DNA of 64,000 bases from Nitrospirota bacterium (GTDB lineage Bacteria > Nitrospirota > Nitrospiria > Nitrospirales > Nitrospiraceae). Every line of letters begins with the position of its first letter. Positions within the stretch are counted from its first letter, which is position 1. Below the pieces are notes generated by a model. It worked only from the letters and a program-made list of their open reading frames with translations. It made no database searches and was not told the origin of the DNA. The translations under genes and the position numbers were made by a program. This document shows positions 1-64,000 of the stretch, one piece after another. The stretch covers positions 63,014 through 127,013 of the forward strand of contig NSIK01000010.1 in assembly GCA_002737345.1 (NCBI GenBank). The letters run 5' to 3'.

Positions 1-777
1 GGTTCCCGGATCGGGCTTATCGCCGGACCAGGCAGGGTTCGGACTGGCCGGATGGTCGAGGGTCCTAATCACTCCCTCGACAATGTCATCGACATAAGTA
101 AAGTCACGGCGCATCTTCCCGTGGTTGTAAACCTCAATAGTCTTCCCTTCCAGGATCGCCTTCGTGAAAATGAAGAGGGCCATATCGGGCCGACCCCAAG
201 GCCCATAGACCGTAAAAAACCGCAGACCCGTGCACGGAATCCGGTAGAGATGCGCGTAGCAATGGGCCATGAGTTCGTTGGCCTTCTTGCTGGCCGCATA
301 GAGTGAAATAGGATGGTCGACGTTGTCATGAATCGAAAAGGGCATCTGGGTATTGCCGCCGTAGACGGAACTCGACGAGGCATAGACCAGGTGCTTCACC
401 TTCGCGTGACGGCAGCCTTCGAGAATATTTAGAAACCCTTCGATGTTGCTATCCGTATAGGCATGCGGGTTCACCAGCGAATACCGTACGCCGGCTTGCG
501 CCGCCAGATGGACCACCTTCACAATCGGCTGTTCGGCAAAAAGCTTCCGCATCTTCACCCGGTTCGCCAGATCCGTTTTGGTAAAGGTGAACTGCCTGAA
601 GGGCTTCAGCTTCGCCAACCGCGCTTTCTTTAGTCTCACGTCGTAATAATCGTTCACGTTGTCGAGCCCGATTACCTTCTCGCCTCGCTCCAGCAATCTG
701 ATTGCCGTATGAAAACCGATAAATCCTGCGACGCCGGTCACGAGGATTGGAGGCTGCTCTGTCTTGCGTATGGCCAT
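1..777 (-). CDS. NAD-dependent nucleotide-sugar epimerase (UDP-glucuronate 4-epimerase-like), partial
   Basis: This gene runs off the left edge of the window, so it is absent from the ORF track. I translated 259 residues from an ATG at 777. The N-terminus reads [15 protein letters not shown], a Rossmann GxxGxxG motif of the extended SDR family. Further on there is a catalytic-type S...YAASK element ([11 protein letters not shown]) and [15 protein letters not shown], typical of UDP-glucuronate 4-epimerases and related sugar-nucleotide epimerases. The family is about 330-340 residues, so roughly the last quarter is missing. The likely role is supplying a nucleotide sugar (for example UDP-galacturonate) for surface polysaccharide. 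The family is secure; the exact substrate is inferred. Confidence 0.88.
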
Positions 778-811
778 AATTAATCCTTATCGATCTAACA
801 GGATGCTGAAA

Positions 812-834
812 CAGCCTGCTAACGAGACAGGCTG
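812..834. terminator. Hairpin overlapping the stop codon of the MBL gene
   Basis: A 7-bp perfect inverted repeat (CAGCCTG / CAGGCTG, 9-base loop) straddles the TAG stop of the minus-strand MBL gene. On the minus strand it is followed by TTTCAGCATCCTGTTA, the end motif of the dispersed repeats in this window. It may be a weak terminator or simply a compact copy of that repeat. Confidence 0.35.
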
Positions 835-2450
835 CCGGCCTTCATGAAGGGGGGATCGCCATGGTCGAGCCGGTAGAGGGACAGAGGCGTCAAGGCCTCT
901 CCTGTCTTCATCGGTACCACCAGCCCGTTGGCTGCTCCACGAAACAGATCCAGCGCCTGCCCGCAATGATACGCGCATCCATTGGGAGCGAGAAGATCCT
1001 TGAGGGATTCCGGCCTCTCCCAATGGGCCGTCACCAAGGCCGAGCGGGCGGGATTCCGTTTGCTAAACATGAACGAGAGATGATCCGGATACCAGTCTGC
1101 GCCGCCCGTGGCATAAGACACGAAGAGTGTGGCCTTCGCCGCCGCGCAGATCTCTGCCAAATACGAATTCGTGAGATAGCCGTTTTCTCCCACGTCCAGC
1201 CATTTGCCTGGATGAGACAAGGGCGCATGCGCCGCATGGCCACGGACTTCGAGCAATTGCTGCTGCGAGGCTAGCACCAGCGAAATCGGCCCATGTTTCT
1301 GTACGAGCGCCTGAATCACTCCATCCTTGAGCGCGGACTTGCCGCTGTTCGTCGGCCCGCTATCTGCATGCACAAGCACGTTGTAGCCCCGGTCGGCAAT
1401 GAGGTAACAGTTGCGCGGCATTTCCAGGTCGCAGGGATCTTCGCCGTAGAAAGGTACGGAGTAGACCGCCCCTCCCTCAAAAGCCCAACTCTCTCCATGC
1501 GCCAATTCAATCACATTGCCAAATCCCAGCTCGCGCAAAAGCGACAGATAATCATAGGACAGGATGCGACGATTTCTTCGGCTTGGCACGATAATCGGCG
1601 TGTCCTTGGGCAAGTGCAACAGCGTCCGAGGGTCCACGTGATCGTCGTGATCATGGGTCAGAAATACGGCAGCCGGCTTGGGCAAGAGCGATCCCCAGAG
1701 CGAGGGGATAGACGATTCGGCAAACCAGGGAAGCAGCCAGGGATCGAATAATAGGGCCTGGTTCTGTTGCCGATACAGCAATGCGGCATGGCCGAGATGA
1801 AGCGTGTCTTTATCTTGCAGCGTCTCGAACCAGTGGGACCGGACAGAGGAGGTATTAGCGCTGACCAAACATTCATGCTGGTGCAGCGCTTCCATCAGTC
1901 GCGTGAGGACTCGTTCCCCGTCCCGGCCCGAAGTCGCCACCACTGTTCTGATTTCATCGGGCTGATGGGTGCCGTCCAGCAACCCTAAAAGCTTTCCCAC
2001 CAGAGGCCCCAACTGTCGCTGATCAAATCCGATCGGAATGGCCTGCCGCTTCACAGAATGAAAAATCCTGAGTCCACCGTTGGTGACCGTGGCGGATTTA
2101 GTGAGATCGGTCGGAAACTCCCATTGGAAGGTCCCGTCAGGCTTTCGCCCGCAGCGAATGTGCTGCTGCAGATGGGGGCGAGTGCTGATTACTTCCGCAT
2201 AGGCATCCTCCAATCGCCTCTGGCGATCCGGGTCGTCCACCGGAGCCCGCTTGGAAAATACATCGCTGATCGATGTATCGATCGCGCTAGAAAAGAGGCT
2301 ATGGGCTTCCTGGAGACTCGCGACGACTTCCGGCGCCACGCCTGCAACAAAGGGAAAAGGCCCGGGAGCCTCGGCGCTCTCCAGTTGCACCCATGACCAG
2401 GGCGCCAGGCTGAGATACTGATGTTTCGGCAGGCTGTCCCAGATCTTCAT
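819..2450 (-). CDS. MBL-fold metallo-hydrolase with PqqD/RRE-like N-terminal region
   Basis: The C-terminal half carries a metallo-beta-lactamase-fold metal site, FLTHDHDDHVD (HxHxDH), followed by VLVHADSG, which may provide further ligands. The N-terminal ~240 residues are not part of the usual MBL domain. They contain a stretch, LLGLLDGTHQPDEIRT, that resembles the PqqD-like winged helix seen in peptide-modification proteins. I chose the ATG at 2450 (MKIWDSLPKHQYLSL) over the longer ORF, because the extra 17 residues are translated from an intergenic GTGATGAGTGATG-type repeat. No clear Shine-Dalgarno is visible. The gene is 543 residues, long for a single MBL domain. It lies upstream of the epimerase on the same strand. 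The hydrolase fold is certain; substrate and pathway are unknown. Confidence 0.75.
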   Translation of the reverse strand: MKIWDSLPKHQYLSLAPWSWVQLESAEAPGPFPFVAGVAPEVVASLQEAHSLFSSAIDTSISDVFSKRAPVDDPDRQRRLEDAYAEVISTRPHLQQHIRCGRKPDGTFQWEFPTDLTKSATVTNGGLRIFHSVKRQAIPIGFDQRQLGPLVGKLLGLLDGTHQPDEIRTVVATSGRDGERVLTRLMEALHQHECLVSANTSSVRSHWFETLQDKDTLHLGHAALLYRQQNQALLFDPWLLPWFAESSIPSLWGSLLPKPAAVFLTHDHDDHVDPRTLLHLPKDTPIIVPSRRNRRILSYDYLSLLRELGFGNVIELAHGESWAFEGGAVYSVPFYGEDPCDLEMPRNCYLIADRGYNVLVHADSGPTNSGKSALKDGVIQALVQKHGPISLVLASQQQLLEVRGHAAHAPLSHPGKWLDVGENGYLTNSYLAEICAAAKATLFVSYATGGADWYPDHLSFMFSKRNPARSALVTAHWERPESLKDLLAPNGCAYHCGQALDLFRGAANGLVVPMKTGEALTPLSLYRLDHGDPPFMKAGSLSR

Positions 2451-2454
2451 AATT

Positions 2455-2542
2455 GTGATGGATGATGAGTGATGCGTGATGGGTCTGAAACGGGTGTCCA
2501 CCTGGCGTGTAACCGGTCACTCATCACCGATCACTCGTCACT
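2455..2542. repeat. Inverted GTGATGAGTGATG-type repeat
   Basis: Two imperfect arms made of tandem GTGATG/GAGTGATG units face each other (about 2455-2484 and 2511-2541), giving a long imperfect hairpin with a ~26-base loop. It sits between two minus-strand genes. It overlaps the last codons and TGA stop of the VOC gene and ends close to the start of the MBL gene. Confidence 0.55.
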
Positions 2543-2967
2543 TCCCATTTGAGCTTGCTGATGTTCGGTTCATACAGAGCCTGCACCACGTTTCCATCCG
2601 GGTCGGAGAAATAAAACGAATAGCTGCCGTCGCGATGTTGCTTCGGCTGCTTCACGACCTGCCCACCCAGTTGCGGCAAGCGCGGCTCAATCTCCCGGTA
2701 CATCCGGTCCACTACCTCAGGGCTCTCCACAATCACGCCGACATGATCCAGCAATTGCCCCTTCAGCGGCCGATAGGCCTCCAGCTCAGATGGTGGAATC
2801 TGGTGCAAAGCGAAACTATCCGAGCCGGAGCTGAGATAGATATTGTCCTGGTCCGGCTCCCACACCACCTGCATCCCCAACAACTGTTCGTAAAACGCAC
2901 GGGAACGAGCAAGATTCGTGACGCGTAGCGCCACATGTCGCAATCCTCGATGAAGCGGACCAGCCAT
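2524..2967 (-). CDS. VOC family (glyoxalase/dioxygenase-fold) protein
   Basis: This is a 147-residue single-domain protein of the vicinal-oxygen-chelate superfamily. It opens with GLRHVALRVTNLARSRAFYE, the classic beta-alpha start with a metal-ligand His. It continues with DHVGVIVES, which supplies a second ligand position, and ends with FYFSDPDGNVVQALYE, which holds the conserved DPDGN turn and the final Glu ligand. The ORF track start is a TTG; the in-frame ATG two codons later (2967) has AGAGG six bases upstream and is preferred. The family includes glyoxalases, extradiol dioxygenases and antibiotic-binding proteins, so the substrate cannot be assigned. Its stop codon lies inside the inverted repeat downstream. 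Confidence 0.85.
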   Translation of the reverse strand: MAGPLHRGLRHVALRVTNLARSRAFYEQLLGMQVVWEPDQDNIYLSSGSDSFALHQIPPSELEAYRPLKGQLLDHVGVIVESPEVVDRMYREIEPRLPQLGGQVVKQPKQHRDGSYSFYFSDPDGNVVQALYEPNISKLKWEVTSDR

Positions 2968-3114
2968 AATCAACCTCTATTATAGTCGTGCTCGTATAGT
3001 AGGGAGCCACTTCGGCTCCGTCAATTAAAAACCCAGGGAGCGAAAAGGACTATGAACCTCACTGCACCACCTAGCAGACTACGGAAAAACTCGGTGCATC
3101 CGAGTTTAGACCTC

Positions 3115-3232
3115 GCTGATGGCCCGGATGAGCCCCCCGCTGTGTGCGTCCAACGAGGGCCTTCTGAGACCGCGCGTTGCGCGAGCACAAGGGACTCACC
3201 AGGCCATCCCACTTTTTAGCATCCTGATAGTG
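3115..3232. repeat. Dispersed palindromic repeat, family 1 (copy B)
   Basis: This block shares GTCCAACGAGGGcCTTCTGAGA, CACAAGGGACTC and CCCACTTTTTaGCATCCTG with the element at 5986-6092. ATGGCC at the left end pairs with GGCCAT near the right end, so the element can fold on itself. It fills most of the gap between the VOC gene and the first SUMF1 gene. Confidence 0.7.
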
Positions 3233-3256
3233 CGGCTGCACTTCGACTGCCCGCTA

Positions 3257-3265
3257 TGGTACGAT
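3257..3265 (+). promoter_or_regulatory. Candidate extended -10 promoter element
   Basis: TGgTACGAT is an extended -10 (TGnTAnnnT), 37 bases before the ATG at 3303. No convincing -35 is seen. The same TGgTACnnT pattern precedes rpsT, hemL and the gene at 34145. Confidence 0.3.
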
Positions 3266-3302
3266 GTATGTGGTTTCGATCTTCAACAAGGAGTTCATTG
3301 CC

Positions 3303-4136
3303 ATGTCTCTTCGATTGATTCTTGTTGCGACCCTGCTCTGCCTCTCAATGCACCCATCCCCGCTCCTCGCCGCCGACCAACCGCTTAAGGACTCGACGGG
3401 CAAAGACGGCGCGCCGATGGTCGCCGTCCAGGCCGGCGTCTTTCCCATGGGAGTCCCGCACGGAGACCGGGATGGAGGGCGCGATGAATATCCGCGCCAT
3501 GACGTGTTCGTGGACACATTTTTTATCGATAAATTTGAAGTGACCAACGGCCGTTATCTGGGGTTCGTCAAGGCCACAGGCCATCGGGTCCCGCAGAATC
3601 CAAAAAATCCAACCAGAAATCTCTGGCAGGGAGAGGCCATCACCGACACGATGACCGACCGGCCCGTCATCAATGTGGACTGGCTTGACGCGGAAGCCTA
3701 CTGCAAGTGGGCAGGTAAGCGCCTTCCGACCGAAGCGGAATGGGAAAAGGCGGCCAAGGGCATAGCCGACCGGCGATTCCCCTGGGGCAATGTCGAGCCC
3801 ACGAACAAACATCTGAACTTCAATCAGCAATGGACCGGCGAAAAAACCTTGATGCCGGTCGGGAGCTACGAATTGGGCAAGAGCCCCTTCGGCGCCTACG
3901 ACATGGCCGGCAATGTCTGGGAATGGGTTAACGACTGGTACGATGCACGATACTACGAGAAGAGCCCGGCGAAGAATCCTCAGGGTCCGGATAGCGGAAC
4001 CAAGAAAGTCATTCGGGGCGCGGGCTGGCAGAACGAGACCCCAACGGTCCGCATCTTCACCCGCGTGGACAGCGATCCAACGATCCGCAACGAGTCCACG
4101 GGCTTCCGCTGCGCGGTCACATCCGCGGTCCAATAG
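3303..4136 (+). CDS. Exported SUMF1/FGE-fold protein (first copy)
   Basis: This is a 277-residue protein with a Sec signal peptide (MSLRLILVATLLCLSMH...LLAADQ) followed by one formylglycine-generating-enzyme-like domain. The family signatures are all present: FPMG, FIDKFEVTNGRYLGF, YCKWAGKRLPTEAEWEKAAKG, FGAYDMAGNVWEWVNDWY, and the terminal GFRCA. The ATG at 3303 has AAGGAG nine bases upstream, so the 13-residue extension in the ORF track is rejected. The RGxxxLCxxxYC cysteine pair that copper-dependent FGEs need is not visible: the equivalent stretch is VIRGAGWQNETPTVRIF. It is therefore probably not a sulfatase-activating FGE. Members of this fold also act as structural or redox-associated periplasmic proteins. 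A paralogue lies just beyond hemD on the other strand. Confidence 0.85.
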   Translation: MSLRLILVATLLCLSMHPSPLLAADQPLKDSTGKDGAPMVAVQAGVFPMGVPHGDRDGGRDEYPRHDVFVDTFFIDKFEVTNGRYLGFVKATGHRVPQNPKNPTRNLWQGEAITDTMTDRPVINVDWLDAEAYCKWAGKRLPTEAEWEKAAKGIADRRFPWGNVEPTNKHLNFNQQWTGEKTLMPVGSYELGKSPFGAYDMAGNVWEWVNDWYDARYYEKSPAKNPQGPDSGTKKVIRGAGWQNETPTVRIFTRVDSDPTIRNESTGFRCAVTSAVQ

Positions 4137-4144
4137 AGATCGTC

Positions 4145-4987
4145 ATGAACGGAACGGGATTCTCCGGCCTTGCGGTCGCTGCATTCGAAAGCCGTATGGC
4201 CAAGGAGATGGCCCGGCTGATCGAACATTGTGGCGGCAAGCCTCTTGTGGCTCCTGCTCTCCAGGAGGTTCCGATTCAGGATAATGCCGCTGCCTTACGT
4301 TTGGGCGACGAATTGATCGGCGGACAGATCGATCTCCTGATCCTCATGACGGGAGTCGGCGCTACCGCCCTCCTCGACATTCTCCAATCGCGCCATCCCC
4401 TGCCGTCGATCCTGGAGGGGCTCAAACGGACGGCAACCGTGGCCCGCGGCCCCAAGCCTGCTGCGGCGCTCAAGGCCCATGGCATCACTCCGACACTCAC
4501 CGTGCCGGAGCCGAATACTTGGATGGAAGTGCTGGCTACGCTGGATTCCTACCGGCCCCTCAAAGGCCTCCGCGTCGCAGTCCAAGAATATGGGGCATCC
4601 AACCCTGAGCTCGTGGAATCCCTAAAGCAGCGTGGAGCAGACGTCTTCCCCGTGCCCATTTATCGTTGGACGCTCCCAGAGGACAAGGCCCCGTTGCAGC
4701 AGGTGCTCGGCGAGATTCTTGCGGGGAAGGTTCAGGTGATGTTGATCACCAACGCCGCGCAGATCGATCATGTGATGCAATTACTCGAACAGGGCGGCAA
4801 CATCGCGCGATTCACAGAAGCTTGCAGAAAAATGGTCATAGCGTCCATTGGCCCCACCGCCAGCGAACGCCTCCGCCATTACCATCTCCCCATCGACTTC
4901 GAACCCGCCCACTCGAAAATGGGCATCCTGGTCAAAGAGACCAGCGAGCAGGCCCAGACTCTTCTTCAACAGAAGCAATCAGCCTAA
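4145..4987 (+). CDS. hemD: Uroporphyrinogen-III synthase
   Basis: HemD cyclises and rearranges hydroxymethylbilane to uroporphyrinogen III, the branch point to haem, sirohaem and cobalamin. The 280-residue length and the two-lobed pattern fit the family: an N-terminal lobe with LAVAAFESRMAKEMARLIEHCGGKP, a central LRVAVQEYGASNPELVESLKQRGADVF, and a C-terminal lobe with ITNAAQIDHVMQL and MVIASIGPTASERLRHYHLPIDFEP. The last segment is the conserved IGPxTxxxLxxxG-like element. The gene starts only eight bases after the preceding SUMF1 gene, so the two may be co-transcribed. The rest of the haem pathway is not adjacent, although hemL lies at 46295. Confidence 0.88.
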   Translation: MNGTGFSGLAVAAFESRMAKEMARLIEHCGGKPLVAPALQEVPIQDNAAALRLGDELIGGQIDLLILMTGVGATALLDILQSRHPLPSILEGLKRTATVARGPKPAAALKAHGITPTLTVPEPNTWMEVLATLDSYRPLKGLRVAVQEYGASNPELVESLKQRGADVFPVPIYRWTLPEDKAPLQQVLGEILAGKVQVMLITNAAQIDHVMQLLEQGGNIARFTEACRKMVIASIGPTASERLRHYHLPIDFEPAHSKMGILVKETSEQAQTLLQQKQSA

Positions 4988-5000
4988 GCCTACTGAGCCG

Positions 5001-5897
5001 CTACTCTTTTGCGTCGCGTGCGCAGCGAAAACCCATCCAGTTCATTTTGGTGCTGGGGTCGGTCCCGTTCCGTTGCGCGCCTCGCACACTCGGCGTGCTG
5101 TCGATCCAGCCTCCACCACGGAAACTCTTCTGAGTCCCATTCTCAGGCCCCTTGGGATTTCGGTCTGGCGCAGTCTTGTAATATTCCTTGTCGTACCAGT
5201 CCGCCACCCACTCGGCCACGTTCCCCGCCATCTGGAACGTGCCATAGGGACCGACGGCATTGTCGTATTTGTCCACGGAAATGATCGGGGGATACAGCAC
5301 CAGCCGCTCGGGGCGATCGCGCACTGGACCGGACAAACCGGTGCGGCCAAAGTTTGCACGTGATAAGCCGGCAGGCTGATTACCCCAAGGATAAATCCGC
5401 CCGTCTTCGCCGCGCGCTGCTTTCTCCCATTCCGCTTCCGTCGGGAGCCTTTTGCCCGCCCACTTGCAGTAGGCGTCGGCATCGGCCCAGGACACATGCA
5501 TCACAGGATGGCTGGCCATCGTCTCCTGGAAGTTCCCACCGTCGTACTGCCAATCGATAAGCGGCGGCAAATCCTTAGCCAGGACATACTTCAAATATTG
5601 CACGGTCGTCACTTCGAACTGATCAATCTCGTAGGCGTCAAGATAGATTGTCCGCTGAGGGAGCTCCGCCGGGTAGGCATTGCGGTCGACCTTCTTGTCG
5701 CTCCCCATCAGAAAAGGCCCGACGGGAATCCGGACCATCTCGTCATGAGCCGGTAACTTTGCCCGCTCGATCGCGAGCTTCTTGCCTTCGGGAGTCCACT
5801 CCCGCACGACATCGGACACATCCAAGGCATGGGCGGATCCGCTGATTCCGATTACCCCTGCGATCACAGCACTGACCACCATTCCACAAGCTCCCAC
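5001..5897 (-). CDS. Exported SUMF1/FGE-fold protein (second copy)
   Basis: A paralogue of the gene at 3303: 298 residues with an N-terminal signal peptide (VVSAVIAGVIGISGSAHA). The domain shows PVGPFLMGSDKK, YEIDQFEVTTVQYLKYV, YCKWAGKRLPTEAEWEKAARG, YGTFQMAGNVAEWVADWYDK and terminal MGFRCA. It starts at GTG, with AGGAGG seven bases upstream. As in the first copy, the cysteine pair of true formylglycine-generating enzymes is missing (FRGGGWIDSTPSVRGAQ), so a structural or different catalytic role is more likely. It has an extra ~40-residue N-terminal segment (VSDVVREWTPEGKKLAIERAKL). It converges on hemD with 13 bases between the stops and no visible terminator. Confidence 0.85.
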   Translation of the reverse strand: MGACGMVVSAVIAGVIGISGSAHALDVSDVVREWTPEGKKLAIERAKLPAHDEMVRIPVGPFLMGSDKKVDRNAYPAELPQRTIYLDAYEIDQFEVTTVQYLKYVLAKDLPPLIDWQYDGGNFQETMASHPVMHVSWADADAYCKWAGKRLPTEAEWEKAARGEDGRIYPWGNQPAGLSRANFGRTGLSGPVRDRPERLVLYPPIISVDKYDNAVGPYGTFQMAGNVAEWVADWYDKEYYKTAPDRNPKGPENGTQKSFRGGGWIDSTPSVRGAQRNGTDPSTKMNWMGFRCARDAKE

Positions 5898-5985
5898 GAT
5901 TCAGCCTCCTTGCTACCTTACAGGCCGGGGCGGGAGGCTCCAGCGCTTCTTGTTTCTTGAAATCTTCCAACGGATGAAAATTAAC

Positions 5986-6092
5986 CGGGCGAGTCCCCCA
6001 TTGCGCGCGTCCAACGAGGGTCTTCTGAGATCGCGCGTTGTGCGAACACAAGGGACTCGCCGGGTCATCCCACTTTTTCAGCATCCTGTTAA
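5986..6092. repeat. Dispersed palindromic repeat, family 1 (copy C)
   Basis: The outer arms GGCGAGTCCC and GGGACTCGCC form a perfect 10-bp inverted repeat around a GCGCGCGTCCAACGAGGG...ATCGCGCG core. On the right side it ends CCCACTTTTTCAGCATCCTGTTA, so on the minus strand it begins TAACAGGATGCTGAAAAAG. That TAA is the stop codon of the yceI-like gene. Confidence 0.75.
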
Positions 6093-6700
6093 TTCTTCGC
6101 TTTGATGCACTCGATCTCAAGCCGAACCTGGACCTCATCGCCGACGACGAGCCCGCCGCTATCCAACGTCTTGTTCCAAACCATCCCGAAGTCTTTGCGA
6201 TTGAGCTTCCCCTCGGCGCTAAACCCGGCCCTGGTATTACCCCAAGGATCTTTCGTCGCGCCATTATAATGGCCAGCCAGCACGATCTCTCTGGTCACCC
6301 CGTGCAGCGTGAGGTCTCCCAACGCCAGGTACCCCTCTTCAGTTTTTTTGTAGCTCTTCATCTTGAAGGTCATCGTCGAATACCGTTCCACGTCAAAAAA
6401 ATCTGCATTCCGCAAATGCGCATCCCGCTTTTCGTGATTCGTGTTCACCGAGGCGGTCTTGATTGTCGCTTCGATCGCCTTCACCGTTCCGGCTTCGGCA
6501 TCCATCTCGATAAACCCGGCATAGTCCATGAATCGGCCGGTCGTCTTGGAGACGACCATATGGGCCACGCGGAACTCCACCGTCGAATGGTCCGGATCGA
6601 CGTTCCAACGAACCGGCTCTGCCTGGACTGTGAATGGGAGACAGACCATCGTTCCGAACCAAAGGAACAGGAGCCAACTCTTTTTTCTCTTCTGTACCAT
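6089..6700 (-). CDS. YceI family periplasmic protein
   Basis: This is a 203-residue exported protein with a signal peptide (WLLFLWFGTMVCLPFTVQA), followed directly by the YceI signature WNVDPDHSTVEFRVAHMVVSKTTGRF. The lipocalin-like fold binds long isoprenoid lipids in characterised members. Other conserved parts are NADFFDVERYSTMTFKMKS and LTLHGVTREIVLAGHYNG, and the end FGMVWNKTLDSGGLVVGDEVQVRLEIE fits the family. A GGAGG lies seven bases upstream of the ATG. The stop codon TAA is supplied by the beginning of a dispersed repeat. The role is likely lipid or quinone binding in the periplasm; the specific ligand is unknown. Confidence 0.93.
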   Translation of the reverse strand: MVQKRKKSWLLFLWFGTMVCLPFTVQAEPVRWNVDPDHSTVEFRVAHMVVSKTTGRFMDYAGFIEMDAEAGTVKAIEATIKTASVNTNHEKRDAHLRNADFFDVERYSTMTFKMKSYKKTEEGYLALGDLTLHGVTREIVLAGHYNGATKDPWGNTRAGFSAEGKLNRKDFGMVWNKTLDSGGLVVGDEVQVRLEIECIKAKN

Positions 6701-6751
6701 GGATCTCCTCCTTGCAAAATGTAGGGCTGGCGAGCCTGAACTGGTGATGGA

Positions 6752-7759
6752 TTATTTCTTCGACGGCTGGCCCGGCGCCTCGGGCTTGCCCTGTAACGGA
6801 CTCCCGTCTGGCTCCATCCCAAGGGGCCTAACCTGACTACCAGTGCGCATCCGGACATGCACATCGACTGGCCCGTCCTCCAGCTCGGCAGAAAATGGCG
6901 GAAATGGTTGAGCCTGGATCACCGCATGAATTCCGGCTTCGTCGATTTCGCGCGCGCCCGAACCCTTCTCAACCTCGATCAACTGCGCCCGACCATTGGG
7001 ATACAATTTGAAACGGATCTTCACCGTTTCGCTGCTAGGGGCATGCCGGACTGCTCGGACATGGCGGGCCCAAGTGCGGTTAATGAGTTGGCTCACCTGC
7101 CGCCAATAGGCTTTCTTCTCTCCCGATAAGGTGCGCGCGCCGAGATCTTCCTCGAACACGGGATGGGCCACAATCGGCGCCACAGCCTTTTGCACTTCCT
7201 CCACAATGACATCTTCCCCCGGCAATGCCTCGCCCTGAACAGGAGGCAATGCCCTCTCCTCACTCACCGGCTCCGTCTGATCCAACGTGATGTAGACCAC
7301 CCGCCGAAGGAATCGTTCCGCTTTGTCTGAACGGGATCGCGCGAAAGTCACTTGGACTCGCGCCGCCTTGGGTGGCACGGAGGTCCGGCTCATCGGAATC
7401 GGCTCAAGCGTGACCGTCCCCTGCCACACCAAGAACGCTGCATCAGGCTCAAGGGTGACCGTTCGCGGGTAAAACACTTTTGATTCACAGATCGCGACCA
7501 CCGGAGCCCTCCCAATGGCCTGGCCACGAAGCAATATCCTCAAAGTAACCGGCTTGCCGGCCTGTTGATCCCCTATCGACTCCGGTTGGTTCAACTCGAA
7601 CTGCACCCACCGTTTCATGGGGTTGGACGAAGCAACGGGCTGCGGCAAGGAAGCTGAAAAGGCTGGTGAGAGGAGAAGGAAGCTGGCCACACAGCACAGC
7701 TCTGCGAGCAACATAAGAATTCGGTGGTGCAGCGTCTTCATGGGTCGTATCCTACCCAT
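6752..7759 (-). CDS. TonB C-terminal-domain protein, exported
   Basis: A 335-residue protein with an N-terminal hydrophobic segment (ILMLLAELCCVASFLLLSPAFSAS) that looks like a signal peptide or anchor. Its C-terminal ~90 residues read like the TonB/TolA C-terminal fold: VSQLINRTWARH, TVKIRFKLYPNGRAQLIEVEK, IDEAGIHAVIQAQPFPPFS. The middle contains beta-rich segments (GKPVTLRILLRGQ, ARVQVTFARSRS) not typical of classic TonB, and no proline-rich spacer is seen. It could transduce energy to an outer-membrane receptor or act in cell-envelope integrity. No ExbB/ExbD or receptor gene is nearby. The start could equally be the ATG at 7741 (MKTLHHR). Confidence 0.7.
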   Translation of the reverse strand: MGRIRPMKTLHHRILMLLAELCCVASFLLLSPAFSASLPQPVASSNPMKRWVQFELNQPESIGDQQAGKPVTLRILLRGQAIGRAPVVAICESKVFYPRTVTLEPDAAFLVWQGTVTLEPIPMSRTSVPPKAARVQVTFARSRSDKAERFLRRVVYITLDQTEPVSEERALPPVQGEALPGEDVIVEEVQKAVAPIVAHPVFEEDLGARTLSGEKKAYWRQVSQLINRTWARHVRAVRHAPSSETVKIRFKLYPNGRAQLIEVEKGSGAREIDEAGIHAVIQAQPFPPFSAELEDGPVDVHVRMRTGSQVRPLGMEPDGSPLQGKPEAPGQPSKK

Positions 7760-7796
7760 CTCGCGAACCCTAGCGCAACCGGACGGGGTAAGCGGA

Positions 7797-7805
7797 ATAG
7801 TATCA
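7797..7805 (-). promoter_or_regulatory. Candidate extended -10 for the TonB-C gene
   Basis: On the minus strand TGaTACTAT forms an extended -10, about 40-55 bases before the possible start codons. No good -35 is seen. Confidence 0.3.
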
Positions 7806-8105
7806 GGCCGGCATCCCCTCTTCGCCCAGTGCCTGTACCTGCTGTAATACCAACTCCACAGCTAGCAGAAGGGATCTATGTCGTGGGGTGCAGTGACCCA
7901 GTCGTGCCGGAAGGCCAAACCAGGATTCGGGCACAGATGTCAACGGCCCATACAAGAGAACAACTTTCGCCACCTGTTACCGCCTTCGTGAAGGTCGGTC
8001 GGGAACTGGGCGTGCCAATAGAAGCGTCTATCTGATCGGTCCGATCCATTCAGACTATCTCGTTGCTCCAGACAGACCGGATAGATCAAACAGACGGCCC
8101 TGACT
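7806..8105. other. Intergenic region with no recognisable gene
   Basis: About 300 bases between mlaA and the TonB-C gene. Short ORFs on both strands have no recognisable domain and no ribosome binding site. I see no repeat or terminator that I would defend. Confidence 0.5.
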
Positions 8106-9107
8106 CTATTCCCTAGTCGCCTTCGCCCGTTTCTGCCGATAAGCGTTGCGGACGGCAGTATAGAGATCGAGCGTGGCTTCCTCGATTCCCTCAAACTTTT
8201 CAAGGTTTATCGAACGCTCGTTCACCATTTCCTCGATTCGGACACCAAGTTGGAACCACATGGAGGTCGTCCGATTCTTGTGAGCAATGATGGAGGGAAT
8301 GTGCTTGACCTCGACGATCGGCGCGACCAGCCAGTTGATCGGGTTCAAGGCCATGTCGCCAAGAAATCCGGCGAAGTCCCTGACGGTAAAGGGAGGGAGC
8401 AGCGGCAACACCAAATAGGGACCAGGCTTGACGCCATACCGACTAAGGGTCTGGCCCATATCTTCTTCCGGCGTCTCCAGTCCCATATCCTTGGCCACGT
8501 CCACGATCCCCAATCCGCCTAACGTGCTATTCACAAGGAACCGCCCCACTTCGATGCTAGCCCCCTTGAACTTCCCTTGAAATGCATTGTTGAGCAAGCG
8601 GGGGGGGAATCGCAGGTTGTAATAGATATTCTTGATACTCACCTGCACCCAGTCCGGCAACAGAAAATTGTACCCCTTCGCAGCCGGCTTGAGCACAAAC
8701 TCATCGAGCTGACGGTTGAATGCAAAGACACGGGTATTCATCGGTTCCCAAGGGTCATAGACCTCACCAGCTTCTGCATCGCCCGTGGAAAAGGGATCAA
8801 GTGATTCGTCTGGAGGATAGTATTCATTGGCCCTGGCGAATGGATCAACGGCCCTGACGAAAGGATCAAGTCTGGGATCCTTATCATCGGCCCGAATGAA
8901 ACTATCGGGCTGGTTGTCCTGCGCAGTATCTGGCGATGGGGAAGAGGCCGATGCAAGGGTCTGCTCCATGCCAAGACTCGCGTTGCTTCTTTCCTGTGGC
9001 TGTATTGTGGTGGTTTTGCCCGCACAGCCGGGAGCAAACAGTGTCGCGAAACCCAGCAGACTGAATGTCAGCAGACGAGAAGAACGCCTCATGATTTCCT
9101 TAGCCAT
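8106..9107 (-). CDS. mlaA: MlaA family phospholipid-transport outer-membrane lipoprotein
   Basis: MlaA (VacJ) sits in the outer membrane and removes mislocalised phospholipids from its outer leaflet for the Mla retrograde pathway. The protein begins with a lipoprotein-like signal (RRSSRLLTFSLLGFATLFAPGC). The family core begins at YDPWEPMNTRVFAFNRQLDEFVLKPAAKGY and continues with NLRFPPRLLNNAFQGKF, FLVNSTLGGLGIVDVAKDMGL and GVKPGPYLVLPLLPPFTVRDFAG. Between signal and core is a low-complexity acidic linker with repeated DPFVRAVDPFARA units, encoded by near-identical ~21-base units. The true start may be the internal ATG at 9092. No other mla genes are in the window. Confidence 0.9.
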   Translation of the reverse strand: MAKEIMRRSSRLLTFSLLGFATLFAPGCAGKTTTIQPQERSNASLGMEQTLASASSPSPDTAQDNQPDSFIRADDKDPRLDPFVRAVDPFARANEYYPPDESLDPFSTGDAEAGEVYDPWEPMNTRVFAFNRQLDEFVLKPAAKGYNFLLPDWVQVSIKNIYYNLRFPPRLLNNAFQGKFKGASIEVGRFLVNSTLGGLGIVDVAKDMGLETPEEDMGQTLSRYGVKPGPYLVLPLLPPFTVRDFAGFLGDMALNPINWLVAPIVEVKHIPSIIAHKNRTTSMWFQLGVRIEEMVNERSINLEKFEGIEEATLDLYTAVRNAYRQKRAKATRE

Positions 9108-9242
9108 TATGCCTATTCAACCACCACCACGTCGCTCCGAGCAAACCCATGGGGTTATCGAAGGATATTTTATCAAATAGCCAACCAATAGCCAATCAAT
9201 TTAAATCATTCCGATCTGTAGGGACCCGGTACGAGGAGCGCG

Positions 9243-9527
9243 TTACCACCGGATAACGGGTGGGACGAACTCAGCCCATTGCTGAAAATAGGCGGCGCCT
9301 CCGACCTGGTCCGTGCTGTTATGCTCGGCGCCCTCGATGAGAGAGAAAGACTTGGGCGGTTTCGCCGCCGCGAAAACCTGCCGGCTCTCCACATACCAGC
9401 CGAACAGCTGCGCCCCGTCAGCTGCTGTCAGCGAGACCTCTCCCAGCGGCAAGCCGCTGAGAGATTTCCAGTCCCAATCCTTCCAGGAATCTGGGTGAAA
9501 CACAACCGTTTCATCGAGGATACTCAC
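9243..9527 (-). pseudogene. Internally deleted alpha/beta hydrolase (BEM46-like)
   Basis: A GTG at 9527 opens a 94-residue frame. Its first half (VVFHPDSW..., then LPLGEVSLTAADGAQLFGWYVES) matches the start of BEM46/abhydrolase-type proteins. Its second half (PPKSFSLIEGAEHNSTDQVGGAAYFQQWAEFV) matches their C-terminus, with the catalytic His in GAEHN. The middle ~150 residues, including the GxSxG nucleophile elbow, are absent, and the two halves are joined in frame. It follows the DUF4105 gene on the same strand. It is most likely a deletion remnant that cannot hydrolyse anything. The longer ORF in the track is an out-of-frame extension into the upstream gene. Confidence 0.65.
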
Positions 9528-9544
9528 GCGATCCCCCGCTGCAC

Positions 9545-11554
9545 TCAGAAGAATCCCTGAACTGACAGCACCACATCGTTGTCGTGAGCGCGGTGATTGT
9601 ACTCCAGCCTCATGGCCCAATTCTGGGTCAGGGTATAGCGCGACCCAACAAACCACCGGATGTCGTCGGACTTCTCGCCCAACGCATATTTCAGATAGGT
9701 GCCGGTGGCCATCATTTTCCAACGGTCGGTGAGATCAGACAACAGCCCGGCCGTGCCACCACCGCCGATACGATGCCGTTCCTCATAGGCGCGACTGTAA
9801 TTCGCTTCCCCTTCCACAAAGGCAAAATAAACTTCCCGCTTCAACCAATGGCTTTCAACCGCAGCACCGATCCCCCCGTTGATCACGCCGTTGCTACACA
9901 AGCGGCAGGCATTATGCCGAATCGTCTGCATGCCGACATTGATCTTCCAGGAGGGGGCATGGAAGAGAGAGTCCATCGGCGACAACGACAAGGCATTCGC
10001 AAGCGTCGCCCGCTCCAACCGGAACTGATCCGCCCGGCTGTAATGCCGCAGCGACACAGAGGCCAGCTCCAGTTGTGCGTTCGGGGTATAGCCGATCTCC
10101 GGGTCGAGAAGATCCTGATAGCCGGCGCGAACCACGAATTCCTCATAACTATCATTATTGCGCCAGCCTACTCCCATCTGCGCGCGGGAAGTCTTGTGGC
10201 CCAGTTCCGGCCGTTGGGCATAGGGCGCAACGGGAAGATTCTCGGAGGGGATCCGCAATTCGCTGCGCGCAGTGAGGAGCGTTCGATTGCGCGCTTTATA
10301 CTCAGTGGCAGCCTCGTTCGTCTCACTCTTGTATCGGAGATAATCCGAGGCCACATCCAGCACAAATGCCTGGCGAAGCACTGGGAGCTGACGCCATACA
10401 TCCGATTTCGTCGCGGCCCCCTCCTGAATGATTTGCGACGTCAGCTCCTTTTCTTGCGGAGACAATCGTTCCCGTTTCCGACGGATGAGCGTGCTGCGAG
10501 AGGGCCGATAGGCAATGTCGCTGACTAGCCCCGGTTGCGCGACAAGGAGCCGCACCGTCTCGGCTGGAACGGTCCAAAGAAAAAACTGATCCATAAGATG
10601 CAGTGTCGGATCGGCATACTCGATCAAGGCCAGCAAATGGTAGGAGCAGTTCTCTTTGAAAAAGAAATAATCGAAGTACGAGTTCCCTAGTTCCCAGGCA
10701 TGCATGAGCAACCGCGTGACCTGATAGTCTGTAAAGTTCAGCCGATATTCCCAGATATCGCGGTTCTCAATGTCGCGGTATTCCTGGACCTTGAGGTAGT
10801 AGGGAATCGTCGAGAAGTAGCCGCGGTAGCCACCAAAGATGCCGCGGATCGGATAGGCCAGGCCGGAATCAGGCGGCACGTCCGCCGCATAGTTGATCGT
10901 GTAGGCCAGAATCCTCGTCTGTTCTGTTTGGCCCTTCTGGTCTACCCGAAGCAACGTATGCCCAAACATCGACGCGGGATTGTTCATGAAGGCGGAAGGG
11001 AAGATGAGCGTGATCGATTGGGCCTCAAAGTCGGCGAGCCAGCGCTCGAACCGTTCGCAGGCCATCGGTGGAAGGCGCTGCTCGTCGAAACGCAATCGAT
11101 CGCGCAACCAGGCATACCGCGCGACAAACGCACATTGGGCCGGCTGCTTCGACCGTCCAACGCGCTCATCGGAAAAAAACTGCGTCAACGTCGCATTGAG
11201 CTCCGCCTGCGGATCGGTCTTCCCATTCAGCGACATGAAGAATCCAGGGTCGTCCTGCTCGCTGACATAGCCCCCCCACATGCCCTGGCGATAGTGGAGC
11301 AGCAGATGCCACTCTCGCTCGCTAGCAAGCTGCGCCTGGACCGCTTGACCGATGAGTTCCGTTAAATAGAGATTGCCCGCAGCCGCCTCGGCTTGCGCCG
11401 ACGACGGATGAGCGAACAGCAGGCTGATCAGGAGAAAAAGAATATGCACGCAGCAGGTCAAAAAGACGCAGGGACTCGACCGTGCGGTCGAAGCCCTGGA
11501 CTGATAATTAACGAGTGGAAACTTGAGCAAGGACTGGATGCGTGGCGATTGCAC
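9545..11554 (-). CDS. DUF4105 (Lnb N-terminal periplasmic domain) membrane-associated protein
   Basis: This is a ~669-residue exported protein. After a hydrophobic leader (VHILFLLISLLFAHPSSAQA) it shows the DUF4105 pattern: IFPSAFMNNPASMFGHTLLRV, then AYPIRGIFGGYRGYFSTIPYYLK, then FFFKENCSYHLLALIEYADP. The His of FGHT and the Cys of ENCSYHLL look like a papain/NlpC-type pair, so a cysteine hydrolase or transferase activity in the periplasm is plausible but unproven. The C-terminal third (SLRHYSRADQFRLERATLA...) is beta-rich, like an outer-membrane barrel. The GTG start overlaps the end of the DUF3015 gene, which suggests translational coupling; a start further in is possible. Confidence 0.82.
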   Translation of the reverse strand: MQSPRIQSLLKFPLVNYQSRASTARSSPCVFLTCCVHILFLLISLLFAHPSSAQAEAAAGNLYLTELIGQAVQAQLASEREWHLLLHYRQGMWGGYVSEQDDPGFFMSLNGKTDPQAELNATLTQFFSDERVGRSKQPAQCAFVARYAWLRDRLRFDEQRLPPMACERFERWLADFEAQSITLIFPSAFMNNPASMFGHTLLRVDQKGQTEQTRILAYTINYAADVPPDSGLAYPIRGIFGGYRGYFSTIPYYLKVQEYRDIENRDIWEYRLNFTDYQVTRLLMHAWELGNSYFDYFFFKENCSYHLLALIEYADPTLHLMDQFFLWTVPAETVRLLVAQPGLVSDIAYRPSRSTLIRRKRERLSPQEKELTSQIIQEGAATKSDVWRQLPVLRQAFVLDVASDYLRYKSETNEAATEYKARNRTLLTARSELRIPSENLPVAPYAQRPELGHKTSRAQMGVGWRNNDSYEEFVVRAGYQDLLDPEIGYTPNAQLELASVSLRHYSRADQFRLERATLANALSLSPMDSLFHAPSWKINVGMQTIRHNACRLCSNGVINGGIGAAVESHWLKREVYFAFVEGEANYSRAYEERHRIGGGGTAGLLSDLTDRWKMMATGTYLKYALGEKSDDIRWFVGSRYTLTQNWAMRLEYNHRAHDNDVVLSVQGFF

Positions 11555-12014
11555 TGTTGATCGCTTTCACCATCGCAACCGGCGAAACTTCACCGGTCTT
11601 GGCCAACGAGGTATACCGTTCCTGCGTCATAGCGAAGAACTCCGCCTGATGCTCGGCCGGCACACCCATCAAGGTGGCGAGTGAGGCGAGGTGTTCGCCC
11701 TGGCCCTGCGCCATTTCCTGCGACAGGTTCTCGAAATTGAGCTCGGCGAACAGAGTCGTCTTCTGCTCGACCATGATCTTCCCGTCGTTCGTGCAGCCGG
11801 AGGTGCCGCTGCTGATTCCGAACGTGTTGCTAAACGTGACATTCGTCGTGGCCATCATCACCTGGGGCGCGATGTTCTTCTGGTGCGCATAATCGCTCCA
11901 GACGAGTTTGCCGAGACCGCAACCAGGCCCAGTGTCGGGATTGGCCGCCATGGCAATGCCTGCGTGCAGGCCAAAAAGCACCGCACCCGATAGCACGAGT
12001 ACTTGCTTCGTCAT
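11508..12014 (-). CDS. DUF3015 family exported protein
   Basis: A 168-residue protein with a clean signal peptide (LVLSGAVLFGLHAGIAMA) and the DUF3015 pattern: GPGCGLGKLVWSDY, MMATTNVTFSNTFGISSGTSGC, then a helical C-terminal part with LASLATLMGVPAEHQAEFFAMTQERY. Four cysteines in the mature part could form disulphides. AAGGAGG is placed seven bases before the ATG. It is the first gene of a pair with the DUF4105 gene, whose start lies inside this one. The function of DUF3015 is unknown; pairing with DUF4105 suggests an envelope role. Confidence 0.85.
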   Translation of the reverse strand: MTKQVLVLSGAVLFGLHAGIAMAANPDTGPGCGLGKLVWSDYAHQKNIAPQVMMATTNVTFSNTFGISSGTSGCTNDGKIMVEQKTTLFAELNFENLSQEMAQGQGEHLASLATLMGVPAEHQAEFFAMTQERYTSLAKTGEVSPVAMVKAINSAIATHPVLAQVSTR

Positions 12015-12128
12015 ACGCGCTCCTCCTTGTGTGAGTAGCTAATGCCCCGTTGCCCGTAAGATGCAACGATCGGATTATAGCCGAAAATAAATTTCGTACA
12101 AAAGAAATCGCACACGGCTCGCCGTGGC

Positions 12129-13262
12129 TTACGGCGCAACGACCGGCTGGGCGCCGAGCGACGCCTGCACCTGTTTCCAGTCGAAGGTAAATGGCTCCGG
12201 GGATTTTTTCGGCAGGGCGGCCAGCTCCGCTTTCAATCGTTCAGCCCTGGCTGTGCTCATCGGATGCGTCGAGAGCCATTCCATCCGGCCTTCGTCTTTC
12301 TCCGAGAGCCGCTCGAAAAACTTGATCATGCCGGAGGGATCGATCTTCGCCCGCTGAAGCAATTGCAATCCGGTCACATCGGCCTCGGTCTCCTGCTCCC
12401 GTCCGAACTTCAGCGTGAGCAGTTCGACGCTGAGCTGTTTCATCATCCCGACGAGGCCCTGTTGATCGCCCAGCACAATGGTCACCACCGTCAGCAACCC
12501 GAGACTTTTCACGATCCGTTCAAGCCCATGCCGCCGCAACACATGGTTGAGTTCGTGGCTCATCACACCCGCCACTTCTTCGCCGCTGTCGGCTTTTTTC
12601 ATGAGCCCGGTGAACACCACCACATGCCCGCCTGGCAGCGCGAACGCATTGATGACGTCACTCTTCACCACTGTTACTTCAAATTTGTAGGGATTGTTCG
12701 GAATCTGCTCGGTCAGCCGTTGCGTCATTTCTCCTAGCGCGGCCACCGCCGGCCCCTCTTTGATCACTTCCTGCTGAGCCAGAAAGTCCCGATAGGCCGA
12801 CTCCCCCAGTTTTTGTTCCCACTCCACCGGAATCCGGCTCACGGCAATCTGAACCAGCAGATCTGAGCCGAACCAGAGACCCAACACCGTCGAGAGGAAC
12901 ATCCCCAGGGCCAGGCCCCACACGAGTCGGCGACGTTGACGCACCTGACGCACCAACTCGGCAGCCTGAGCAAAATGAAGGCTCAGATCGTCGGGAGCCG
13001 TTTGGCGAAAGGCTCGAATCGCGTCCTGGTCTTTGAGATACAGAGTCTGCTCCCCCTGCACGCCAGTCCATTTCACCACCAGATGGTCATGATCAAGTCC
13101 ACCTGCCGACACGCTGAGCGCAGCAAACGGCACAACCTCTCGATCGCCACCGCCCCCCGTGAATTCAAAAATGATCGTCAGCCCTGCCGCATCCACCTGC
13201 ACAAAACACGGCGCCCCGCTGGCTGGATGGTTATGACCGAAACAAAGGGCGTTGGAACTCAT
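12129..13262 (-). CDS. M48 family zinc metalloprotease, membrane-anchored
   Basis: A 377-residue protein. Residues ~1-125 form a domain rich in beta strands (DAAGLTIIFEFTGGGGDREVVPF). A transmembrane helix follows (WGLALGMFLSTVLGLWFGSDLLVQI). The rest is an M48 peptidase domain with the zinc motif HELNHVLRRHG (HExxH) and the downstream EQETEADVTGLQLL (ExxxD), with GHVVVFTGLMKK preceding. M48 proteins of this type (HtpX/Oma1/BepA relatives) degrade or quality-control membrane or envelope proteins. Neighbouring genes are also envelope-related. The substrate is unknown. Confidence 0.9.
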   Translation of the reverse strand: MSSNALCFGHNHPASGAPCFVQVDAAGLTIIFEFTGGGGDREVVPFAALSVSAGGLDHDHLVVKWTGVQGEQTLYLKDQDAIRAFRQTAPDDLSLHFAQAAELVRQVRQRRRLVWGLALGMFLSTVLGLWFGSDLLVQIAVSRIPVEWEQKLGESAYRDFLAQQEVIKEGPAVAALGEMTQRLTEQIPNNPYKFEVTVVKSDVINAFALPGGHVVVFTGLMKKADSGEEVAGVMSHELNHVLRRHGLERIVKSLGLLTVVTIVLGDQQGLVGMMKQLSVELLTLKFGREQETEADVTGLQLLQRAKIDPSGMIKFFERLSEKDEGRMEWLSTHPMSTARAERLKAELAALPKKSPEPFTFDWKQVQASLGAQPVVAP

Positions 13263-13374
13263 AGCGGGATATCCGAGGTGGAGGAATAACGGGGTAACGC
13301 TGTCTGTACTTTATCACTCATGCGTCTAATCCTCTATCCCCTTAGCCCCACTACCCCGCTCTCCATGTTCGTTT

Positions 13375-13507
13375 CCAAGTAACGGCTGCCCAAAATGACC
13401 GCGAACGAGGCTGCCGACGAGCAGAAATCGGAAGCGTACTCTTGCGGTACGTTGAGGATTTCCTGCGAGGTGAGAACGAAGTTGGGGGCCATTTTCAGCA
13501 GCGGTTA
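13375..13507. repeat. Dispersed palindromic repeat, family 2 (copy D, diverged)
   Basis: Read on the minus strand it begins TAACCGCTGCTGAAAATGG and ends in a matching inverted copy (...CATTTTGGGCAGCCGTTA). Its core CTTCGTTCTCACCTCG...ATCCTCAACGTACCG is shared with copies at 39790 and 52792. The initial TAA is the stop codon of the AIM24 gene. Confidence 0.65.
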
Positions 13508-14188
13508 CTCGCTGACGGGAATGAATTGTCTGATCCACGCTCCGAAACTGCCAGGATTCCTACTTTGAATGTACACAAGTCCCGGCCCACGGAACCGGCA
13601 GACAAATCCTTCGCCTGAGGTCACACTGGCAATCCAGCCGGAGGTAGCTTTTTCGATGTTATAGGACGTCGTGGAGGACCAGGCCACCAGGTGGCTGTTG
13701 TCCACGATATATTCCTGATCCGGCTTCAACTCGATCTTGTGAATGGCCCCGAAGCTGTTCAGCACGAGTGTTCCTTTTCCGCTCATCTTCAAGATAAAGA
13801 AACCCTCTCCACTCAACAGTCCACGGCTCAGGCTCTGCATTTTGCTTTCGATGACGATCCCGTCGGCGCCAGCCAGGAAACCGTCTTTTTGGACCATGTA
13901 CTCGTTCACACCATCGAGTTCCAGGATAACGATTTCGCCTGGCACCGTCGGGGCCAGTAACGCTTCGCCCGGCCCCCGACTGGCTCGCAGGGTCTGAAAG
14001 AAAAATTTTTCTCCCGTCAAGAACTTTCGCGACAAGGCGCCGAGAAAGCCTCCTTCCATCTTGCTTTCGATATCGATGGTCGGGGAGCAGGCCACCATCG
14101 CGCCTGACTCAGCCTTGATATGTTCGCCCGCCGTCAATTCCACTCGCACCATCGGAAAGGCCCCTGGATATAAGATCTCGCTTTTCAT
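13505..14188 (-). CDS. AIM24/TIGR00266 family protein
   Basis: A 227-residue protein with the all-beta AIM24 fold: VRVELTAGEHIKAESGAMVAC at the N-terminus, then KMEGGFLGALSRKFLTGEKFF, GEIVILELDGVNEYMVQKDGFLAG and a third repeat with IEKATSGWIASVTSGEGFVCRFRGPGLVYIQSRNP. The family is widespread but biochemically poorly defined; it folds as a TRAP-like beta-sandwich. No signal peptide is present. A GGGAG is placed upstream of the ATG. The stop codon coincides with the end of a dispersed repeat. No partner gene is obvious. Confidence 0.9.
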   Translation of the reverse strand: MKSEILYPGAFPMVRVELTAGEHIKAESGAMVACSPTIDIESKMEGGFLGALSRKFLTGEKFFFQTLRASRGPGEALLAPTVPGEIVILELDGVNEYMVQKDGFLAGADGIVIESKMQSLSRGLLSGEGFFILKMSGKGTLVLNSFGAIHKIELKPDQEYIVDNSHLVAWSSTTSYNIEKATSGWIASVTSGEGFVCRFRGPGLVYIQSRNPGSFGAWIRQFIPVSE

Positions 14189-14675
14189 CTTTTTGTCTCT
14201 CCCTCACGTATGAAATTTCAAGAACGGGTGTCCGTTCACTGCGCCAAGGATTCTGTGGAATACCACCGGTAGAGTCAAGCAGCAGAGGGCGGCGACATAC
14301 TGGAAGTCGACCAGCTAAGCCGCGTCCCTTCGGATGAAGCGGTCACTCCGGCAGGGGCTACTGTCTAAGTGATTGTTCTGGAAAACGAGGTATGGGGTGC
14401 GTGCACGGCCGAACTCAGAACGTTTTTAGAAGGGAACCCCGACTTCACATTCAATGAAATGTTCGCGGCCTTCATTCCACCATAACTACCGCTGGGAGCG
14501 TAGCTGCCCCATGTCTTCGCTGGACGCTCTTGGCCTACTGCGGGTTCAATTAACACAATAAACAAGAGCACGCGCGCTCCGGTCTGCACCCTGGCCATCG
14601 CCGTGGCAATGGCTAGCGTCGTTTTGCCGGTGCCGCTCTTTTGATGGACGAAGGCAATCGTCCGCATGCGGCCAC
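14189..14675. other. Decayed region containing gene fragments
   Basis: No intact gene. It contains the ParA stub described separately. A plus-strand frame at 14369-14485 (GTG start, ...EVWGACTAELRTFLEG...) reads like protein but has no ribosome binding site and no family I recognise. The rest shows nothing I can identify. Confidence 0.5.
14365..14667 (-). pseudogene. Truncated ParA-like ATPase (N-terminal stub)
   Basis: From an ATG at 14667 the frame reads MRTIAFVHQKSGTGKTTLA followed by IATAMARVQTGARVLLF. This is the first ~36 residues of a ParA/MinD-type ATPase with the deviant Walker A motif (KxGTGKT). After that the frame runs to a stop at 14365 through sequence with no ParA character (no LIDLDPQ motif). 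It lies immediately upstream of nothing functional and 9 bases past the opening of the pyrC 3' end. It is a truncated copy, probably left from a rearrangement. Confidence 0.6.
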
Positions 14676-16013
14676 CTAGGCTTCGGCTGGCCGCTGATAG
14701 ACGACCTGCCCGCCGACCACCGTCATCGCCACCTGTCCGCGTAGACGCCATCCGGCGAACGGCGTGTTCCGCCCCTTCGAGTGAAACTGATCGGGATCGA
14801 CGACCCACTCTCGATCCCGATCCACCAGCACCAGGTCTGCGGCGGCCCCGACGTTCAGAGAACCGCCCGGCAACCCGAAAATCTGCGCCGGCCCGCTCGT
14901 CATACACCGCACGGCTCTCTCCAAAGACAACACTCCCTCCTCGACCAGCCGCAACGTCAACGCCAGCGCCGTCTCCAGTCCGACAATCCCGAACGGGGCG
15001 CGATCCATGCCCCAGGCCTTTTCGTATTCGGCATGGGGCGCGTGGTCGGTCGCCATGGCATCGATGGTGCCGTCACGCAGTCCCTCACGCACAGCCTCCA
15101 CGTCAGCGCGTTGGCGAAGCGGCGGATTCATTTTGGCCAATGTGCCCCATTCCCGAACCGCCTCGTCTGTCAGGAAGACATGATGCGGACAGGCTTCGGC
15201 GGTGACATGCACACCCTCCATCTTACCTTGGCGAACGGCCTGGACGGCCTTCGCCGTACTGATATGCGCCACATGGAGATGGCATCCAGTTTCCCTGGCT
15301 AGCGCGAGGTCTCGTTCGACCATGCGCGATTCCGCCTTCGCCGGCATCCCCGGCACACCCAACGAACGGGCGACTGGCCCCTCGTTCATACAGCCACAGC
15401 CGGACAACGAGAGGTCTTCGCAATGGTTGATGATCGGGAGCGCTGCCTCAAATGCCCGCTCCATCGCATCCCGCATGACCTCGTCCTTCATGACCGGTCG
15501 TCCGTCATCGGAGGCAGCGACACAGCCGGCCTGCTTCAGGGCCGCCAGGTCGGCCACCTCCTTTCCTAGAGATCCCTTCGTGATAGCGCCAATGGGATAG
15601 ACGCGTGCCGCGCCGGCCGCCCGAGCCTTTTCCAGCACCAACCTCGTGACGGATGGCGCATCGTTCACTGGCTTGGTGTTCGGCATGCAACAGATACCAG
15701 TGAACCCGCCCGCGACCGCGGCCGCCGCGCCCGTGGCAATCGTTTCTTTATATTCGAATCCCGGTTCACGAAGATGCACATGCAGGTCGATCAACCCCGG
15801 AAGAATGAGTAGCCCCGCGGCATCGATGCAGACCGCACCGTCCGGCGATTGAGCGTCAGGCGAAACTACGGCCTGGATCACACCCTGCCGAATCCAGATA
15901 TTGGCCTCACCGTTCCAGCGTCCCGCATCGAGGACCCAACCGCCTGCGATGACCAGAGTGGGCAGTTCATCTCGATAGACCTGTCGGTTGATTTTTTTGT
16001 CGAAGCGGTTCAC
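14676..16013 (-). CDS. pyrC: Dihydroorotase
   Basis: Catalyses the reversible cyclisation of N-carbamoyl-aspartate to dihydroorotate in pyrimidine synthesis. It is 445 residues, type I (class with CAD-like enzymes). The metal-binding motif is PGLIDLHVHLREPG, followed by CMPNTKPVNDAPSV, a HCEDLSLSG segment, HVAHISTAKAVQAV, and MATDHAPHAEYEK with the catalytic Asp. The C-terminal KGRNTPFAGWRLRGQVAMTVVGG is also typical. It starts at GTG with no strong Shine-Dalgarno. It is divergent, with a 50-base gap, from the His-rich protein at the edge of the zinc cluster. It is a zinc enzyme, and in some bacteria extra pyrC copies belong to zinc-starvation regulons, so its placement is suggestive. Confidence 0.94.
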   Translation of the reverse strand: MNRFDKKINRQVYRDELPTLVIAGGWVLDAGRWNGEANIWIRQGVIQAVVSPDAQSPDGAVCIDAAGLLILPGLIDLHVHLREPGFEYKETIATGAAAAVAGGFTGICCMPNTKPVNDAPSVTRLVLEKARAAGAARVYPIGAITKGSLGKEVADLAALKQAGCVAASDDGRPVMKDEVMRDAMERAFEAALPIINHCEDLSLSGCGCMNEGPVARSLGVPGMPAKAESRMVERDLALARETGCHLHVAHISTAKAVQAVRQGKMEGVHVTAEACPHHVFLTDEAVREWGTLAKMNPPLRQRADVEAVREGLRDGTIDAMATDHAPHAEYEKAWGMDRAPFGIVGLETALALTLRLVEEGVLSLERAVRCMTSGPAQIFGLPGGSLNVGAAADLVLVDRDREWVVDPDQFHSKGRNTPFAGWRLRGQVAMTVVGGQVVYQRPAEA

Positions 16014-16063
16014 AGTGATAATCCGGTCAGTCTCTCGTTCGCCTTACCCAAAGGAGGAATTCG

Positions 16064-16411
16064 ATGAGCGCCCATACTACTCATGACCATCACCCGCACC
16101 ATCACACGCCAGGCTGCGGCCACCAGGCGGTGACGCATGAGGGTCATACCGACTACTTGCACGACGGTCATCTCCACCATATCCATGGCGACCACATCGA
16201 CGAGCATGCGCTCGCCATTTCCAGCGACAATCCAGCGGCTTGTACGCCCACGCATGCCTGCAACGGACACGAGGCCGGGCACCGCCATAGCGCGAACTGC
16301 GGGCACCAAGCTATTCCGCATGGCGATCATGTGGACTATGTGGTCGGCGGGCACCTGCACTTTGCCCATGGTTCGCACTGCGACGATCATGGGGCCGTGC
16401 GGCTCGCGTAA
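16064..16411 (+). CDS. Two-repeat histidine-rich metal-binding protein
   Basis: A 115-residue soluble protein in which roughly a quarter of residues are His. It consists of two ~32-residue repeats: CGHQAVTHEGHTDYLHDGHL continuing HHIHGDHIDEH, and CGHQAIPHGDHVDYVVGGHL continuing HFAHGSHCDDH, separated by a Cys-containing linker. A near-perfect AAAGGAGG sits six bases upstream of the ATG. The spacing of HGDH and GHxDY motifs suggests several zinc or nickel sites. The neighbouring ZIP permease, CobW GTPases and Fur-type regulator support a zinc-buffering role. No signal peptide is present. Function is inferred from composition and context. Confidence 0.8.
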   Translation: MSAHTTHDHHPHHHTPGCGHQAVTHEGHTDYLHDGHLHHIHGDHIDEHALAISSDNPAACTPTHACNGHEAGHRHSANCGHQAIPHGDHVDYVVGGHLHFAHGSHCDDHGAVRLA

Positions 16412-16414
16412 TTG

Positions 16415-17002
16415 TCACACCTGCTTGATGGGCTTGGGCAAGGGTGTCCACCCTTGCCCAAGACTCCGGCAGAGCTGCTCCATAAAGCCGGCCACCTCAG
16501 CCGTCCGCATCTGATCCTCCGGAATCGCCACCGCCACAAACACCCCCTCGTGCAACGCAAAGAGCCCATGCGCAATCCGATGATGGGCCACCACGCCCAC
16601 GCCGAACGCCTGCGAAAAAGCCTGACGACTGCCCGGATCGGCGCAACAAAGGGAATAGCCCGGCGTCTCCACATCGGGATGAAACCGGTCGACCTCCAGC
16701 CAATGGTCCGCGTGATCGGAAGAAATGTGTACTAGCCGTGCCGACGGCACCCGCTCCTTCGCCTGGGCTTCTAGATCCACGATTTGCGTGATGCAGGCAT
16801 GCTTCTGAATGTTGGGGAGCGTTGAGACGATGACCAAGCCCCGCAACAGCTCGGTCGCCGACAGTGGACTCTCGGCATGACGCGCAGCGGGAATGCTGAA
16901 CGAGGCGTCCAGTCGCTCGCCGACCTGCGGCATCACCCCCTCAAGCTGGATTGTTTCTGAGCCAAGTTTGGCTAGGCGAATTTCTTCTGTCTGTCGAGTC
17001 AT
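16415..17002 (-). CDS. Thiol peroxidase (Tpx)-like redoxin
   Basis: A 195-residue protein with a thioredoxin-fold peroxiredoxin pattern. ETIQLEGVMPQVGERLDASF corresponds to the Tpx N-terminal hairpin, LRGLVIVSTLPNIQKHACITQ to the region of the active-site loop, and ARLVHISSDHADHWLEVDRF to the following strand. Canonical Tpx has PSIDTxVC; here the equivalent is LPNIQKHAC, so the threonine of the catalytic triad is missing and only the Cys is kept. It may be a divergent peroxidase or a non-catalytic redoxin. The ATG at 17002 (MTRQTEE) is preferred over the longer track ORF. It lies within the zinc cluster and converges on the His-rich gene. Confidence 0.6.
   Translation of the reverse strand: MTRQTEEIRLAKLGSETIQLEGVMPQVGERLDASFSIPAARHAESPLSATELLRGLVIVSTLPNIQKHACITQIVDLEAQAKERVPSARLVHISSDHADHWLEVDRFHPDVETPGYSLCCADPGSRQAFSQAFGVGVVAHHRIAHGLFALHEGVFVAVAIPEDQMRTAEVAGFMEQLCRSLGQGWTPLPKPIKQV
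16433..16462. terminator. Perfect hairpin between convergent genes
   Basis: CTTGGGCAAGGG and CCCTTGCCCAAG form a perfect 12-bp stem with a 6-base loop. It lies inside the last codons of the Tpx-like gene and 22 bases past the stop of the His-rich gene. No U-run follows on either strand, so it may act in processing or as a Rho-independent-like block for both. Confidence 0.45.
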
Positions 17003-17088
17003 AATCCGTGGCCCCCGGTGATCGAGATCGTTCTTGTTCTGCTCACTCACCATCGCACCAAGTCTGGCGTTCGCATGCGGGTAGTGGG

Positions 17089-17355
17089 TCAGTTTGAAAA
17101 TTGTAACTCTCGGGATGTGGCGCGAATGACGGCGATGGCGGACCGACCGAACAGGGCGGCGAGCAAGATGCCGATGACACTGTCAGGCCAGGGAGAGCCC
17201 GTGAAATACAAGGCGATGGCGCCGACCAACACGCCTACATTGCCGACGATATCGTTTCGTGAGCAAACCCATGCTGACCTCATATTGATATCGTCCTCCC
17301 ACCGTTTCCAGAGAAGCATGAGACAGAGAACATTCGCGGCCAACCCCTGCCACCC
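17089..17355 (-). pseudogene. Truncated cation diffusion facilitator (zinc exporter) fragment
   Basis: The C-terminal half of a CDF transporter is clearly readable: LCLMLLWKRWEDDINMRSAW, CSRNDIVGNVGVLVGAIALY, and GSPWPDSVIGILLAALFGRS. This covers about the last two transmembrane helices with the CSRND metal-site region. The first four helices and the HxxxD of helix 2 are missing; upstream residues of the ORF (MRRHIRRMLRDRVGC...) are unrelated. The stub could not transport. It sits between the Tpx-like gene and the ZIP importer, so this locus appears to have lost a zinc efflux gene while keeping uptake genes. Confidence 0.75.
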
Positions 17356-17454
17356 CTCGTCCCCTCTGCAATCCCCTGACGAGGCCGTAGACTCAGGAGT
17401 GCATCCTACTCGGTCACGCAGCATTCGTCGGATGTGCCTCCTCACAGAGGATCT

Positions 17455-18243
17455 CTACCTCGGCATCATTTCAAGCAAGGCGATGGTCACCATGCCGCCG
17501 ACCATTGTGACGAATTGCCATACCCCACTCGCGGCTCCCACCCGCCCATGTAAGCTCGGCACCAGATCAGCCAACCCGATATACAGAAAACTGGCTGCCG
17601 CGACACCCAAGGCATAGGGGACGATCGACTCCGCATAGCCCAGCCCGGCAAACGCTACGAGCGCGCCGACGACCGTGGCGAGACCTGAGAGGGTATTCCA
17701 GAGAAAGGCTCGCCATCGGGAGAACCCGCTTGACAAGAGAATCGAAAAATCACTGATCTCTTGGGGCACTTCATGGCCCAAAACTGCGAGAGCCGCAACA
17801 AAGCCGAGACTCGGGGAGGCCACGCAGGCTGCGCCAATAGCAATCCCGTCGCCAAAGTTGTGCACCGCGTCACCGATGAGAATGAGCGTGCCGGTTTTTG
17901 GGGGAAGGATATGCACGTGGCTTGGTGCATGCTCATGGCTGTCATTCCCGTGAGCGTGCCGCCAGATCACCATCCACTCCAGCAAGAAGAACAAGACTAG
18001 CCCAGCCAGAATGGCGATTCCGACATCATGAGCGCTCGCCCGCTCCATAGCCGCCGGGATCAGGCCGATTATGGCAGCTGCCAGCATGGCCCCGGTGGCA
18101 TAGCTCAGAAGGTAGGGCATCCACTGTTGCCGGATGGAATCAGGAATAAATAACACGACTGCCGCTGGTAACAGGGCGCCGACACTGCCCAACAGGCCCA
18201 TCATGATCACGAGCCACCAGGTCGATTCGGTTGGCAGACTCAT
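17455..18243 (-). CDS. ZIP family divalent metal permease
   Basis: A 262-residue integral membrane protein with about eight transmembrane helices. ZIP signatures are present: SYATGAMLAAAIIGLIPAA, a His-rich cytoplasmic loop (WRHAHGNDSHEHAPSHVH), the metal-site helix LIGDAVHNFGDGIAIGAAC (HNxxDG), and LGHEVPQEISDFSILLSSG (HExPQE). ZIP proteins move zinc and other divalent metals toward the cytoplasm. The ATG at 18243 begins the first helix; the 101-residue upstream extension in the track reads intergenic and CobW-antiframe sequence and is rejected. Together with CobW and the Fur-type regulator this indicates zinc uptake. Confidence 0.9.
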   Translation of the reverse strand: MSLPTESTWWLVIMMGLLGSVGALLPAAVVLFIPDSIRQQWMPYLLSYATGAMLAAAIIGLIPAAMERASAHDVGIAILAGLVLFFLLEWMVIWRHAHGNDSHEHAPSHVHILPPKTGTLILIGDAVHNFGDGIAIGAACVASPSLGFVAALAVLGHEVPQEISDFSILLSSGFSRWRAFLWNTLSGLATVVGALVAFAGLGYAESIVPYALGVAAASFLYIGLADLVPSLHGRVGAASGVWQFVTMVGGMVTIALLEMMPR

Positions 18244-18397
18244 AGAGCGCGCTTTTTCTCCCCATAGCCGGCGTATCGTTGCTCGCAGGGAGCGAGCTGA
18301 GTGCCGCCCAAAAAACGCGACCAGTCGCCGTGATCGGATACATCGACCAGCGTCGCCCTGCTCCCAGCCAATGGCTGTATCGTTCCGTTGCCTTGCA

Positions 18398-19402
18398 TCA
18401 GGGTTTGTTGCTCCTGGCTTGACTCCATCGTTTCGTCTGCCGCTTGGGTCGCACCAGACAACGTTCAAGCCCCTCCAAAAATCGCTGCCACTGTACGTGC
18501 CGACCGATGACGACCACCTTGGCCTGCGATTGCTTCGAGCCGACATACGGGACCATCGACAGGGATCCCATCACCCATTGGACCTCTTGGAGACCCGTTC
18601 GCCCAGCCACCCTCACAAACCCCTTGAACCTCACGACCGATCGCTGATATCGCTTCAGCCACGCTTCGAGCAACTCAGGGTCGAACGCCTTGGTGATCCG
18701 AAAGCTGCCGCTCTGATATCCTGCAGTCGAATCTGTGATCGTACCGTTGGCGATCACAGGGATCCTGGCGGCTGGGGCACTCGTCAGAACCTGTCTCATC
18801 TCCACATCGGCTTGCACGGCCCTGAGTAGACGAACCTTGGGATTCACCGATTTAATCCGCTGCTCGACCAAATCCGCGTGAGTCGCGTTGACCTGATCCA
18901 GCTTGTTGAGGATGACGGTATCGGCACACTGAAGATGCACTTCGGCTGCCGACCAATACGAGCCAAGCTTCATGAACCGCGGTGCATCCACCATCACGAT
19001 AACCGAGGCTAGACGGGCCTGCTTGCCGGTCTGCGGGTCCGCCGCCAGAGCCCGTTCGACTCCCGACACCACTTGCCCAGTATCGGCCAGCCCAGTTGTC
19101 TCAATGAACAGGGGCGCGCCCTTCGACCGTTTGACTAACTGTCCGACTTTGTCGCTGAACTCTCCGGAGAGGTCGCAGCAAATGCAGCCGCTCAACAGCG
19201 ATTGCAGCTCGATGTCGCTCGACCGGGGGTGCTCGTGCAAGATCGCACCATCCACATCGACTTCGCCAAATTCGTTCATCAGCACGGCCGGCTTCACCCC
19301 TCTGTCGAGTTCGTGCGCCAGAGCCCGCTTCAGCAAGGTCGTCTTCCCGCTTCCCAGGAATCCCGCGATGACATAGATCGGAGAGATGCGTGGCGTCGTC
19401 AT
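18398..19402 (-). CDS. CobW/ZNG1-family metallochaperone GTPase (first copy)
   Basis: A 334-residue G3E-family GTPase. Walker A is AGFLGSGKTTLLKRA, the metal motif is SGCICCDLSGE (CxCC), the Walker B-like segment is [12 protein letters not shown] (ETTG), and the base-specificity motif is VILNKLDQV (NKxD). The CobW C-terminal domain is recognisable from FRITKAFDPELLEAWLKR to VVVIGRHVQWQRFLEGLERCL. G3E GTPases insert zinc, nickel or cobalt into client proteins or act under metal limitation. A GAGGAG lies eight bases before the ATG. The context (ZIP, second CobW, Fur-type regulator) argues for zinc. Its client is unknown. Confidence 0.92.
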   Translation of the reverse strand: MTTPRISPIYVIAGFLGSGKTTLLKRALAHELDRGVKPAVLMNEFGEVDVDGAILHEHPRSSDIELQSLLSGCICCDLSGEFSDKVGQLVKRSKGAPLFIETTGLADTGQVVSGVERALAADPQTGKQARLASVIVMVDAPRFMKLGSYWSAAEVHLQCADTVILNKLDQVNATHADLVEQRIKSVNPKVRLLRAVQADVEMRQVLTSAPAARIPVIANGTITDSTAGYQSGSFRITKAFDPELLEAWLKRYQRSVVRFKGFVRVAGRTGLQEVQWVMGSLSMVPYVGSKQSQAKVVVIGRHVQWQRFLEGLERCLVRPKRQTKRWSQARSNKP

Positions 19403-19414
19403 ACTGGCTGCTCC

Positions 19415-19693
19415 TCACTCGTCATGGTGGTGATCGATGTCGAGGGCGAGCCCCTCGACATCCGCCCGGCTGATCTCAGCTGCCGATTTGTGAATCTTGT
19501 ACTGCGTGGTCTTGCCGGGCCCTTCGAGCAACGCAATAACCGTCTCGATGGGTGGGCAACCGGGCTCGCGGCATTCCAGTTCAGTAACCATTACCGTAGC
19601 TTCGCCGGACAAGGCCCAAATCTCGCGCGCCCAGCTCTTGATTCGGTCTGACTGTTCCGGATCGATACTGCACCGGCCCCCAAAGAGATTCAT
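19415..19693 (-). CDS. Small conserved protein of the CobW/zinc cluster
   Basis: A 92-residue soluble protein with a conserved-looking core TVMVTELECREPGCPPIETV followed by IALLEGPGKTTQYKIHKSAAEI. I recall this type from other bacteria next to CobW genes, where it is often mis-annotated. It ends in DIDHHHDE, a candidate metal-binding tail, and has three cysteines. It lies between the WD40 gene (2-base spacing) and the first CobW gene (12 bases), so it is clearly part of the operon. A role as a metal-carrying partner or client of the GTPase is an inference. Confidence 0.75.
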   Translation of the reverse strand: MNLFGGRCSIDPEQSDRIKSWAREIWALSGEATVMVTELECREPGCPPIETVIALLEGPGKTTQYKIHKSAAEISRADVEGLALDIDHHHDE

Positions 19694-19695
19694 CG

Positions 19696-20757
19696 TCAGT
19701 CACCGAGGCCTTCGACAGCAAATAGCGATACCGTCCCGTCGTTGGTCCCGGTCGCAAGCCATGCCCCCTTGGCGCTCCAGGCCACACAAGACAAGCCGCC
19801 ACTTTTGTTGATCTCTTGGCTTAGCATCGGCTTGGTTGTCTGCGGCTCCCAGAGACAGAGCAACCCGTCTTCGCCCGCCGTGGCGAGGACGGACTGGTGT
19901 GGATGACAGGCGATTTCTCGAATCCATCCCAGGTGTCCCTTGAACATTCGACCGCCCGTTCCTTCAAACTTCTTCATGCTCCAACCCACGAGAGCCGGAC
20001 CTGAAGCGGTAAAGAGATTGAGTCCGTCATGGTCGAATAGAACCACGCTCACCTTCATCGGATATCCCGACATATCCCAATTCTTTTCGGAGTCGGTCCG
20101 GAACAAATGGACCGACCCATCGAGATTGCCTGAGGCGAGATACTCCCCGCTCGGACTCACTGCGATAGAGAGGAGCGCCCCATCGTACGGAAAGGATCGC
20201 ACAGGTTTGTCGCTCCCCAACTTCCACAGCCAGGCTCCTCCATAGCAGGCTGACAGCACGCCGCCGCCTCGGGGCATCCACGTCAGCGCTGAAATCGTGG
20301 TCTTATGTGCTGGGACCTCACCTGCCAGCCGGGAACCCGCGTCAGACTCATTGGCCCACAGGCGCAGCATCTTTCCCGCCGAAGCGGCAAGGGTTGCACC
20401 ATCGGGCGACCAGGCGAGGTGTTCGACCCATGTTCCCTCCCCACCCATTTCCAAATGCGCTCGCTCTTCGCCCGTCCCCGCTTGCCAGAGTCTAACGGCT
20501 CCCTCTTGACCGCCGGTGGCCAACTCGTTCCGCTTCGGATGCCAGGCCAGCGTCAGTGCTGATTGGCGATGCCCCACACACTGGCCAGCCTGCTTGAACG
20601 ACGGCACATCCCACATCGCCACCTGCCCCGACGCAGCACACGCGGCCAACGTACTGCCATCGGCTGAAAACCCCACACGATGCACATAGTCGTCAAGACG
20701 GGCATAGCCGACCGGTCTCAGCGCGACTGTCGGTTTGCGTTTCGCTAAACGAGGCAT
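19696..20757 (-). CDS. WD40-repeat beta-propeller protein
   Basis: A 353-residue protein made of about seven WD40 repeats. Clear units include [80 protein letters not shown] and [20 protein letters not shown]. There is no signal peptide, so it is a cytoplasmic scaffold. Its start overlaps the end of the second CobW gene by 13 bases and its stop is 2 bases from the next gene, so all are co-transcribed. WD40 proteins linked to CobW GTPases are known from other bacteria, but I know of no demonstrated function. It could position the GTPase on a client enzyme. Confidence 0.92.
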
Positions 20758-21716
20758 GACCGAAACCCCTTCGTCAGCGCGGCCCGGTCGAGATCCTTGC
20801 CGATAAAAACCAGCTGATTGTTGCGTGTTTCACCGGCTTTCCATGCCCGATCGGCCTTGCCGTCGAACAGCATATGGACACCTTGAAATACGAAGCGGTG
20901 CTCGCGGCCCTGTACGTTCAGAATGCCTTTCATCCGATAGATCTTCGTACCCATGGTAGACAGGACTTCCTGAAACCAGTCGTTCACCTTGACTTCATCG
21001 ACCACACCGTCTTCGACCAGCGCCACGGAGAACACGCTAGGATCGTGCTGATGCGTGTCTTCGCCGAGGAAATTGGGATCAATGTCCAACTTGCGACTCA
21101 GATCGAACGCGCCGATGTTCAACAGCCGGTTGATTTCTATCTGTGCATCCTTCGTCCGATGAATCTTGGCCATCACATTGATAGCTCGAACACGGGCTTC
21201 GAGTTTGTCCACGTTACTCGGATGAACCAGGTCGATCTTGTTCAATAAGATCACGTCGGCAAAGGCGATCTGCTCCTTGGCCTCTGGACTCGTGTCGAGG
21301 TGCTCCCAGATGTGTTTTGAGTCGACGACGGTCACAATTCCGTCCAACAACAGCCTCCGCTTCATCTCGTCGTCGACAAAGAAGGTCTGTGCGACCGGCG
21401 CCGGATCAGCCAACCCGGTCGTTTCAATCACCATGTAGTCGAAGCGGTCTTTGCGCTTGAGCAAATTGCCGATGATGCGGATCAAGTCCCCGCGGACGGT
21501 GCAGCAGATGCACCCGTTGTTCATCTCGAAGATTTCCTCATCAGCGCCAATGACAAGTTGGTTATCGATCCCCACCTCGCCGAATTCATTGACGATGACG
21601 GCCACCCGTTTGCCGTGCTCCGTCGTCAAGATGCGATTGAGCAGGGTCGTCTTTCCCGCTCCTAAAAACCCGGTGAGAACCGTCACCGGCACCAGAGCCA
21701 TCACGTCTGTAGCCAT
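20745..21716 (-). CDS. CobW/ZNG1-family metallochaperone GTPase (second copy)
   Basis: A 323-residue G3E GTPase. Walker A is [16 protein letters not shown], the CxCC metal motif is [13 protein letters not shown], the switch region is [18 protein letters not shown], and the NKxD motif is [10 protein letters not shown] CobW C-terminal domain follows ([20 protein letters not shown]...). The ATG at 21716 has GGAGG five bases upstream; the track start at 21728 encodes that very ribosome binding site and is rejected. The two CobW copies are clearly distinct (this one resembles the ZagA/YciC type). Their coexistence in one operon suggests different clients or a division between metal loading and sensing. 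Confidence 0.93.
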
Positions 21717-21917
21717 ATCGCCCTCCATTGGTAAATCGACACAATGCCATGCCGCCGCGCCACACCTTCTGCAGGAGAAGATTGGGAGCTGTTCTCCATG
21801 ACGGCGAATAGCCCAACCCCTTAAGTGCCTGCCCTACAGGAGGCGCGAGCAGACAGCGAACCGATCTTCCCCTGCACAGGGTGCAGAAGAGCGATCAGCG
21901 GCAAGGAGGTGAACAGG

Positions 21918-22223
21918 TTAGATGAGTGTAGGAGGACCGCGGACGTGGTCGTGCGTGAAATAAACAGCAACAAGCAGTGTGGTGAAAACTCTGAGGGAGG
22001 AAAGTCCCGCGTGAAGCGGCAACACGAGAGGCGCGACAGAATGGACCCCTGCGCTCGTGGCATGGTCCAACCAAGAACAGACATCCTGGTCTGAGTGTTC
22101 GTGGGACGAACCGGCAGCGAAGGCATGGCCGAGCAGCAGCGGCTGGAGCGTCAGTACCAGCAACACATAGGTGACAATGAGCCCCCAGCGAGCTCCCCAT
22201 ATGACATGCTGCTTCATCGACAT
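21918..22223 (-). CDS. Small membrane protein of the zinc cluster (DUF2946-like)
   Basis: A ~101-residue protein with an N-terminal hydrophobic helix (WGLIVTYVLLVLTLQPLLLG), a soluble part with HEHSDQDVCSWLDHATSAG, and a second hydrophobic stretch (VFTTLLVAVYFTHDH). The HEH..DxCxWLDH spacing looks like a metal site. It resembles the DUF2946 type often found in Fur/Zur-controlled operons, but that match is from memory. The ATG at 22223 overlaps the 3' end of the Fur-family gene by 10 bases, so it is probably coupled to it. It would be periplasmic-facing. Its function is unknown. Confidence 0.6.
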   Translation of the reverse strand: MSMKQHVIWGARWGLIVTYVLLVLTLQPLLLGHAFAAGSSHEHSDQDVCSWLDHATSAGVHSVAPLVLPLHAGLSSLRVFTTLLVAVYFTHDHVRGPPTLI

Positions 22224-22630
22224 TGCGGGCACCAACCCACAAACTCTAGGGCGTGGCCTTCAATCGCAAATTTCGTTTGCCGCTCGACGAGGTCGGTCAA
22301 CTTCTTGATGGGGCACAACAGTAAATCGACGATGAGACCGCATCCGCGGCATTGAATGTGGTGATGGTGCTCTCGGCCATGGCACACTTCATAGCGCATC
22401 TGTCCTTCATGGAGCCCAACCGGATTGACCAATCCCAGCTCTTGGAGCATGGCAAGGTTCCGATAGACCGTCACCAGATCGATGGCATGACGCCCTTTCC
22501 GGAGACGCGCATAAACCTCAGCCGCCGTAATGGGCAACGGGCTACTCTCAAGAATCTCCAAGAGCGCCTTCCTGGGCTTGGTGAGCTTCTTCCCAGCAGT
22601 TTTCAGACTTTCTAGAATGGACTCGACCAT
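22214..22630 (-). CDS. zur: Fur-family regulator, probably Zur (zinc uptake regulator)
   Basis: A 138-residue Fur-family repressor. The winged-helix part is LTKPRKALLEILESSPLPITAAEVYARL followed by DLVTVYRNLAMLQELGLV. The dimerisation part has YEVCHGREHHHHIQCRGCGLIVDL and ends with FVGWCPQCR; these two CxxC pairs form the structural zinc site, and the HHHH segment supplies the regulatory site. It heads a row of zinc-related genes on the same strand, which favours Zur over Fur or PerR. A candidate palindromic operator lies 13 bases upstream. The assignment to zinc is inferred from neighbours. Confidence 0.82.
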   Translation of the reverse strand: MVESILESLKTAGKKLTKPRKALLEILESSPLPITAAEVYARLRKGRHAIDLVTVYRNLAMLQELGLVNPVGLHEGQMRYEVCHGREHHHHIQCRGCGLIVDLLLCPIKKLTDLVERQTKFAIEGHALEFVGWCPQCR

Positions 22631-22642
22631 TAGCTACTTCCT

Positions 22643-22663
22643 AATTGCAACTGAGCTGCATTT
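22643..22663. promoter_or_regulatory. Candidate Zur/Fur operator
   Basis: AATTGCA-N7-TGCATTT is a 21-bp inverted repeat (6 of 7 positions per arm), 13 bases upstream of the regulator's start codon. Its position fits autoregulation of the zinc operon. Confidence 0.45.
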
Positions 22664-22789
22664 AGCACGCTAACGAAACTTCTGTCAAGCTGGTGCGGGA
22701 CAGCTGGTACAGGACATGGTGTGGATAGCGCATCATCTGTCCGGTTTAGGGTGCGCCCTCAGGGGAGGGCCACTCTGACACGGGCGACC

Positions 22790-22884
22790 ATGCCACAGGA
22801 GGTGAGACAGATGCGGCTTGAGGCGCTGTACGAGCGGCGACAACGGCGGACACTCACGATGGCGAAGGCCGCGGAGATCTTAGC
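22790..22884 (+). pseudogene. Transposase N-terminal fragment
   Basis: MPQEVRQMRLEALYERRQRR continuing TLTMAKAAEIL is the N-terminal helix-turn-helix of a helix-turn-helix transposase (ISNCY-like, from memory). It is broken off after ~31 residues and joined to unrelated and then integrase sequence. The sequence just before it (CTGTCCGGTTTAGGGTGCG) may be an IS end. It is non-functional. Confidence 0.5.
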
Positions 22885-22895
22885 CCGCATTACTC

Positions 22896-23290
22896 ATGAG
22901 CCCTTCTGCTGCAATCGCAGATTCACTGCTACGACAAGCCTTCGGCGGGCTCCTGCATCCGAACAACCTCCGCGATCGGATCTTTTACGGGCTCCTCAAA
23001 AAGGCGGGGCTCCATCAGGTGCGATTCCACGATCTGCGGCACAGCTACGCCAGCTTGCTCCTTCAGCAGGGAAAAGCCCCGTGTATGTGAAGGAACAGCT
23101 GGGGCATTCCTCGATCCAGATTACGGTGGATTGTTACGGGCATCTGATTCCAGGGGGGAATAAACAGGCCGTGGATCGGCTCGACACCCCTCTCGCGCAG
23201 TCGGCTTTTCATGCCGAATCCGCAACCCCCGCGCAACCAAGCAGCGACATGGAATGGCTGCGTAAGCGAGAGGCCTTAGTAGATCAAGCA
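22896..23290 (+). pseudogene. Frameshifted tyrosine recombinase (integrase) fragment
   Basis: The C-terminal catalytic part of a phage/ICE-type integrase is readable in two frames. Frame one has LHPNNLRDRIFYGLLKKAGL, then VRFHDLRHSYASLLLQQGKAP (HxxR box). Frame two continues VYVKEQLGHSSIQITVDCYGHLIPGG (LGH and the nucleophile Tyr). The join is at GGAAAAGCCCC, where one missing A in an A-run restores the reading LLQQGKSPVYVKEQLGH. The N-terminal DNA-binding half is lost. The 3' end runs toward the tRNA-His gene on the other strand, typical of integrases that target a tRNA 3' end. It is inactive. Confidence 0.8.
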
Positions 23291-23307
23291 GTTATCGAGA
23301 GAAGGTA

Positions 23308-23385
23308 TGGGGTGAGTGACGGGTTTCGAACCCGCGACCTCCGGATCCACAATCCGGCGCTCTAACCAACTGAGCTACACCCACC
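23308..23385 (-). tRNA. tRNA-His (GTG anticodon)
   Basis: On the minus strand the cloverleaf is complete. The acceptor GTGGGTG pairs with CACTCAC, with one G-U. The D arm is AGCTCAGTTGGTTAGAGC. The anticodon arm CCGGA-TTGTGGA-TCCGG gives anticodon GTG, and the T arm is GGGTTCGAAACCC. An extra G at -1 faces C73, diagnostic of tRNA-His, and CCA is encoded. The integrase remnant abuts its 3' end. Confidence 0.97.
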
Positions 23386-23428
23386 ATACGCGGGAGACTA
23401 AGAAACGGATCTCGATGGCAGAGGGGCG

Positions 23429-23458
23429 ATTCTAACAAAGGGGGAAGGAGACCCGCAA
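23429..23458 (-). promoter_or_regulatory. Candidate promoter of tRNA-His
   Basis: On the minus strand TTGCGG, an 18-base spacer and TgtTAGAAT (an extended -10) lie ~45 bases upstream of the tRNA. Confidence 0.5.
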
Positions 23459-23474
23459 CTCGCTGTCCGGCTCT

Positions 23475-24188
23475 TCAGCCCCGTGCGTCGAAGGCCGCCT
23501 GCATTTCTGCAAGAATGGCGGCGGCGGCAGCGGCAGGATCCGAGGCGTCTCTGATGGGCCGGCCAATCACCAAATAGTCGGCACCAGCGGAAATTGCCTG
23601 GGTCGGCGTGGTCGCCCTGGCATGGTCATCGACCCCCTTGCCGGCCGGACGCACGCCTGGCGTTACGATCAGAAAGCGGGGACCGACCTTGGGACGGAGG
23701 ATCCCAGGCTCTTCACCTGAGGCCACGACCCCGTCGCAGCCCACTTCTGATGCCAAGAGGGCTCGCGCCGCAACCAGGTCCTGCACACTCCGCTGGATGC
23801 CCATCTCACGGAGGTCGTGGCTGTCAAAATTGGTCAAGACCGTCACCGCCAACAATTTCAACGAGGAGGCACCACGGCCTTGAACGGCTGCGGCCAGCGC
23901 CTTCCGGTTCGCATGAATCGTCAAAAACTCCACGCCCATCGACGCAACCAGCGCCGTAGCCCGGCGCACCGTTTCTTCGATATCGAGGAACTTCAAATCC
24001 AGGAACACCCGCTTCCCTCGGGCGATCAGCCGTTGAACCATCTCCGGCCCTGCGGCGGTGTAGAGCTCGAGTCCGACCTTCACGAACACGATCTGATCCC
24101 CTGCGCGATCGAGCAACCGGTCTGCTTCGTCGCGGGTGGGAACATCCAAGGCCAGGATTAGACGGTCACGGGCAATGATGGTTGACAC
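23475..24188 (-). CDS. pyrF: Orotidine 5'-phosphate decarboxylase
   Basis: Decarboxylates OMP to UMP, the last step of de novo pyrimidine synthesis. It is 237 residues with the group-I pattern: RLILALDVPTRDEADRLLDR, the catalytic DLKFLDIEETV (DxKxxD), LLAVTVLTNFDSHDLREMGI, GCDGVVASGEEPGILRP, FLIVTPGVRPAGKGVDDHAR and ADYLVIGRPIRDASDP. It starts at GTG. It is divergent from rpsT. The pathway partner pyrC is at 14676 in the same window but not adjacent. Confidence 0.95.
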   Translation of the reverse strand: MSTIIARDRLILALDVPTRDEADRLLDRAGDQIVFVKVGLELYTAAGPEMVQRLIARGKRVFLDLKFLDIEETVRRATALVASMGVEFLTIHANRKALAAAVQGRGASSLKLLAVTVLTNFDSHDLREMGIQRSVQDLVAARALLASEVGCDGVVASGEEPGILRPKVGPRFLIVTPGVRPAGKGVDDHARATTPTQAISAGADYLVIGRPIRDASDPAAAAAAILAEMQAAFDARG

Positions 24189-24228
24189 AGGCTTGTCCTT
24201 TTCAAGAATGACGGCAGAATGGCTTACC

Positions 24229-24258
24229 TTGACGCTTCATAAAGCCGCATGGTACAAA
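24229..24258 (+). promoter_or_regulatory. Promoter of rpsT
   Basis: TTGACG, an 18-base spacer and TGgTACAAA (an extended -10) give an expected start near 24265, with a ~24-base leader holding AAGAGGAG. Confidence 0.65.
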
Positions 24259-24288
24259 TGCGCTTCTTTTCTACAAGAGGAGTTTACT

Positions 24289-24564
24289 ATGCCGGTTGTA
24301 CATAAATCGACAATTCGCCGAGCCCGCCAGTCCGTGAAGCGGCATGACCGTAACCGTGCCACGCTGGGCGCCCTCAAGACCCTCGTCAAGAAAGTCCAGG
24401 CGGCCGTGGCCGAGAAGAAGGTCGAGGATGCGACGGTGTCCTTGCGTCTCGCCACGTCGGCCCTCAGCAAAGCCGTGACGAAGGGTGTGATAAAGCCCAA
24501 CACGGCCTCGCGCCGGGTAGCTCGCCTCACGCTCCACGTCAACTCCTTGTCTGCCTCACGCTAA
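24289..24564 (+). CDS. rpsT: 30S ribosomal protein S20
   Basis: S20 binds 16S rRNA early in 30S assembly. The 91-residue basic, all-helical protein begins MPVVHKSTIRRARQSVKRHD and continues with TLVKKVQAAVAEKKVEDATV, then LATSALSKAVTKGVIKPNTASRR, a typical S20 pattern. The ATG at 24289 has AAGAGGAG eight bases upstream; the longer ORF in the track is rejected. Its last 26 bases overlap the 3' end of the convergent holA gene. Promoter elements are listed separately. Confidence 0.95.
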   Translation: MPVVHKSTIRRARQSVKRHDRNRATLGALKTLVKKVQAAVAEKKVEDATVSLRLATSALSKAVTKGVIKPNTASRRVARLTLHVNSLSASR

Positions 24565-25651
24565 TCGTTCGCACGTTCGAAATCGTTCTCGCTTTCACCG
24601 GTTGCGGCGCCTCGGCGCCTCGACTTGGTGAGGGTGGACGTGCCTGACCCTGCGCGCGATCGCACAACCGCAACAACAGCCACTCAAGAATTCTCGCGGG
24701 ACGTCCCCCGCTTCCACCCTTCAATTTGGCATCAGCGTCTACGAGCAGCCCCAGTGCCTCCTGCAGATGGGCGTCGGGAAACTGATCGAGGAACGCACGC
24801 ACTTTGGATGGGTCCATCCGCAAGGTCCTGGCTGCTTCCCCCTCGCGGCCTCCCTGCCGTGCGATTTCCTTGACCTTCCAGAGTCTCCGATATTGCCAGG
24901 CCAGCGACCCGAGGATTCGCAGCGGTGCCTCCCCCGCCTCTAGATTCCTGGCCAGGATCGCCAATACCCGTCCTCGATTTCTCACCCCAATCGCCAAAGT
25001 CAAATCGAATACTGAGGCGCCCGGCTCTGTTCCCCGCAAGATCGCCACATCGGCGGCAGTGACTGCCACGCCTGGCGAGACGTAGGCGGCTAACTTTTCC
25101 AATTCACGACGGACCGAATAGAGCGAGCCGCCGCAGCCCTCTTGCAACAACTCAATGGCTTCGTTGTTGAGCCGGATCCCGACCCGCTCCGCATCCTGTT
25201 TCAGCCAGGGAAGCCATTGCACCTCTCTAAGGGGAGCACAATCGACCGTCACCGCGGACTTCGTGAGCGCCTGAGTGAATTTCAGCCGTCCATCGAGTTT
25301 CGGCGCGAGAAAAACTACGGTTGTGGAATCGTTCGGATTTTTCAAATAGGAAAGGATCGCCTCACATTCCTTCGCCGGCAATTTATCGGCCGCTTTCACC
25401 ACCACCACTCGTCTGGGAGCAAACACCGCCACTTCCAAGGCGCAAGTGACGATCTCCGACCCGCTCACGTCATCACCATAAAGCAGATTGCAATTGAAAT
25501 CGCTTTCGCCTTCCCCCAATAACGCAGTCTTCAGCGCCGCCAGAGCCATGTCGCGCAACAAATCTTCCTCGCCTGCAAACAGGTACAGCGGCGCGACCGT
25601 GCCTTGAGCAAGTTGCGCGGTAAGTTGTGCGGGAGAGATAGCTGAAGCCAT
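24539..25651 (-). CDS. holA: DNA polymerase III subunit delta
   Basis: The delta subunit opens the beta sliding clamp inside the clamp loader. It is 370 residues; the family is usually ~340, and the excess is a C-terminal basic/low-complexity tail (ARPPSPSRGAEAPQPVKA...) that overlaps rpsT. Recognisable parts are APLYLFAGEEDLLRDMALAA, VFAPRRVVVVKAADKLPAKE, TTVVFLAPKLDGRLKFTQAL, and the C-terminal LGSLAWQYRRLWKVKEIARQ. The ATG at 25651 (MASAISPAQL) is preferred over the long upstream extension. The leuS-lptE-holA order is the common Gram-negative arrangement. Confidence 0.9.
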   Translation of the reverse strand: MASAISPAQLTAQLAQGTVAPLYLFAGEEDLLRDMALAALKTALLGEGESDFNCNLLYGDDVSGSEIVTCALEVAVFAPRRVVVVKAADKLPAKECEAILSYLKNPNDSTTVVFLAPKLDGRLKFTQALTKSAVTVDCAPLREVQWLPWLKQDAERVGIRLNNEAIELLQEGCGGSLYSVRRELEKLAAYVSPGVAVTAADVAILRGTEPGASVFDLTLAIGVRNRGRVLAILARNLEAGEAPLRILGSLAWQYRRLWKVKEIARQGGREGEAARTLRMDPSKVRAFLDQFPDAHLQEALGLLVDADAKLKGGSGGRPARILEWLLLRLCDRAQGQARPPSPSRGAEAPQPVKARTISNVRTISVRQTRS

Positions 25652-25665
25652 GATCGCGATCCGAT

Positions 25666-26304
25666 TTATTTGACGGTTGTCTCCGTAGTGCTCTCCGCCG
25701 GCTTCACGGTCGGCTTTTCCAGCTGCCCCGACTCTAACTGGAGCAAAAAGCGGGAAGCTAGATCTGCCGCGATGAAACGGCCTGCCTGCTCCACGGCCCG
25801 GTTCTGCAGGACGCGGTTGAACTGCAAATCCGGCGTGATATAGAACTCCGAAGAGCCCTTCGCCGTTTGCGTCCACACGACACGTTTCGTCCTGGCCTCC
25901 GTCACCGTGACCGACATCGTCACCTCGGCGCGGCTTTCCAAAGTGGTGGTCATGCTGAAACTGAGGGATGGAATGCCGACCCCGAGAATTTGCCCGGACA
26001 ATACAAGATCGGCCGCCTCAGTATCCGGCACGACCTGCGCCCCGCTGCCGGAGGAAAACTCGTGACGCAGATAGTTGGTGAAGCGCGCCTCCAGGTTGGG
26101 CTCGAAACTCTTATTCTCCAAGGTCCTCACCACCAGCCTCGGCGGCGGGACCGTAGACGCAGGCGCTGCTGCGCTCCCGATGGTGGGCCCGGCTCCCTCT
26201 ACACGGAATTGATAGCCGCAGCCGGCGAGCGTTGCGAGCAGGACAAGACTGGCAGGGAAAACGAAACAGGCACGCGCGCCTCTAGTTTTCAATGGGTCTC
26301 GCAT
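25666..26304 (-). CDS. lptE: LPS-assembly lipoprotein LptE
   Basis: LptE plugs the LptD barrel and helps insert lipopolysaccharide into the outer membrane. The 212-residue protein has a lipoprotein signal (FPASLVLLATLAGCGYQFRV) in which the Cys and the following GYQF are hallmarks. Then come VRTLENKSFEPNLEARFTNY and a central AADLVLSGQILGV, AEVTMSVTVTEARTKRVVW, ending with the helix AVEQAGRFIAADLASRFLLQ. It lies between leuS and holA, the usual position. The C-terminal tail is rich in Thr and Glu. Its presence shows an LPS-bearing outer membrane. Confidence 0.9.
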   Translation of the reverse strand: MRDPLKTRGARACFVFPASLVLLATLAGCGYQFRVEGAGPTIGSAAAPASTVPPPRLVVRTLENKSFEPNLEARFTNYLRHEFSSGSGAQVVPDTEAADLVLSGQILGVGIPSLSFSMTTTLESRAEVTMSVTVTEARTKRVVWTQTAKGSSEFYITPDLQFNRVLQNRAVEQAGRFIAADLASRFLLQLESGQLEKPTVKPAESTTETTVK

Positions 26305-26335
26305 ATCTCGCCTTTCTCGCCACCCACGGCGACAT

Positions 26336-28771
26336 TCATACGACGAAGTTCATCAGCTTTTTCTCGACATACACGATCTTCTTCGGCTCCTGCCCCTGCA
26401 ACCACTCCGCGACCTGCACACGAGCCAGTCCCTCGACCTGCTCGCGAGTGGCATCGGTTCCCACCTCAAGTTTAGCGCGCAACTTTCCGTTCACCTGGAT
26501 CGGAATAGTCAACCGGTCGCTCACGGTCATGGCCGGATCGAAGATCGGCCAGGGCTGCTGAGACACGCTCGGCTTGTGCCCCAGCACCACCCACAATTCT
26601 TCCGCCAAATGAGGCGCGAAGGGGGCCAGCAGCAGCACAAAGGGGGCGAGCAGGGCCCGTGAACGAAGCTCGGTCTTCGTCATCTCGTTGGTAAAGATCA
26701 TCATCTGGGCGATCGCAGTATTGAACCGCAACCCTTCGATATCCTCGGTCACTTTCTTGATCGTCTGGTGGAGCAACCGCTGCTGTTCGAGCGTGGGAAC
26801 ATTCCCTACCACGGCATTCGACAGATGGCCTTCGTCGGTCACCATCAGCCGCCAGGACCGTTCGAGAAACCGCGTGACCCCTTCCACGCCTCGCGTGCTC
26901 CAGGGCTTCACGGCCTCCAGCGGGCCCATGAACATTTCATAGAGCCGCACCGCATCGGCCCCGAACTGGTCCATAATCTCGTCGGGATTAACGACGTTGC
27001 CGCGGGACTTCGACATCTTCTGATTGTCTTCCCCCAGCACAATCCCCTGGTGCACCAACTTTTTGAACGGCTCCGGGGTACTGATCGCCCCGATATCGTA
27101 CAAAACTTTGTGCCAAAAGCGCGCGTAGAGCAGATGCAGCACAGCATGTTCGCTGCCGCCGATGTAGAGGTCCACCGGCATCCAATACCGCTCCAATTCC
27201 GGATCGACGAGCTGCTGCTGGTTCTTCGGATCGATAAACCGCAGATAGTACCAACAGGAACCAGCCCACTGGGGCATCGTATTGGTCTCGCGGCGCGCCG
27301 CTACGCCGCTGGTCGGGTCGGTAGTCGTCAGCCAATCGGTGAGATTCGCCAGCGGGCTTTCGCCGTTCCCAGACGGTTTGAAGTTATTGGTCTCCGGCAA
27401 GAGCAGCGGCAGCTGCTCTTCTGGAATCGGAAGGGCCTGGCCATCCACCCACACAATGGGAAAGGGCTCGCCCCAATAACGCTGGCGGGCAAAAAGCCAG
27501 TCCCGCAACTTATAGTTCACGGCCTTACGGCCCTTACCCTGCGATTCTAAATGGGCCGTGATTTTCGGAATCGCATCCCCAGGCGTTAGTCCATCGATCG
27601 AAAATTTTTTATCCGGCGTGGTGGAATTGACGACCATGCCCTTGTCGGAGGAAACAAAAGCTTCCTGCGCGACCTGGCCGCCCGCGATCACTTCACGGAT
27701 CGGCAAGTCGTAGGTCTTTGCAAAGGCCCAATCTCGCTCATCATGCGCCGGCACAGCCATAATGGCCCCGGTCCCATAGCCCATCAAGACATAGTCGGCA
27801 ATCCAAATAGGCAGCCGCTCACCGTTCACCGGATTCACCGCATAGCCCCCGGTGAAGACCCCGGTCTTCTCCTTGTCGAGTTCCTGCCGTTGGAGATCGC
27901 TCTTTCTGGCAGCAGCCTCGCGATAGGCTGTGACATCCACACGGCGGTCAGCCGCCGTGACGACCTCCACGAGTGGATGCTCCGGAGACAACACCATATA
28001 CGTCGCGCCGAACAGGGTATCGGGCCTCGTGGTAAAGATCCGGACTGTGCCAGGGCAGCCGGCCAAATCGAATTCGACTTCCGCTCCGACCGATCGGCCG
28101 ATCCAGTTCTTCTGCATCTCCAAGGTGCTGGGCGGCCATTCGACCAGCTTCAAATCTTCGAGGAGCCGGTCTGCATAGGCCGTAATCTTGAGGACCCATT
28201 GGCGCATCGGCTTCCGCACCACACCGAACCCGCCGACCTCGCTTTTTCCGTCGATAATTTCTTCGTTGGCCAGCACCGTCCCCAGGGCAGGACACCAGTT
28301 CACCGGCACCTCCGCCACGTAGGCCAACCCCCGCTCGAACAGTTTCAAAAAGATCCACTGAGTCCAGCGATAATAGTCCGGGTCGATCGTGCTGACCTCC
28401 CGTTCCCAGTCATAGGACAGACCGACGCGTTTCATCTGGCGTTTGAACGTGGCAATGTTCTGGGCTGTCGTGACGACCGGATGAATGCCGGTCTTCACCG
28501 CATACTGTTCGGCCGGGAGCCCAAACGCGTCCCACCCCATCGGATGGAGCACATTAAACCCCCTCATGCGCTTGTAACGGGAGACGATGTCCGTAGCCGT
28601 ATAGCCTTCGAGGTGGCCGACGTGGAGGCCAGATCCGGAGGGATAGGGAAACATGTCCAAACAGTAGAATTTTGGCTTGGCTCTGTCGTCAGCCACCCGG
28701 AAGGTCCGGTGCTCCTCCCAATAGGCCTGCCACTTCACTTCCAGGGCGTGATGATCGTAGGTTTTGCTCAT
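26336..28771 (-). CDS. leuS: Leucyl-tRNA synthetase
   Basis: A class Ia synthetase of 811 residues. It starts [20 protein letters not shown] with the HIGH-type box at [20 protein letters not shown] (HVGH). An editing (CP1) domain with [20 protein letters not shown] follows. The KMSKS loop is [16 protein letters not shown], and the anticodon-binding region ends with [15 protein letters not shown] and [29 protein letters not shown]. The start is ATG at 28771. It heads the leuS-lptE-holA unit. Confidence 0.97.
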
Positions 28772-28868
28772 ACCATGCTATATCGCGGAGAGATAGAAAA
28801 AGAGGAAGGACTCTAGCACAGACCCCTGGGGGTCACAAGATTCGCTACGCCCATCGGAACGCTCGGTT

Positions 28869-28877
28869 TGCTATACT
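28869..28877 (+). promoter_or_regulatory. Candidate extended -10 promoter element
   Basis: TGcTATACT ends 10 bases before the ATG at 28888, so the transcript would be nearly leaderless. There is no good -35. Confidence 0.35.
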
Positions 28878-28887
28878 GCGGCTTCTG

Positions 28888-29544
28888 ATGGGACTCTACG
28901 GCCGCCACATATTTCCTCGGCTCATGGACCTCGTCATGAGCGGGGCAGAGTTCCGGCAACTCCGGGTTGCACTGTTGCATGCAGCAGGGGGCCAGGTGCT
29001 GGAGATTGGCCTGGGAACCGGACTGAATCTGCCACATTATCCCAACATTGTTTCACGGTTATGCGCAGTCGATCCCTTCCCCATGCTGCCCGATCGTCTC
29101 GCGGCGCGAAGAGAGACCGCACCGTTCCCTATCGAAATTTCTCGCCTCAGCGCGGAAACGCTCCCCTTCGATGATCAAACCTTCGACTGCGTCGTGAGCA
29201 CCTGGACCCTCTGCACCATTCCCGATCCGGTACAGGCGCTCCGCGAAGTCCGCCGAGTCCTGAAGCCTGATGGAACATTTCTCTTTCTGGAACATGGCAG
29301 GAGCGAGGAGGCAAGGATTGCGGCCTGGCAGGATCGATTGAACCCGCTCCAGCGAGTGATCGGCTGTGGCTGCAACCTGAACCGGAAGATCGATCAGCTT
29401 ATCGAACAAGCGGGGCTCACGATCCGGCAGCTGGATCGGTTCCAGATGCGGAACGTCCCACGATTGGGCGGAGCAATGTACCGGGGAGCGGCTGTGCCGG
29501 CTGCCTCATCGTCCTTGCGGCAGCGGCCTCTTTATGAGGGTTGA
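28888..29544 (+). CDS. Class I SAM-dependent methyltransferase
   Basis: A 218-residue Rossmann-fold methyltransferase. The SAM-binding motif I is GGQVLEIGLGTGLNLPHY, followed by RLCAVDPFPMLPDRLAARRE (motif II). FDDQTFDCVVSTWTLCTIPD is the motif IV-type segment, and VQALREVRRVLKPDGTFLFL continues into EHGRS. This is the methyltransf_11 type that acts on small molecules such as lipids or quinones. The ATG at 28888 is preferred; the 72-residue extension in the track lies antisense to leuS. The last 39 bases overlap the convergent HAD gene. The substrate is unknown. Confidence 0.85.
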   Translation: MGLYGRHIFPRLMDLVMSGAEFRQLRVALLHAAGGQVLEIGLGTGLNLPHYPNIVSRLCAVDPFPMLPDRLAARRETAPFPIEISRLSAETLPFDDQTFDCVVSTWTLCTIPDPVQALREVRRVLKPDGTFLFLEHGRSEEARIAAWQDRLNPLQRVIGCGCNLNRKIDQLIEQAGLTIRQLDRFQMRNVPRLGGAMYRGAAVPAASSSLRQRPLYEG

Positions 29545-30189
29545 TAGGTTCTCGACCGATCGAAAAGAGACGGAGGGAACCGGCGGCAGCTGAGAGCTGG
29601 ACTTCGCGCTATGGACCAAATGCGCGATGCCGAAATCCTTGGCGGCAGCCAGACAACCTTCATCGTCGTCGATAAACAACGCTCGCTCAGGGTTGAACCC
29701 CACCAACTGCTGACAGGCAGGCCAATAGGCTGAGCGCATTTTCAAATAGCCCACCTCAGAGGCCGTCACGATGCGGTCCACATGCCGGTCGAGGCCCGTC
29801 TTGGCTATCTTCACGTCCACGCCAGCTTGATGAGCGTTCGTCAAGATCGTGACCCGCCGCCCCAGAATCTTGAGATCACGGAGGAACGTTTCTGTGCTCG
29901 GCAAGAACCCCACCAGATGGTCCAGCTCCTTATGCAGGGCCACCACATCGATCCCCACCCGCTCGGTCCAATAGTCCAAATCGGTCCAAGCCAGCTCCCC
30001 CTCGACCGACTGGTACATGGCCATCAATCGATCGCGGGACCCCTCGTGGGTCAGCCCATGCAGGACAGCATAACGACGCGGCAACTCCTCTTCGAAGAAG
30101 AAGTTGTCGAAATGACGATCCAGCAAGGTGCCGTCCATGTCGAGCAAGACATCGTCGATTTCGTCCCAATTCAAGTAAAACGGCGTCAT
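29506..30189 (-). CDS. HAD hydrolase, YrfG-like (GMP/IMP 5'-nucleotidase-type)
   Basis: A 227-residue HAD-superfamily phosphatase. Motif I is IDDVLLDMDGTLLDRHFDN (DxDGT), a helical cap follows (LDYWTERVGIDVVALHKEL), motif II is RRVTILTNAHQAGVDVKIAK, motif III is the Lys of VGYLKMRSAYWP and motif IV is ERALFIDDDEGCLAAAKDFG. FNNFF-type residues after DGTLLD and the general length resemble YrfG, which dephosphorylates purine nucleotides. The family is secure; substrate remains inferred. It overlaps the convergent methyltransferase gene by 39 bases. Confidence 0.82.
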   Translation of the reverse strand: MTPFYLNWDEIDDVLLDMDGTLLDRHFDNFFFEEELPRRYAVLHGLTHEGSRDRLMAMYQSVEGELAWTDLDYWTERVGIDVVALHKELDHLVGFLPSTETFLRDLKILGRRVTILTNAHQAGVDVKIAKTGLDRHVDRIVTASEVGYLKMRSAYWPACQQLVGFNPERALFIDDDEGCLAAAKDFGIAHLVHSAKSSSQLPPVPSVSFRSVENLSTLIKRPLPQGR

Positions 30190-30260
30190 TTGAGGTGAGT
30201 GTACCTGACGGTGGTTGTGTTTGCCAAAAATCTTGTGCTACGGTCGGAATATACTTTTCT

Positions 30261-31667
30261 ATGCCACGCACTAAAAAATCCAAAAATATCCCAGTCGAAG
30301 AGGCCGTACCGGAAGAAACGGTACCGGCCCTGCTGCACACGACGGCGGCTCACCCGCCTATTGTGGCCATCATCGGTCGCCCCAACGTCGGCAAGTCGAC
30401 GCTCTTCAATCGCATGCTCGGCAAACGCACGGCCATCGTGGACGACGTCCCCGGCGTCACGCGGGATCGCAACTACGCCGACGCCACCTATCGAAATCGT
30501 CCCTACCGCCTGGTCGATACGGGGGGCCTAGACCCGACCGCTTCGGAAAGCATGTTGATTCTCATCAAGCGGCAGTCGGAGCTCGCCATTGCAGAAGCGG
30601 ACATTTTGATCCTGTTGATGGACGGCCGGACCGGACTCACGACCCCAGACCATGCCGTCGTCCGTCTCTTGCGCGGCACGACGAAACCCCTGTTCGTGGT
30701 GATCAATAAGATCGACACGCCCAAGGTCGAACCGCTCGTGGCCGATTTCTATCAGTTGGGTACAGAGACGCTCTATCCGATCTCTGCGGAACATGGGATC
30801 GGCGTCTCCGACCTCCTGGACGCAATCTACCCGCTCCTCCCGGTCCCGGATGAGAGCCCTGAGAAATCGACGATCCCCCGCATCGCCGTCGTGGGACGGC
30901 CGAATGTCGGCAAATCCACGCTGGTCAATGCCGTGCTCGGAGAAGACCGCGTGGTGGTCAGCGACGTGCCTGGCACCACCAGAGATTCCATCGATTCGCT
31001 CGCCCTCCATAAGGGACGAACCTATCTCTTCACAGATACGGCCGGCATCAGGCGGCGCGGAAAGATCGACCGGGGCATTGAAGGCTATAGCGTGGTCCGA
31101 TCGCACCTGGCCATCGGCCGATCCGATCTTGGAATCTTGCTACTCGACGCCGCGGAAGGCGTGACCGAACAGGACACCAAAATCGCCGGCGTCATCATCA
31201 AGCAAGGCCGGGCCTGCTTCCTTATCGTCAATAAATGGGATCTCCGTGAGGGCGATCACGAGGCGCGCCAGGAAGTCGAACTGGAACTCAAGCGGCGCTT
31301 TCCCTTCCTGGCCTGGGCACCGGTGCTCTTTGCCTCAGCATCACACCCCGATTCGCTGGGCCAGCTCTTCCCGACCATCGACCGAGTCTATGCGGCATTC
31401 TCCAAACGAATCCCGACCGGCGCGTTAAACAAGTTCCTGCAGGAAATTCTGACCACCCATCCCCTGCCGGTACGGAAGGGCAAACCGACGAAAATTACCA
31501 AGTCGGCCTTTATGACCCAAGTCGCGACCCAACCACCGGTCTTTGCGTTGTTTGTCGGTCACCCAGACAATATCACTCCCAGCTACCTCCGCTTTCTCGA
31601 AAACCAAATCCGCGAGGAATATGGGTTCGAGGGCACCCCGATTCGCTTGCTCGTCCGCAAGAAATAA
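30261..31667 (+). CDS. der: Ribosome-associated GTPase Der (EngA)
   Basis: Der has two consecutive Era-like GTPase domains and is needed for 50S maturation. Domain 1 begins VAIIGRPNVGKSTLFNRMLG and domain 2 IAVVGRPNVGKSTLVNAVLG. The G3/G4 motifs are DTGG/NKID and DTAGI/NKWD. The KH-like C-terminal domain is present (KAGRPTKI equivalent VRKGKPTKITKSAFMTQVAT, then PSYLRFLENQIREEYGFEGTPI). The 468-residue length fits. The ATG at 30261 (MPRTKKSKN) begins a basic N-terminal tail; the longer ORF in the track is rejected. Confidence 0.95.
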   Translation: MPRTKKSKNIPVEEAVPEETVPALLHTTAAHPPIVAIIGRPNVGKSTLFNRMLGKRTAIVDDVPGVTRDRNYADATYRNRPYRLVDTGGLDPTASESMLILIKRQSELAIAEADILILLMDGRTGLTTPDHAVVRLLRGTTKPLFVVINKIDTPKVEPLVADFYQLGTETLYPISAEHGIGVSDLLDAIYPLLPVPDESPEKSTIPRIAVVGRPNVGKSTLVNAVLGEDRVVVSDVPGTTRDSIDSLALHKGRTYLFTDTAGIRRRGKIDRGIEGYSVVRSHLAIGRSDLGILLLDAAEGVTEQDTKIAGVIIKQGRACFLIVNKWDLREGDHEARQEVELELKRRFPFLAWAPVLFASASHPDSLGQLFPTIDRVYAAFSKRIPTGALNKFLQEILTTHPLPVRKGKPTKITKSAFMTQVATQPPVFALFVGHPDNITPSYLRFLENQIREEYGFEGTPIRLLVRKK

Positions 31668-31921
31668 CTGCAATTTCCGCCACTACGACACCACCTTCGC
31701 AAAAATTGATCGCGCTATTCGCTGCGTACGATGGGCTCGCATCCGAACCGATCCCGCCTGTCCTGACAGAGTTTTGCCATAACCTGCTGGCGCAGCGTCA
31801 ACCTCGCGTCGAACCCTAGAGTTGGGGAGCGTTCGAAATGCGCCGCACCGATCCAGGATCGGGAATCAGGGCGTTCACCTTGACTCCCCCCGAGGTATCA
31901 TGTTATTGGCAAAAAGTGATT

Positions 31922-32698
31922 ATGCACGCTGCAGCCCTCGCGTTCCTCCTCGTGAGCCCCGTTTCGGCCGCGGAGTTGCCGGCTACCGCCACGATACCAG
32001 CCCCCCCGGTCATCGAAAGCCCTGCAATCCTCGCCCAGAATCAAGCTGACCCCTCCATCCGATTACGGGGATCGGTCTGGCAAACCAAAGCCGGGATCGT
32101 TTTTCTTAGAACTCCAATCGGTCTATTGTCCCTCAGCTCCAAAACGACATTGAAGGATATCAAAGCCTCGCACGAGGTACGCCTGTGGGTCCATGGACAT
32201 GATACGATCGTCGAGATCCGCAAGAGGACCGACGGCTCACTGGTCCACCGCTATCTCAGCGGGCCCCTGACGCGCGGGACCGAGGATCCCAACACGCTGC
32301 TCTGGTGGGGGCCGGACGGAAACCAGATCGTCCATGTCGGCACAGCGGAAAAGCGCCTCGCGGACTACAAGGAGGGAGATCGGCTGACCGTCGAAGTCGA
32401 CGACACGAACACCATCCGCGGGGTGCACGATCTGCAATTCGACCTGCAAGTCAGCCAGATCCCACACGCCGGCGCCGACGTGCAGCTCTTCCTGTCGGGA
32501 ACCGTCGCCAAACTCAAATCGAACTTCGTGCTGCTCCGCACCCCCATCGGCCTGGTGATGCTCAATTCAAAGATTGGGGTTCCTTCGGTGAAGGTAGGCC
32601 AGTCGTTGACTGTACGCATCGACCATGAGCAAGTCACTATCGCCCTCCCATCAACGAAGGCGCCGATTGCACGACCCGGTGCCCCAGGGGTCTACTGA
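31922..32698 (+). CDS. Exported protein with two tandem beta-repeats, in sigma-factor operon
   Basis: A 258-residue protein with a signal peptide (MHAAALAFLLVSPVSAAELP). The mature part contains the same unit twice: VWQTKAGIVFLRTPIGLLSL with SSKTTLKDIK, and VAKLKSNFVLLRTPIGLVML with NSKIGVPSVK. A connecting segment (LVHRYLSGPLTRG...LLWWGPDGNQIVHVGTAEK) follows the first repeat. I do not recognise the family. It is 3 bases upstream of the ECF sigma factor, so it is part of the same transcript. A TTGACT lies about 40 bases before the ATG but with a poor -10. It may be a periplasmic partner or target of the sigma system. Confidence 0.75.
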   Translation: MHAAALAFLLVSPVSAAELPATATIPAPPVIESPAILAQNQADPSIRLRGSVWQTKAGIVFLRTPIGLLSLSSKTTLKDIKASHEVRLWVHGHDTIVEIRKRTDGSLVHRYLSGPLTRGTEDPNTLLWWGPDGNQIVHVGTAEKRLADYKEGDRLTVEVDDTNTIRGVHDLQFDLQVSQIPHAGADVQLFLSGTVAKLKSNFVLLRTPIGLVMLNSKIGVPSVKVGQSLTVRIDHEQVTIALPSTKAPIARPGAPGVY

Positions 32699-32701
32699 GC
32701 C

Positions 32702-33319
32702 ATGGCCACAGCCCTCAAAAACCGCTCTCAACCACTCCCTGCACAAGGGCTAGACGAATTTGGCACGCTCTATCGAGACCACGTCGATCTGGTTTACCGT
32801 TACGCCCATCGCCTCTGCGGAGAAACGGAGGCGGCGAAAGATCTCGTCCAGGAGACCTTTCTCAATGCCTACCGGGGGCTCAAGAATTTTCGCGGGGACG
32901 CGCGGATCTCGACCTGGCTCTACACCATTGCGTCACGCACCTGCATGAAGATGCGGCGCAAGCGAAAGGGCGAGCCGGAGCACGAACTCTCGCTCGATGA
33001 ATTTGTGCCCACCTCGGAAGGAGAGTTTCGCCTCCAGATCCCGACGGAGGGACTCAGTCCCGAAGAGGCGCTGGAAAACAAGGAACTCCGGCGGGCCCTC
33101 GACCAGGCGATCAACAAACTGCCGAAAAAATACCGCATGGTCCTAATCCTTTGCGACATGGAAGAGGTCAGCGCCAAGGAAGTCGGCACGATCATGAGCC
33201 TCAATGAACGGGCCGTGAAATCGCGGCTGCATCGGGCGCGTTTATTCGTCCGGCGGGAGCTCAGCGCCCGCGGCATCCTCGATGAAAATGACCACAAGTC
33301 GAGGAGCTTGCGCTCATGA
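32702..33319 (+). CDS. ECF-type RNA polymerase sigma factor
   Basis: A 205-residue sigma-70 relative with region 2 (LVYRYAHRLCGETEAAKDLVQETFLNAYRG, then FRGDARISTWLYTIASRTCM) and region 4 (LDQAINKLPKKYRMVLILCDMEEVSAKEVG, RAVKSRLHRARLFVRREL). Region 3 is absent, as expected of an ECF (group 4) factor. It is followed immediately by a zinc-finger anti-sigma gene whose ATG overlaps the stop (ATGA). Such pairs sense envelope or oxidative stress. The promoters it recognises are unknown, and a cupredoxin and two exported proteins nearby are likely regulon members. Confidence 0.93.
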   Translation: MATALKNRSQPLPAQGLDEFGTLYRDHVDLVYRYAHRLCGETEAAKDLVQETFLNAYRGLKNFRGDARISTWLYTIASRTCMKMRRKRKGEPEHELSLDEFVPTSEGEFRLQIPTEGLSPEEALENKELRRALDQAINKLPKKYRMVLILCDMEEVSAKEVGTIMSLNERAVKSRLHRARLFVRRELSARGILDENDHKSRSLRS

Positions 33320-33621
33320 CCAAGAAAAAGACCGCGACGCCACACACGAAACAGACCAAACCGTCCTCGCGCCATAAAGCAGGGCGAGGCCATTGCTTGA
33401 AACTTCTTCGACAACTCTCTGCCTATATCGACGGAGAACTCGCCTCCGACATTTGCAAAGAAATACGCAGCCACCTCGGCGCCTGTCCGAATTGCGAGGT
33501 CTTCATCCTCTCCCTCCAACAAACCGTCATCCTCTGCCGACACCGGCCGGTCCCACCCTTGAAATCGGCCGACCGAGTTGCCCTGCGCCGCGCCATCCTC
33601 AAGAAGGCCAACGCCAAGTGA
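33316..33621 (+). CDS. Zinc-finger anti-sigma factor (zf-HC2 type), no transmembrane helix
   Basis: A 101-residue protein with a basic N-terminal tail and the anti-sigma zinc-binding motif SHLGACPNCEVF (HxxxCxxC), preceded by the helix LRQLSAYIDGELASDICKEI. It ends after ~30 more residues with no transmembrane segment, so it is a soluble anti-sigma like RsrA/ChrR types rather than a membrane-bound RseA-like one. It overlaps the sigma factor by 4 bases (ATGA) and its TGA overlaps the cupredoxin GTG start. Metal or redox sensing through the Zn-Cys centre is plausible. Confidence 0.85.
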   Translation: MTKKKTATPHTKQTKPSSRHKAGRGHCLKLLRQLSAYIDGELASDICKEIRSHLGACPNCEVFILSLQQTVILCRHRPVPPLKSADRVALRRAILKKANAK

Positions 33622-34019
33622 AAGGAACGGTCTGGCTCATAGGCCTGGCCTGGCTGCTAACTGTTCCTGCCTCTGCGCTTTCCGGCGACCTCGACATGGA
33701 ATCGATCACCGTCGAGATCCATGGACGGATGTTCATCCCAGACCGCATTACCCTCCATGCCGGACGTAAGACCGCGCTGCGATTCCGTAATCACGATACG
33801 GAGCTCCATACCGTGGTGGCCAAGGAACTCTTCCTCGGCGTCAATCTCAACGTGGGCGGCAATGGAGCTCCGGAATTCTCTCCCGATGGGCTCACCAGAG
33901 TCATCATCCCACCTGACGGGCTGGCGGAGATTCAGTTCACGCCGACCGGCGCCGGAACGTTCCCCTACCGATGCGACATGCCAGGTCATGACATGCGCGC
34001 CGTGATTGTCGTCGAATAG
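33618..34019 (+). CDS. Exported cupredoxin-domain protein
   Basis: A 133-residue protein starting at a GTG that overlaps the anti-sigma stop (GTGA). A signal peptide (VWLIGLAWLLTVPASALSGD) is followed by a blue-copper fold: ITVEIHGRMFIPDRITLHAG, then LRFRNHDTELHTVVAKELF with the first His ligand, and FPYRCDMPGHDMRAVIVVE at the C-terminus with Cys, His and Met ligands. It is a type-1 copper protein, probably an electron carrier or copper-binding protein in the periplasm. Being the third gene after sigma and anti-sigma suggests copper or redox stress control. Confidence 0.88.
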   Translation: MKGTVWLIGLAWLLTVPASALSGDLDMESITVEIHGRMFIPDRITLHAGRKTALRFRNHDTELHTVVAKELFLGVNLNVGGNGAPEFSPDGLTRVIIPPDGLAEIQFTPTGAGTFPYRCDMPGHDMRAVIVVE

Positions 34020-34073
34020 CTGGGAATCTGCTCCTGCCCGATCCGTCCTTCGTGTCCCGCTCCTGCCTGCCTC

Positions 34074-34103
34074 TTTCAGATGCTCAAAGCAGCGTGGTAC
34101 AGT
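34074..34103 (+). promoter_or_regulatory. Candidate promoter of the 34145 gene
   Basis: TTTCAG, an 18-base spacer and TGgTACAGT (an extended -10), with the expected start ~35 bases before the ATG. Confidence 0.4.
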
Positions 34104-34144
34104 GCAGGCTTCGTCCCGTCTTTCATTTTAGGAGCCTGTACGAC

Positions 34145-35845
34145 ATGCGACGCCTGCAAATCCTCCACCGAGGCTGGTTCACAATCCTGTTTCTTTCCGG
34201 AACCCTGTCGATGGTTGCCACGACGACCCTGATCGGCGTGTCGCAGGCATCACCCGCTCAGAAAAAATCCAATCCTGTGGCCACCTCAGCGGAAACGACG
34301 GCGCAACGCTATGCCGAAGCGATGGGGGCAGGAGACAAAACAGCCGTCGGCCGACTCGACTTCGCCTGCCAATATCCCCTGGCCGCCAGCAGCAAGAACA
34401 GCGCTGCAGACCTCGACAGCCACTACGACTCCTGCTGGCAGCGGGTGCGCGCAGCCCATGCCCCCACCCTCGTGAGGAGCGACGTGGGAATGGAGGTCTT
34501 GTGGCCCAGTAACGGCGCCCTGGTCTTTTTCAGTGAAGAGCTGAACCGCTATCCCGCCTCGGCCTTCGTAGCCGACTCGCTGGGTCAGGCTCCTCCGGGA
34601 ACCGGATTCCATATCCACATTGCCGGAAGCACGCAACTTCCCTCCGCCTCATTCCGTCTCAAACCGAACGGCCCGCTCGTGGCGGTGCCGACCACCCTGG
34701 TCAAACTAACGATCAGCTACCAGGGCCCCCTGACTGCGCCTTTGACCTACGCCGCCGGCTCCGTCAAATGGACCAGTACGATTAAGCGGACCAGGCGGGC
34801 GCTCAAAGAAATCACGCTCCAATGGGTCGTTCTCTCCGGGCTGAAGAAACAAGGCTTCGCCAACGATACGGCAGTCGTGAACCTTCCCGTCACCAGCGGC
34901 GCCGTCGCTGGCAGCGGCATCATGGAAAAGATTCCCTTTGTCACGGAAACGAGCCGCGCCCTCCCCGACTCACTGGTCTGGTGGGGACCGACGGATGTCC
35001 CTGGCCTCTTGACCGCCGCCGCCGCCCGCGCCGCCACCTTTCCTGAACTGCGCGACCGCGTCGCCATGCTGAATCGCGTCCTCATCATCGATCCCAATCA
35101 GACCGAAGCCCTCATGGTGTTGAGCCGGCACCTCTATGCCATGGTCCTACGAGAAGCCATCCCCCTCCACAAACTAATCGTGAAAGATCCGGCTCTGGCT
35201 CTGGTGGTGAACGAACATTTCTGGAACATCTACGCCCAATCGACGCGCATCGACCTGTCGCTGGGGATGGAGATGGGCGGGTTCGACAAACCGACGACTG
35301 CCGATTACCTCTACCGCATGATCTCGGCGATGCAGGCCTTGGCGGCGGTCCATTCTGAACAGCTGGATAACCAATTCCGGTTAGGCGCGGCCTTGCGCTG
35401 GAACAACGATCAAGAAGCTTCGATCGAAACGGGCCAGGCCCTCGTCAAAGCCATCTCGCCCGATCGCAGAGCCGGCAGAACCGAAGCCCTGCTCCAGCTA
35501 GCCTGGGCCCGCGTGAACAAAGTCGCCTGGAACCGAGTCTTCGACGACTCAGATGTTCGGACCGCCTATCAGGATGCCGACGAGGCCCTCGCGCTGGCCG
35601 ATTTGCCACTCGATAAATTCATGGCCGAATACACCAAGGCCTACAGCCTGCTCTTCACTCCGGACCGAAACAATCGCGAGATCTTGGCGCGGCTGACAGA
35701 AGCGAAAAAATGGTTTGCCGAAATTCCCGGACAAACACCAGACATCTGGCAATACTTCATCGGGGCCGAGCAGCTCAAGATGGTCCTGGACGCCGATCCG
35801 ATATTTCAGCCGTTGCTCGCCGCCACAGAGCCGACGAAAGGCTAG
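34145..35845 (+). CDS. Large exported protein of unknown function
   Basis: A 566-residue protein with a long N-terminal hydrophobic leader (WFTILFLSGTLSMVATTTLIGVSQASPAQ). The first half contains a beta-rich domain (TGFHIHIAGSTQLPSASFRL, then LTYAAGSVKWTSTIKR). The second half is helical and TPR-like (DRVAMLNRVLIIDPNQTEAL continuing MVLSRHLYAMVLREAI, and ADEALALADLPLDKFMAEYTKA). An AGGAG is placed ten bases before the ATG. I do not recognise the family. It follows the sigma/cupredoxin genes by 125 bases and has its own candidate promoter. Confidence 0.75.
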   Translation: MRRLQILHRGWFTILFLSGTLSMVATTTLIGVSQASPAQKKSNPVATSAETTAQRYAEAMGAGDKTAVGRLDFACQYPLAASSKNSAADLDSHYDSCWQRVRAAHAPTLVRSDVGMEVLWPSNGALVFFSEELNRYPASAFVADSLGQAPPGTGFHIHIAGSTQLPSASFRLKPNGPLVAVPTTLVKLTISYQGPLTAPLTYAAGSVKWTSTIKRTRRALKEITLQWVVLSGLKKQGFANDTAVVNLPVTSGAVAGSGIMEKIPFVTETSRALPDSLVWWGPTDVPGLLTAAAARAATFPELRDRVAMLNRVLIIDPNQTEALMVLSRHLYAMVLREAIPLHKLIVKDPALALVVNEHFWNIYAQSTRIDLSLGMEMGGFDKPTTADYLYRMISAMQALAAVHSEQLDNQFRLGAALRWNNDQEASIETGQALVKAISPDRRAGRTEALLQLAWARVNKVAWNRVFDDSDVRTAYQDADEALALADLPLDKFMAEYTKAYSLLFTPDRNNREILARLTEAKKWFAEIPGQTPDIWQYFIGAEQLKMVLDADPIFQPLLAATEPTKG

Positions 35846-35902
35846 TGCGCCGGCTTCCAAGCCTGTGGTCTTTTCTCCCAGCTTGGCCTACGCTTTAGAT
35901 AT

Positions 35903-36598
35903 ATGTTTAGGCTGAGCCGCAACCCGCGCGAGTTGGACTTTCCCCCAGTTGAGCAGGCCTCACCGGAAGGCCTGCTCGCCGTCGGAGGCGACCTGCGACC
36001 TGAACGGTTGCTCGAAGCCTACCGCCACGGCATCTTCCCTTGGTACGAAGAAGACCAGCCTATCCTCTGGTGGTCACCAGACCCGCGAGCCGTGCTCTTT
36101 CCTCATAAACTCCACGTCCCGCGCAGTTTAGACAAGACGATTCGCCGTGGCCATTTCACCGTCACCCTCGATACTTGCTTCCGCGATGTGATGATCAAAT
36201 GTGCCGGACCGAGACCTCAGTATCCGGAAGGAGGGACCTGGATCACCCCCGCAATGATCGAGGCCTATACCAAGCTCCATGAACTCGGCCGTGCTCATTC
36301 AATTGAAACCTGGCAGGAAGGAACGTTAGTTGGGGGGCTCTACGGAGTCGCAATCGGCGGCGCCTTCTTCGGCGAGTCCATGTTCTCCAGAGCGACCGAC
36401 GCCTCGAAAGTCGCACTCGTCTCTCTTGTGCGCCAGCTCCACACCTGGGGATCCAAACTCTTCGACTGCCAGCAAGTCTCACCACATGTGCTGCGCTTAG
36501 GCGCAGAAGAAATTTCCCGGCGCGTGTTCATCGAACATCTCACTGCGGCTCTGACCTGCCCAGATCGACGGGGGCGCTGGACACTCGGCAGCCCCTAA
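35903..36598 (+). CDS. aat: Leucyl/phenylalanyl-tRNA-protein transferase
   Basis: Aat attaches Leu or Phe to N-terminal Arg or Lys of proteins, marking them for ClpAP (N-end rule). The 231-residue length and core motifs fit: FPPVEQASPEGLLAVGGDL, YRHGIFPWYEEDQPILWWSP, PDPRAVLFP, GTWITPAMIEAYTKLHELGR, then GVAIGGAFFGESMFSR and LVRQLHTWGSKLFDCQQVS. The start codon closely follows TTTAGATAT, so the leader is short. No clpS or clpA is adjacent. Confidence 0.95.
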   Translation: MFRLSRNPRELDFPPVEQASPEGLLAVGGDLRPERLLEAYRHGIFPWYEEDQPILWWSPDPRAVLFPHKLHVPRSLDKTIRRGHFTVTLDTCFRDVMIKCAGPRPQYPEGGTWITPAMIEAYTKLHELGRAHSIETWQEGTLVGGLYGVAIGGAFFGESMFSRATDASKVALVSLVRQLHTWGSKLFDCQQVSPHVLRLGAEEISRRVFIEHLTAALTCPDRRGRWTLGSP

Positions 36599-36734
36599 CT
36601 TCTCCCGGGAAAACTTTTTCGCTTCAGGAAGTAGCCGAACTGGCCTTCGCTACTCGCAGCGAGCAACCACGTTCATGTGATGCTCCCTTCACGCTCGCTC
36701 GTACCTCTCAGGGATAGAGGCTGATTGATCTTCC

Positions 36735-36790
36735 ACTGCGCGCATCGAACGCGCACATTCTGATCGTGCGCGGTCTGCCAGCAATGGTTC
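36735..36790. repeat. Degenerate family 1 repeat (copy E)
   Basis: GCGCGCATCGAACGCGCACATTCTGATCGTGCGCG resembles the core of the family 1 repeats at 3115 and 5986 (GCGCGcGTCCAACGAGGGTCTTCTGAGAtCGCGCG). It lies between the convergent aat and M20 genes. Confidence 0.4.
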
Positions 36791-36799
36791 GGCGTCTCT

Positions 36800-38170
36800 C
36801 TATCCCTTTCCCATCTTCGCCAATTCCTCAAAATAATGCGCGAAGGCCTTCATGCCGCTAGAGGCCTGGCCCCAATCGAAATATTCGTTGGGCGCATGGT
36901 ACCCATGCTCCGGCAGGCTCAACCCCATGAACAGGATCGGCACCTTCCAGGCCTTCTGCATCGTGACCACTGCGCCGATCGAGCCTCCCTCGCGGATGAA
37001 CGCCGGTTCTTTTCCGAAGCCTGCCTTCGCCGCCCGCTTCACGCAATCGACATAGGGGCCATCAAAACTCCCCTTGAAGGGGTGCAACATGCCTTCCTTC
37101 TCCACCCTCACATCCGGATTGATCTTGGCCACATATTTCTTGAGCAAGGCAAAAGCCTTCTCCGGAGTTTGATTCGGCACCAATCGCATACTCACTTTCA
37201 GTTCGCCATGGCCCGGCACAACTGTCTTGACCCCCGGCCCGTGATAGCCTCCGGTCAGGCCATGTACCTCGAACGTCGGAGCGGTCCAGATCCGGCGCAT
37301 GATCTCGGCTGGATCATTGTTGCGCAACGTCTGAAATCCGTAGGCCTGCTTGAAACTCTTCACCTGAAAGCCTGACGACAGGAAACTCTTGATCTCCGCT
37401 TTGGTCGGCTCGACCACATCCTGGTAGAAACCGGGAATTTTTACCATGCCGCTTTTGGCATCGACACAAGCCTGCGCCACTTCCATCAATTCCGCGAGCG
37501 GATTCCTCGCGGCCCCTCCGGTCACCCCAGAATGGGCGTCTTTCGTCCCAGTGCGCAACGTGAGCCTCGCGCCTAGCAGACCTCGCAGACCATAGGGCAT
37601 GGCAGGCTTGCCCTTAGCGAGCCAGATGGTGTCCGACACCACGACTGAGTCAGGCCGGGGGATTGCCGCCCGGTTCTTCAATCCTGCCGCAAAATTCGGG
37701 CTACCGATTTCCTCTTCCAGCTCCCAAAGAAACCGGATATTGATGGGCACTCCCTGCTCAATCGCATACCGCGCGCCGAACAGAGCCGACAGCGCCGGCC
37801 CCTTGTCGTCCGTCGCGCCACGGCCGTGGTAGAGCCCGTTCTCGTTCTTAAAGGCAAAGGGCGCCTGCTTCCATTCAGGCTCCTGTGCTGGCTGCACATC
37901 CATGTGGTTATAGATGGTGACCGTCGGATACTGGGCTCCGGTCATCCAGCCGCCCGACACGATCGGAGCCCCACCGGTCTCCACGATCTGCGCCTCCGCC
38001 CCCAGATCCGTGAGGACCTGCCGCGCGACATCCGCCATGCTACTCATATCCGGAGCCTTCGCGGGGTCCATGCTGATCGAAGGAATCTCCACCATCTGCC
38101 CCAGCAAATCTTCATACCGGCGGCGGATCTCTGTTATGTAAGTACCGAGCTGTCGTTCGTTCACGCTCAT
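36800..38170 (-). CDS. M20 family metallopeptidase (dipeptidase-type)
   Basis: A 456-residue zinc-dependent amidohydrolase/peptidase. The N-terminal part holds TVTIYNHMDVQPAQEPEW (H of the metal site), LYHGRGATDDKGPALSALFG (D), and IRFLWELEEEIGSPNF (EE motif). The dimerisation lid and the C-terminal IREGGSIGAVVTMQKAW with HGYHAPNEYFDW follow. The ATG at 38170 (MSVNERQLGT) has AGGGAG seven bases upstream; the longer track ORF is rejected. M20 members include dipeptidases, carboxypeptidases and deacetylases; the exact substrate is unknown. Confidence 0.9.
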   Translation of the reverse strand: MSVNERQLGTYITEIRRRYEDLLGQMVEIPSISMDPAKAPDMSSMADVARQVLTDLGAEAQIVETGGAPIVSGGWMTGAQYPTVTIYNHMDVQPAQEPEWKQAPFAFKNENGLYHGRGATDDKGPALSALFGARYAIEQGVPINIRFLWELEEEIGSPNFAAGLKNRAAIPRPDSVVVSDTIWLAKGKPAMPYGLRGLLGARLTLRTGTKDAHSGVTGGAARNPLAELMEVAQACVDAKSGMVKIPGFYQDVVEPTKAEIKSFLSSGFQVKSFKQAYGFQTLRNNDPAEIMRRIWTAPTFEVHGLTGGYHGPGVKTVVPGHGELKVSMRLVPNQTPEKAFALLKKYVAKINPDVRVEKEGMLHPFKGSFDGPYVDCVKRAAKAGFGKEPAFIREGGSIGAVVTMQKAWKVPILFMGLSLPEHGYHAPNEYFDWGQASSGMKAFAHYFEELAKMGKG

Positions 38171-38285
38171 GATTTGTCTCCCTGAAAGTAGCCGCGGATT
38201 ATACCGACTGTACCGCCAAGGCGAAAGAGAGCGTCTTCCGCTTCGCACGTTGCTCATAAAAGCAGGAATGGTAGAATGGCGGCCT

Positions 38286-38675
38286 ATGACCGTCGAAGAG
38301 TTCGCCCGATACAGAAAACTTGTCGTCTTCTTCATCGCGCTCTGGCTTTGCGGGGCCATCTCGCCTTCTCTTGCTTTGGCAGCCGATCCTATTCCTATTT
38401 GCAAGATCCTGGACGAACCAACCCGCTTCCATCTCCGACAAGTGACGCTGCAAGGCACCGTGCGGGACGTACAGCCCCTCGATCCTTATACCCTAACGGT
38501 AGGCTCCACCTATTACGGGGTCTATTTGTTTTATCTAAAAGACGAAACTGCCTCGGTCAATGTCGCTTCGTTTGGCCGCTGCGGCATCCCGACGGTCAGA
38601 GATCCGGACGTGGAAGACGGTACACCCATGGAACTCCAGGCAACCGTCCAAGCGCCCAGCCATGGCGGCTACTAG
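38286..38675 (+). CDS. Small exported protein of unknown function
   Basis: A 129-residue protein with a signal peptide (KLVVFFIALWLCGAISPSLALA) and a mature domain with the flavour of an OB-fold (FHLRQVTLQGTVRDVQPLDP, then YTLTVGSTYYGVYLFYLKDE). It retains two cysteines in the mature part that may pair. The start at 38286 is preferred over two alternatives. No family can be named. It is divergent from the M20 gene. Confidence 0.6.
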   Translation: MTVEEFARYRKLVVFFIALWLCGAISPSLALAADPIPICKILDEPTRFHLRQVTLQGTVRDVQPLDPYTLTVGSTYYGVYLFYLKDETASVNVASFGRCGIPTVRDPDVEDGTPMELQATVQAPSHGGY

Positions 38676-38837
38676 TTGAATCTCTAGGGGCCCAAAGTAG
38701 CAGGGGAGCAAGAGGGTGCAATGCAAGCTGTGGCAGGCAAAATCACTCCACTCCTCGATGAAGTAAAACCGTAGTAGGCCAGGCGCTGGGGCTCGGTTCG
38801 ACGGGCTCTGCAAAATCCACGGAAGGATGTTACCGAC

Positions 38838-39539
38838 ATGACGCTCCACCCCTACATTTTGCTCGCGCTGTTCCTCTTCTCAACCGGTTGCGCGAGCAAT
38901 CCGACGAAGCCTATCGATTCGCTCCAGCAGATACTGAAAGACGAAGAGGCTCAGCTGACGGGAGCTCTGCTATCAGAACAGACAGCGGCCCCCTTCCCTA
39001 AGCAGGGCCCTCCAAAGTTGGGACTCTATATCATGCCGACCGGATTCCTTCACCATAAGTTCGAATGGACCGATGCCGATCGGGAAACTCTCCAGGCCTG
39101 GGCCAACGGATTGCAACGAGAGGGCCTCATCAGCGGCTCATCCTTCCTCCATCTTGCTTCAGTCAAAGGGAACCAATGGGCGCAGCTGCGGGAGTCAGCC
39201 ATGCGGTACGGAACTGACCTCCTGCTCATCGTGAATGGCGCCGCGGCCGTCGATCGCTACAACAACTACAAAGGGACATTGCTCTACTGGACCATCGTCG
39301 GGGCCTACTACGCCGACGGCACCCACAGCGACGCGCTCTGTCTCGTGCGAAGCTCTTTGTGGGATGCCCGACGAGGAACCAAACTGGCGGAGGAAGAGGC
39401 ACAGGGCGCCTCGAAAGTCGTCGGTCCCAGCGGGCGGACCGAAGATCAAAACCAAGTCACAGAAGCGCGCCGACAGGCGCTGACCCAACTGATGAAGAAG
39501 CTGCGCGACGATGTCGCAAGAATCAGCAGAGCGCGCTGA
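38838..39539 (+). CDS. Putative lipoprotein of unknown function
   Basis: A 233-residue protein with a lipobox (ILLALFLFSTGCASN). The mature part includes KLGLYIMPTGFLHHKFEWTD, LRESAMRYGTDLLLIVNGAA and LVRSSLWDARRGTKLAEEEA, ending in a helical tail with TEARRQALTQLMKKLRDDVA. It reads like the LPS-related or DUF-type lipoproteins that sense envelope status, but I cannot name the family. AAGGA lies 11 bases upstream of the ATG. Confidence 0.65.
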   Translation: MTLHPYILLALFLFSTGCASNPTKPIDSLQQILKDEEAQLTGALLSEQTAAPFPKQGPPKLGLYIMPTGFLHHKFEWTDADRETLQAWANGLQREGLISGSSFLHLASVKGNQWAQLRESAMRYGTDLLLIVNGAAAVDRYNNYKGTLLYWTIVGAYYADGTHSDALCLVRSSLWDARRGTKLAEEEAQGASKVVGPSGRTEDQNQVTEARRQALTQLMKKLRDDVARISRAR

Positions 39540-39789
39540 TCGTCTCGTCACTGACCAGACGGACCCAGGAGGCACCAGAGGCACCTGGTTCCTGATTTCT
39601 AGTCGGTCAGCGGAGGCGGTACGGCAAGCAATTTAGTTGAATAAGTGGGCGATCCTGCTCAAGAGAAAAAACAAGGGTGGTTGATCAAGCAATTAATTCA
39701 TCATGTGGCAGTCTATCGCTATCCGTCGCGGTTAATGGCAATGCAGCTGCAATAGTCTCACCGTCTGATCACTCAACCTGACACTTAGG
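39540..39789. other. Intergenic region with no recognisable gene
   Basis: About 250 bases after the lipoprotein gene. It holds AT-rich stretches but no ORF with family character. A dispersed repeat follows at 39790. Confidence 0.4.
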
Positions 39790-39901
39790 ACACAAGAGAG
39801 TTGAGGTCGCAGCGAGTAAGGACCCTCAGCGCACCCGTAGCGGTACGTTGAGGGTCTGAACGATGCGAGAACGAAGCTGGCGCGTCTGTTTCAGCAGCCT
39901 A
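39790..39901. repeat. Dispersed palindromic repeat, family 2 (copy F)
   Basis: On the minus strand it reads TAGGCTGCTGAAACAGACGC, then CCAGCTTCGTTCTCGCATCG and GACCCTCAACGTACCGCTAC. The inverted right end is missing or diverged. Its first three bases are the TAG stop codon of the site-2 protease gene. Confidence 0.75.
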
Positions 39902-40834
39902 TTGATGGAAGGAGAAGGGGACGGGAGCAAACGTCACCACAAACACCGCCAGCGCAATCCATCCGACCACAACTCGGCCCCGGCCTAGTGGGACGTGAGG
40001 GTCGCACACGGGCGGATGCCCGAAGCCCCAGAGCCCCGCCATAAAGGCCCAGAGAAGCCAGCCGTGCCAGCCAGCGAGTCCCAGCACAATCAACAAAGGC
40101 ACCATGGCAAAGGCCAACGTCCGTTGACGTGAGCCCCACAGGGCATAGGCCACATGGCCTCCGTCGAGTTGGCCGATGGGAATGAGATTCAACGACGTGA
40201 CAAACAGACCAAACCAGGCGGCGAACCCGATAGGATGCAAGACAATGTCTGCTTGAGGAGGAAGGGACCCGACAACCAGCCAGGAGATAAGCTGCAAGAG
40301 TAACGGCTCGCCCAACTGTAATCCGACGGTCGCGGTCCGATCAACGACCGTTGAGAGATTCAGCCCTATGACCAAGGCCACCACTGCCACGACAAACCCT
40401 GCCAGCGGACCGGCCACGCCGATATCGAAGAGGGCGCGCCGGTTCAAGATCGGTCCTCGCAGGCGAATGATCGCACCAAACGTACCGATGAAATAGGGAG
40501 GACCAGGAATGAACAGAGGTAAGGACGCGGGCACGCGATGGATGCGGGAAAGCACATAATGCCCGCACTCATGGGTCATCAGAATCAGTAATAGCGTCGC
40601 GGCGAAGGGAACCCCGCGACCGAGCAGATCTGGATGCTCCAGCAAAAAGTCCCCCGGCCCGCCGATCGGTCCGTTGTAGGCCTGATAGGCCCCGGCCCAC
40701 AAAGTCGTGAAGACCGTCGCCACAAAAAGGCAAATAGGCAGGGTCCATTTCGAAAAGGGCGTCTCCTCGAACTCCTCCTCGAACGGTTCCTCCACGATAA
40801 TCGGCAGCTCGTCGGGGCGTTGATCAAGGTTCAT
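39899..40834 (-). CDS. Site-2 protease family intramembrane metalloprotease (M50)
   Basis: A 311-residue integral membrane protein with about seven helices. The zinc motif is LLILMTHECGHYVLSRIHRV (HExxH) and the second is LNLIPIGQLDGGHVAYALWG (LDG). A FGAIIRLRGPILNRRALFDIG segment and GVAGPLAGFVVAVVALVIG are typical of the family. It is a rhomboid-independent S2P type with an acidic N-terminal cytosolic tail. It cleaves substrates within the membrane, often anti-sigma or regulatory proteins. The stop codon is part of a dispersed repeat. The substrate is unknown. Confidence 0.92.
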   Translation of the reverse strand: MNLDQRPDELPIIVEEPFEEEFEETPFSKWTLPICLFVATVFTTLWAGAYQAYNGPIGGPGDFLLEHPDLLGRGVPFAATLLLILMTHECGHYVLSRIHRVPASLPLFIPGPPYFIGTFGAIIRLRGPILNRRALFDIGVAGPLAGFVVAVVALVIGLNLSTVVDRTATVGLQLGEPLLLQLISWLVVGSLPPQADIVLHPIGFAAWFGLFVTSLNLIPIGQLDGGHVAYALWGSRQRTLAFAMVPLLIVLGLAGWHGWLLWAFMAGLWGFGHPPVCDPHVPLGRGRVVVGWIALAVFVVTFAPVPFSFHQ

Positions 40835-40844
40835 AGCGCTTGTC

Positions 40845-41687
40845 TCAGTGATCTAGAGCGAAGGGATTATGGTCGAGCTCTTCGCGTACCGTCGTGGCAG
40901 GACCATGACCGGGCAAGAGGAGACAATCGTGCGGCAGTTTCAGTAGGCGCTGTCTCACGGAATTCAGATGAATCGGAAAGAGGCTGGGTGGGACGGATTT
41001 TCCGATCGATCCGGCAAAGAGAGTGTCGCCGACAAAACAGACAAGCTGTCGCCCGAAATCCACCCGATAACAGATGCCGCCCTGCGTATGCCCCGGCGTA
41101 ACAAGACAATGGGCTGTGAGACGTCCAACCGGAATGGCGCCACCATCCTGCGGCGCCACAAGACGATCCTCAGAAGGCTTCCACCGTAACAGACTGACAT
41201 CCTCAGCTCCCAAATAGACCGGCACAGGCCATCGCGCCAGAAGTTGTTGAATCCCTTCTGCATGGTCCGCATGACCATGAGTGAGACAGATGCCGATCAA
41301 CCGGACTCGATGGGATTCGAACCAAGCGATCATAGCAGGAGCGTTGTAGGCTGTATCGACGAGGAGCGCCTCACCCGAGTCCTGCACGATGTAGCCATTG
41401 ACTCCGTAGCCGTTGATCTCGCCACGGATAGTGGCAATCTCCGGGAGCAAGGGAATCGGTTGGGGCATCCACTGCTCAAACACAATCTGCTCCAAGGGCA
41501 CAGGGCGAAGCTTGAGCGTGGCAGCCAGGGCGTGCACGTCACCCTTGTCACGCGGTTGATCGCCCCGTTCAAGCGCCGTGATAGAAGCTCCTGAAAGACC
41601 AGTGAAACGAGCCACCTCCTCCACGGACCAAGCCTGCCCGATGCGGGCCTTCTTGATGATGTCGCAGAAATCGTCTTCAAGGGGCAC
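40845..41687 (-). CDS. XRE helix-turn-helix fused to MBL-fold hydrolase
   Basis: A 280-residue fusion. Residues ~10-65 form a Cro/C1-type helix-turn-helix (KKARIGQAWSVEEVARFTGL, then SGASITALERGD). The rest is a glyoxalase-II-like metallo-beta-lactamase domain with LTHGHADHAEGIQQLLARWP (HxHxDH), CLVTPGHTQGGICYRVDFGR, CFVGDTLFAGSIG and LLLPGHGPATTV. Motifs are complete, so the enzyme is probably active. Fusion of a DNA-binding domain to a glyoxalase-type hydrolase is unusual and suggests a metabolite-sensing regulator. It is adjacent to the site-2 protease on the same strand. Confidence 0.85.
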   Translation of the reverse strand: MPLEDDFCDIIKKARIGQAWSVEEVARFTGLSGASITALERGDQPRDKGDVHALAATLKLRPVPLEQIVFEQWMPQPIPLLPEIATIRGEINGYGVNGYIVQDSGEALLVDTAYNAPAMIAWFESHRVRLIGICLTHGHADHAEGIQQLLARWPVPVYLGAEDVSLLRWKPSEDRLVAPQDGGAIPVGRLTAHCLVTPGHTQGGICYRVDFGRQLVCFVGDTLFAGSIGKSVPPSLFPIHLNSVRQRLLKLPHDCLLLPGHGPATTVREELDHNPFALDH

Positions 41688-41800
41688 GGGTTAGCTTTCA
41701 GCTATCAGCTCCGACTGGACTATCCGTTCTTTCCTCACCCACAGCTCCTGAGCTTGGGTTTTCTCTGTGAGGGGATGGCCTGGCTACCTCTCTCCCCTTT

Positions 41801-43273
41801 TCAATGCTCCGGAGCCAACTTAATTTCTTGAACGGCTCCGAATCCCCCCAGCAACTTCGGCAAAGCCTCCCCTGCCCCAACTGCAACGATGGTCAATCGC
41901 TCCGGATTGAAATGTTTCTTCGCCGCAACCAAGATTTCTTCCTTGGTCAAGGCGACGACTCGCGTCCGCAATTGCTGGAGGAAATCAGGGGGAAGACCGT
42001 CATGTTCCAGCTCGACCAACCGCCCTACGATCGCCGACGAACTGGCGAAAGAGAAGACAAACGAATTCACATAAGCCTCTTTCGCTTCCGCTAACTCACT
42101 GTCCGTGACCAGCTCGGTCCTCATCCGCTCCATGTTCGCAATGAACCGGGCAATGACCTCTTGCGTCGAAGGGAGTTTCGTCTCCGCTCTCATCAGCCAG
42201 ACCCCTTGATCATGCACTCCTGTGTTCAATCTGCTACCGACCGAGTAGGCCAAGCCCCGCTTGGTCCGCACATCGTTGAAGAGGCGGCTGCGGAAGGAGC
42301 TGCCTCCTAAAATATCGTTCGCAATCGCGAGGGGCACATAATCAGGATCGCTTTCCTTGATCGACAGATGGCCGACGCGAAGATGCGTTTGCGAGGTATC
42401 CTTGTCCACGAACCGGACGATGGGCTTTCCCGTCTGATTCTGTGGCGCATCCGCGATCGTCAGGGCCGGAACTTCGCCTGGCTTCCAATCGCCAAACGTT
42501 TCGCGCAACAAGGCCACCATCGCGGGTTTGTCAAAGTCTCCTGTGACCCCCAGCATCATGCCGTTCGGCTGGATGGTCTTCCTGTGAAATGCGACCAGAT
42601 CCTCTCTGGTGATACGGGCAATAGACTCGACGCTGCTTTCACGAGCCGTCGGGTGCGCCGCTCCATAGAGGAGCTTCACAAACTCGCGGCTCACGATCGA
42701 GCCAGGATTATCCTGCCTGCGACGAATTCCTTCGATAGACTGAAGCTTGGCCAATTCAACCCGCGCCAATTCAAACGCCGGAGTTCGGATCAGCCCCGCA
42801 AAAATCTGGAGCCCCCGCTTCAAATCCTTGCTAAGGACGTCAAGCGAGGCAGAGCCAGATTTACGGCCAATCGAAATGCCGACATCCCCGGCGAACTGTT
42901 CGAGCTCTGCATCCACTCGTTCCGCCGACAGACCACCTCCGCCGCCGGTCCTCATAAGGGAACCGGTCAGGGACGCCAGACCGACCTTATCGGCCGGATC
43001 GAGCCAGCCTCCCGTTTTCATGGTGGCAGTGACGCTGACTAGGGGCAGCTCATGGTCCTCTAGCAGATAGACGATGACCCCGTTCTCCAGCACCACGCGA
43101 TCTGGTTCTGGCGGAGTAAACTCAACCGGCTTGAAGGTCATCTGCCTGGGATCGCCCAACGCCAGATTCTCGGCACAGGCACTCAGCACCTGAGCCGTCA
43201 GGGCCAGGACCATCGCGCAAAGCACGAAGCTCCATCGTTTCACATTTTTCGTTTCCCGTTTCACGTTCCTCAT
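41801..43273 (-). CDS. Inactive M16 peptidase subunit, lipoprotein
   Basis: A 490-residue M16 (pitrilysin)-family protein. The position of the HxxEH motif reads GLASLTGSLMRTGGGGG, so the zinc ligands are lost; downstream parts match (ARVELAKLQSIEGIRRRQDN, PNGMMLGVTGDFDKPAMVAL). It is therefore the non-catalytic partner, as in the alpha/beta M16 pairs. The signal is CAMVLALTAQVLSAC, a lipobox. The N-terminal codons consist of a GTGAAACGGGAAACG-type repeat. Its ATG overlaps the stop of the upstream catalytic M16 (ATGA), so the two act as a heterodimer. Confidence 0.92.
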   Translation of the reverse strand: MRNVKRETKNVKRWSFVLCAMVLALTAQVLSACAENLALGDPRQMTFKPVEFTPPEPDRVVLENGVIVYLLEDHELPLVSVTATMKTGGWLDPADKVGLASLTGSLMRTGGGGGLSAERVDAELEQFAGDVGISIGRKSGSASLDVLSKDLKRGLQIFAGLIRTPAFELARVELAKLQSIEGIRRRQDNPGSIVSREFVKLLYGAAHPTARESSVESIARITREDLVAFHRKTIQPNGMMLGVTGDFDKPAMVALLRETFGDWKPGEVPALTIADAPQNQTGKPIVRFVDKDTSQTHLRVGHLSIKESDPDYVPLAIANDILGGSSFRSRLFNDVRTKRGLAYSVGSRLNTGVHDQGVWLMRAETKLPSTQEVIARFIANMERMRTELVTDSELAEAKEAYVNSFVFSFASSSAIVGRLVELEHDGLPPDFLQQLRTRVVALTKEEILVAAKKHFNPERLTIVAVGAGEALPKLLGGFGAVQEIKLAPEH

Positions 43274-44844
43274 CGCGCCACCTCTTGCTTCGGCGCCGTC
43301 GCAACCTTTTTCTCTCCAGCCTTCTTCACCAATGTCGCCACAGTCCGGTTCGTTTTTGTAAAATATTCAACCGCCACCCGCTGGATATCTGCCGGCGTGA
43401 CAGCCGCAATTTTATCCCGAGCCTTCAGCGCATAACGCCAATCTTCGGCCACCGTCTGATAGAGGGCCAACTGAGAGGCGAGGCCTCCGTTGGACCGGAG
43501 CGCCCGCACTAAATCTGCGTCGAGATTGTTCAACACCTTTTCCAGCTCCTTGGCGGAGACTGGTTCCGTCTTGAGCCGTTCGAGCTCGGCATAGATGGCT
43601 GCTTCGACTTCCGCTGTCGTATGGGGCGCGAGCGGTGTAGCGCTGAACACGAACAGGTTCGGGGAACGGACCCCTGGATAATTCGAATCGGAATTGACTG
43701 AGGCGGCGATCCGTTGGTCGCGAACCAGATTGGCATAGAGCCGGGAGGTGAGGCCCTCGGTCAGCACCGCGTCGATCACGTCGAAAACATAGTCGTCCGG
43801 ATAGCCCAAGGCCGGCTTGTGGAACCCGATGGCCACAGAGGGTTCGGCATCAAACTCCACTTCCACGCGGCGCTCCCCCCGTTGCGGTGGCTCGACCGTC
43901 ACGATCTGAGGCTGCCGAGGCGCAGCCGGGATCTTGCCGAAAGTTTGTTCGATCAGGGCCATGACTTCCTTCGGATTGATATCGCCGACGATGGCAATCG
44001 TCGCATTGTCTGGACCGTAATGGGATTTGAAGAAAGCTTCCGTGTCGGCCGGCGTGAGCGACAAAATATCCGACTCCCAGCCAATCGTCGGAATGCCGTA
44101 CTGATGAGCGCGAAAGGCGGCCGAGGTGAAGGTTTCGAACAACAGGCCGTTGGGGCTGTCGTCGTTCCGCAACCGCCGTTCCTCCATAACCACGCCTCGC
44201 TCCTTATAGAATTCGCGAAGGACCGGGTGGGCCATGCGGTCGGCTTCGAGCGCAGCCCACAGGGGCAGGCGATTGGCCGGGAGACTGATCATGTAGCGGG
44301 TCAGGTCCTTGCCGGTCGAGGCATTGAGGCCGACCCCGCCATGTCGCTGGTAGAGCAAGGCCATCTCATTGCCTGCCACAAACTGTCCTGCTTGTTCCTG
44401 TAGCTCCGTGAATCGTTTCTGGAGGCGCTCAATGACTCCATGTTCTTCTGGGCTAGCCGGTTTCTCCTGATTCCTCTTTGTGAGGTCCCGTTGCCGCTGT
44501 TCCAACTCAGTTCCCACGCGAAACAGTTCTTCGAGCAGGGGCCGCTCCTTCTCGTAACTCTTCGTCCCCACCGTCCTCGTACCCTTGAAGGCCATATGTT
44601 CATAGAGGTGCGCCAAACCTGTCTGGCCGATCTGCTCGTTCACCCCTCCGACCCGGAAGGTCATGTTGAGGGAGACCACCGGAGTCTGATGCCGCTCGAC
44701 CATGAGCACGGTTAGGCCATTCGCTAGCTTCTGTTCCACCACACGATCGGCTAAACTTGGCGACCCGGCATGGAGCAGATCGAGTTTGAAACTCAAACTG
44801 AGCACGACGAGCAACAACATGAAGCGTGGGACGTAAATCCTCAT
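43270..44844 (-). CDS. Active M16 zinc metallopeptidase (pitrilysin type)
   Basis: A 524-residue exported protease. The signal peptide is FMLLLVVLSLSFKLDLLHAG, followed by the zinc motif TGLAHLYEHMAFKGTRTVGT (HxxEH). Its third-ligand Glu appears further on, in KERGVVMEERRLRNDDSPNG. IAIVGDINPKEVMALIEQTF and the remaining domains are typical. It degrades peptides in the periplasm, usually with an inactive partner; here that partner follows with an ATGA overlap. It also overlaps the upstream HAD gene by 4 bases, so the whole row is an operon. Confidence 0.93.
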   Translation of the reverse strand: MRIYVPRFMLLLVVLSLSFKLDLLHAGSPSLADRVVEQKLANGLTVLMVERHQTPVVSLNMTFRVGGVNEQIGQTGLAHLYEHMAFKGTRTVGTKSYEKERPLLEELFRVGTELEQRQRDLTKRNQEKPASPEEHGVIERLQKRFTELQEQAGQFVAGNEMALLYQRHGGVGLNASTGKDLTRYMISLPANRLPLWAALEADRMAHPVLREFYKERGVVMEERRLRNDDSPNGLLFETFTSAAFRAHQYGIPTIGWESDILSLTPADTEAFFKSHYGPDNATIAIVGDINPKEVMALIEQTFGKIPAAPRQPQIVTVEPPQRGERRVEVEFDAEPSVAIGFHKPALGYPDDYVFDVIDAVLTEGLTSRLYANLVRDQRIAASVNSDSNYPGVRSPNLFVFSATPLAPHTTAEVEAAIYAELERLKTEPVSAKELEKVLNNLDADLVRALRSNGGLASQLALYQTVAEDWRYALKARDKIAAVTPADIQRVAVEYFTKTNRTVATLVKKAGEKKVATAPKQEVAR

Positions 44845-45491
44845 ATAAAGAGCTCCATTAATTCTTCCGGCCGTTCGATAAACCAGTCCGGTTGACAGGC
44901 TTCCATTTTGGCGCGATTCCCCATGCCATAGCCGACCGCGCAGACACGAATCCCGGCGTTATGCCCGCCGTTGATATCGTTGGTACTGTCCCCGATGAGG
45001 ACGGTACGTTCGGGCGAGACATTCAATTCTTTCATCACATGCAATAGCATACCAGGTTCCGGTTTCAATCCGAATCCATGGTCGCCGCCGACGACATACT
45101 GAAAATGATCCGCCCCCAACCCCTGGAGAATCACATTCGTGTACTCGATCGCCTTATTAGTGGCCACCGCCTTCTGCTTGGCGGCAAAATGTGTCAGCAT
45201 GGCTCCAATGCCGGGATAAAAGGTGGTGCGATCAAGGCAATGGGCCAAGTACTGGCTCCGGAACACCCGCAAAAGCTCCTCGTAGGTGACCCGACTATTC
45301 TCGCCGACCGACAGGCGCAACAGTTGTTTCACTCCGTCGCCCACAAACCCGAAGATTTCCTCCAGTGGCCGCTCCGGCAGTCCCATCTCGGCTAACGTGA
45401 GGTTCACCGACGCGGCAATATCCCACTTGGACTCGATAAGCGTCCCGTCCAGATCGAAAATCAACAGCTCGACTGATGTCTTTCCCATCAT
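44841..45491 (-). CDS. HAD phosphatase (phosphoglycolate phosphatase-like)
   Basis: A 216-residue HAD hydrolase. Motif I is LLIFDLDGTLIESKWDIA (DxDGT); motif II is VATNKAIEYT; motif III is LKPEPGMLLHVM; motif IV is RTVLIGDSTNDINGGHNAGI (GDSxND). The overall pattern resembles phosphoglycolate phosphatase (Gph). The ATG at 45491 overlaps the previous stop as ATGA and is preferred over the longer ORF. It links the upstream exported protein with the M16 pair in one operon, an odd partnership for a metabolic phosphatase. Confidence 0.88.
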   Translation of the reverse strand: MMGKTSVELLIFDLDGTLIESKWDIAASVNLTLAEMGLPERPLEEIFGFVGDGVKQLLRLSVGENSRVTYEELLRVFRSQYLAHCLDRTTFYPGIGAMLTHFAAKQKAVATNKAIEYTNVILQGLGADHFQYVVGGDHGFGLKPEPGMLLHVMKELNVSPERTVLIGDSTNDINGGHNAGIRVCAVGYGMGNRAKMEACQPDWFIERPEELMELFI

Positions 45492-46045
45492 TTGGCCTTT
45501 CGCAACTCGTCCCGCAACGAATCGAGCAGACCTCGCTTCGCCTGGTCGGTTTCCTTCATCCACCCTTCACGCACGATATTCACCATCCGCTTCTGCCCCA
45601 CGTGTGGCGGCAGCATCGGCTCGATAATTCTCCATCGATTATTGACGGCTTTCACATGAACCCGCACCTCTTCTGTCTTCACCTCCTGGGTGAAGCTGGC
45701 GGTCTCCAGGTTCACCGAACCGAGGACCTGAAAGATGACTGGGATGATCAGTTCGAATCGATCGATCACCTCCCATTGGCGGTAATGCTCCGCCACCGTG
45801 AAACCCCGAATCACGACGACCTGCCGCCACGTCGGCTCTTCATGCCAATTCGTGTAAGAAGAGACCGCATCGATCGACATCACATCGAGCCTGGCCCCCT
45901 TATAATCAAGCCCCAAATATCGTTTCACTACATCGGCTGGAGAATGGTCGAGAGAGTTGGTCTGCGCCGACACGATGTTCGCAGCAAAGAGCCCGCCGAT
46001 CAGAACCAACAGTACGGCCAGCGGAGCGAACATACGGCGGCTCAT
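45488..46045 (-). CDS. Exported protein of unknown function, first gene of the M16 operon
   Basis: A 185-residue protein with a signal peptide (FAPLAVLLVLIGGLFAANIV...SAQTN). The mature part has a mixed alpha/beta feel (ADVVKRYLGLDYKGARLDVM, NWHEEPTWRQVVVIRGFTVA, VRVHVKAVNNRWRIIEPMLP). This resembles an NTF2-like or DUF4440-type fold, but I cannot confirm it. It overlaps the HAD gene by an ATGA. It is the first of four coupled genes. Confidence 0.7.
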   Translation of the reverse strand: MSRRMFAPLAVLLVLIGGLFAANIVSAQTNSLDHSPADVVKRYLGLDYKGARLDVMSIDAVSSYTNWHEEPTWRQVVVIRGFTVAEHYRQWEVIDRFELIIPVIFQVLGSVNLETASFTQEVKTEEVRVHVKAVNNRWRIIEPMLPPHVGQKRMVNIVREGWMKETDQAKRGLLDSLRDELRKAK

Positions 46046-46254
46046 AATGGAATCCTATGGAGCTTCATGGCATTCGTACCTCCCAATTGTCCTGTCACAG
46101 TCCCGGACAACAGCGCGACGCCCTTTCACGTCCTGTTCACCGTATCGGAGCGGGAGAAATCAAAACGGACCCGCTGGGGAATGAGGGAAAGCAGTATGGA
46201 GCCAGCCAACCCAAAACATCAAGCCAAGCGAACCTAATAGGCTGCTACGGTTTC

Positions 46255-46283
46255 TTGACCGACAACCCTCTGCATGGTACTGT
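46255..46283 (+). promoter_or_regulatory. Promoter of hemL
   Basis: TTGACC, a 17-base spacer and TACTGT (preceded by TGg, an extended -10). The start would be near 46290, giving only a few leader bases before the ATG at 46295. Confidence 0.55.
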
Positions 46284-46294
46284 GCGCGCCCATT

Positions 46295-47587
46295 ATGAAA
46301 ACTATAAAAACGACTCGTTCCGCTAAATTATTCGCCGACGCGCAGCAGCTAATTCCCGGTGGCGTGAATAGCCCGGTGCGCGCCTTCCTCTCCGTCGGAG
46401 GGGCGCCGCGATTTATCAAACGAGCCAAGGGCGCCCGCCTCTACGACGTCGACGGGAACAGCTACATCGACTATATCCTCTCATGGGGCCCGATGATTTT
46501 GGGCCACGCCGCCCCGGCCATCATCCGCACCATCAAGAAGGCCGCCGCGAACGGCACGAGTTATGGCGCGCCGACCGAGCTGGAAGTCACGCTCGCCCGC
46601 ATGATCAACCAGGCCTTCCCCTCGATGGAAAAGGTTCGACTGGTCAGTTCCGGCACCGAAGCGGTCATGAGCGCGATTCGCGTGGCCCGCGGTTTTACGA
46701 AGCGCGACAACATTCTCAAATTCGACGGCTGCTATCACGGTCACGGCGACTACTTGCTGGCGAAAGCCGGCTCCGGTTTGGCCACCTTGGGAATTCCCGA
46801 CTCGCTCGGAGTCCCGGCCGACTTTGCGAAGCACACCTTGACCGTCCCCTACAACGACATCCGGGCGGTCCAGCAGATCATCAAAGAGCAGCGGAACACG
46901 TTGGCCTGCATCATTGTCGAGCCAATCGCAGGGAATATGGGTGTCGTACCACCGGCGCAGGACTTCCTCAGGACGCTCCGCCGGCTCACAGCGGAAAACG
47001 ACATTCTCCTGATTTTCGACGAAGTGATGTCCGGATTCCGCGTCACCTACGGGGGCGCCCAAACGCTCTACGGCATTACGCCGGACCTGACAGTGCTGGG
47101 GAAAATCATCGGCGGAGGGTTGCCGGTCGGCGCCTACGGGGGACGGAAAGAAATCATGAACCTGATCGCGCCCTCTGGGCCGGTCTACCAGGCGGGAACC
47201 TTGTCGGGCAATCCGCTGGCCGTCTCTGCCGGCATTGAAACCCTCAAGCAGCTCAAGGTCCGCGGGGTCTATAAGAAGCTGGAAGAAAAATCCGCAGCCC
47301 TAGCCGAAGGGATCGGTCAGGCGGCCAAGAAAGCCGGCATCCCGCTCACGCAAACCCGAGTCGGTTCGATGCTGGGCGCCTTCTTTACCTCAGGCGCAGT
47401 GGTGGACTGGAATACCGCGAAACTCTCAGACACGAAGCGCTACGGGCAGTTCTTCCACAAGATGCTGGAACAGGGCATCTACCTTGCCCCCTCACAATTT
47501 GAAGCAGCCTTCCTCTCGACCGCTCACTCAACCAGCGATATCGAAAAAACCATCAAGGCCGCGCACGCCGCATTCAAGAGTCTCTAG
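46295..47587 (+). CDS. hemL: Glutamate-1-semialdehyde 2,1-aminomutase
   Basis: A PLP-dependent enzyme that converts glutamate-1-semialdehyde to 5-aminolevulinate, the C5 haem route. Diagnostic parts are AQQLIPGGVNSPVRAF, GARLYDVDGNSYIDYILSWG, GTSYGAPTELEV, VRLVSSGTEAVMSAIRVARG, KFDGCYHGHGDYLLAKAGSG and LTVLGKIIGGGLPVGAYGGR with the PLP lysine. It is 430 residues from the ATG at 46295 (MKTIKTTR). A Shine-Dalgarno is not seen, consistent with the near-leaderless promoter. It is far from hemD at 4145. Confidence 0.96.
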   Translation: MKTIKTTRSAKLFADAQQLIPGGVNSPVRAFLSVGGAPRFIKRAKGARLYDVDGNSYIDYILSWGPMILGHAAPAIIRTIKKAAANGTSYGAPTELEVTLARMINQAFPSMEKVRLVSSGTEAVMSAIRVARGFTKRDNILKFDGCYHGHGDYLLAKAGSGLATLGIPDSLGVPADFAKHTLTVPYNDIRAVQQIIKEQRNTLACIIVEPIAGNMGVVPPAQDFLRTLRRLTAENDILLIFDEVMSGFRVTYGGAQTLYGITPDLTVLGKIIGGGLPVGAYGGRKEIMNLIAPSGPVYQAGTLSGNPLAVSAGIETLKQLKVRGVYKKLEEKSAALAEGIGQAAKKAGIPLTQTRVGSMLGAFFTSGAVVDWNTAKLSDTKRYGQFFHKMLEQGIYLAPSQFEAAFLSTAHSTSDIEKTIKAAHAAFKSL

Positions 47588-47665
47588 CCGCCTCGGTCGT
47601 GAATCATTTCTCGCATCTTGCGAGATGCAAATTTTAATTGCTCAGATTCAGCAAGTTCTCAGATA

Positions 47666-47708
47666 GCTCAAAGGCTCAACGTACGTTACATACGTTGAGC
47701 CTTTGAGC
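47666..47708. terminator. Perfect 18-bp hairpin between convergent genes
   Basis: GCTCAAAGGCTCAACGTA and its exact complement TACGTTGAGCCTTTGAGC flank a 7-base loop. It is placed between hemL and the 76-residue gene, which converge, so it probably ends both transcripts. On the plus strand AAAAC follows; no T-run is seen. Confidence 0.65.
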
Positions 47709-47747
47709 AAAACAGAAACGCCGCTGCGGTCGTTTTCGACAGCTTCC

Positions 47748-47978
47748 CTATTCCTCGTCCTCATCCTCCATGTCCAACACTTCTTGCCGCTTCTGCTCTT
47801 CCATCGCGTTATGCAAAAGCATGCGGACGAACATCGAATAGAGCGACCCCTTTTCGAGCGTCCCGCCCGGAGGAATGGCAATCTTGCCTTCCTTAATCAT
47901 CCGATCCATCCAAACCTTTTGATCTGGCGCGATCAAGATCGGCAACTCGATCAAACCCACACGTCCCATCATATCCAT
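47748..47978 (-). CDS. Small acidic-tailed conserved protein
   Basis: A 76-residue soluble protein with LIELPILIAPDQKVWMDRMI and KEGKIAIPPGGTLEKGSLYS, ending with a helical and acidic tail (AMEEQKRQEVLDMEDEDEE). A GGGGGG-rich ribosome binding site lies upstream of the ATG. I do not recognise a family. Confidence 0.6.
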   Translation of the reverse strand: MDMMGRVGLIELPILIAPDQKVWMDRMIKEGKIAIPPGGTLEKGSLYSMFVRMLLHNAMEEQKRQEVLDMEDEDEE

Positions 47979-48060
47979 AATGCGGCCCCCCTATATAAAA
48001 GCAATGACTTCAACTTAATGAAATCAACATAACCCATGTTTCTTTTTGTCTGTCAGTAAG

Positions 48061-48174
48061 TTAGGGCTTCTTCTTGTTCTTGTCAGACGGGTTATCTGAA
48101 AACAGCAGCCATCCGAGTACCATGAATCCGATTGCCACGCCGGTGATGGCGAGCCAAGTTCCCAGCTTATCCAT
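48061..48174 (-). CDS. 37-residue single-pass membrane protein (below the ORF track limit)
   Basis: The frame starts MDKLGTWLAITGVAIGFMVL, continues GWLLFSDNPSDKNKKKP and stops. The first 25 residues form one transmembrane helix and the tail is basic, consistent with a cytoplasmic C-terminus. AAGGAG sits eight bases before the ATG, which is excellent. It is 82 bases upstream of the 76-residue gene on the same strand, so both may be co-transcribed. Function is unknown. The strong ribosome binding site makes it likely to be translated. Confidence 0.6.
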   Translation of the reverse strand: MDKLGTWLAITGVAIGFMVLGWLLFSDNPSDKNKKKP

Positions 48175-48252
48175 TTAGTGGCTCCTTGTGGGTTCAGACT
48201 GTAGCGCGGCGACCATGGCCTTGTCGAGGCGCTTTATCTTGCCATTGCCATC

Positions 48253-48315
48253 CTAGGCTACTTTTTCTAGGGCTTTATAGACGGTTCCGACCCCAATCTT
48301 GAGCGATTTGGCGAT
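48253..48315 (-). pseudogene. Resolvase-type helix-turn-helix remnant
   Basis: On the minus strand the frame reads IAKSLKIGVGTVYKALEKVA followed by a TAG. That is the C-terminal helix-turn-helix of a serine resolvase/invertase. The catalytic domain is missing and only ~21 residues remain. Confidence 0.4.
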
Positions 48316-48335
48316 TTATCAAACGCCCGCCACGT

Positions 48336-48364
48336 TTGACAGGTGACGACCGGTTCCCTAGAAT
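48336..48364 (+). promoter_or_regulatory. Promoter of gmhA
   Basis: TTGACA, a 17-base spacer and TAGAAT: the best consensus promoter in the window. The -10 ends just 6 bases before the ATG at 48371, so transcription should start at or next to the start codon (leaderless). Confidence 0.7.
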
Positions 48365-48370
48365 CGCCGC

Positions 48371-48949
48371 ATGAAAGAACTTGCTCTCAGCGCCTTTGCC
48401 GAAAGTGCGACCGTCAAACAACAGTTCGCGCGCGACCATGTTGACCGCATCGTGCAGGTCGCAACACTAATGGCAATGGCCTTTCGCGAGGGACACAAAG
48501 TCTTATTGTTCGGCAACGGAGGCAGCGCCACGGATGCGGCCCATCTCGCCGCCGAATTCGTCGGACGCTATAAGCGCGAGCGGGCGCCACTCCCGGCCAT
48601 CGCCCTGGCCACCGACATTGCCGCCATCACCTGCATCGCCAACGATTACGGATACGACGAACTCTTTGCCCGACAGATCCGCGCCCATGGCCAGAAGGGC
48701 GACGTCGCCATCGCCATCAGCACCAGCGGCAACTCCCCCAACGTCTTAAAGGGCGTGGAAGCGGCGAAGGCTTGCGGCCTCATCACCGTCGGCTGGACCG
48801 GAGGGACCGGCGGAAAGCTGGCAGGTCTGGTAGACCATTCCTTTGTCGTGCCCTCGGCGGTCACAGCCCGCATTCAGGAAAGTCACATCACGCTTGGCCA
48901 CGTTCTCTGCGAACTCATCGAGGAGCAACTCCTTGGCAAAGTCTCCTGA
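48371..48949 (+). CDS. gmhA: Phosphoheptose isomerase
   Basis: Isomerises sedoheptulose 7-phosphate to D-glycero-D-manno-heptose 7-phosphate, the first step of LPS core heptose synthesis. The 192-residue SIS-domain protein shows LLFGNGGSATDAAHLAAEFVGRY, PAIALATDIAAITCIANDYGYDELF, and VAIAISTSGNSPNVLKGVEAA with the sugar-phosphate-binding serines, then ARIQESHITLGHVLCELIEE. The start is ATG at 48371. The later pathway enzyme RfaE2 is at 52318. The downstream gene overlaps this one by 17 bases. Confidence 0.95.
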   Translation: MKELALSAFAESATVKQQFARDHVDRIVQVATLMAMAFREGHKVLLFGNGGSATDAAHLAAEFVGRYKRERAPLPAIALATDIAAITCIANDYGYDELFARQIRAHGQKGDVAIAISTSGNSPNVLKGVEAAKACGLITVGWTGGTGGKLAGLVDHSFVVPSAVTARIQESHITLGHVLCELIEEQLLGKVS

Positions 48950-49925
48950 TCGGCAGAAGCCCCCTGTCACAGTCCCGCGCCTGATCGCCCCGATCAACGT
49001 GACAGATCTCACGACCTATCCGCTCAGAAAGCGGTATAGTAAGGTCCGCGTCTCCGACTTTGCCAAACCCTGGAAGCGAGGGGGCAGCTTCACCCAATTC
49101 TATCGCTCGCTGCCGGATATCCTCGGCGTCAAAACCTTGCGCGCGGTGGCCAAAGCCATCGCGAAGGCCCATCGCAGGGGCAAGCCGGTCATCGTCGGCA
49201 TCGGCGCCCACGTCATCAAAGTCGGATTGAGTCCGATCCTCGTGGACCTCATGCAACAAGGGATCGTCTCAGCTGTGGCAATGAACGGCGCCGGGATCAT
49301 TCACGACTTCGAACTGGCGCTCATGGGCCATACGTCCGAAGAGGTCGATGCGGAAATCGACGAGGGCCGTTTCGGGATGGCGGAAGAAACCGGTCGCATG
49401 CTGAACGAGGCGATCGTCCGCGGGGCGCACGATGGCGAGGGACTCGGCGAATCGGTCGGCCACTACATGAATCGGCGCCAGGGGCAATTCCCCAATCGCG
49501 AGACGAGCATCCTGGCGACCGGCGCGCGGCTGGGCATTCCCGTGACTGTGCATGTCGCCATCGGCACCGACATCATCCATATGCATCCGGCCGCGGACGG
49601 AGCCTCCATCGGCGCAACTTCGTTACTGGACTTTCGGCGGCTGGCGGCTGTCGTGTCCGGGATGGAGGGAGGCGTCTATCTCAACCTCGGCTCCGCTGTC
49701 ATTTTGCCGGAAGTCTTTCTCAAGACCGTGTCGCTGGGACGGAACCTCGGTCATGAGCTGACCAACATTACGACCGTGAACATGGACTTCATGGCCCACT
49801 ACCGCCCTCTCACCAACGTGGTGCGGCGGCCGACCCAGAAGGGCGGAAAGGGCTATTCCCTGATCGGCCACCACGAAATCATGGTGCCGTTGCTAGCCGC
49901 GGCCATCCACGAAGAATTGGGGTAA
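48933..49925 (+). CDS. Deoxyhypusine-synthase-like conserved protein
   Basis: A 330-residue protein recognisable from PVIVGIGAHVIKVGLSPILV continuing DLMQQGIVSAVAMNGAGIIH, then ATGARLGIPVTVHVAIGTDI, LLDFRRLAAVVSGMEGGVYL and ITTVNMDFMAHYRPLTN. This matches bacterial proteins with the deoxyhypusine synthase fold (NAD-binding Rossmann type), but a bacterial substrate is not known to me. I place the start at TTG 48933 (LAKSPDRQK), with GGAG seven bases upstream. It overlaps gmhA by 17 bases, so it is coupled to it and may be linked to heptose or surface-sugar metabolism. Confidence 0.6.
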   Translation: MAKSPDRQKPPVTVPRLIAPINVTDLTTYPLRKRYSKVRVSDFAKPWKRGGSFTQFYRSLPDILGVKTLRAVAKAIAKAHRRGKPVIVGIGAHVIKVGLSPILVDLMQQGIVSAVAMNGAGIIHDFELALMGHTSEEVDAEIDEGRFGMAEETGRMLNEAIVRGAHDGEGLGESVGHYMNRRQGQFPNRETSILATGARLGIPVTVHVAIGTDIIHMHPAADGASIGATSLLDFRRLAAVVSGMEGGVYLNLGSAVILPEVFLKTVSLGRNLGHELTNITTVNMDFMAHYRPLTNVVRRPTQKGGKGYSLIGHHEIMVPLLAAAIHEELG

Positions 49926-49934
49926 CCCCCTCCT

Positions 49935-50564
49935 ATGGCTCCACGCCAAGCCCCTCCTGTCACCATTCAGCATCTCACTCAAATGTGGAACGAGCTGAAT
50001 GGCCGCTACTTCGCCGATCTCCTGCCTCCGATCGATCTCGTGTGGAGCCGCCGCCTCACCTCCTCCGTCGGCATGTTCATCAGCCGCCGAGGGCCAAGAC
50101 CCCGGCTGGATCAGGAGGGTCTTCGCCCACCAACCAAGCGCGAGATTCGCCTCTCCCTGCCCTTGCTCCAACAAGCCACCCCTGCAAGCGCATATGGCGA
50201 GCAGGAAATTGTGAATACCCTGGCACACGAGATGATTCATCAATGGCAATACGACAGTCTGAAGCGGCGGCCGAATCACGGGCCTGATTTTCTCCGCAAG
50301 ATGACCGAGATGAATCGGGATGGCACCCTGGCCATCACCATCTATCATTCGTTGCAGAAGGAAGTGCTCGCGCTCACGCGATTCGCCTGGCGCTGTCGGC
50401 AATGCGGCCAACTGTACCGACGTCAGCGGCGGACGATTCAGCCGCGCCGACACCATTGCGGTATCTGTCGGGGCTCCCTACGGGAATTGGAGTCAGGAGG
50501 GCAGCTCCAGCACGAACCGTCTCCAACACCCTTGCCACCCGGCCAATTATCCTTTCCGGCATAA
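49935..50564 (+). CDS. SprT-like zinc metalloprotease domain protein
   Basis: A 209-residue protein with an SprT/spartan-like catalytic core: LTQMWNELNGRYFADLLPPI, IVNTLAHEMIHQWQYDSLKR (HExxH), then HGPDFLRKMTEM. A zinc-ribbon with WRCRQCGQLY and HHCGICRGSL (two CxxC) follows. The family includes proteases for DNA-protein crosslinks (Spartan) and bacterial SprT. A DNA-damage role is inferred. It is followed at 22 bases by dinB, which fits a DNA repair unit. Confidence 0.82.
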   Translation: MAPRQAPPVTIQHLTQMWNELNGRYFADLLPPIDLVWSRRLTSSVGMFISRRGPRPRLDQEGLRPPTKREIRLSLPLLQQATPASAYGEQEIVNTLAHEMIHQWQYDSLKRRPNHGPDFLRKMTEMNRDGTLAITIYHSLQKEVLALTRFAWRCRQCGQLYRRQRRTIQPRRHHCGICRGSLRELESGGQLQHEPSPTPLPPGQLSFPA

Positions 50565-50586
50565 ACGCCGACTGGAGGAACCATCG

Positions 50587-51735
50587 ATGCGCTGGTCTCG
50601 CCAGATCCTGTTCGGAGACATCGATGCCATGTTCGCCTCAGCGGCGGTCCTGGCAGATCCCAGCCTTACAGGCAAACCGGTGGCGGTCGGAGGATCCTCC
50701 CCACGAGGCATTATCGCGTCGGCGAGTTACGAAGCCCGTGCGTTCGGCGTCCGCTCCGCCATGCCGACCGGCGAAGCTAAACGGCTCTGCTCTCAACTCA
50801 TCCTCGTTCCTCCGGACAGACCTCTCTATCAACGGCTCCATGAACAGATGCAGGCTGTCATCAGCCGACTGCTCCCCGTCGTCGAATGGTCCAGCATCGA
50901 CGAGTTTTATGCGGAGACCACGGACATGCAGTCGCTCTATCCCGATCCGTCACGCCTGGGCCGATGTGTGAAAGAGGCGATCTTCGAGGCGACGGGACTC
51001 CACTGTACCGTCGCGCTCGCCAGCGGAAAAACTGTGGCGAAGGTCGCAGCGGATGCTCACAAACCGGACGGGCTGGCGGTGATCGAGCCAGGAACCGAAG
51101 CAGCCTTTCTGGCAGTTCGTCCGGTGCGCGACTTGCCAGGCATCGGACCGAAATCCGCGGCGATGCTGCAGGGGCTCGGCATTCACTGCGTCGGCGACTT
51201 GCTCGACCCGCAGCATGAGCCATTTCTTCGGCGGCAATGGGGCAACCGTCTGATCGCCTGGCAGGAGATAGCGTGGGGCATCGACCGCGATCCGGTCGTG
51301 GTCGATAGAGAGGCCAAAAGCCTCGGCCGTGAAACGACATTCGAGCAGGACTGCAACGACCTCGACTTTCTGGAGCTGACGATAAAAAGTTTTCTCGGCA
51401 CCTTGACGCATGATCTGCGCCTGCAGGGCCTGGCGGCTGGATCCTTCACCGTCAAACTCAAAGACACAACGTTCCGGGTCACCACTCGGCAGCAACAGTT
51501 TCGGCAGCCACTTAATTACGATCCGGCCATGTGGCCGGTTATCCGATCGGCGCTTCACAGCCTGGCTATCCCCCGCACAGACTACCGGTTGGTCGGCCTA
51601 TCGCTGTCCGGCCTCCTGCCTGCGGCTGAATCTCTCTTTGCGCAGCGCCAAACTCAAGCGGTCGCAGCCTTGGACGAATTGATCGAACGATATGGCAGTC
51701 GAATGGTGCGGCTCGGCGGAATTCCGGAAGAATAG
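50587..51735 (+). CDS. dinB: DNA polymerase IV (Y-family)
   Basis: An error-prone translesion polymerase of 382 residues. The palm motif is ILFGDIDAMFASAAVLADPS and the second acidic pair is VEWSSIDEFYAETT. The helix-hairpin-helix is VRDLPGIGPKSAAMLQGLGI. The little-finger domain follows (SLGRETTFEQDCNDLDFLEL...). The ATG at 50587 has GGAGG eight bases upstream; the longer ORF in the track is rejected. The C-terminus lacks a clear beta-clamp-binding QLxLF. The catalytic residues are intact. It is next to the SprT-like gene. Confidence 0.92.
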   Translation: MRWSRQILFGDIDAMFASAAVLADPSLTGKPVAVGGSSPRGIIASASYEARAFGVRSAMPTGEAKRLCSQLILVPPDRPLYQRLHEQMQAVISRLLPVVEWSSIDEFYAETTDMQSLYPDPSRLGRCVKEAIFEATGLHCTVALASGKTVAKVAADAHKPDGLAVIEPGTEAAFLAVRPVRDLPGIGPKSAAMLQGLGIHCVGDLLDPQHEPFLRRQWGNRLIAWQEIAWGIDRDPVVVDREAKSLGRETTFEQDCNDLDFLELTIKSFLGTLTHDLRLQGLAAGSFTVKLKDTTFRVTTRQQQFRQPLNYDPAMWPVIRSALHSLAIPRTDYRLVGLSLSGLLPAAESLFAQRQTQAVAALDELIERYGSRMVRLGGIPEE

Positions 51736-51745
51736 ACAGGATCAG

Positions 51746-51928
51746 CTAAAGACGGGAACTGTCAGACGGGCGGACGGAATTCAGGAAGGCTTCCACTTCC
51801 TGGATTACGACTCCCTGCTCCTCGGCAGATAACTTATCCCAATGTTGACGGAGCGGTTCAAAATAGCGCCGGATGGAGGTATAGAGACTGTAGGCTTTTC
51901 CGTTTCGCTCGTCTGGACTGTCGGCCAT
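51746..51928 (-). CDS. Small conserved protein of unknown function
   Basis: A 60-residue predicted helical protein: YSLYTSIRRYFEPLRQHWDK followed by LSAEEQGVVIQEVEAFLNSV. An AAAGGA lies seven bases upstream of the ATG. No family recognised. It converges on dinB. Confidence 0.55.
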   Translation of the reverse strand: MADSPDERNGKAYSLYTSIRRYFEPLRQHWDKLSAEEQGVVIQEVEAFLNSVRPSDSSRL

Positions 51929-51965
51929 ACTTACGTCCTTTCACACTCTCTTCGTCAGCCATAGT

Positions 51966-52178
51966 CTAGTCAATTCTCCATCGGCAGACAAGGGCCCAGC
52001 TGGCCATTTTTCTGGCCAGTGGCGGATGGGCCTCCTGTTGTCGCGGGGGCTCAATAGTTTTCAGCAGTCTCGTGAGTATGTTGGCGAGCTCCTGGGATTT
52101 GACCGGTTTCGAAATATACTCGCCCCTTCTAGCCTCCAGGCGCCATTTGCGATCGCCCTTCATCGAGTTGGCCGTCAT
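51966..52178 (-). pseudogene. Response-regulator receiver fragment
   Basis: The frame reads MTANSMKGDRKWRLEARRGE, then YISKPVKSQELANILTRLLK. That is the C-terminal third of a receiver domain with the conserved Thr and Lys (TAN...SKP). The phospho-acceptor Asp and the rest are missing. It lies antisense to the leader of rfaE2. It is probably the tail of a lost hybrid kinase. Confidence 0.7.
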
Positions 52179-52317
52179 GGGCTCTGGGCTGGCCCCTGAT
52201 TCTGAAAAACCAGATCGTCAACAGGTGTGGGGAAGGAGCCAACAGGGAAACGGCCAGGCATTGATTCAGCCGCTGCATCCCCCTATGATGCTTCTCTCAA
52301 CTGAGGAGAGGATTCTG

Positions 52318-52794
52318 ATGCTGTCCAAGGTTAAACAACGCCAGGAGCTCGCCTCGCTGTTGCAGGCTCACCGACAAGCCGGCAAGCGCATTGTGTTCAC
52401 AAACGGCTGCTTCGATCTCATGCATGTAGGCCATACCCGCTATCTCCAGGCCGCGAAAGACCTGGGCGACCTACTGGTCGTGGCAATCAACAGCGATGAG
52501 TCTGTCAAAAGTTTGAACAAGGGGCCGGATCGGCCGATCGTCCCGGACGCTCAGCGGGCTGAAGTGGTCGCGGCGCTCAGCTCTGTCGATTATATTATCC
52601 TGTTCAACGAACCGGATCCTCAGAGCCTAATTGCAACGCTACAGCCTGACATCCTCGTGAAAGGGGGAGATTGGGCGGTCGAACAGATCATCGGCCGCGA
52701 GATTGTCGAAGCGCGCGGCGGAGTCGTTCACACCATTCCCTTGGTCCCAGGCGTTTCTACTACAACACTTATCCAACGTATTCGCTCAACCTAG
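52318..52794 (+). CDS. rfaE2: D-glycero-beta-D-manno-heptose 1-phosphate adenylyltransferase
   Basis: A 158-residue cytidylyltransferase-fold protein, the C-terminal half of bifunctional HldE as a separate gene. It transfers AMP to heptose 1-phosphate to give ADP-heptose. Motifs: KRIVFTNGCFDLMHVGHTRY (GCFDxxHxGH), LLVVAINSDESVKSLNKGPD, RPIVPDAQRAEVVAALSSVD, LVKGGDWAVEQIIGREIVEA. The ATG at 52318 (MLSKVKQRQ) has GAGGAG about nine bases upstream; the longer ORF is rejected. The TAG stop is the first three bases of a dispersed repeat. Confidence 0.92.
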   Translation: MLSKVKQRQELASLLQAHRQAGKRIVFTNGCFDLMHVGHTRYLQAAKDLGDLLVVAINSDESVKSLNKGPDRPIVPDAQRAEVVAALSSVDYIILFNEPDPQSLIATLQPDILVKGGDWAVEQIIGREIVEARGGVVHTIPLVPGVSTTTLIQRIRST

Positions 52795-52923
52795 CAGGAT
52801 GCTGAAACTGTCCGCCAGCTTCGTTCTCGGCTCATCGAAATCCTCAACGGACCCTCACGGGCACGCCTCCGGTTTCGACTCACCTCCGGCCTTGCAGACG
52901 AACTGTTTGAGCATCCTTCTCCG
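52792..52923. repeat. Dispersed palindromic repeat, family 2 (copy G)
   Basis: It begins TAGCAGGATGCTGAAACTGT, continues CCGCCAGCTTCGTTCTCGGC and ends GAACTGTTTGAGCATCCT, an inverted copy of the start. It fills the space between rfaE2 and mfd. Its TAG is the stop codon of rfaE2. Confidence 0.8.
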
Positions 52924-53006
52924 CTATGCTCTTCTTGTATGATTCGATGTCCCTCCGCCCATCAAAAACTGCCATGAAGCACTAGCTCCGCTCTAGCCCG
53001 TACACC

Positions 53007-56000
53007 ATGTCCGAAACGATCTCTTCAACATCAGCATCCCAATGGTTTGCGCCTGTCGCCGCGGCATTGACTGCCAAGGCAAGCCGTCCCTCTATCACCG
53101 GCTTGCACGGCTCCACTTCCGGCCTTGCCCTCACCACGCTCATGCAGCCTCAGTCGGGCAAACTGGGCAACCGGTCCTGGCTGATCGTCACGGGATCAGA
53201 TGAAACAGCCGAGCGGCTCTTCGATGATCTCCATTTCTTCCATGACCTCGTCGGTCTTTCGACGGCGCCCCTCGCTCTCTTCCCGAGATGGGAAACCCTA
53301 CCCTACGAGGGCAGCGCCCCTCATGTCAGTCTGATCGCGCGCCGGATGAATACCCTGCATCACATCCGCACCGCACCCCAGACCTGTCTGGTCACCTCCA
53401 TCGCAGCCCTGATGCAACGGCTATTGCCCGTCGAGGCTTTCACCGGAACCACCCTGCAATTTAAACGGGGCGGAACGATCGAGCGGGAGGTTCTCACTGG
53501 CAGGATCTTGCGTCTCGGCTACCGCCGGGTATCAGTGGTGGAAATCCCCGGCGAGTTCAGCATTCGGGGTGGCATTATGGATATCTTTTCAACGGCCTAT
53601 GCCGAGCCGCTGCGTGTCGAATTTCTTGGAGAAACGATCGACTCGCTCCGCCTCTTCGATCCTGCCACACAAAAATCCACCGCGAAACTGGATCGAGCGG
53701 TAGTCCTGCCTGCGCGGGAATATCTACGGGCGGAAGATTCTTCGGATGCCCTCGTTCCCATTCCGGCTGATGCAGAATGGCGCGCGCCGGATCTCTATCC
53801 CACTATGGACAGCCTGTTCGATTATTTTACTGAACAGCCCCTACTCGTCCTGGATCAGCCTTCTGCCTTGACCGGATCCTGTGCAGCCCTCTGGAGCAAA
53901 ATCGACGACGGCTACCTCCGCCACGCCGATCGGGAGACCACCGTCCCCTACCCGTCACCGGAACGTCTGTTTCTCTCTTGGCCGGAACTGACGGAACTTA
54001 CACAGGGCTGGCCTACTCTCGCGCTGGAACCGCTCACCGAAAGCAATGCCTCCTGGAATCCGGTTCAAGCCTTTCCCGCCCAGGCCCCGGCCAGCGCCGG
54101 CCTCGGAGCCCGCGGAATGCCCTTCAGCCAGACCCTGACTATCATGGATCGCCTACGAGAGGACTGCCGCGTCGTCCTCGTCGCAAGGAGTCAGGGCCAA
54201 GTGGCTCGCTTGCTGGCGCTCTTGCGCGAACACGATATGCCGGCGGTGGAATGGACCATGGAAACCTGGACCGCTTCAAGCAAAACGAAGGCCCCGTTTT
54301 ACGTCTTACATGGCGATCTATCCGCTGGATTTCTCGCACCGGATTTACGTGTAGCCGTACTGACAGAAGAAGAACTGTTCGCCAAAGGCGCGCGCCACAA
54401 GCCGCAGGCCAAGAGCAAAGCGGCAACCTTCCTCTCCTCCCTGGAAGATCTCAACGTGGGCGACTATGTCGTCCATATCCAACATGGCATTGCCCGCTAT
54501 CAAGGGCTGAAACGCCTCTCCGTGCAGGACTTCGAAAGCGATTACTTGATTCTGGAATTCGCTGGCGGCGATAAGCTCTACGTGCCGCTGGAGAAGCTCA
54601 GCCATGTGCAGCGCTATAGCGGAGCGGAGGGCCATGGGCCCCGCTTAGAACGGCTGGGCAGCACCAGCTGGGCCAAAACGACCGCGCGCGTCAAAAAAGA
54701 CATCGAGGAAATGGCTCACGAGCTCGTTGACCTCTATGCCAACCGCGAGCTCGTGACGCGCAATGCCTACGGCTTCGACAGCACCATGTACCACGAGTTC
54801 GAGGCCGCCTTTGAATACGAAGAAACGGAAGATCAACTCAAAGCGATCGAAGACATTACCCGCGACATGGAGTCCAATAAGCCGATGGACCGCCTCGTCT
54901 GCGGCGACGTGGGGTACGGAAAAACGGAAGTGGCCATGCGAGCCGCCTTCAAGGCAGTGGAAGCCAATCGCCAGGTGGCGGTACTCGTCCCCACGACTCT
55001 CTTGGCCCACCAACATTACGATAACTTCTCAGAACGGTTCGCGCCCTTCCCGGCGCGCGTGGCCCTCCTCTCCCGCTTCCAATCACCGAAAGAGGCCAAG
55101 GCCATTCTCAAAGATGTGGCATCCGGGGAGGTCGATGTGGTCATCGGGACCCACCGCCTCATCCAGAAGGATGTGGTCTTCCGAGACCTGGGGCTCGTGA
55201 TCATCGACGAGGAACAGTGGTTCGGGGTCAAACATAAGGAACGATTAAAACAACTCCGCACGCAAATCGATGTTTTGACCCTCACCGCCACTCCGATTCC
55301 CCGGACCTTGCAAATGGCCATGGCCAGCGTACGAGATCTCTCGATCATCGAAACGCCTCCGGCCGGCCGCCTCGCCATTCGCACCCAGGTCGTCCGATCC
55401 AGCGACAAACTGGTCCGGGAAGCGATCTTGCGTGAGCTCGGGCGGGGCGGGCAGGTCTACTTCGTCCATAACCGGGTTGAAACGATGGAGAAGACGGGCG
55501 CCTGGCTCCACCAATTGGTGGCGGATGCGCGCATCGTGATGGCCCATGGGCAGATGAACGCCAAACCACTCGAAGCAGTCATGCTCAAATTCTTTCGCCG
55601 GGAGGCGGATGTTCTGATCGCCTCGGCCATTATTCAATCGGGCATCGATGTCCCCACGGCCAACACCATCATTATCAATCGCGCCGACATGTTCGGCCTC
55701 GCACAGTTGTACCAGCTGCGCGGGCGCGTGGGCCGAAGCGGCGATCAAGCCTACGCCTACTTCCTGGTGCCGGACGAGGGGCAACTGAGCGAAGATGCCC
55801 GGAAGCGCCTCACGGCCATTCAGCAATTCACCGAACTGGGAGCCGGATTCCGCATCGCTGCGGCCGACATGGAAATCCGCGGCGCCGGCAACCTCCTGGG
55901 AAAACAGCAATCGGGACATATCGCTGCGATCGGACTCGATCTCTACATGCAGATGGTGGAACAGGCCGTCCAGCGCCTCAAGGGCCAGGTGGTGGAAGAA

Positions 56001-56480
56001 GAACCGGAGCCGGTGCTCCGGCTCAATATCTCCGCCTTCATCCCGGATGAATATATTGCCGATCCCCACCAACGTCTCTCGTTTTATAAACGCCTCTCCT
56101 CCTGCGCCCAAGTGGGCGACCTCGCCTTGCTGCATGGCGAAATGCAGGACCGGTACGGGATGGCTCCGGACTCCGTCGAACGGCTGTTCGAGGTCATGCA
56201 AGTGCGGCTTCAGGCTAAGGCCTTGCGCCTGGCGGCCATCGAGCTCAAAACTCACTCCGTCGTCGTCACGCTCGACGCCAAGAGCCGGGTTGCCAGCCAC
56301 GCGATTCACAAACTGATGGACCGGTACAAGAAGCGGATTTGCTTCCTGTCCCCCCTCGCATTTGAACTCCAAATGCCGCATCAGGACTGGCCTTCCATCT
56401 TTCAAGAACTCACGGCAACCTTGCAAAGCCTGGGAGTCTGTGATACCAACACAGCGATGTCCCCGCACTCATCTCACTAA
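53007..56480 (+). CDS. mfd: Transcription-repair coupling factor Mfd
   Basis: Mfd removes stalled RNA polymerase at lesions and recruits UvrA. The 1157-residue protein has a UvrB-like N-terminal part (LALFPRWETLPYEGSAPHVS), a CarD-like RNA-polymerase-interacting domain (LNVGDYVVHIQHGIARYQGL), and a RecG-like helicase with Walker A RLVCGDVGYGKTEVAMRAAF. A DEEQ box (LVIIDEEQWFGVKHKERLKQ) and TATPIPRTLQMAMASVRDLS follow, as does a TRCF C-terminal domain (LNISAFIPDEYIADPHQRLS). The ORF track start is accepted. A dispersed repeat lies immediately upstream. Confidence 0.96.
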   Translation: MSETISSTSASQWFAPVAAALTAKASRPSITGLHGSTSGLALTTLMQPQSGKLGNRSWLIVTGSDETAERLFDDLHFFHDLVGLSTAPLALFPRWETLPYEGSAPHVSLIARRMNTLHHIRTAPQTCLVTSIAALMQRLLPVEAFTGTTLQFKRGGTIEREVLTGRILRLGYRRVSVVEIPGEFSIRGGIMDIFSTAYAEPLRVEFLGETIDSLRLFDPATQKSTAKLDRAVVLPAREYLRAEDSSDALVPIPADAEWRAPDLYPTMDSLFDYFTEQPLLVLDQPSALTGSCAALWSKIDDGYLRHADRETTVPYPSPERLFLSWPELTELTQGWPTLALEPLTESNASWNPVQAFPAQAPASAGLGARGMPFSQTLTIMDRLREDCRVVLVARSQGQVARLLALLREHDMPAVEWTMETWTASSKTKAPFYVLHGDLSAGFLAPDLRVAVLTEEELFAKGARHKPQAKSKAATFLSSLEDLNVGDYVVHIQHGIARYQGLKRLSVQDFESDYLILEFAGGDKLYVPLEKLSHVQRYSGAEGHGPRLERLGSTSWAKTTARVKKDIEEMAHELVDLYANRELVTRNAYGFDSTMYHEFEAAFEYEETEDQLKAIEDITRDMESNKPMDRLVCGDVGYGKTEVAMRAAFKAVEANRQVAVLVPTTLLAHQHYDNFSERFAPFPARVALLSRFQSPKEAKAILKDVASGEVDVVIGTHRLIQKDVVFRDLGLVIIDEEQWFGVKHKERLKQLRTQIDVLTLTATPIPRTLQMAMASVRDLSIIETPPAGRLAIRTQVVRSSDKLVREAILRELGRGGQVYFVHNRVETMEKTGAWLHQLVADARIVMAHGQMNAKPLEAVMLKFFRREADVLIASAIIQSGIDVPTANTIIINRADMFGLAQLYQLRGRVGRSGDQAYAYFLVPDEGQLSEDARKRLTAIQQFTELGAGFRIAAADMEIRGAGNLLGKQQSGHIAAIGLDLYMQMVEQAVQRLKGQVVEEEPEPVLRLNISAFIPDEYIADPHQRLSFYKRLSSCAQVGDLALLHGEMQDRYGMAPDSVERLFEVMQVRLQAKALRLAAIELKTHSVVVTLDAKSRVASHAIHKLMDRYKKRICFLSPLAFELQMPHQDWPSIFQELTATLQSLGVCDTNTAMSPHSSH

Positions 56481-56497
56481 CAACGTTTCACGCACCT

Positions 56498-57403
56498 ATG
56501 ACTATGACTCGACCATCCAACGCTTCCAGAAACTTCGGCACCCTCTGTTCTCTCGCCATGCTGTCCTGCGTCATCGGAGGTAGCCTCCTGTCGTTCACCG
56601 GCTGCACGCCACCGCCGGAAGAAGGCGTGTTTGCCCTCGTCAACGGCCGGCAGATCACGCAGAGCGAATTCGAAGCCCGCTGGGAAAAAATATCCGACGC
56701 CACCAGGTCCCGGTACGAGAAGGAAGGGGGGAAACGCCGTTTCCTCGACGAGCTCATCACCCGCGAACTACTAATGCAGGAAGCCCGCAAACAAGGTATC
56801 GATCAGAACGACACCGTCCGGGATCAGACCCAGCGCTATCGGGAACAGTTGATTCTCGACGAGCTTCTCAAGAGCCTGGTCAAAACCAAGATCGACCTCT
56901 CAGACGAAGAACTAGACGCCTTTTACGCGAAGCATGCCCACGAGCTCCTGACCGCCTTCAAGGTGCGAGTGTCCCAAATGCTCCTCCCCGGCCTTCCCGC
57001 TGCGAAGGATGTCGAGGCGCACATCAACCGGGGCGGAGACTTTGCGAAATTTGCCCGGCGCTATTCCCTCGACATCAAAACGAAACTCAAGGGGGGAGAT
57101 CTCGGCCCCTACCACAAAAATTTAGTCATCCCGGAGGTCGACGCGGTCCTGCAAACCCTCAAGCCTGGAACGGTCAGTGCCCCGATCAAAACGGCGGCCG
57201 GCTATTACCTCGTCATGGTCACGGCCCTCGACACAGAAATAATCCAGGCGGATTCAGCCATCCGGGAGCGCCTCCGGCAGGAACTGCTCAACGAAAAACG
57301 CCGAAAACAGTTTGACGACGCGCTCATAGACATCCGCGCGAAAGCCACCATCCGCCTGGCCGACGCCTCCCGCTATGTCGCCGCCGACATCGGCACCCGC
57401 TGA
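56498..57403 (+). CDS. Peptidyl-prolyl isomerase (parvulin type) lipoprotein
   Basis: A 301-residue lipoprotein with CVIGGSLLSFTGCTPPPEEG as the lipobox, then a SurA/PrsA-like N-terminal domain (VFALVNGRQITQSEFEARWE, FLDELITRELLMQEARKQGI) and a parvulin PPIase domain (VRVSQMLLPGLPAAKDVEAH, FAKFARRYSLD, GGDLGPYHKNLVIPEVDAVL). It probably assists folding of exported proteins. It lies between mfd (17 bases) and the surA-like gene. The two parvulins in a row suggest an outer-membrane protein folding unit. Confidence 0.88.
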   Translation: MTMTRPSNASRNFGTLCSLAMLSCVIGGSLLSFTGCTPPPEEGVFALVNGRQITQSEFEARWEKISDATRSRYEKEGGKRRFLDELITRELLMQEARKQGIDQNDTVRDQTQRYREQLILDELLKSLVKTKIDLSDEELDAFYAKHAHELLTAFKVRVSQMLLPGLPAAKDVEAHINRGGDFAKFARRYSLDIKTKLKGGDLGPYHKNLVIPEVDAVLQTLKPGTVSAPIKTAAGYYLVMVTALDTEIIQADSAIRERLRQELLNEKRRKQFDDALIDIRAKATIRLADASRYVAADIGTR

Positions 57404-57504
57404 TCCTGCGGCTGACAACCTCTAACTGACACTCCTCAAGCCATCCGCAATTCGTGTACAATCTCTCGAACCTTCATCGGCAGCCAGGCGCGAGACTCAA
57501 AGCC

Positions 57505-58533
57505 ATGATCATGCACCGTCCCGTTATCACGATGCCTCCATCCCGATTGCAACGTGCGGTCCTTTTCGCGCTGGCGCTGCTCGCGCCAGCCTCTCTCCTT
57601 TCAGCCGGGCAGGTGCAAGACCGGATCGTCGCAATCGTCAACTCGGACCTCATCATGCACTCTGATATGAAACGGGAACTGGCCCCTGGACGGGAACAAA
57701 TTCAAAAAGAATATCGCGGCGAGGCCCTCGCGCATCGGCTCAGAACGGTGGAATACATGGCGCTGACCTCGATGATCGAGCGCAAACTCCAGCTCCAGGA
57801 AGCCAAGGCCAAAGGGATCGAGGTCTCAGGCCAGGAGGTCCGGCAGACGCTTCAGCAGATGAAGCAGCAGGGGGAAACGATCGATGAGACGAATCCGGCC
57901 AACCTCAAAAATATCCAGGAACAGCTGATCCTGCTCAAAGTCGTCGACAAGGAAGTGCGAAGCGGGGTCATGGTCGCGGACTCCGACATCAAACGCTACT
58001 TCCAGGGACACCATGATCGGTTTGCGCTCCCGGAGGAATATACCCTCAGCCAGATTCTCCTCAGGCCCCGGTCCCCTGACGATACGTTCGACGCCAAAGC
58101 CAAAGCGGCAGACATCACGGCCCTGCTCAAACGAGGGGAGCCCTTCGAAGATCTTGCATTACAATTTTCCGACGGGCCGAATGCCTCACGAGGCGGGCGC
58201 CTGGGATTAGTACGGCAGGGAGAACTCTTGCCCGGCATCGAACGGGCCATCGCGAAGCTCGTGCCAGGCGGCATCTCGGATACGATCGAAACCTCAGAGG
58301 GATTCCATATCGTGCGTCTAGAGGACAAACAGCCCAAACAATTTCGGTCGTACGAGGCAGTTCGCGCGGAGATCCAGGGGCTCGTCTTTCAGCAGAAAAG
58401 CGAAGACGTCTTTCAGGCTTGGCTGGAAGAGCTCAAAAATAAGGCCTATATCGAGATCAAGTTCGAATCCGCTCTTTCAGGGCCGCCCACAACCGGTCCC
58501 GCCCCTCGCCCGTCGTCGACGAGTAAGGAATAG
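57505..58533 (+). CDS. surA: SurA-like periplasmic chaperone/isomerase
   Basis: A 342-residue protein with a signal peptide (LQRAVLFALALLAPASLLSA), the SurA N-terminal domain (VQDRIVAIVNSDLIMHSDMK, YMALTSMIERKLQLQEAKAK) and one parvulin domain (TLSQILLRPRSPDD, FEDLALQFSDGPNASRGGRL, LGLVRQGELLPGIERAIAKL). SurA delivers outer-membrane proteins to the BAM complex. The start codon is uncertain: the GTG at 57454 coincides with TACAAT, a likely -10, so I use the ATG at 57505. The last 77 bases overlap the convergent engB gene. Confidence 0.85.
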   Translation: MIMHRPVITMPPSRLQRAVLFALALLAPASLLSAGQVQDRIVAIVNSDLIMHSDMKRELAPGREQIQKEYRGEALAHRLRTVEYMALTSMIERKLQLQEAKAKGIEVSGQEVRQTLQQMKQQGETIDETNPANLKNIQEQLILLKVVDKEVRSGVMVADSDIKRYFQGHHDRFALPEEYTLSQILLRPRSPDDTFDAKAKAADITALLKRGEPFEDLALQFSDGPNASRGGRLGLVRQGELLPGIERAIAKLVPGGISDTIETSEGFHIVRLEDKQPKQFRSYEAVRAEIQGLVFQQKSEDVFQAWLEELKNKAYIEIKFESALSGPPTTGPAPRPSSTSKE

Positions 58534-59053
58534 CCTCCTCGGTCAATCCCAACCCTTCATGCAGCCGGCGCAGCGTCTTGATGCGCTCGCTCATTTTGAG
58601 CTTATCGACTTTTGTCGCCACTACGATGGGCGGACGTCCGACGGACAACAACCAGGCGATCGTCTCCCGGTCCTGTTCGCTCACCACCCGGCTTTCCACC
58701 AGAACCACCACCGCGCGCAATTGCTCGCTGCCGTCGAGATACTGTTCGATCAACGGCGCCCATTCAGCCCGCAGCGATTTCGAGACCCTCGCATAGCCAT
58801 AACCGGGCAAATCGACCAACACGAATCGAGCCAATCCTGGGTCGTCGCTAGTGATACGAAAAAGATTGACCAGACGGGTCTTGCCAGGCGTGCGACTGAC
58901 TTTGGCTAGCCCCCTGCGCTGCAAAAGCGAATTGATGAGCGAGGACTTGCCAACGTTCGACCGCCCGATGAAGGCGACTTCCGAAAGATCCCCTTGCAGA
59001 AACTGTTCTGGTCCGGCACAACTTCTGATAAACTCTGCCGTGAGAATTTTCAT
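58457..59053 (-). CDS. engB: Ribosome biogenesis GTPase YsxC/EngB
   Basis: A 198-residue Era-type GTPase needed for 50S assembly. G1 is VAFIGRSNVGKSSLINSLLQ; G2/G3 are SRTPGKTRLVNLFRI and FVLVDLPGYGYARVSKSLRA; G4 is PPIVVATKVDKLKMSERIK (TKxD); G5 is near IPYSSTTGEGRDRLW. The length and motifs match the family. Its C-terminal 77 bases overlap the surA gene on the opposite strand, unusually long for a convergent pair. Confidence 0.94.
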   Translation of the reverse strand: MKILTAEFIRSCAGPEQFLQGDLSEVAFIGRSNVGKSSLINSLLQRRGLAKVSRTPGKTRLVNLFRITSDDPGLARFVLVDLPGYGYARVSKSLRAEWAPLIEQYLDGSEQLRAVVVLVESRVVSEQDRETIAWLLSVGRPPIVVATKVDKLKMSERIKTLRRLHEGLGLTEEAIPYSSTTGEGRDRLWAALKERIRT

Positions 59054-59127
59054 GCCCTACCAATTTACCGATCAGACGCCATGTTAGTAACGCGACCACA
59101 CATCATCTCTGTGATACGCAGCCTCTA

Positions 59128-59856
59128 ATGCGGAAGTCAACCACCCACTCCCGCTCCAGAGTGAAGGCCTTCTTGATCATCGGCCTCGGCCTCCCGATCG
59201 GTGCACTCCTCTTCGTGTGGCTGCTCACCATGCCAGACGTCTCGTCCTTGCGCAGGACCAATCCGCCTGTGACAGCCCTGATGAGCGCGCGCCAGGCCCA
59301 GGCCGAGGCGCAGGGTCTCACGGTCGGGCGCCATTGGATCTGGGTGCCCCTCGCACGGATCTCCCCGCACCTCCGGCAGGCGGTCGTGGCGGCGGAAGAC
59401 GCCTCATTCTTCACGCATGAAGGATTCGACTGGGAAGGCATTAAAGAAGCAGCCAAGTACAACCTTGAGGCGGGCGAACTGAAGCGGGGCGGAAGCACCA
59501 TTACCCAGCAGCTGGCCAAAAATATTTATCTCTCGTCAGAACGGTCCCTGTTTCGAAAAGCACGGGAAGCCCTGATCGCGCGCGCGCTCGAACATCAACT
59601 CACCAAGGCGCGGATCCTTGAGCTCTATCTCAACGTCGCGGAATGGGGGGAGGGCGTCTACGGTGCTGAAGCGGCGGCCCGCCATCACTTCCAAAAGTCC
59701 TCACAAGACCTGACCGCCGATGAGGGAGCCTGGCTGGCCGCTATCTTGCCTTCGCCGCGTCGATACGATCCGGTCAAAAAAACCATGGCCCTGACTCGTA
59801 GGCATGATCACATCCTGAGCCTGATCACTCGGAAGCACAGCCATCCAGCTCCGTAA
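59128..59856 (+). CDS. mtgA: Monofunctional peptidoglycan transglycosylase
   Basis: A 242-residue GT51 enzyme anchored by one N-terminal helix (VKAFLIIGLGLPIGALLFVW). The catalytic region has LRQAVVAAEDASFFTHEGFD (the EDxxFxxHxG motif with the catalytic Glu), LKRGGSTITQQLAKNIYLSS, KARILELYLNVAEWGEGVYG and AAARHHFQKSSQDLTADEGA. It polymerises lipid II into glycan strands. No transpeptidase domain is attached. The start is ATG at 59128. It is divergent from engB. Confidence 0.94.
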   Translation: MRKSTTHSRSRVKAFLIIGLGLPIGALLFVWLLTMPDVSSLRRTNPPVTALMSARQAQAEAQGLTVGRHWIWVPLARISPHLRQAVVAAEDASFFTHEGFDWEGIKEAAKYNLEAGELKRGGSTITQQLAKNIYLSSERSLFRKAREALIARALEHQLTKARILELYLNVAEWGEGVYGAEAAARHHFQKSSQDLTADEGAWLAAILPSPRRYDPVKKTMALTRRHDHILSLITRKHSHPAP

Positions 59857-59912
59857 AGCCTCAGCGATCTCCCTGCCCCAGTCGTACGGAAGGCCTCGGT
59901 CAAGCGAATCTT

Positions 59913-60842
59913 TTATGAAAATTGCCCTCGAACTTTCGGAGAGCCGATCCCGTTCCACCAGCCTGCTGCCATGTAAGGCGTCACATGCCTGATGGCAAAT
60001 CGCCCGTCCGGCGAGAGGACGAGCGCTCCGGCAGACCCCTTGATCCGAGACACCAACAGACGCAATACCTGTCGGGCGGCAACCGTTGGGCTGGCGCCTG
60101 TCGCCAGACGATCACACATGGTCTTGGCGAGCACAAGGCGGATGATGCCTTCGCCAATGCCGGTCATCGATACAGCGCCGCTCTGATTATCGGCATAGAC
60201 ACCGCAGCCGATGAGAGGGCTGTCGCCCACCCGCCCAGGCAACATCGAATCGACGCCCCCGGTCGAAGCTCCTGCCGCCACTGTCCCGGCCCGATCCAAC
60301 GCAACCGCGCCGACGGTCCCATGCTGGTCCTTCTCCATCCGCTGAGATTTCACCATTGCACGATAGAGCTCCATCGTCTGCGCGACAGCCATCGAGGCGG
60401 GCGACCGACCGGCACTCCGGCGAAGCGCGCGCCCCTTCGAGAGAGGTTCGAGTTTGTAGTACTGCGCAAACGCCGTGGCCGGTGGGCCGGCAAGCAAGAC
60501 ATGGTTCGTGGCTTCCATGACCAGGCGGGCTGCCGTAATCGGATGCAGGATCCCTTCGATCGACGCGATGGCGCCGGCTTTGAGGTGGGCCCCTTCCATG
60601 ATCGAAGCGTCCATCCGTTGCACCCCGTCCAGCTGGCGATTCGCTCCCTCCCCCGCATTGAACAGCCCGGATTGTTCCAGGAGGCCGATCGTACATTCGA
60701 CGGCAATGGCGGCAGGACCTCCCTGTTCAAGGATGGCATAGCCGATGACGAGGGCATCGGACAGACAGGTAGCCTGCGCCGGCGTCATTCGTTTGCGGCC
60801 CGCGCCTCCGTGGGCAAGAATGAGAGGAAAGGACTTGGTCAA
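59913..60842 (-). CDS. Isoaspartyl peptidase/L-asparaginase (Ntn hydrolase)
   Basis: A 309-residue plant-type asparaginase. The N-terminal part is FPLILAHGGAGRKRMTPAQA, followed by SGLFNAGEGANRQLDGVQRM and DASIMEGAHLKAGAIASIEG. The autocleavage site is QHGTVGAVALDRAGTVAAGA, in which the Thr becomes the nucleophile. GCGVYADNQSGAVSMTGIGE continues the family pattern. It removes isoaspartyl residues or deamidates asparagine. It overlaps the next gene upstream by an ATGA (60839-60842). Confidence 0.92.
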   Translation of the reverse strand: MTKSFPLILAHGGAGRKRMTPAQATCLSDALVIGYAILEQGGPAAIAVECTIGLLEQSGLFNAGEGANRQLDGVQRMDASIMEGAHLKAGAIASIEGILHPITAARLVMEATNHVLLAGPPATAFAQYYKLEPLSKGRALRRSAGRSPASMAVAQTMELYRAMVKSQRMEKDQHGTVGAVALDRAGTVAAGASTGGVDSMLPGRVGDSPLIGCGVYADNQSGAVSMTGIGEGIIRLVLAKTMCDRLATGASPTVAARQVLRLLVSRIKGSAGALVLSPDGRFAIRHVTPYMAAGWWNGIGSPKVRGQFS

Positions 60843-61420
60843 TTGAGGAGAAGGTCCCGAACCTGCGGATGCGCCGGATCTCTCATCCGGTCCAAATCAG
60901 ACCGCACGAACCCCAACCCGGTGACACAAAGTTCGAAGTTGTCGGAGAGTATCCGAAACAGAGGCGTTTCTTCCCCTGACGGGTTGTCCTCCATTTGCGC
61001 GACAATCCCGTAGGAGCGCTTACCTGTCTTCATATAGTCCACGAGAAAATCCTTATGGTAGATCAACCCGCTCGTCTTGAGTCGGCGCAAATATTCCGGG
61101 AAGAGTCCCGCCATGAAAAGCGTGAAATCGCCGATGTGCTGATGCACGTCTCGCTCACGCTCCATGGACTGGGCCCCCAGCAAGACTTCCGATTCAAACA
61201 AAAGATCCACCACTGTATCGACTGGCCGGTCTTCCTGGTTTCTGATTTTATAGAGCTGATCGGTATGGGTAAAGTCGACAAGCAGGTTGGCGACGTAGCT
61301 GGTGACGTTGGGGTCGGGCCACCCGAGATGCTCCGTAAAGCTCTTCTCGGTCAGGGCGCCGAACAACTGACGAAGCGGATGCCGTGGCGAAACTTGCGTT
61401 CCCATTTCCACCTCTCGCAT
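60839..61420 (-). CDS. Conserved protein of unknown function coupled to isoaspartyl peptidase
   Basis: A 193-residue soluble protein. Motifs are LRQLFGALTEKSFTEHLGWP, VTSYVANLLVDFTHTDQLYK, HQHIGDFTLFMAGLFPEYLR and RILSDNFELCVTGLGFVRSD. I do not recognise the family; a mostly helical fold is likely. The stop overlaps the start of the isoaspartyl peptidase gene (ATGA). Function is unknown. Confidence 0.7.
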   Translation of the reverse strand: MREVEMGTQVSPRHPLRQLFGALTEKSFTEHLGWPDPNVTSYVANLLVDFTHTDQLYKIRNQEDRPVDTVVDLLFESEVLLGAQSMERERDVHQHIGDFTLFMAGLFPEYLRRLKTSGLIYHKDFLVDYMKTGKRSYGIVAQMEDNPSGEETPLFRILSDNFELCVTGLGFVRSDLDRMRDPAHPQVRDLLLN

Positions 61421-61489
61421 CTTCGAAAACGTTTCACCACAATATAGCAGATCTTGGTCTATCTGACGATAGCGGCCCCCCTGATCCTT

Positions 61490-62047
61490 CTATCGATCTT
61501 CGCGCGGCAGACTTGAGCATCGCCCGATTTTTGCCCGTTTCAGCTGCGCCAGAGTGCCTTCGATGGTGAGCAGTTTTCGTTTCGTGGGCAAGCCGCCGGA
61601 GAATCCTCCGAGCGACTGATCCTGCGCCACAATTCGATGACAAGGAACCAGGATCGGCATCGGATTCGCCCCCACGGCATTGCCGACAGCGCGGGCATAC
61701 TGTCTGCCCCCTACGCGGAGGGCCACCCATTGATAGGACCGCAGCTGGCCATGGGAGATGTCACAAAGCGTCCGCCAGACCTTCCGCTGAAAACTCGTCC
61801 CTCGTGAAAGGTCCAGCGGCAAATCAAACGATATGCGTGTTCCCGCCAGATAATCAGTCAGCTGCGTCAGCGCCTTTCGTAATCGCGGAGAAGCCTGGCC
61901 TTCTGGCAGTTCGATCGAGCCAGGCTGTAACTCGGCCAGCACGGCCCGACGCGAAGCCTTCGGCAATACCAGGGCATCGATCCCCTTCGCCGTTTCTGAC
62001 AGGGCCATCCAGCCCCACCGTGATTTGAAGATAATCGCCCGGCTCAT
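61490..62047 (-). CDS. ogt: Methylated-DNA-protein cysteine methyltransferase
   Basis: A 185-residue DNA repair protein that transfers alkyl groups from O6-methylguanine to its own Cys. The active site is GANPMPILVPCHRIVAQDQS (PCHRI), preceded by FQRKVWRTLCDISHGQLRSY and GGRQYARAVGNAVGANPMPI, ending GGFSGGLPTKRKLLTIEG. The N-terminal domain is Ogt-like without an Ada DNA-binding domain. It is 6 bases downstream of murJ. Confidence 0.93.
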   Translation of the reverse strand: MSRAIIFKSRWGWMALSETAKGIDALVLPKASRRAVLAELQPGSIELPEGQASPRLRKALTQLTDYLAGTRISFDLPLDLSRGTSFQRKVWRTLCDISHGQLRSYQWVALRVGGRQYARAVGNAVGANPMPILVPCHRIVAQDQSLGGFSGGLPTKRKLLTIEGTLAQLKRAKIGRCSSLPREDR

Positions 62048-62053
62048 TAGACC

Positions 62054-63670
62054 TCAGTGGCCAATGACTCGACCTAATTTTTTTCGCACCATGCCCCAAA
62101 CCAAACCAAGTTCTTCGGACTGCAACAAGGCATGGACGCCCAGATAGCCGCTCACGCTCAATCCGATGGCAACAAAGAGCAGGACCGATTTCTCCGTCCA
62201 TTCACCTGGCTGCGCCCAGATCTGCGCCGCCGCCACCCAGGCACAAACCAGAACCAACGGCACGGAGGCTAACAGCACGCGCAGCGACGACCGTCCAACG
62301 GAGCCCCACGCGATGCCTCCCAACCGGCGGTGCAATACCGCGACCAGGATGCCCCCATTTACCATCGCCGCCAAGGCTGTGGCCAAGGCCAGGCCTGCCG
62401 CGCCAAGCGAAGACATCAGCAGCAGCGCGAAGACGAGATTGGAGACCACGGCAATCGCTGCGGAGATAGCCGGCGTGCGCGTGTCTTGCAGCGAGTAGAA
62501 CGCCGAGACGATGATGCGAACGCCGCCGAAGGCCCAGAGGCCAACGGCGTAACAGAGCACCGCCAATGACGTCTCGGCTGTATCGTGCGAGGTAAAGGTC
62601 CCATGCTCGAAGAAGAGGTGGACGATCGGCTGGCGCAGGAGGATTAGGCCCAACATCGCTGGAAAAATGATAAAGAGGATCATGCGCAGGCCGAAGCCCA
62701 CCGTCGTCCGCAATTCGTCTCGGGCTCCGCGCGCCGCCTGCGCCGAGAAAGTCGGCAAAATGGCCGTGGCCAATGCCACGCCGAAAATCCCGAGCGGGAA
62801 CTGAATCAACCTCATGCCGTAAAAAAGATAGGTCGGCCCGCCCGCAAAAAATGAGGCGAGGATCGTGCTCACGGTAATGTTAATCTGCGTCACCGAAAGG
62901 CCGAGGAGCGACGGCACCATCAGCCGGCCGATCCTTCTCACGCCAGGATGGCCCGGCGCGAATCGAAATCCGAACAACATACCCCGCCGCCTCAAACCAG
63001 GGAGCTGCATGGCAAACTGCGCCATTCCTCCCGCCACGACCCCGATGGCCACGCCAAGAATCGGCTCCGACATCACGGGCGACAAGAAAAATGCACAACC
63101 GATGATCACGACATTAAAGAACACCGGCGAAAAAGCCGGCGCCGCAAAGGCGCGCATAGAATTCAGAATGCCCATTGCCAGCGCGGCCAGGCTGATAAAG
63201 ATGAGATAGGGGAACATGATCTGCGTGAGCAACGTCGTCATGCCCAGCTTCACCGGGTCGTCGTGAAATCCCGGCGCCAGAAGCCACACGATTCCCGCTG
63301 CCGCAATAATGCCCAAAATCGTGATGCCGGTCACGATCGTGAGTAATGTGGTGAAAAGGGCGCTCGCCAGCTCCCAAGCGTCGCGTTTCGATTTGAGCGC
63401 TTGATATTCTGTGAAAACAGGAATGAAGGCGGAGGACATCGACCCTTCCGCAAATAATTCTCGCAGCAAATTCGGGACGCGATAGGCGACGAAGAAGGCA
63501 TCGGCCGCGGGCGTTGCGCCGAAGAGTCCTGCCAGCAACATATCGCGGATGAATCCGAGGATACGGCTGCAAAACGTGGCCAAGCCGATCAAGCCGGCCG
63601 CTTTGACCACCGAGCGAGTCTCGTCCTGCACGTTCGCGGGAGCTGGAGCCACAACAGTAGGATCAGCCAT
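62054..63670 (-). CDS. murJ: Lipid II flippase MurJ
   Basis: A 538-residue MOP-superfamily membrane protein with about 14 helices. The start has VVKAAGLIGLATFCSRILGF continuing IRDMLLAGLFGATPAADAFF, then VPNLLRELFAEGSMSSAFIP and VFTEYQALKSKRDAWELASA, all typical of MurJ/MviN. It flips undecaprenyl-linked peptidoglycan precursor. The ATG at 63670 (MADPTVVAPA) is preferred over the GTG eight codons upstream. It is followed closely by ogt. Confidence 0.95.
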   Translation of the reverse strand: MADPTVVAPAPANVQDETRSVVKAAGLIGLATFCSRILGFIRDMLLAGLFGATPAADAFFVAYRVPNLLRELFAEGSMSSAFIPVFTEYQALKSKRDAWELASALFTTLLTIVTGITILGIIAAAGIVWLLAPGFHDDPVKLGMTTLLTQIMFPYLIFISLAALAMGILNSMRAFAAPAFSPVFFNVVIIGCAFFLSPVMSEPILGVAIGVVAGGMAQFAMQLPGLRRRGMLFGFRFAPGHPGVRRIGRLMVPSLLGLSVTQINITVSTILASFFAGGPTYLFYGMRLIQFPLGIFGVALATAILPTFSAQAARGARDELRTTVGFGLRMILFIIFPAMLGLILLRQPIVHLFFEHGTFTSHDTAETSLAVLCYAVGLWAFGGVRIIVSAFYSLQDTRTPAISAAIAVVSNLVFALLLMSSLGAAGLALATALAAMVNGGILVAVLHRRLGGIAWGSVGRSSLRVLLASVPLVLVCAWVAAAQIWAQPGEWTEKSVLLFVAIGLSVSGYLGVHALLQSEELGLVWGMVRKKLGRVIGH

Positions 63671-63761
63671 GGGTAGTGATTCTAGCGGAACCACGTCGGG
63701 CAGTCTATCGAACCGAATATTGACGGCTCGTAGGGGTCCTCCTCGATGTGCCTGCCCGGTC

Positions 63762-63791
63762 TTTAGCGCAGAATGATGCTCGTGCTATCAT
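63762..63791 (+). promoter_or_regulatory. Candidate promoter of the terminal gene
   Basis: TTTAGC, an 18-base spacer and TATCAT, with TG one base before the -10. It is ~37 bases before the ATG at 63828. Confidence 0.35.
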
Positions 63792-63827
63792 AGCAATTGC
63801 CATTATGATCCGAAGGTAGAACGTCCA

Positions 63828-64000
63828 ATGTCGCTTGAACTTTCTTCACATTTGCCCGGCGGATTTCAAATCCGACACCGCCTCCTCGGCATCTACCAGG
63901 GGAACGCGATCGAGCTGGCTTTTTGGCACCCCTCATCCGGGATGCCGGAACATGGCCTCTGTCGGTTCACCACAAAGGAGAAGGCCGAATCCTATCGCGC
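63828..64000 (+). CDS. Unidentified protein, 5' part only
   Basis: An ATG at 63828 opens a frame that runs off the window after 57 codons: MSLELSSHLPGGFQIRHRLL, GIYQGNAIELAFWHPSSGMP. No Shine-Dalgarno is clear (AAGGTAG lies 10 bases upstream). The fragment is too short to recognise. The open frame plus a candidate promoter make it a probable gene. Confidence 0.5.
   Translation, partial: MSLELSSHLPGGFQIRHRLLGIYQGNAIELAFWHPSSGMPEHGLCRFTTKEKAESYR

Follow-up and report, generated by a model that had tools for sequence, protein, structure and literature searches.

The closest described counterpart of the gene cluster analysed here is the SigR-RsrA pair of Streptomyces coelicolor, in which an ECF sigma factor is accompanied by a short, soluble anti-sigma factor of the zf-HC2 type. 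The zinc ligands of RsrA are Cys11, His37, Cys41 and Cys44, to which is added a non-essential Cys31; the N-terminal cysteine is needed for oxidative release, and proteins with an HHCC site have been argued not to release oxidatively, with one contrary report noted (PMC4960319). Soluble zinc anti-sigma factors have been associated with intracellular redox sensing, and zinc sites in anti-sigma factors may be purely structural, for example in RsiW (PMC7406223). CorE is an ECF sigma factor with a C-terminal Cys-rich domain and without a linked anti-sigma factor (PMC3107203). It is copper-dependent in Myxococcus and has a homologue, NIDE1902, in Nitrospira defluvii; beyond one mention of a CorE-type homologue, we found nothing in the papers searched on ECF regulation in Nitrospira. 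Plastocyanin and cytochrome c6 exemplify how copper and heme carriers interchange in one role, and auracyanin A exemplifies the small exported domain of blue-copper type, with conserved His, Cys, His and Met, that is encoded in the present cluster.

The window, i.e., the whole stretch of 64,000 nucleotides that was analysed, comes from a genome of 1.67 Mb that is 91.6% complete and has Nitrospira MAGs as its nearest named neighbours. The order der - PAS-like ORF - sec - sig - asf - cup - big - aat is found genus-wide, where sec denotes an exported protein with OB-like barrels, sig the sigma factor, asf the anti-sigma factor, cup the cupredoxin and big an exported TPR-like protein (Table 1). 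Further downstream, at 38169-39539 of the window, lie genes for two more probable exported proteins without a Pfam family above cut-off, one of which has a lipoprotein-like N-terminus.

Table 1. Features of the cluster, in window positions
Feature	Position	Strand	Evidence
Relic of a small PAS-like gene	31694..31850	+	tblastn remnant from residue 16 at 40%
Putative promoter B (before sec)	31880..31909	+	TTGACT-N18-TATTGG, TG before second box
sec, exported protein, probably three tandem OB-like barrels	31916..32698, start GTG 31916 or ATG 31922	+	
sec/sig junction, derived, 3 bp	32699..32701	+	
sig, ECF sigma factor	32702..33319	+	PF04542, PF08281, TIGR02937 above cut-off
asf, soluble putative zinc anti-sigma factor, CHCC type	33316..33621	+	zf-HC2 above cut-off, no TM
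cup, exported cupredoxin, GTG start	33618..34019	+	PF13473 53.1 bits, auracyanin A E=6e-4
Putative promoter C (before big)	34074..34103	+	TTTCAG-N18-TACAGT, extended TGG
big, exported protein, C-terminal half predicted TPR-like	34145..35845	+	AF2 helical repeats

The reading that we prefer, and to which we give an even chance of being correct, is that in this cluster of the Nitrospiraceae an RsrA-like cytoplasmic anti-sigma factor holds an ECF sigma factor, and that both are coupled by gene overlaps to the exported carrier of a carrier/TPR pair. As long as the cell is reduced, the sigma factor would stay bound through the CHCC zinc site of its anti-sigma factor. When C27 together with C57 or C60 is oxidised or thiol-modified, zinc would be ejected and the sigma factor freed to transcribe its targets, while the exported carrier, a cupredoxin here and a cytochrome c elsewhere, would be paired with the exported TPR protein.

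The sigma factor has Sigma70_r2 (70 bits) and Sigma70_r4_2 (58.3 bits) domains and scores 107 bits with TIGR02937 (cut-off 42.9 bits), and together with its short length this places it among the ECF factors. It is the sole ECF sigma found in the 91.6%-complete genome, where the three other genes with a Sigma70_r2 domain lie within long open frames; larger members of the genus yield several ECF-like matches. In a protein search, a close homologue (E <= 1e-90) was found in nearly all of the 32 genus genomes, the ones without it (G013, G021, G022) all being fragmented, and homologues at E <= 1e-70 are present beyond the genus, in several genera of the same family and in a single genome from a different one. 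The protein shares with CorE its class, its presence in Nitrospira and a possible link to copper, but it has no cysteine after region 4 and does have a linked anti-sigma factor, which is the reverse of the CorE arrangement.

The anti-sigma factor (zf-HC2, 34.1 bits) carries the class I zinc anti-sigma motif H53-x3-C57-x2-C60 beside an ECF gene. None of the residues C27, C47, H53, C57 and C60 varies among 18 orthologues, some of which come from another family; the spacing C27-x25-H53-x3-C57-x2-C60 is identical to that of the four RsrA ligands, and C47 stands at the place of the extra Cys31. The RsrA model TIGR03988 matches all 18 members, with 3e-10 as the best value. Both the invariant spacing and these matches count in favour of a redox switch. 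The window protein reaches 28.1 bits of the 62.5 required by this equivalog model, and therefore it is not classed as RsrA but as a protein that may work like it; it differs from RsrA also in a further conserved cysteine at position 74, in place of Cys61/62 of RsrA. An earlier note on this DNA had claimed that the protein lacks a membrane helix, which agrees with a highest 19-residue Kyte-Doolittle mean of 1.25, and had suggested cytoplasmic sensing of thiols or metals. The thiol half of this suggestion is carried by the soluble form and the full RsrA-like site with its N-terminal cysteine, which make thiol-redox sensing our best guess and a cytoplasmic redox switch plausible but unproven, while the analysis gave no support for copper stress.

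The same note had described an ATGA overlap between the sigma and anti-sigma genes and a GTGA overlap between the anti-sigma and cupredoxin genes, and had taken the cupredoxin to be translationally tied to the regulators. When the open reading frames were read again in the window, both overlaps were found as described. The first occurs in 32 of 35 relatives and the second, as [AG]TGA, in 24 of the 29 that possess a cupredoxin, where a few loci in both counts are the same genome entered twice. From this genus-wide conservation follows that the translational link is conserved and not due to chance. A single coupled operon is, however, confined to sigma, anti-sigma and cupredoxin. The gene big, at the end of the stretch that the note covered, lies 125 bp downstream of the cupredoxin gene behind a conserved promoter of its own, marked by a block GC[AG]TGGTACAGT that most relatives keep. 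As the note had it, only three bases (GCC) lie between the end of sec and the ATG of the sigma gene, but this junction is a derived state.

The distance between sec and sig is 90-250 bp in most relatives. These gaps are mostly unalignable except for GCTTGACAGGCCT...CCCCTAGACTTCGCGCCA.CCATG just ahead of the sigma start, where a conserved sigma70-type sequence, TTGACA-N17-TAGACT (promoter A), is placed so that the ATG is almost leaderless. The 3-bp gap, with promoter A gone, is found in the window, L046 and L032, which group together in the sigma tree with modest support (83/78). The comparison indicates a recent, lineage-specific deletion in a clade of reduced genomes, by which promoter A was removed; in the window the sigma gene is probably read from promoter B before sec. 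The motif TTGACAGG-N(12-17)-TAGACT occurs one to six times per genome in the genus, against a control near zero, and precedes sig, rimO, pilC and a gene for a 67-aa basic protein. In the window's genome the more general TTGACA-N(16-18)-TANNNT occurs 83 times against 10 in the control and is the general promoter type, and TAGACT is not prominent among the matches listed. Promoter A was rejected as the mark of an ECF regulon on these grounds, and the economical reading is that it would be a housekeeping sigma70 promoter giving a sigma mRNA with almost no leader. Promoter B, which in the form TTGACT...ATGnTATTCGC is kept ahead of sec across Nitrospira and in further genera of the family, was rejected in the same role, being essentially unique to sec, while some genomes have a second group of such sites without a long ORF close behind. 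So was the dyad GGTGCAACTCTTGCA, which with that middle occurs essentially once per genome; it lies upstream of the PAS-like gene in relatives and is gone from the window. Motif searches of the genus genomes thus recognised no ECF-type promoter or regulon for this sigma factor, and this, together with the sigma70-like promoter of the relatives, weakens the redox-switch explanation.

The loss of promoter A could also mean that the switch is decaying in this reduced genome and no longer works as in relatives, a tentative possibility that is compatible with either sensing mechanism and does not exclude the preferred reading. The neighbouring PAS-like gene has decayed: in most relatives it encodes about 131 aa and stands unbroken between der and sec (L046:3866-4225 and L048:3647-4042, containing MIVFSSSARILHMNGPAR), and in the window it has an internal stop, has lost its N-terminus and is mostly gone. 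The name PAS-like was given by eye, and the ORF matches no Pfam family. With L054 as outgroup, the window's sigma factor has 14 residue changes where that of L046 has one (binomial p=0.001), among them the region-4 changes R151C and G155E, which are shared by L032, a relative in which nearly all of sec is lost as well. A genome of 1.7 Mb from another genus (G211) has neither sigma nor anti-sigma. Against decay speak the open reading frames of the cluster, which are all intact, and the preserved anti-sigma ligands. The other cluster genes have near even numbers of changes in the window and L046 except for a milder excess in big (20 against 8); the lineage as a whole is somewhat fast, and since a synonymous control over seven genes is borderline (Fisher p 0.04-0.06), the excess in the sigma factor is only suggestive. 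Weakening of the sigma switch in reduced genomes may be under way.

A further alternative, which we hold to be rather unlikely, is that the zinc site is structural, that sigma activity is set mainly by expression level or by another partner, and that the cluster is expressed nearly constitutively. The sigma70-type promoter of the relatives, and its complete loss in the window's clade, would suit such an arrangement, and RsiW provides a precedent for structural zinc in an anti-sigma factor (PMC7406223); this precedent and the missed TIGR03988 cut-off also reduce the weight of the redox-switch explanation. The strict conservation of CHCC, not HHCC, speaks against a structural site, as it is the feature tied to redox release (PMC4960319).

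The cupredoxin scores well above the 27-bit cut-off of Cupredoxin_1, with H64, C119, H124 and M126 as invariant columns, and far below that of the copper-resistance cupredoxin CopI (NF051440, 12.7 against 280 bits). From auracyanin A, to which its similarity is weak, it differs in having the Met two residues past the second His and in the overlap of its gene with that of the anti-sigma factor. It is missing from one Nitrospira clade (support 100/99) and from most of the g6 genomes that were read. Among the genomes read of genera g2 and g17 a CxxCH cytochrome c, monohaem and with 44 bits to Pfam Cytochrom_C, stands in its place, and in g3, g18, g19, g21, two other named loci and one Nitrospira the cupredoxin is followed by this same cytochrome. 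Across the family the slot therefore holds a cupredoxin, a cytochrome c, both or neither, while sigma, anti-sigma and almost always big are kept, and these four states suggest that the slot belongs to a small exported electron carrier, a role that would fit the slot protein better than that of a copper-stress effector. The parallel with plastocyanin and cytochrome c6, where a copper or heme carrier fills one slot in relatives, differs in that the exchange is here known from gene content in one slot.

The earlier note had proposed a copper or redox stress circuit. A copper form of it, in which the anti-sigma factor would lose its zinc to Cu(I) or another thiophilic metal and free the sigma factor while the cupredoxin buffers periplasmic copper, could draw on the coupling of cupredoxin to anti-sigma in nearly all cupredoxin-bearing Nitrospira, on the seven conserved Cys/His positions, including LCRH, in most Nitrospiraceae anti-sigma factors, and on a second cupredoxin in G008 (L155:554-2815), 43% identical to the first, whose gene neighbours code for a regulator of the MerR type, a membrane protein resembling MerT and an HMA (MerP-like) protein. 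We consider it improbable and rejected a copper-stress regulon, because sigma and anti-sigma persist in one Nitrospira clade and in most or all genomes read of three genera where the cupredoxin is dispensed with, a cytochrome c takes its slot in several genera, the cluster has no copper genes such as a pump or chaperone, and the sigma factor has no CorE-like Cys-rich tail.

The novel exported partners proposed in the note were borne out in that neither sec nor big has a Pfam or NCBIfam family above cut-off. For sec, GTG is the more likely start since two close relatives have this GTG and no ATG; the N-terminus is shorter in the window and its nearest relatives L046 and L054. Both copies of the FxxLRTPIGLxxLxSK unit were located, at residues ~61-74 and ~203-216. 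The AF2 model (pLDDT 81, 164 residues >=90, mostly above 90 past residue 40) makes it likely that this unit belongs to a row of three OB-like barrels, each some 60 residues long, and the best structure matches are to EF-P/CSD/Mpa OB folds and to multidomain OB/cold-shock proteins (E ~1e-3, low TM-scores). The repeat family varies in repeat number, reaches several copies per genome and is nearly restricted to Nitrospiraceae. For big, helical repeats are modelled from ~282 to 559, confidently over most of 331-560, and a structure search returns TPR matches, so that the C-terminal half would be TPR-like; beyond the repeats the model is too weak for Foldseek, and the N-terminal part has two invariant cysteines.

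Sister family f3 has cup next to big without this sigma factor alongside. G211 (L192) retains cup-big and yields no ECF match at E <= 1e-10, and the small genome G160 (L195) retains sec-sig-asf and has lost cupredoxin, cytochrome and big. These gene contents imply two modules, usually together and not strictly interdependent, of which cup and the TPR protein are the wider and probably the older pair, next to which sigma and anti-sigma stand in the Nitrospiraceae. The swapping of carriers and the occurrence of cup-big without this sigma factor (f3, G211) count in favour of the preferred reading, and since G211 and G160 each lose one pair alone, control of the carrier by the sigma factor becomes less likely. 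The preferred reading, an RsrA-like switch coupled to this pair, differs from SigR-RsrA in its coupling to exported redox proteins and in the sigma70-type promoter before the relatives' sigma gene. Its bolder extension, that a Nitrospiraceae-specific disulfide-stress sigma switch sets the supply of an exchangeable periplasmic copper or heme electron carrier, together with a dedicated exported TPR protein and an exported OB-barrel protein, we regard as a long shot.

Nitrospira carry out nitrite oxidation and complete ammonia oxidation. For these bacteria, the cluster represents a compact candidate redox sensor beside a periplasmic carrier slot that is filled by copper, by heme, by both or by nothing, and it illustrates how a promoter was lost, and regulation possibly decayed, in Nitrospira with reduced genomes.
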